Below, piece after piece: positions 1-13,141 of a DNA stretch of 13,141 bases (position 1 is the stretch's first letter; every line of letters begins with the position of its first letter). A program made the translations under genes and the position numbers. The stretch is from an uncultured Clostridiaceae bacterium (GTDB lineage: Bacteria; Bacillota; Clostridia; Lachnospirales; Lachnospiraceae), in assembly GCA_949841235.1 (NCBI GenBank), contig CATKZA010000009.1, positions 1-13,141 of the forward strand, read 5' to 3'. Below the pieces are notes generated by a model, which ran no database searches, was not told where the DNA came from, and worked only from the letters and a program-made list of their open reading frames with translations.

Positions 1-187
1 GATCGTAGCCTTTCCTGGCGAGGTGTTTGCGAGCCAGGAAAGACTTCGCACATTTATAGACGAAAAGGAAACTGCTCGAAGTGTTCGTTGCGAAGAACGC
101 TGATTTTGCGTTCTTCCAAGGTGCGATCGTAGCCTTTCCTGGCGAGGTGTTTGCGAGCCTGGAAAGACTTCGCACCTTTTTTATAGA
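1..187. repeat. Structured non-coding direct repeat, two copies with 124 bp period
   Basis: Positions 1-50 recur at 125-174 with one visible mismatch (A36 versus T160). The similarity runs a little further, to a shared TTTATAGA at 53-60 and 180-187, so the last bases of mntP lie in the repeated unit. Copy 1 contains a perfect 9-bp inverted repeat, CTTTCCTGG (10-18) with CCAGGAAAG (34-42); the mismatch in copy 2 shortens this stem to 6 bp. The spacer between copies holds another perfect 9-bp stem, GAAGAACGC (92-100) with GCGTTCTTC (108-116), around a 7-nt loop. I see no protein-coding signal here. The array may continue upstream of the window. Function is unknown; a dispersed or tandem palindromic repeat, or the 3' end of an upstream transcript, are both possible. 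Confidence 0.75.
120..182 (+). terminator. Possible intrinsic terminator formed by repeat copy 2
   Basis: GGTGCGA (120-126) pairs with TCGCACC (170-176), and CTTTCC pairs with GGAAAG inside it. Six T residues (177-182) follow on the plus strand. This would end a plus-strand transcript entering from the left, converging on mntP. On the minus strand the hairpin is not followed by a T-run, so it is a poor terminator for mntP. The long, interrupted stem makes this uncertain. Confidence 0.45.
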
Positions 188-750
188 ATCCCCAAATGTT
201 CTAAAAGTATTTTTATGCCAAGTAGTACCAGAATCATGCCTCCCGCAACCTGCGCCTTCTTCTCATATCTGTTGCCAAATCGAAAGCCGATGGCCACCCC
301 GGTTACGGACAGCACAAAAGTCGTGCAGCCAATGAGCGTGATGGAAGTCCAGATATTCGTCCCCGGAAGCAGTGCGAAGGTGATGCCGATAATCAGGGCA
401 TCGATGCTGGTGGCGATGGCCAGCACAAGCAGCTGGCGGATTTTGATTGCGTCCCCTTCCTTGTCCGGCTGCTTTTCCCCCCTGCATGCCTCATACAGCA
501 TTTGCCCTCCGATAAATGCCAGCAGTGCGAAAGCGATCCAGTGATCTACGCTTTCGATATATTTCTGGAAGCCAATGCCTGCAAAATAGCCCATGAGCGG
601 CATAAGCGCCTGAAAGCCTCCGAAGAAAAGACCGATCACCACCCCGTGTTTCAAGTTAAACTTGGACATGCCCAGACCTTTGCACACAGACACTGCAAAG
701 GCATCCATAGACAAGCCGATGGCAATTAGAAATAATTCACTAAGCCCCAT
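181..750 (-). CDS. mntP: Manganese efflux pump MntP
   Basis: MntP exports Mn2+ across the cytoplasmic membrane and protects cells from manganese excess. The 189-residue product matches the usual length of the family and is almost entirely hydrophobic, with about six membrane segments in two similar halves. Each half carries the family's acidic motif: GLSMDAF with Asp16 in helix 1, and ATSIDAL with Asp117 in the second half. These correspond to the aspartates known to matter for E. coli MntP. A hydrophilic loop (about residues 86-101, GEKQPDKEGD) separates the halves. The ATG at 748-750 is chosen because AAAGGAG lies about 7 nt upstream. The frame stays open to 834, but that extension would run through the riboswitch terminator and is not plausible. 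The gene is monocistronic here and is preceded by a manganese riboswitch, which independently supports the assignment. Confidence 0.95.
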   Translation of the reverse strand: MGLSELFLIAIGLSMDAFAVSVCKGLGMSKFNLKHGVVIGLFFGGFQALMPLMGYFAGIGFQKYIESVDHWIAFALLAFIGGQMLYEACRGEKQPDKEGDAIKIRQLLVLAIATSIDALIIGITFALLPGTNIWTSITLIGCTTFVLSVTGVAIGFRFGNRYEKKAQVAGGMILVLLGIKILLEHLGIL

Positions 751-780
751 TTTTCCACTCCTTTCACTTTCCCAACAACG

Positions 781-806
781 AAAAAAGATGCAGTTATCAC
801 TGCACC
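781..806 (-). terminator. Riboswitch-controlled intrinsic terminator upstream of mntP
   Basis: Read on the minus strand, GGUGCAGU-GAUA-ACUGCAUC (806 to 787) forms an 8-bp stem, with one G-U pair, and a tetraloop. It is followed directly by six U residues (786 to 781). It lies 30 nt before the mntP start codon and is the expression platform of the riboswitch. Confidence 0.85.
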
Positions 807-821
807 TTTCATTCATCCGAG

Positions 822-855
822 GACTTTCAAGCACAGAAATAACTGTGCAAAAGTC
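822..855 (-). promoter_or_regulatory. Anti-P1 hairpin of the mntP leader
   Basis: On the minus strand, GACUUU (855 to 850) pairs with AAAGUC (827 to 822), and GCACAG (848 to 843) pairs with CUGUGC (836 to 831). The 5' arm overlaps the 3' strand of aptamer helix P1 (853-846) and three bases (845-843) of the putative antiterminator strand. This hairpin and the ligand-bound aptamer therefore exclude each other. This is a prediction from complementarity only. Confidence 0.6.
839..845 (-). promoter_or_regulatory. Putative antiterminator strand of the mntP riboswitch
   Basis: CAGUUAU (845 to 839 on the minus strand) is perfectly complementary to AUAACUG (797 to 791), which is part of the loop and 3' arm of the mntP leader terminator. 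It lies immediately after aptamer P1. Folding P1 would free it to break the terminator, giving an ON switch with Mn2+. Confidence 0.5.
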
Positions 856-957
856 TTGTTATTTAAGATTAAGCCAGGCTGCACAGAAAACCATATCCCG
901 CTGACAGCCGAGTTTGTTGGCTTAGCCACGCCAAAGCGCTAACTACTCCCCTATGCA
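846..957 (-). ncRNA. yybP-ykoY manganese riboswitch aptamer
   Basis: This 112-nt segment of the mntP leader carries the class signature GGGGAGUAG (950 to 942), just inside helix P1, and AAGAC at the 3' side (857 to 853). P1 is UGCAUAGG (957 to 950) with CUUUUGCA (853 to 846), containing one U-U mismatch and one G-U pair. Internal helices are visible: UUAGC with GCUAA, AAGCC with GGCUU, and GGCUG with CAGCC, with an ACAAA-type loop between them. yybP-ykoY RNAs bind Mn2+ and commonly precede mntP genes, so the gene context fits. The aptamer begins at about the predicted transcription start. Family membership is by motif and context, not a covariance search. Confidence 0.85.
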
Positions 958-963
958 TGGAAA

Positions 964-992
964 AGTATACCAAGGATTTGCAGATCTGTCAA
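964..992 (-). promoter_or_regulatory. Sigma-A promoter of mntP
   Basis: On the minus strand, a perfect -35 TTGACA (992 to 987) and a -10 TATACT (969 to 964) are separated by 17 nt. The predicted start of transcription is about A958, directly at the 5' end of the riboswitch aptamer. The near-consensus hexamers suggest strong constitutive initiation, with control left to the riboswitch. Confidence 0.85.
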
Positions 993-1005
993 TTCCTTTC
1001 ATGCA

Positions 1006-1018
1006 AGAAATAATTTCT
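1006..1018. promoter_or_regulatory. 13-bp palindrome between divergent promoters
   Basis: AGAAAT-A-ATTTCT is a perfect 6+1+6 palindrome starting 13 bp upstream of the mntP -35 box. It could be an operator or chance AT-rich symmetry. It does not resemble the MntR box as I know it. Confidence 0.25.
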
Positions 1019-1026
1019 CTGTTGAT

Positions 1027-1052
1027 ATTCCATTTCACGATTCCATTTCACG
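1027..1052. repeat. Perfect 13-bp tandem direct repeat upstream of the DUF5717 operon
   Basis: ATTCCATTTCACG occurs twice back to back (1027-1039 and 1040-1052) with no mismatch. It lies 24 bp upstream of the -35 box of the plus-strand operon and 34 bp behind the mntP -35 box. Direct repeats at this position could bind a regulator, or may be a recent slippage duplication. Confidence 0.6.
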
Positions 1053-1076
1053 CCCTGCGACTATGCCAAACACCTC

Positions 1077-1106
1077 TTGAAAGAGTACTGCAAAAAGTGG
1101 TATAAT
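1077..1106 (+). promoter_or_regulatory. Sigma-A promoter of the four-gene operon
   Basis: TTGAAA (1077-1082) and a perfect TATAAT (1101-1106) are spaced by 18 nt. Transcription would start near 1113, leaving a short leader of about 44 nt before the ATG at 1157. No riboswitch or attenuator is visible in it. Confidence 0.8.
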
Positions 1107-1156
1107 GAATCGATATGCATACGCTGGCACTAGTTGTGAAGATACGGGAGGAACCT

Positions 1157-4100
1157 ATGAGAGATAAAGTCAATCAGGCGGCAAAAGGCGTTTTTGAATA
1201 TAGTCCCTCTGCGCTGAAGCTTTCCCACCGGGAAATTGAGGTGGAGGTGAATGCGGGAGAATCCTATCAGGGTTCCTTTTCGGTGACCAATGAGAAGAAG
1301 CGATTTCTGCGGGGCCAGGTCAGCACGGACTGCCACTTTCTGGAATTGCCGGAAGAGTTTTTTGAGGGTGTGGAGAATGATATACCCTATATTTTTCACG
1401 GCGAATCTCTCCGACCCGGGGAGACGGTAAAGGGAAATGTCATCGTGATTACCAGCTGCGGCACCGTGGTGCTTCCTTTCCGGGGGACGATGGGGGTGCC
1501 TTCCTGCCAGGTGTCTACCGGAAGAATCAAGGATTTGTTTCATTTTACCAATCTGGCGAAGGAGCAGCCGGAGGAGGCCGCCGCTCTCTTTCGGAATCCC
1601 CATTTTGAGGAGATATTCCTGTACCGGGACAACAAAAATATTGCCCTGTACCGGGGGCTTTCCAAGGGAGCCAGCCGGGGCATGGCATTGGAGGAGTTCC
1701 TCATCGCCATACATAAGAAATTGCCTATCCGGCTGACTGTGAACAGGCAGGATTTTCAGTATGATGATTGCTCTAGGAGTTTTACCGATCGGTTTATCCT
1801 CACGAAGAACAACTGGGGCTTTGGAGAGTACCATATTAAATCAGACAGCCCCTTTGTCATACCGGAGCATAAGATCATTTGGACGGAAGATTTTGCGGGG
1901 AATACCTGCTCCATTCCTTTCCTGGTGGACGTGGACCAGATGCAGCCCGGTAAGAATTATGCTCGGATCACGGTGTCCAATATCAGCCAGAAGATAGACA
2001 TAGACATTGTGGCGGCCAGAGAGAATGGCCGTTGGGAGGAATTGCAGGTCAGGAAAAAGAATCGATACAATTTGTACCAGCTTACCCACCTCTACATTGA
2101 ATTCTGCATGGGGCGGCTGGACAGGGAGGAGTACCTGAAAGAAGTAGAGGGCGTAATCTATACGATGGAGAAGTCAGGCATGGAACTGGTGACCCAGTTA
2201 TTCCGCATCCATTTGGGAATCATGGGACACCGGGAGTCTGCGGTCAAAAATGGCCTGGCGTTCCTGGAAGAGCAGGAGGAGGAATTGGAGCGGGAACATC
2301 CGGTAAAATACTGTGCCTATCTTTATCTCAAAGGTCTGTGGGCGGGGGAGGAAGAGGTGACGAAGTCCTGCGTTGCCAAGATTGAGGAATTTTATCAGAG
2401 GGACAGGGATAACTGGAAGCTGCTCTGGTTCTTATTGTACCTGTCTCCGGAATACCAGCTGGAGAGAAAGAAGTATGAGGAGATCGTGGTGCAGCTGGGC
2501 AGAAATTGCCACAGCCCGGTGATGTTCGTGGAAATATGCAGTATTTTGAACGATGCTCCCGGGTTGCTGACGGAATTGACGCCGGGGGTTTGCGAGGCCA
2601 TTCACTGGGGCAGCAAGAAGCAGTTCGTGGAGAAGGAGGTGGCACTGCGCTATGGCTATCTGGCGGGGCGGCTGAGGAATTATTCCGAGGCCGTGCTAAA
2701 GGATTTGTGCCGATTTTATGAGCAGTTTCAGGATGAGGAAATGCTTTCTTCCATCTGCAAGATGCTGATGAATGGGCAGATTACCGGGAAGAGGGCATTT
2801 TACTGGTACAGTTTGGGGGTGGAGCATAACCTGAAACTGACAGATCTGTATGAATACTACATGTACTCCATTGATGAGAGTCAGGAGATGAAGCTGCAGG
2901 ACAGCACCCTTCTCTATTTCTTGTATGACAATCATCTGACGGTGACCAAAAAGGCCATGCTGTATGCCTATGTTGTGCGGAATAAGTCAATGATGGAGGA
3001 GACTTACGAGTCCTATCGCCAGATGATGGAGGACTTTACCCTGCGGCAGCTGGCGGCGGGCAGGATTAGCAATAATCTGGCAGTGCTATATGAGGAGTTT
3101 ATCAAGGAGGGGTGCGTCAATGAGACCATTGCCTCGGAACTTCCCGCCGTGATGGTCAGCCATGAGATTCTCTGCGAGAATCCGGATATCGTGGGAGTGT
3201 ATGTGACTCACAGGGAATTGAAGGGGGAGGAGTTTGTCCCGTTCGTGAAGGGGCGGGCGGTGGTGCAGATTTTTACCGAGAATTACCAGATATTCCTGGC
3301 GGATGCCCTGGATAACAGATATGCTCTTTCCGTGGATTATACGGTGAATAAGTTGCTTCATCTGGAACATCTTGCCATGACCTGCTATGAAATGCATTGC
3401 CAGGATGACAGATTGCTTCTGTATCTCTATGACAGGGCGGAGCGGATGAACCAGTCCGGGAGGGAGATCGTGGATATCCGCCGGGATATTTTGAAGATCG
3501 CCAATCTCAGCAGATATCATTACAGGAAGAGTTTCTGCTCTCTGGTGCGGTATTATTATGATAATTTTGAGGGGGAATTGCTGGATGCCACGCTGGAACA
3601 GCTGGACTGGGGGCTGGTCACTCCCGGGGATCGAGTGCAATTTATCGAGTATTGCACGGTGCGCAGATATTTTGACAAGGCCATGGAGGGAATCGCCCTC
3701 TATGGATATGATAAGATTGACGGAAAGAGACTGCTGAAAGTTTCTTCTGAAACATTTGCCCGAACCATGGAGAAGGAGGACAAGCATCTGGTGCGGATTG
3801 CCTGGCATATTTTCCAGAGCGGGCATTTCGATGAGAATATGCTTGGATACCTGTGCCGATATTATAATGGAAGGATTTTCGACCTGGTGCAGATTTGGCG
3901 GTATGCCAAGGGATTTTCCATTGATACGGGGGACTTTGCGGAGCGGATTCTTGGGCAGATTCTCTTCACGGAGGAAATGCTGCCGGATGCCTACGACGTG
4001 TTCTACCAGTATTACGAAGCGGGCAAGGACAAGCGGCTGATTCTGGCATTTATGAAGTTTGTGGCATACAACTACATGGTGCGGGGGTGGATGATTCCCA

Positions 4101-4708
4101 GCCAGATGTTCGGATATTTTTATAAGGATGTGCAGATTCAGGACAATGTGTTCTGCCTGATTGCCACATTAAAGTATCTGAGCCAGAAGGCGGAACTTTC
4201 GGAGGAGGAAAAGAAGTTTGCGGATTACCATGTGAACAAGATGTATGAGCAGAAGAAGGTATTCCCCTTCTTTCGGGATTTTTACGGCAAATTGTCCCTG
4301 CCCATTCATATTCTGGACGAGTATTATGTGTCTTATACCACCAATCCTGAATATGAGGTAAAGATTCATTATCTGATCTCGTCGGGATATGAGGAGGGGG
4401 AATATGTGACGGAGACCATGCGGGATATGTTTCAGGGAATCCGTGTGAAGGAATTTGTCTTGTTTCAGGATGAAATACTGCAATACTATATTTCCGAACT
4501 GCGGCCGGAGGGGGAAGTGATTACCAAGAGCGTCAGCGTGAAGTTTGATGAGACGATGGACAATGAGCGCACTAGCAGCCGGTATCATATGCTGAACCTG
4601 ATGATGATTGCCCAGGAGATGAATGAGGAGAATACGCTGATTGATATGATGCGGGAATATGTGGAGACAAGGAAGTGCGTGGATACGCTGTTCAAGCCCG
4701 TGGACTAG
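1157..4708 (+). CDS. Large DUF5717-family protein: two beta domains plus helical-repeat tail
   Basis: This is a 1183-residue protein of unknown function, with no signal peptide or membrane segment, so probably cytosolic. Residues about 20-112 read as an Ig-like beta sandwich (alternating hydrophobic strands, with NAGESYQGSFSVTNE and RPGETVKGNVIV like the strand pairs of bacterial Ig-type domains). A helical linker (about 120-185) precedes a second beta domain (about 188-285). From about 300 to the end it is almost wholly helical, rich in Tyr, Leu and Glu, and arranged like degenerate TPR/HEAT-type repeats, suggesting a scaffold or solenoid. I match it by recollection to DUF5717, found in Lachnospiraceae next to DUF5716. 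The ATG at 1157 is preferred over the in-frame ATG at 1115, because GGGAGGA lies 5 nt before it and the upstream ATG falls at the predicted transcription start. It is the first gene of the operon. Its last codons are duplicated just after the stop codon. Confidence 0.85.
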   Translation: MRDKVNQAAKGVFEYSPSALKLSHREIEVEVNAGESYQGSFSVTNEKKRFLRGQVSTDCHFLELPEEFFEGVENDIPYIFHGESLRPGETVKGNVIVITSCGTVVLPFRGTMGVPSCQVSTGRIKDLFHFTNLAKEQPEEAAALFRNPHFEEIFLYRDNKNIALYRGLSKGASRGMALEEFLIAIHKKLPIRLTVNRQDFQYDDCSRSFTDRFILTKNNWGFGEYHIKSDSPFVIPEHKIIWTEDFAGNTCSIPFLVDVDQMQPGKNYARITVSNISQKIDIDIVAARENGRWEELQVRKKNRYNLYQLTHLYIEFCMGRLDREEYLKEVEGVIYTMEKSGMELVTQLFRIHLGIMGHRESAVKNGLAFLEEQEEELEREHPVKYCAYLYLKGLWAGEEEVTKSCVAKIEEFYQRDRDNWKLLWFLLYLSPEYQLERKKYEEIVVQLGRNCHSPVMFVEICSILNDAPGLLTELTPGVCEAIHWGSKKQFVEKEVALRYGYLAGRLRNYSEAVLKDLCRFYEQFQDEEMLSSICKMLMNGQITGKRAFYWYSLGVEHNLKLTDLYEYYMYSIDESQEMKLQDSTLLYFLYDNHLTVTKKAMLYAYVVRNKSMMEETYESYRQMMEDFTLRQLAAGRISNNLAVLYEEFIKEGCVNETIASELPAVMVSHEILCENPDIVGVYVTHRELKGEEFVPFVKGRAVVQIFTENYQIFLADALDNRYALSVDYTVNKLLHLEHLAMTCYEMHCQDDRLLLYLYDRAERMNQSGREIVDIRRDILKIANLSRYHYRKSFCSLVRYYYDNFEGELLDATLEQLDWGLVTPGDRVQFIEYCTVRRYFDKAMEGIALYGYDKIDGKRLLKVSSETFARTMEKEDKHLVRIAWHIFQSGHFDENMLGYLCRYYNGRIFDLVQIWRYAKGFSIDTGDFAERILGQILFTEEMLPDAYDVFYQYYEAGKDKRLILAFMKFVAYNYMVRGWMIPSQMFGYFYKDVQIQDNVFCLIATLKYLSQKAELSEEEKKFADYHVNKMYEQKKVFPFFRDFYGKLSLPIHILDEYYVSYTTNPEYEVKIHYLISSGYEEGEYVTETMRDMFQGIRVKEFVLFQDEILQYYISELRPEGEVITKSVSVKFDETMDNERTSSRYHMLNLMMIAQEMNEENTLIDMMREYVETRKCVDTLFKPVD

Positions 4709-4761
4709 GAGGGCACTTCCAAGAAGTGCGTGGATACGCTGTTCAAGCCCGTAGAGTAGGG
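4672..4761 (+). repeat. Tandem duplication of the 3' end of the DUF5717 gene
   Basis: A segment of about 39 bp that encodes CVDTLFKPVD plus the stop codon (4672-4710) recurs at 4723-4761, exactly 51 bp (17 codons) later and in the same frame. Only about three bases differ (GTGGAC versus GTAGAG before the stop, and one near the end). The second stop codon (4757-4759) overlaps the ribosome binding site of the next gene. This suggests that the ancestral gene ended there and that the first stop was created by duplication. Codons between the copies would read EGTSK. Confidence 0.85.
4713..4729. repeat. 7-bp perfect hairpin at the duplication junction
   Basis: GCACTTC (4713-4719) and GAAGTGC (4723-4729) form a perfect stem with a 3-nt loop. 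The left arm, extended to GCACTTCC, is also the reverse complement of GGAAGTGC at 4671-4678, the start of the first duplicated copy. No T-run follows, so it is not an intrinsic terminator. Confidence 0.6.
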
Positions 4762-4774
4762 GAGGTTGTTGGAT

Positions 4775-6043
4775 TTGGATTTTGATAAGGAAAGGACATT
4801 GCTTGTGGGGGTTGACTTGGGAAGAGAGGTCACCCAGGTGAATTGCTTTGACTTTACCACCTATGAGCCGGTACCCATCGGCAGGGACAAGGGAGGGGAG
4901 AGAGGCTATGAGATTCCCACGGCACTTGCGGTGAATCCTGCCCGGGGGGAATGGTACTGGGCGGACGAGGAGCTACCTTCCCGGGAGCAGGTCATCAGGA
5001 TCACCTATCTTCTGGCAGATGTGTTGCGGGAAGATACCATTACGGTGGGGGATTACACGGTGGAGAGCTACCAGGTTTTGAAGCGATTTCTCGTAAAGGT
5101 GCTGAGCGTACTGAAAGGATATTATCCCAGGGAGCGGATACGGAAGCTGGTAATTACCTTGGCAGAGAAGGAAGAAAAGCTGGTGAGATATCTCCAGCAG
5201 ATTGGCCGGGAGATCGGATTGCCGGAGAATGCCTTGGTGGTGCAGAATCACAGGCAGAGTTATATGTACTATGCCATCAGTCAGCCCAAGGAATTGTGGG
5301 TGAATAATGTGGGGATGTTTCAGCTGGAGGGCAATCAACTATTGTATTCCCAGATAGATATTGACAGAAAGACCATGCCTCTTATTATCGGTGTCGTACA
5401 GAAAGATTTGTCGGAGGGACTGGACTGGGAGGGACTGGCGGAGGAGGGGCCGGAGCAGATTTCCTACGCCTTTCTCAATGTGGCGGGGGCGGCATTGCAC
5501 AAGCAGTATGTCACCACGGTGTATGTCACGGGCAAGGGCTTTGAGCGAGATTGGGCGGGGGATGCCCTGAAGGAACTGTGTACCGGGCGCCGGGTGTTCC
5601 GGGGGCAGAATCTCTTTACCAGAGGGGCCTGCTATGCCGCCAGGGAACTTTCCGGGGAGGGGAAGCTGGAGAATTGCCTCTTCCTAGATGAAGATATGAT
5701 TGACAGCAATATCTCCCTGCGGCTCTATCGGGATGCGGAGGTGCAGGATGTGCTGATGGTGGGGGCCGGCTCCCTGTGGAATGAAGTGGATGCCAGCGTG
5801 GATGTGATTCCCGATGAGGAGGATGAAATTCAGATTACCGTGCAGAACGTATTGAAGCGGGAGTCCAGAGCCCACATGCTCTCCCTCAGCGGATTTGCCG
5901 GCAGGGAGAATAAGATGACCAGATTTACCATCCGCATCCGGTTTGGGGACAGCAGTACCTGCATCGTCACGTTGAAGGACAATGGCTTCGGGGAGTTCTG
6001 CCCCGGGAGCAACAGAGTGTGGGAGCGGCATATTGCCATCTGA
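4775..6043 (+). CDS. DUF5716-family actin/Hsp70-fold-like protein
   Basis: This is a protein of about 422 residues resembling the ASKHA (actin/Hsp70) fold. Near the N-terminus, LLVGVDLGREVTQVNCFD (about residues 9-26) resembles the phosphate-1 loop of Hsp70 (IGIDLGTT-type). Later, VYVTGKGFERDWAGDALKEL and FTRGACYAAREL (about 250-290) resemble the adenosine motif and the helix after it. The phosphate-2 region expected near VGMFQLEGNQLLYSQI lacks the usual acidic, glycine-rich loop, so ATPase activity is doubtful. The last 100 residues are beta-rich and could be a substrate- or partner-binding domain. I recall the family as DUF5716, usually beside DUF5717. No ATG is available. AGGGGAGG (4758-4765) fits TTG at 4775 (9-nt spacing) better than TTG at 4769 (3 nt) or 4766 (0 nt). 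A MITE-like insertion sits at its stop codon. Confidence 0.8.
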   Translation: MDFDKERTLLVGVDLGREVTQVNCFDFTTYEPVPIGRDKGGERGYEIPTALAVNPARGEWYWADEELPSREQVIRITYLLADVLREDTITVGDYTVESYQVLKRFLVKVLSVLKGYYPRERIRKLVITLAEKEEKLVRYLQQIGREIGLPENALVVQNHRQSYMYYAISQPKELWVNNVGMFQLEGNQLLYSQIDIDRKTMPLIIGVVQKDLSEGLDWEGLAEEGPEQISYAFLNVAGAALHKQYVTTVYVTGKGFERDWAGDALKELCTGRRVFRGQNLFTRGACYAARELSGEGKLENCLFLDEDMIDSNISLRLYRDAEVQDVLMVGAGSLWNEVDASVDVIPDEEDEIQITVQNVLKRESRAHMLSLSGFAGRENKMTRFTIRIRFGDSSTCIVTLKDNGFGEFCPGSNRVWERHIAI

Positions 6044-6044
6044 T
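6037..6044. repeat. Left target-site duplication of the MITE-like element
   Basis: CATCTGAT is repeated exactly at 6238-6245, directly outside both terminal inverted repeats. It contains the TGA stop of the DUF5716 gene (6041-6043), so duplication on insertion left the reading frame intact. Confidence 0.85.
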
Positions 6045-6237
6045 GTTACTATTCACAGCTATTTCTAGAAATAGACTAGAATCGTTGTGCTTGCACATAA
6101 GATTCTGGTTCTTTTCTAGAAATATGCTGTGGAGGCTGTTCATCCCATCATAAGATAGACAAAGCCGTATAGCGGCGACCGATGCCGTCAGGCAGCGGGT
6201 CTATCGCATGATGAGATGAACGGCTGTGAATAGTAAC
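6045..6237. mobile_element. 193-bp MITE-like element with 15-bp terminal inverted repeats
   Basis: The ends are GTTACTATTCACAGC (6045-6059) and its exact reverse complement (6223-6237), flanked by the 8-bp direct repeat CATCTGAT (6037-6044 and 6238-6245). Inside, two long arms can fold. A left arm (6054-6131) is closed by CACAGC with GCTGTG and contains TTTCTAGAAATA-type complementarity. In a right arm, 6138-6160 pairs with 6199-6221 at 20 of 23 positions, around small GC-rich hairpins (for example TGCC-GTCA-GGCA). It has no open frame of meaningful length and no transposase, so it must be mobilised in trans. The 8-bp duplication is compatible with families such as IS66 or ISL3, but I cannot assign a parent. 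Being transcribed within the operon, it may also act as an RNA structure affecting expression of the third and fourth genes. No T-run terminator is visible in it. Confidence 0.85.
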
Positions 6238-6245
6238 CATCTGAT
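6238..6245. repeat. Right target-site duplication of the MITE-like element
   Basis: This is the second exact copy of CATCTGAT, immediately following the right inverted repeat. From here the sequence leads into the ribosome binding site of the TPR gene, so the pre-insertion junction was probably DUF5716 stop, then about 33 bp to the next ATG. Confidence 0.85.
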
Positions 6246-6276
6246 ACAAGGGTCAAAATACTAAGGGAGGCAGGTT

Positions 6277-7116
6277 ATGGGAAAACTGATACAGTGCAGC
6301 AGCGAACTTGCGAGGGAGCCATATCATTTTCGACTGACCAAGACGAATGTGTACTCGATGGAAGAGGTGTGCTATTATATCCGCCACAATATCTATATGA
6401 TGCAGGAGGAGGTCTTTGACCGGGAGTTTGCCCAGTGGATTCGCCGGGAACTGCATATGGACAAGACGGCGGACAAGCTGGAGCGGCTCATTGATGACCA
6501 TCGGAATATGAAGGATATCGTGGTTACCCTGTGCTGTAGTTGTGATTATTATGAGGAGGATGAAATCCGGGAACTCATCAGAATTATTGACGAGACAGAG
6601 CATCTGCCGGGCTATGCCAGGAAAAAATATAAGGGAGACAATTACCTTCGCTGCCAGTCCTACGAGAAGGCGGTGGAGGAGTATGAGAAGGTGTTCGAGA
6701 GCGATGAGATTCTCCAGGCGGAGGCATCGGTGTATGGGGATTTATTCCACAATATGGGGGTTGCCTATGTGAATATCGGGGAGTTTCACAAGGCTTCCGA
6801 TTTGTTTCTCAAGGCCTATGAGAAAAATAATCGGGATGAGTCTCTGGCTCAGTGCATGTATGCCCTGCGGATGTGCAAGGATGTGGGGACTTATAAGAAA
6901 TTGATCAATGATTTGGAGGTTTCCCAGGAGGATCAGGGAAGGTGGGACAAAGAGTACCAGCGGGCTATGGAGCTGGCCGGCGGCAGCAGGGAAGCGAAGC
7001 GGGTGGAGAAGCTGCGGGGGCTGGTGCGAAGTGGAAATATGGAAGAGTATTATGAGAAGGTTCACAGCACCATTGCGGCTTGGAAGAATGAATATCGAAA
7101 GCAGATTAGCATCTGA
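6277..7116 (+). CDS. TPR-containing protein of the DUF5717/DUF5716 operon
   Basis: This is a 279-residue soluble, charged, helical protein. Residues about 1-110 form an unrecognised helical N-terminal part. Residues about 112-145 (YKGDNYLRCQSYEKAVEEYEKVF) and 150-187 (DLFHNMGVAYVNIGEFHKASDLFLKAYEKN) are two good tetratricopeptide repeats, with the typical small residue at position 8 and the YxKAxxxaxKA pattern. The C-terminal 80 residues are helical and basic. TPR proteins usually bind protein partners, so a role as adaptor for the neighbouring Hsp70/actin-like protein is a fair inference, not shown. The ATG is supported by AGGGAGG 6 nt upstream. The gene is separated from DUF5716 by the MITE-like insertion and ends 14 bp before the next start, consistent with co-transcription. 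Confidence 0.88.
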   Translation: MGKLIQCSSELAREPYHFRLTKTNVYSMEEVCYYIRHNIYMMQEEVFDREFAQWIRRELHMDKTADKLERLIDDHRNMKDIVVTLCCSCDYYEEDEIRELIRIIDETEHLPGYARKKYKGDNYLRCQSYEKAVEEYEKVFESDEILQAEASVYGDLFHNMGVAYVNIGEFHKASDLFLKAYEKNNRDESLAQCMYALRMCKDVGTYKKLINDLEVSQEDQGRWDKEYQRAMELAGGSREAKRVEKLRGLVRSGNMEEYYEKVHSTIAAWKNEYRKQISI

Positions 7117-7130
7117 GATGGAGGAGCGTC

Positions 7131-8390
7131 ATGGCTTTTTGGAATAGAAGAAAGAGAAAACGGATAGAGGAGGAAGAGGCTCTTCTGGAGCAGCAGGCCA
7201 GGGAGAAACTGGATGCCCTGCGGGAGCAGAAAAGGCAAGCCCGCAATGAGGTTCAGGAGGATTCGGAGGAGGAGACTTCTGAAAAGAATCCGGATCTTTA
7301 CGAGCGGGAAGTGGTGAAGCCGGTGTATGGCGACGACAGGAAGCGGTATGTCACTGACTGCTGCGAGGCAATCCGTGAGGCAGAGAAGCAGATTGACAGT
7401 ATTCGGGGCGAGTATCAGGAGGTGACGGATTCCCTGCTGGACATCCAGAAAATTGACCGAATCCAGGGAGAGGAACGAAAGCAGCTTCTGGATTATGGGA
7501 AGAATATTGTTCGGCTGACCAGGGAGCGGAGCCAGTATAAGAATAGAAACCTTTCTATCCCGGAGGCCGTGATTCGCCGTTTCGAGCCATATGAGGATGA
7601 TCTGGTAGATGAGATTAAGCGGATGTATGAGACGGAGAACTACCAGAAATTGATTGAGGGAGATTTGGAGAAACTTCACCAGGAGAAGAAGAAGATCAGG
7701 CATGAGAAGAGGGAGATCGTAGAGCGGCAGAATGCATTGAAGAAGCTGGCCAAGCTGTTAATCTTCCTCATTGTATCCATGTTTGCCCTCTTTGTGGCGG
7801 CTTATTATACCCTGAAGGCGGATATGACATTTCCCTATCTGGCTACCGTGCTTCTGGCAGCCATTTCCGCCACGGTGATTTTTGTGGAATCCAACAAGAA
7901 CCGGAGGAGCATGACCTTGGCGGACAGAAAGATGGATAAGGCGATTCTCCTCCTGAACCGGGTGAAAATCAAGTGCGTGAACAATCTGAATGTGCTGGAG
8001 TATGGCCGGGAGAAATTTGGCGTGAAGAATGGGGCGCAGTTCGAGCAGTTCTGGAATGAGTACTGCAAGGTGAAGGAGTATGAGAGGAAGTTCCGTGAGA
8101 ATACGGAGCAGCTGAATTATTACTGCGATGTGCTGGTGACGCTGCTTCGGCAGCAGGGATTGAGAGATAGCGAGGTCTGGACGGGGCAGGTGCTTGCCAT
8201 CGTGGATAATCGGGAGATGGTGGAGATTCGCCATGAGCTGAATGCCCGCCGTCAGATTCTCAGGGAGCGCATCGAGTACAACGAGGGGATTAAGGCGGAC
8301 TGCGTGAAGCAGATTGACCAGTTGGTGGCGAAGCAGCCGGAGCACAGGGAAGAGATTCTAAAGATCGTGGAACAGTACAGTAAATCTTGA
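7131..8390 (+). CDS. Coiled-coil protein with a central two-helix membrane hairpin
   Basis: This is a 419-residue protein of unknown family. Residues 1-45 are very highly charged (KRKRIEEEEALLEQQAREKL). Residues about 75-205 are predicted long helices or coiled coil rich in Glu, Lys, Arg and Gln. Two hydrophobic stretches follow, LLIFLIVSMFALFVAAYYTL (about 208-227) and FPYLATVLLAAISATVIFVE (about 234-253), split by a short polar turn. Residues about 260-419 are again charged helices. This topology puts both coiled-coil ends in the cytoplasm with a re-entrant membrane hairpin, suited to anchoring a complex at the membrane. There is no signal peptide. GGAGGAG precedes the ATG. It is the last gene of the operon: an intrinsic terminator begins at its stop codon. 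I do not recognise a catalytic motif. Confidence 0.88.
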   Translation: MAFWNRRKRKRIEEEEALLEQQAREKLDALREQKRQARNEVQEDSEEETSEKNPDLYEREVVKPVYGDDRKRYVTDCCEAIREAEKQIDSIRGEYQEVTDSLLDIQKIDRIQGEERKQLLDYGKNIVRLTRERSQYKNRNLSIPEAVIRRFEPYEDDLVDEIKRMYETENYQKLIEGDLEKLHQEKKKIRHEKREIVERQNALKKLAKLLIFLIVSMFALFVAAYYTLKADMTFPYLATVLLAAISATVIFVESNKNRRSMTLADRKMDKAILLLNRVKIKCVNNLNVLEYGREKFGVKNGAQFEQFWNEYCKVKEYERKFRENTEQLNYYCDVLVTLLRQQGLRDSEVWTGQVLAIVDNREMVEIRHELNARRQILRERIEYNEGIKADCVKQIDQLVAKQPEHREEILKIVEQYSKS

Positions 8391-8421
8391 GCGGCCTTCT
8401 ATACCATCAGGCCGCTTTTTT
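8390..8421 (+). terminator. Intrinsic terminator of the four-gene operon
   Basis: AGCGGCCT (8390-8397) and AGGCCGCT (8409-8416) form a perfect 8-bp GC-rich stem with an 11-nt loop, and T residues run to 8421. The stem begins at the last base of the upstream stop codon and lies mostly within the 3' codons of the convergent YhgE/Pip gene. On the opposite strand no U-run follows the hairpin, so it appears to act on plus-strand transcripts only. Confidence 0.88.
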
Positions 8422-10429
8422 CCTTGCTTCTTTCAATATAGGCATTGATTTTGCGGAAGGGTTTCTTTAGCAGCAGTGCCATGGCTAGGAAGAACAGGGC
8501 AAAGAGGAGGAGTTTTCCCAGTGCAATCCAGTAGTCCTCTTTATACATCCCTGCCACGCATTCCCGCAGGGCGGTCATGCAGTAGGGGAAGGGCAGGAAG
8601 TCAAAGGCCTTCTGATAGATGTCCGGCAGTACTTCCTTGGGGAAGGTGCCGCCGGTGCCTGCCACCTGGATGACCATGATTACCACTGCCAGCGCTTCCC
8701 CCACGTTGCCAAACACGAAGGTCAGGGAGTAGATGATGATGGTGAAGACGAAGCTGCTCACTGCCGCCGCCAGCCAGAAGAGGAATGGGTGCTGGCACTG
8801 GATTTCGAGAAAGAACAGGTCCCCCAGCACGCATAAGAGGGTTTGAGCCTGGCCAATCAGGAAAAATAGGGCATAGCGGCCGAAAAATTCCTGGTAGGTC
8901 TTTAATGCGGCCATTCCCGGGGCGGGATGGATGTTCAGGTGAATGATGGCCACCAGAATCAATGCTCCCACCCAGATGGCCAGAACCGAGTAAAAGGGAG
9001 CCATGGAGGAGCCGTAATTGGCGGTCTCGTATACGGGAAGGGTATCCACTTCCATAAGGGAAGAAAGGTAGTCGCTAAATTGCTTCGGATCCTGTGACAG
9101 GAGGGCGAACATCTCCTGGAACCGGGCGTTTCCAGTGATTTCGGCGATGCCTTTTTTTGTTTCCCGCAGTGCTTTTTGCAGTTCCTGCAATATTTTTCTG
9201 GTTTCGTCGATGTTTGAGCCGGCAGTTTTCAATGTGTCCGCATAGTCTGTGAGGCGTACGCCGGCCGCTTGCAGCCCTGTCAGCCGGATGGCATTTCCAG
9301 GGAGGAGGGAGAGGTCGGTCTGGAGATCCTGCGTCAGTTTGTCGCACATTTTGCTGACGGTGGTCAATGTCTCCTTCCCGGTAGTTCCGGCATCCCGGAT
9401 GGCTTGGAGGGATGCCAGGTCGTCGGTGATGTCTAGGTCAATCTGGTCTAATTTTTCTGTCAATGCCTGTTCCGGCGCACTTTGGGATTGTATTTCCTTC
9501 AGGGAATTTCCCAGTTTCAATCCAATTTCTGTCACGGCGGCAAAGACGGAGCGGTTGACCTGGTTCTGTACTGCCGTCTTGGCTTTTGAGGTGATTTTTG
9601 TGGCGATGGCATTCTTTTTTTCGTTCTCGTAATAAGAAATCGTTCCCCCGGACAGTTCGCCCTCCAGCACTACCGCCAGGCTTTTGGTGAAGTTTTCGGG
9701 AATGACTAGGGCGGCGTAGTAGTCCCCGTCATATACGCCATTGATGGCCGTCCGTTCATTTTTTGGAAAAGCCCAGCCCATGGTGGTGTTGGCGGAGAGG
9801 GATTCCACTACCGTGTCCCCCACGCAGAGTTTGATCTGATTTTTCTCGTAGCCCTTGTCTTTGGAAACTACTGCGATCTTCAAACGAGAGGTGGCATCTT
9901 CCTCGTAGGGATCCCAGTTGGAGAGGATGTTGAACCAGGCATAGAGGGAGGGGAGGATTACCAGCCCCATGATGATGACGATGGCTACCACATTGGTGGA
10001 GATTTTGCGGTAGTCATGCAATATGATGCCCAGAATATTTGCGCTATCCGAGAACTTCTTTTGCCCGCTCTCTTTTGTTTCGCTGTCCGAGCGCTTCTTT
10101 TGCCCGCCCTCTTTTGTTTCGCTATCCAAAAGGCTCCTCTGCCCATGCTCTTCGCTTTTGCTAATCTGTGCGATGGCTTTCTGTATCCGAAAGTCCCCGT
10201 ATTCCACATAAATCAGGTAAGCGGCCAGCAGGAAGAGGGAGGCGATCCACAGGGTCAGGAAGAGCACCTTGTTGCTTCCCGTCAGGAACATGAGCAGGAG
10301 AAAGAAGAGGGGGATGATTAGGATGCACCGAATGCCTGTGCGGATGCGTTTCCGATTTCGGGCATGGAGCTTCTCCTGCTGTTCCATCATATCCTGATAT
10401 AGCTGCTGGTAATTTTTCTGTTCGTTCAT
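8399..10429 (-). CDS. YhgE/Pip-family membrane protein with extra N-terminal two-helix module
   Basis: This is a 676-residue member of the YhgE/Pip family (the phage infection protein of Lactococcus and YhgE of Bacillus), an ABC-2-like membrane architecture. The family core starts near residue 145 with a membrane helix and the signature YAWFNILSNWDPY (about 160-174). A large extracytoplasmic region follows (about 180-470, partly coiled coil), then five or six C-terminal membrane helices (from about 475), including a conserved FPFPYCMTALRE stretch. Unusually, residues 1-143 add a cytoplasmic helix, two membrane segments (about 33-51 and 54-75) and a polar linker with a 13-residue tandem repeat (104-129). 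ATG 10429 is chosen because GAAAGGA lies 11 nt upstream; an extension to TTG 10477 has no binding site. It follows the paralogue 10487-12568 by 57 bp and is probably co-transcribed with it. Confidence 0.9.
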   Translation of the reverse strand: MNEQKNYQQLYQDMMEQQEKLHARNRKRIRTGIRCILIIPLFFLLLMFLTGSNKVLFLTLWIASLFLLAAYLIYVEYGDFRIQKAIAQISKSEEHGQRSLLDSETKEGGQKKRSDSETKESGQKKFSDSANILGIILHDYRKISTNVVAIVIIMGLVILPSLYAWFNILSNWDPYEEDATSRLKIAVVSKDKGYEKNQIKLCVGDTVVESLSANTTMGWAFPKNERTAINGVYDGDYYAALVIPENFTKSLAVVLEGELSGGTISYYENEKKNAIATKITSKAKTAVQNQVNRSVFAAVTEIGLKLGNSLKEIQSQSAPEQALTEKLDQIDLDITDDLASLQAIRDAGTTGKETLTTVSKMCDKLTQDLQTDLSLLPGNAIRLTGLQAAGVRLTDYADTLKTAGSNIDETRKILQELQKALRETKKGIAEITGNARFQEMFALLSQDPKQFSDYLSSLMEVDTLPVYETANYGSSMAPFYSVLAIWVGALILVAIIHLNIHPAPGMAALKTYQEFFGRYALFFLIGQAQTLLCVLGDLFFLEIQCQHPFLFWLAAAVSSFVFTIIIYSLTFVFGNVGEALAVVIMVIQVAGTGGTFPKEVLPDIYQKAFDFLPFPYCMTALRECVAGMYKEDYWIALGKLLLFALFFLAMALLLKKPFRKINAYIERSKEKSGLMV
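10043..10127 (-). repeat. 39-bp in-frame tandem repeat in the YhgE/Pip linker
   Basis: Two 39-bp units (10043-10081 and 10082-10120) differ at only a few positions and are followed by a 7-bp start of a third (10121-10127). They encode DSETKEGGQKKRS and DSETKESGQKKFS, a polar linker between the added N-terminal membrane module and the family core. The unit length is a multiple of three, so copy-number change would keep the frame. Confidence 0.85.
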
Positions 10430-10486
10430 GGAGATACCATTCCTTTCATTTAAAGTTGATTGCGTCGCGCTTGGCAAATATATGTA

Positions 10487-12568
10487 TTAAAAGATCTCCG
10501 TGTCCTCCATCCGTGACTCTACGAAGTGACTGAGACTGCGGAAGGGCAGGCGGAGAACCAGTCCGATGAGCAATGCGGCCAGGGCAAAGAGCAGCAGTTC
10601 CAGCAGGTAGATCAGGTAGTCATTTCCATTCATGCCGCATATCGCCTCCCGCATGGCATTGATGGCATAGGGGAAGGGGAAGAATATGTGGATCTTCCGA
10701 TAAAAGGACGGCAGGATTTCAATGGGAAACGTGCCGCTGGAGCCGGCAATCTGGATGACCACGATGACTACGATAAACGCCTTGCCGATGTCGCCGAAGG
10801 ACAGGGTCAAGGTGTAAATCAGCAGGGAGAAGGTGAAGCTTGCTAATGCGGCGGCCAGCCAGAAATGTCTTGGCAGCTGGCATTGGGTGTGGAGGAGCAT
10901 CAGGTTGCCCGCCACGATGATCAAGGCCTGCAATTGTCCCAGCAGAAAGAATAGGATGTACCTCCCCAGAAAGAGTTCGTGGGGCTTTGCTCCCGGAAAT
11001 TTTTTCGCATCCGGCTTTACCTTCAATAGGGATACCAGGAAGATTCCGCCCACCCAGATGGCCAGGGTGGTGTAGAAGGGAGTGACCCCGGAGCCATAGT
11101 TTTCCACCGGGTACACTCGCTGGGTCTTTATTTTTACCGGGGTGGCAAAGAATGCGCCATATCCCTCCGGGTCCCGCTGCACGAAGTCGGAAATCTTTTG
11201 AAGGAGCTCGCTGTCTGACAGGGTGCCCAGACTGGTATAGATCCTGTCTAATTTTTGAGTAATCTGCTGTAGCGTCTGGGAAAGGGAGGTCATGCCGCTG
11301 TTTGCGGACTGCAATGTGGCATCTGCCCCGGTGATGATCGTCTGGAGCAGATCGGCATCATCTGCAATGTTCGCCAGGGCATGCTTCCTATCCCGCTCCA
11401 GGGTGTCCAGCAATTCTCCCAATTCCTCGCTGGCGGGGACGATAATGCCCTGGTATGCCTTTCGTATGGCGTTCATCTGATTGGAAATCGTATTTTCTAC
11501 AACTGTAGAAATCTCGTCCTTCTTGCTCTCTGAAACCTCATCCAGCCGCTTTTTCAAAGCATCTATGCTGGCAATCTGCTCCCTTGCCTGATTTGTCAGA
11601 GCATGGTATCTTTCTGCGATGGTGCCGGTCACAGCGCTTGGCTTGAGGAATTGCGAGAACCTGCTTAATTCCTTTTTGGCCTTCTCTAACTGGCTGGCGG
11701 CTTTCTGATAGAGCTTCTTCCGCTGGGAGATGCTTTTGGCGGAACTGGCTTTCTCCATGCTTAGGGTGGCAGAGGAGAGTGCCTGATTGATGGCACGGTT
11801 CTTCTGGCTGATCCGGGAGAAGAGTTTGCTGTCATTCTCGCTGATATTCTCTGTTCTTTGCTTGAGGTTTTCCAAATCTGCCGATGCATCCTCCAAGGTG
11901 CCGCCTAATTTGCTATTTGCCTGCTGGAGGGAATTCAGGGTGGCGCAGTATCCCGAGATGGTGTCCGCTGTCTGGGAAATGCGCTCCTGGAGCGTGGTCA
12001 CCGCTTGTTCCTCTCGGATTCTGTCCGCTATCTGAGCCTCCTTTGTAAACACGTTGCTCACTAAGATGGAGATGTACATCTCGTTAAGGCTGTTCTCCAG
12101 ATTGGAGACAGCGGTGTCCGTAATCTTAGTGGCCACGGCATTTTTCTTCTCGTTGACCAGGTATTGAATTTTGGGGCGCTTCAGCCCTTGGCGGAAACCG
12201 TCATACATATTCCGGGAGAAATCCTCGGGAAGGATGATGGCGGCGTAGCAGTCCCCGCTGTCTACCTGTTTTCTGGCAGATGCCGCAGAGGTGAATACCC
12301 AGCGGATGCTTTTGTTGTCTTTTAGGGATTTGATGACTTCCTCCCCGGCGTTTGAGGTTTTCCCGGTGCTGTCAGCAAAGCCCTTGTCCCGGGACGCCAC
12401 CGCAATCCGCAGATTTCCCGTGCTGCCATAGGGATCCCAGTTGGAATAGATGTTGAACCAGGCGTACAGCGCAGGCAGGGCGCAGAGACCTAGGGCGATG
12501 GCGAGGACGAAGAAATTGCTGAAAAGGGCCTTCATATCTGATCGGAATATTTTTAGTATCATTTTCAT
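10487..12568 (-). CDS. YhgE/Pip-family membrane protein (first of the pair)
   Basis: This is a 693-residue protein with the canonical YhgE/Pip layout. One N-terminal membrane helix (about 14-35) ends in YAWFNIYSNWDPYG (about 36-49). It is followed by a mixed extracytoplasmic domain (RIAVASRDKG, then NEKKNAVATKITD near 145) and a long coiled-coil stretch (about 180-440, rich in Ser, Gln and Lys). About five C-terminal membrane helices follow, with FPFPYAINAMREAICGM. The first two motifs and the C-terminal region closely match the neighbouring gene, so the two are tandem paralogues. Family members are large cell-surface membrane proteins; Lactococcus Pip is needed for infection by some phages, and the normal cellular role is unclear. 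Of three clustered ATGs, 12568 is preferred: AAGGAG is 8 nt upstream, versus 2 nt for ATG 12574. The stop is followed by 57 bp and the second paralogue, with no terminator between. Confidence 0.92.
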   Translation of the reverse strand: MKMILKIFRSDMKALFSNFFVLAIALGLCALPALYAWFNIYSNWDPYGSTGNLRIAVASRDKGFADSTGKTSNAGEEVIKSLKDNKSIRWVFTSAASARKQVDSGDCYAAIILPEDFSRNMYDGFRQGLKRPKIQYLVNEKKNAVATKITDTAVSNLENSLNEMYISILVSNVFTKEAQIADRIREEQAVTTLQERISQTADTISGYCATLNSLQQANSKLGGTLEDASADLENLKQRTENISENDSKLFSRISQKNRAINQALSSATLSMEKASSAKSISQRKKLYQKAASQLEKAKKELSRFSQFLKPSAVTGTIAERYHALTNQAREQIASIDALKKRLDEVSESKKDEISTVVENTISNQMNAIRKAYQGIIVPASEELGELLDTLERDRKHALANIADDADLLQTIITGADATLQSANSGMTSLSQTLQQITQKLDRIYTSLGTLSDSELLQKISDFVQRDPEGYGAFFATPVKIKTQRVYPVENYGSGVTPFYTTLAIWVGGIFLVSLLKVKPDAKKFPGAKPHELFLGRYILFFLLGQLQALIIVAGNLMLLHTQCQLPRHFWLAAALASFTFSLLIYTLTLSFGDIGKAFIVVIVVIQIAGSSGTFPIEILPSFYRKIHIFFPFPYAINAMREAICGMNGNDYLIYLLELLLFALAALLIGLVLRLPFRSLSHFVESRMEDTEIF

Positions 12569-12613
12569 GGTCATTGCTCCTTGGTTCGGTATTTTGATCG
12601 TGATATCGTATGG

Positions 12614-13141
12614 TCAATTGCGAACAGTAAAGTAAAGGGTTTGGTCAAAACGTCTTTCAGGACTAAGTTTATCAATATAGCCATTTTCAATGATTGAGTA
12701 AACTACTGATTTGTGAAGCATGGGCTTGGCTGTGCGAGGCGATTCTACGTATGTCCTCCATTTATTTCCCGGGATAGAAAATTCTTTATCTGTCTGATTT
12801 CCAAATGCCATTTGACGGTAGATATCAGTGATGCGGATTTTTCCCGATTTGCTTAATTCCCAAAGGCATCTCGCAAGCCTAGCGGTTGCCCGCATCGGTC
12901 TGCTCATGGTTTTTACGTTCTCATAAGAACTATCAATGAATAGTCTGGAGAAAGCATAGTCGCTCCAAATGACGATATCAAATGCTTGCTCAGATAATAG
13001 AGGGGATTTGCCCAGTGTTTTCCATAATGTTTGCATCAGTAGCGGTTTCTGATTTTGATGGTATTTTTTTTCAAATTCATCAATGCTCTTGCTAAGCGTT
13101 GGTGTTTTGTATGTCATTTCAAAATCATTGTCCCATCCTTG
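12614..13141 (-). CDS. Unrecognised protein, 5' end probably outside the window
   Basis: The frame is open from the window edge to a TGA at 12614-12616. The first in-window ATG (13117) would give 167 residues. It has no clear ribosome binding site at normal distance, and the codons upstream of it (reading QGWDNDFE) are protein-like with no stop, so the gene most likely continues past the right edge. The product is soluble and basic. Its last 85 residues (for example SGKIRITDIYRQMAF, then SVVYSIIENGYIDKLSPERRF and a final strand) could be a winged-helix fold, but this is only an impression from the pattern. Base composition is visibly more AT-rich than the rest of the window, which may mark acquired DNA. 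It ends 45 bp before the start of the YhgE/Pip pair on the same strand, so read-through into that pair is possible. No family is proposed. Confidence 0.6.
   Translation of the reverse strand, partial: QGWDNDFEMTYKTPTLSKSIDEFEKKYHQNQKPLLMQTLWKTLGKSPLLSEQAFDIVIWSDYAFSRLFIDSSYENVKTMSRPMRATARLARCLWELSKSGKIRITDIYRQMAFGNQTDKEFSIPGNKWRTYVESPRTAKPMLHKSVVYSIIENGYIDKLSPERRFDQTLYFTVRN

What the first reader, a model, noticed from the sequence alone, without database searches (positions are those of the whole stretch)
1157..8390. Four-gene operon that looks like a membrane-tethered Hsp70/actin-like assembly of unknown function
One promoter (1077-1106) and one terminator (8390-8421) bracket four same-strand genes. 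They encode a 1183-residue beta-plus-solenoid protein, an ASKHA-like protein with a recognisable phosphate-1 loop and adenosine-type motif, a TPR protein, and a coiled-coil protein with a central membrane hairpin. Seen in the sequence: the order, spacing and motifs. Known: Hsp70 proteins commonly work with TPR partners. Inferred: the four form one complex at the cytoplasmic membrane, with the last protein as anchor, the first as scaffold and the ASKHA protein as switch or chaperone. I recall the first two only as domains of unknown function (DUF5717, DUF5716).
Basis: partly seen in the sequence, partly recalled or inferred. Interest (0 to 1): 0.75.

Follow-up and report, generated by a model that had tools for sequence, protein, structure and literature searches.

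The report
Hsp70 cluster shrunk to pseudo-chaperone core
Nearly every genome sampled in this family of gut bacteria keeps a small gene set of unknown function that looks like the remnant of a larger protein-folding (Hsp70) machine whose energy-using parts have been lost, which makes a widely conserved but unexplained piece of bacterial biology testable.

Summary
The four genes are real and in the stated order, but the reading changes. Gene 2 (DUF5716) belongs to the Hsp70 lineage but looks dead: in the 31 homologues examined the catalytic glutamate and threonine are never kept (0 of 31), nor the lysine (0 of 28 with a letter there), about 75 residues (subdomain IIB) are missing, and there is no lid. 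In other families of the order the same locus is a cluster of up to nine genes: PapD-like protein, solenoid, HspA, GrpE-tailed coiled coil, HspB, HspC, Hsp70-vWA (HspD), TPR, two-TM coiled coil. There HspA, HspC and HspD keep the catalytic residues, and HspB is the relative from which DUF5716 derives. HspA and the GrpE protein are absent from 60 of 60 own-family genomes. Genes 1-3 are in 147-148 of 150 own-family genomes, almost always adjacent; a recognisable membrane gene is in only 62, so tethering is optional. Gene 1 starts with two PapD-like sandwiches, then a TPR-like solenoid. Inferred mechanism: a nucleotide-independent adaptor complex resembling Ssz1. An actin-like assembly is not supported. 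A 193-bp MITE separates genes 2 and 3.

The parts
1077..1106 (+). promoter-like site (TTGAAA-18-TATAAT, extended -10)
   Evidence: 17 such sites in the window against 13.4 expected by shuffling, so weak alone
1157..4708 (+). gene 1, DUF5717_N + DUF5717, 1183 aa scaffold
   Evidence: 148 of 150 own-family genomes
1205..2023 (+). gene 1 residues 17-289: two PapD/MSP/ASH-like beta sandwiches with a helical linker (residues 127-184)
   Evidence: AlphaFold2 mean pLDDT 85.5; fold matches
2054..4705 (+). gene 1 residues 300-1183: TPR-like alpha solenoid; a separate ~900-aa protein in many loci of related families
4672..4709 (+). 3' end of gene 1, copied almost exactly at 4723-4760 (95% identical over 38 nt)
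4766..6043 (+). gene 2, DUF5716: pseudo-Hsp70, 425 aa (start at one of the TTG codons 4766/4769/4775)
   Evidence: 147 of 150 own-family genomes
4793..5665 (+). gene 2 nucleotide-binding-domain remnant (about residues 10-300), lacking subdomain IIB
5693..6037 (+). gene 2 SBD-beta-like domain (about residues 310-424), no alpha lid
6045..6237 (.). 193-bp MITE-like element, 15-bp perfect inverted ends, inserted at the stop codon of gene 2
6037..6044 (.). left copy of the 8-bp target-site duplication CATCTGAT
6238..6245 (.). right copy of the 8-bp target-site duplication CATCTGAT
6277..7116 (+). gene 3, TPR protein, 279 aa; relative of the ~390-aa TPR protein of the large cluster
   Evidence: strong match in 147 of 150 own-family genomes
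7131..8390 (+). gene 4, coiled coil with membrane hairpin, 419 aa; optional
   Evidence: strong match in 62 of 150 own-family genomes
7746..7886 (+). gene 4 hydrophobic hairpin (about residues 206-228 and 234-252)
   Evidence: hydropathy by eye
8389..8421 (+). intrinsic terminator (9-bp stem, T run)

Best explanation
The operon is the reduced core of an Hsp70 system so far seen only in the order Lachnospirales. In other families of the order the locus encodes three Hsp70s with intact catalytic residues (one carrying a vWA domain), a catalytically degenerate Hsp70 (HspB), a GrpE-tailed coiled coil that should serve as nucleotide exchange factor, a PapD-like protein, a TPR-like solenoid, a TPR protein and sometimes a two-TM coiled coil. 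In the window's family (f1; Lachnospiraceae by recall) the motor parts were lost from the locus. HspB shrank to DUF5716 by losing subdomain IIB, the lobe that GrpE holds in DnaK (recalled). Inferred mechanism: DUF5716 is a nucleotide-independent pseudo-chaperone. Its SBD-beta and dead nucleotide domain form a fixed docking surface, in the manner of yeast Ssz1. It is held by the TPR protein on the PapD-like/solenoid scaffold of DUF5717 and binds a client or partner. Where the fourth gene exists it anchors the complex at the membrane. Shown: homology, losses, gene order, fusions. Inferred: one complex, its clients, its process.
Against: No protein-protein interface was predicted or measured. Nucleotide binding without hydrolysis cannot be excluded: the phosphate-1 Asp is kept in 28 of 31 and one adenosine Gly in 31 of 31. 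The gene-2 model has low confidence at residues 179-245, and whole-length superpositions have high rmsd (22.6 A to 5obv). The fourth gene is not recognisable in most genomes. No J-domain partner like Zuo1 is encoded among the eight window ORFs or the eight cluster proteins of L094 that were scanned. HspC and HspD were not searched for in whole own-family genomes. The tree is a quick one with several long branches. No phenotype, expression or client data exist here.
Confidence: 0.55

Rival explanations
1. DUF5716 acts on the cell's housekeeping DnaK or HscC-type Hsp70, positioning it or helping nucleotide exchange (like Sse1/Hsp110 or Ssz1), so the operon is a targeting co-chaperone rather than a self-standing complex.
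For: Own-family genomes keep other Hsp70s (59 of 60 have Hsp70-like matches; the own, 66% complete genome has none); Ssz1 and Sse1 structures are among the best fold matches; Ssz1 is reported to bind canonical Ssb (PMC8476630, passages read).
Against: Subdomain IIB is deleted and the alpha lid, which Sse1 uses, is absent; nothing seen links the locus to dnaK.
Confidence: 0.2
2. Genes 1-3 are co-expressed but their products do not form one stable complex.
For: Synteny is not proof of contact; no interface was modelled.
Against: Genes 2-3 are fused in 6 of 147 genomes, at three places in the tree; the N and C parts of gene 1 are fused or split by lineage; adjacency holds in 142 of 146 and 146 of 147 genomes, each of a different genus.
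Confidence: 0.12
3. Stress, conflict or anti-phage system comparable to the GAP1-N2 GTPase/HSP70-GrpE systems.
For: The large form shares HSP70, GrpE, vWA and beta-domain/TPR parts with that theme (PMC7159879 section 29). HspD and the TPR protein of L094 have weak PADLOC matches. Four unverified 'Bacteriophage sp.' scaffolds carry gene 1.
Against: No GTPase among the eight L094 proteins; the four window proteins have no PADLOC match at E 0.1 and no PHROG match at 1e-3; near-universal in the family; gene 1 has no match in 72,556 plasmid records.
Confidence: 0.08
4. Active Hsp70 switch or chaperone.
For: Hsp70 fold and phosphate-1 Asp retained.
Against: Catalytic Glu and Thr are lost in 31 of 31 homologues and Lys in 28 of 28 with a letter there; the GrpE protein is gone.
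Confidence: 0.04
5. Actin-like filament-forming assembly.
For: Distant common ASKHA fold (recalled).
Against: All 10 PDB sequence matches of the DUF5716 profile are DnaK, none actin-like; subdomain IIB is deleted.
Confidence: 0.01

Closest known systems
Ssz1 of the yeast ribosome-associated complex (atypical Hsp70)
   Different: Ssz1 binds ATP and pairs with a J-domain protein on the ribosome; DUF5716 also lacks subdomain IIB and no J-domain was found with it. Convergent, not orthologous (inferred).
DnaK-DnaJ-GrpE, HscA and HscC Hsp70 systems
   Same: Common Hsp70 ancestry; the large form of this locus has Hsp70s with intact catalytic residues and a GrpE domain.
   Different: Extra paralogues including a vWA fusion, no J-domain seen in the L094 cluster, seen only in one order; a review describes three types of prokaryotic Hsp70, DnaK, HscA and HscC (PMC8215388, passages).
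GAP1-N2 GTPase-centric conflict systems with HSP70 and GrpE
   Same: HSP70, GrpE, vWA, beta-domain plus TPR, membrane parts (PMC7159879 section 29).
   Different: No GTPase or tubulin among the eight L094 proteins; near-universal distribution with one DUF5716 match per genome.
Pfam DUF5717_N, DUF5717, DUF5716_C
   Same: The window proteins are members.
   Different: Pfam gives no function, and its HSP70 model does not reach DUF5716: 0 of 22 family members match HSP70 at E 0.01.

Membership tests
Hsp70 lineage (ancestry) | Hsp70-type nucleotide-binding-domain fold | tested here: met
Hsp70 lineage (ancestry) | SBD-beta after the nucleotide domain | tested here: met
   HspB-containing profile aligns to DnaK from position 17 to 501; model residues 10-425 align to lid-less DnaK
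Functional Hsp70 ATPase | catalytic Lys, Glu and phosphate-2 GGT loop | tested here: not met
   K70 0 of 28, E171 0 of 31, T199 0 of 31, G197 2 of 31, G198 0 of 31
Functional Hsp70 ATPase | subdomain IIB | tested here: not met
   63-78 residues between the motifs in 31 rows, against 143 in one DnaK and 117-152 (median 148) in 20 HspB rows
Functional Hsp70 ATPase | alpha-helical lid | tested here: not met
   median 171 residues after the adenosine motif (fused TPR rows longer) against 313 in one DnaK
Functional Hsp70 ATPase | nucleotide binding and hydrolysis | not testable with these tools
   needs purified protein
Ssz1-like atypical Hsp70 (analogy) | partner J-domain protein | tested here: not met
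   no J-domain among eight window ORFs or eight L094 proteins; elsewhere in the genomes not tested
Actin-like filament proteins (MreB, ParM, FtsA) | closer to actin-like than to Hsp70 proteins | tested here: not met
   10 of 10 PDB sequence matches of the DUF5716 profile are DnaK
Actin-like filament proteins (MreB, ParM, FtsA) | polymerisation | not testable with these tools
   needs biochemistry
GAP1-N2 GTPase/HSP70 conflict system | TRAFAC GTPase in the cluster | tested here: not met
   none in the Pfam scan of the eight L094 cluster proteins; other loci not scanned
GAP1-N2 GTPase/HSP70 conflict system | HSP70 together with GrpE | tested here: met
   large cluster only; cluster GrpE protein absent from 60 own-family genomes
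DUF5717/DUF5716 families | score over Pfam cut-off | tested here: met
PapD/MSP/ASH-like domains (gene 1 N-part) | fold | tested here: met
PapD/MSP/ASH-like domains (gene 1 N-part) | sequence relationship | tested here: inconclusive
   no PDB sequence match below E 0.37 for the N-part profile

The most novel reading that the evidence does not exclude
Lachnospirales evolved their own Hsp70 machine beside DnaK, HscA and HscC: three Hsp70s with intact catalytic residues, a pseudo-Hsp70 and a private GrpE-type factor on a PapD-like/solenoid scaffold. In Lachnospiraceae it was then stripped of every ATPase, leaving a pseudo-chaperone complex that serves a basic, family-wide cell function without nucleotide cycling.
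Probability: 0.4. Interest if true: 0.85.

Novelty: new variant of a known kind. Interest (0 to 1): 0.7.

Why it matters
DUF5716 (one match per genome, 147 of 150) and DUF5717 (148 of 150) are near-universal in the window's bacterial family and have no function; the one paper found that names either is unrelated by its title (listing only). Tying them to a multi-Hsp70 cluster gives them an origin, a fold and testable biochemistry. It also offers a natural series from catalytically intact Hsp70 (HspA/C/D) through catalytically dead Hsp70 (HspB) to a pseudo-Hsp70 without subdomain IIB (DUF5716), with absence of the exchange-factor gene in the same lineage: a direct way to ask what an Hsp70 is good for once it can no longer cycle.

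Tried and rejected
Rejected or dropped: (1) Class-level match G539 to DUF5717_N (8.3e-5, below cut-off): the fetched locus L106 has no gene-1 match with the iterated profile. (2) Weak Pfam match of gene 4 to Vma12 (3e-5, below cut-off): taken as coiled-coil similarity. (3) Alignment A6 of whole gene 1 with split N and C rows looked misaligned and was not used; the N-part alone was folded, so the solenoid half has no model. (4) Defence reading: the four window proteins have no PADLOC or PHROG match; of the six L094 cluster proteins also given to PADLOC, HspD matched PDC-M61B (6.2e-7) and the TPR protein matched three models. (5) Four 'Bacteriophage sp.' faecal scaffolds carry gene 1; two were fetched and hold all four genes in order (gene 4 is short in one). 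They are unverified records, so I treat them as likely bacterial DNA, not tested. (6) Neighbouring genes gave no functional clue: a divergent class I/II aminotransferase upstream (two checked) and, in many loci, a ~880-aa gene downstream (size of alaS, not identified). (7) Literature: I saw listings only, some capped (8 of 28, 8 of 2,065); nothing listed is about this locus by title, but this covers only the open-licence library and those listings. (8) Hsp70 classes were assigned by motif words. One row labelled B, a piece from L086, belongs to HspD in the tree; a recount without it leaves the HspB figures unchanged apart from the adenosine Gly (19 of 19). HspB rows of L105 and L122 have long branches.

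Biases to know: the 31 own-family loci (30 fetched plus the window) were picked by hand, partly for low scores and for long fused frames, and two are near-identical, so the 6 of 31 fused rows there are not a rate; 6 of 147 is. In one search I copied best-hit coordinates. G125's gene-1 place was not listed and is left out. For G031, whose gene 1 lies on two contigs, I used the piece on the contig of gene 2. Two weak gene-4 matches (G010, G110) and one weak gene-3 match (G022) were dropped. Of 75 loci, 31 at 34% identity or less were taken as ordinary DnaK without a check and left out of the maps. HspA bit scores in own-family genomes and in orthologues come from similar but not identical profiles.
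Full report
Observation. Gene 1 is DUF5717_N + DUF5717, gene 2 DUF5716_C, gene 3 a TPR protein, gene 4 a coiled coil with two hydrophobic segments. The promoter-like site is good but not beyond chance as a class (17 found, 13.4 +/- 3.2 expected). The terminator is convincing (-14.8 kcal/mol, z -4.35, 1 of 200 shuffles as good).

Distribution. In 150 own-family genomes (149 of at least 90% completeness and the own genome, 66%; each of a different genus) DUF5716_C is found in 147, one match each, DUF5717_N in 148, a strong gene-3 match in 147 and a strong gene-4 match in 62. Neither Pfam family rings in any of the 14 control genomes. Best hits lie side by side on one contig for genes 1-2 in 142 of 146 genomes with both places listed, for genes 2-3 in 146 of 147, and for genes 3-4 in 61 of 62. 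The misses lie on different contigs; assembly breaks were not checked. A phylum draw of 299 genomes had 4 matches to DUF5716_C, all in the own family, own genome included. A class draw of 118 had 5 matches to DUF5717_N: 4 own-family and one below cut-off that was not confirmed. A class draw of 243 had 9 matches to the N-part profile, all own family; it held only three genomes of other families of the order, all negative. An order draw of 77 had 39 matches to DUF5717_N: 8 of 8 own-family and 31 of 69 from other families.

What the locus is elsewhere. In those other families the N-part and solenoid are often separate proteins (about 400 and 900 aa), followed by several Hsp70 genes. One example with eight of the nine genes (L094, cut by the contig end) was scanned. 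HspA matches HSP70 (3.1e-75). A 642-aa coiled coil ends in a GrpE domain (4.7e-9). HspB matches both DUF5716_C (1.7e-23) and HSP70 (5e-20). HspC (6.9e-61) and HspD (7.6e-95, with a vWA domain) match HSP70, and a 390-aa TPR protein closes the run. Over 16 coiled-coil members GrpE matches in 16. Of 29 fetched loci from the order, counting loci with a best-class match, 24 have HspA, 22 the GrpE protein, 21 HspB, 18 HspC and 17 HspD, many being cut by contig ends. Downstream stretches of 16 genomes show gene 4 directly after the TPR position in five (L130, L131, L135, L137, L138), and L162 holds all nine genes in order. So the window's order is the large order with its middle removed.

Named carriers. 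A scan of named genomes with HspA gave 44 loci at 55% identity or more, from Defluviitalea phaphyphila, other Defluviitaleaceae, Candidatus Epulonipiscium MAGs, Vallitaleaceae, Petrocella and unnamed Clostridia. Defluviitalea and Petrocella are placed in Lachnospirales. The D. phaphyphila contig has the same length (262338) as the contig of G572, a same-order genome, so the window's order is very probably Lachnospirales. In these 44 loci, some cut by contig ends, the counts are: gene-1 parts 33, GrpE protein 36, HspB 35, HspC 24, HspD 24, TPR 19, gene 4 in 7.

How it died. HspA and HspC (24 and 18 rows) keep every catalytic residue counted, and HspD keeps all in the rows with letters there (14-16 rows). 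HspB keeps the phosphate-1 Asp (19 of 20) but has lost K70 (0 of 19) and T199 (0 of 20), with near-normal spacing between phosphate-2 and adenosine motifs (median 148, range 117-152). DUF5716 has those losses and in addition a spacing of 63-78 residues in 31 of 31 rows: subdomain IIB is gone. HspB of L086, the row nearest to DUF5716, still has 139. In the tree the 31 DUF5716 rows form one group, support 98, next to HspB of L086, support 99; the other HspB rows, apart from one misnamed HspD piece, lie between this group and the catalytic classes (quick method, midpoint root, several long branches). HspA is absent from 60 of 60 own-family genomes (best score 211 bits, against 885-1097 for orthologues on a similar profile). 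The GrpE protein is absent too: 10 of 60 have matches, but nine reach only the GrpE end of the profile and one starts at 447, all in frames of 200-239 aa. None of the HspA, HspD or GrpE-protein profiles rings in the 31 own-family loci. Reduction is therefore the simplest history; the reverse would need separate insertions and regrowth of a subdomain. HspC and HspD were not searched for genome-wide in the family.

Scaffold. The first 315 residues of gene 1 fold as two beta sandwiches joined by five helices (pLDDT 85.5). Best matches over both domains are arrays in ciliary central-apparatus and centrosomal proteins, with rmsd above 12 A, so the arrangement differs. Single-domain matches, PapD-type chaperones and HYDIN among them, are 1.8-2.3 A over 85-101 residues in the best rows. 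Other Ig-like sandwiches tie and there is no sequence match, so this is a fold statement only. The second half has TPR-like repeats.

Mechanism. Inferred: DUF5716 cannot run an Hsp70 cycle, so its conserved value must be binding. Ssz1 is the closest working model: it is described as binding ATP with little or no hydrolysis, as having no SBD-alpha, and as forming an unusually stable complex with Zuo1 (PMC8476630, passages read). The TPR protein is the likeliest direct partner, since the two are one protein in 6 of 147 genomes, at three places in the tree. Gene 4 is optional, so membrane attachment is not the core function.

Local oddity. Between genes 2 and 3 sits a 193-bp element with 15-bp perfect inverted ends and an 8-bp target duplication that contains the stop codon of gene 2. 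The own genome gives 59 match rows, several being arms or reverse matches of one copy. Of 20 match places fetched, the five of 193-194 bp carry exact 8-bp duplications, as do two longer variants (298 and 302 bp); three other paired-end places (197, 246 and 247 bp) do not, and the rest have no paired ends. As RNA it folds at -105.6 kcal/mol, z -11.8, so it may weaken read-through to genes 3 and 4 here.

Verdict. The finding is real and more interesting than stated, in a different way: not a live Hsp70/actin-like assembly but the remnant core of an Hsp70 machine. Papers: listings; PMC7159879 in passages and section 29; PMC8476630 and PMC8215388 in passages.

Noticed in passing
window 6037-6245: MITE-like element, 193 bp, 15-bp inverted ends, 8-bp target duplication, strong hairpin; 59 match rows in the own genome; 298 and 302-bp variants also carry 8-bp duplications.
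   Followed up: yes
window 4672-4709 and 4723-4760: The last 38 bases up to the end of gene 1 are repeated just after its stop codon, 95% identical, 51 bases apart.
   Followed up: no
window 8399-12574, - strand: Two adjacent YhgE/Pip-family membrane proteins, each with an N-terminal match to the type VII secretion protein EsaA below its cut-off.
   Followed up: no
window 12614-13141, - strand: C-terminal part of a HindVP-type restriction endonuclease (2.1e-40, profile 166-326 of 332); its frame runs off the end of the window.
   Followed up: no
window 181-834, - strand: Putative manganese efflux pump MntP.
   Followed up: no
L168, L173, L176, L179: HspA stands alone, without the rest of the cluster beside it, in four Defluviitaleaceae MAG contigs.
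   Followed up: partly
L101 and L167: Loci from contigs of equal length (58713), probably the same contig: N-part and solenoid at one place, HspA-GrpE protein-HspB at another, so the cluster can be split.
   Followed up: partly
L096, L134: In G580 extra small genes, some with membrane segments, lie between the cluster genes.
   Followed up: no
L254, L255 (MT835486.1, MT835988.1): Unverified faecal 'Bacteriophage sp.' scaffolds hold the same four-gene order, probably bacterial DNA.
   Followed up: partly
L094:142-1245, L090:13567-14715 and similar: A class I/II aminotransferase (two checked by Pfam) lies divergent from gene 1 and recurs by size across families, and a ~880-aa gene often follows gene 4 or gene 3.
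   Followed up: partly
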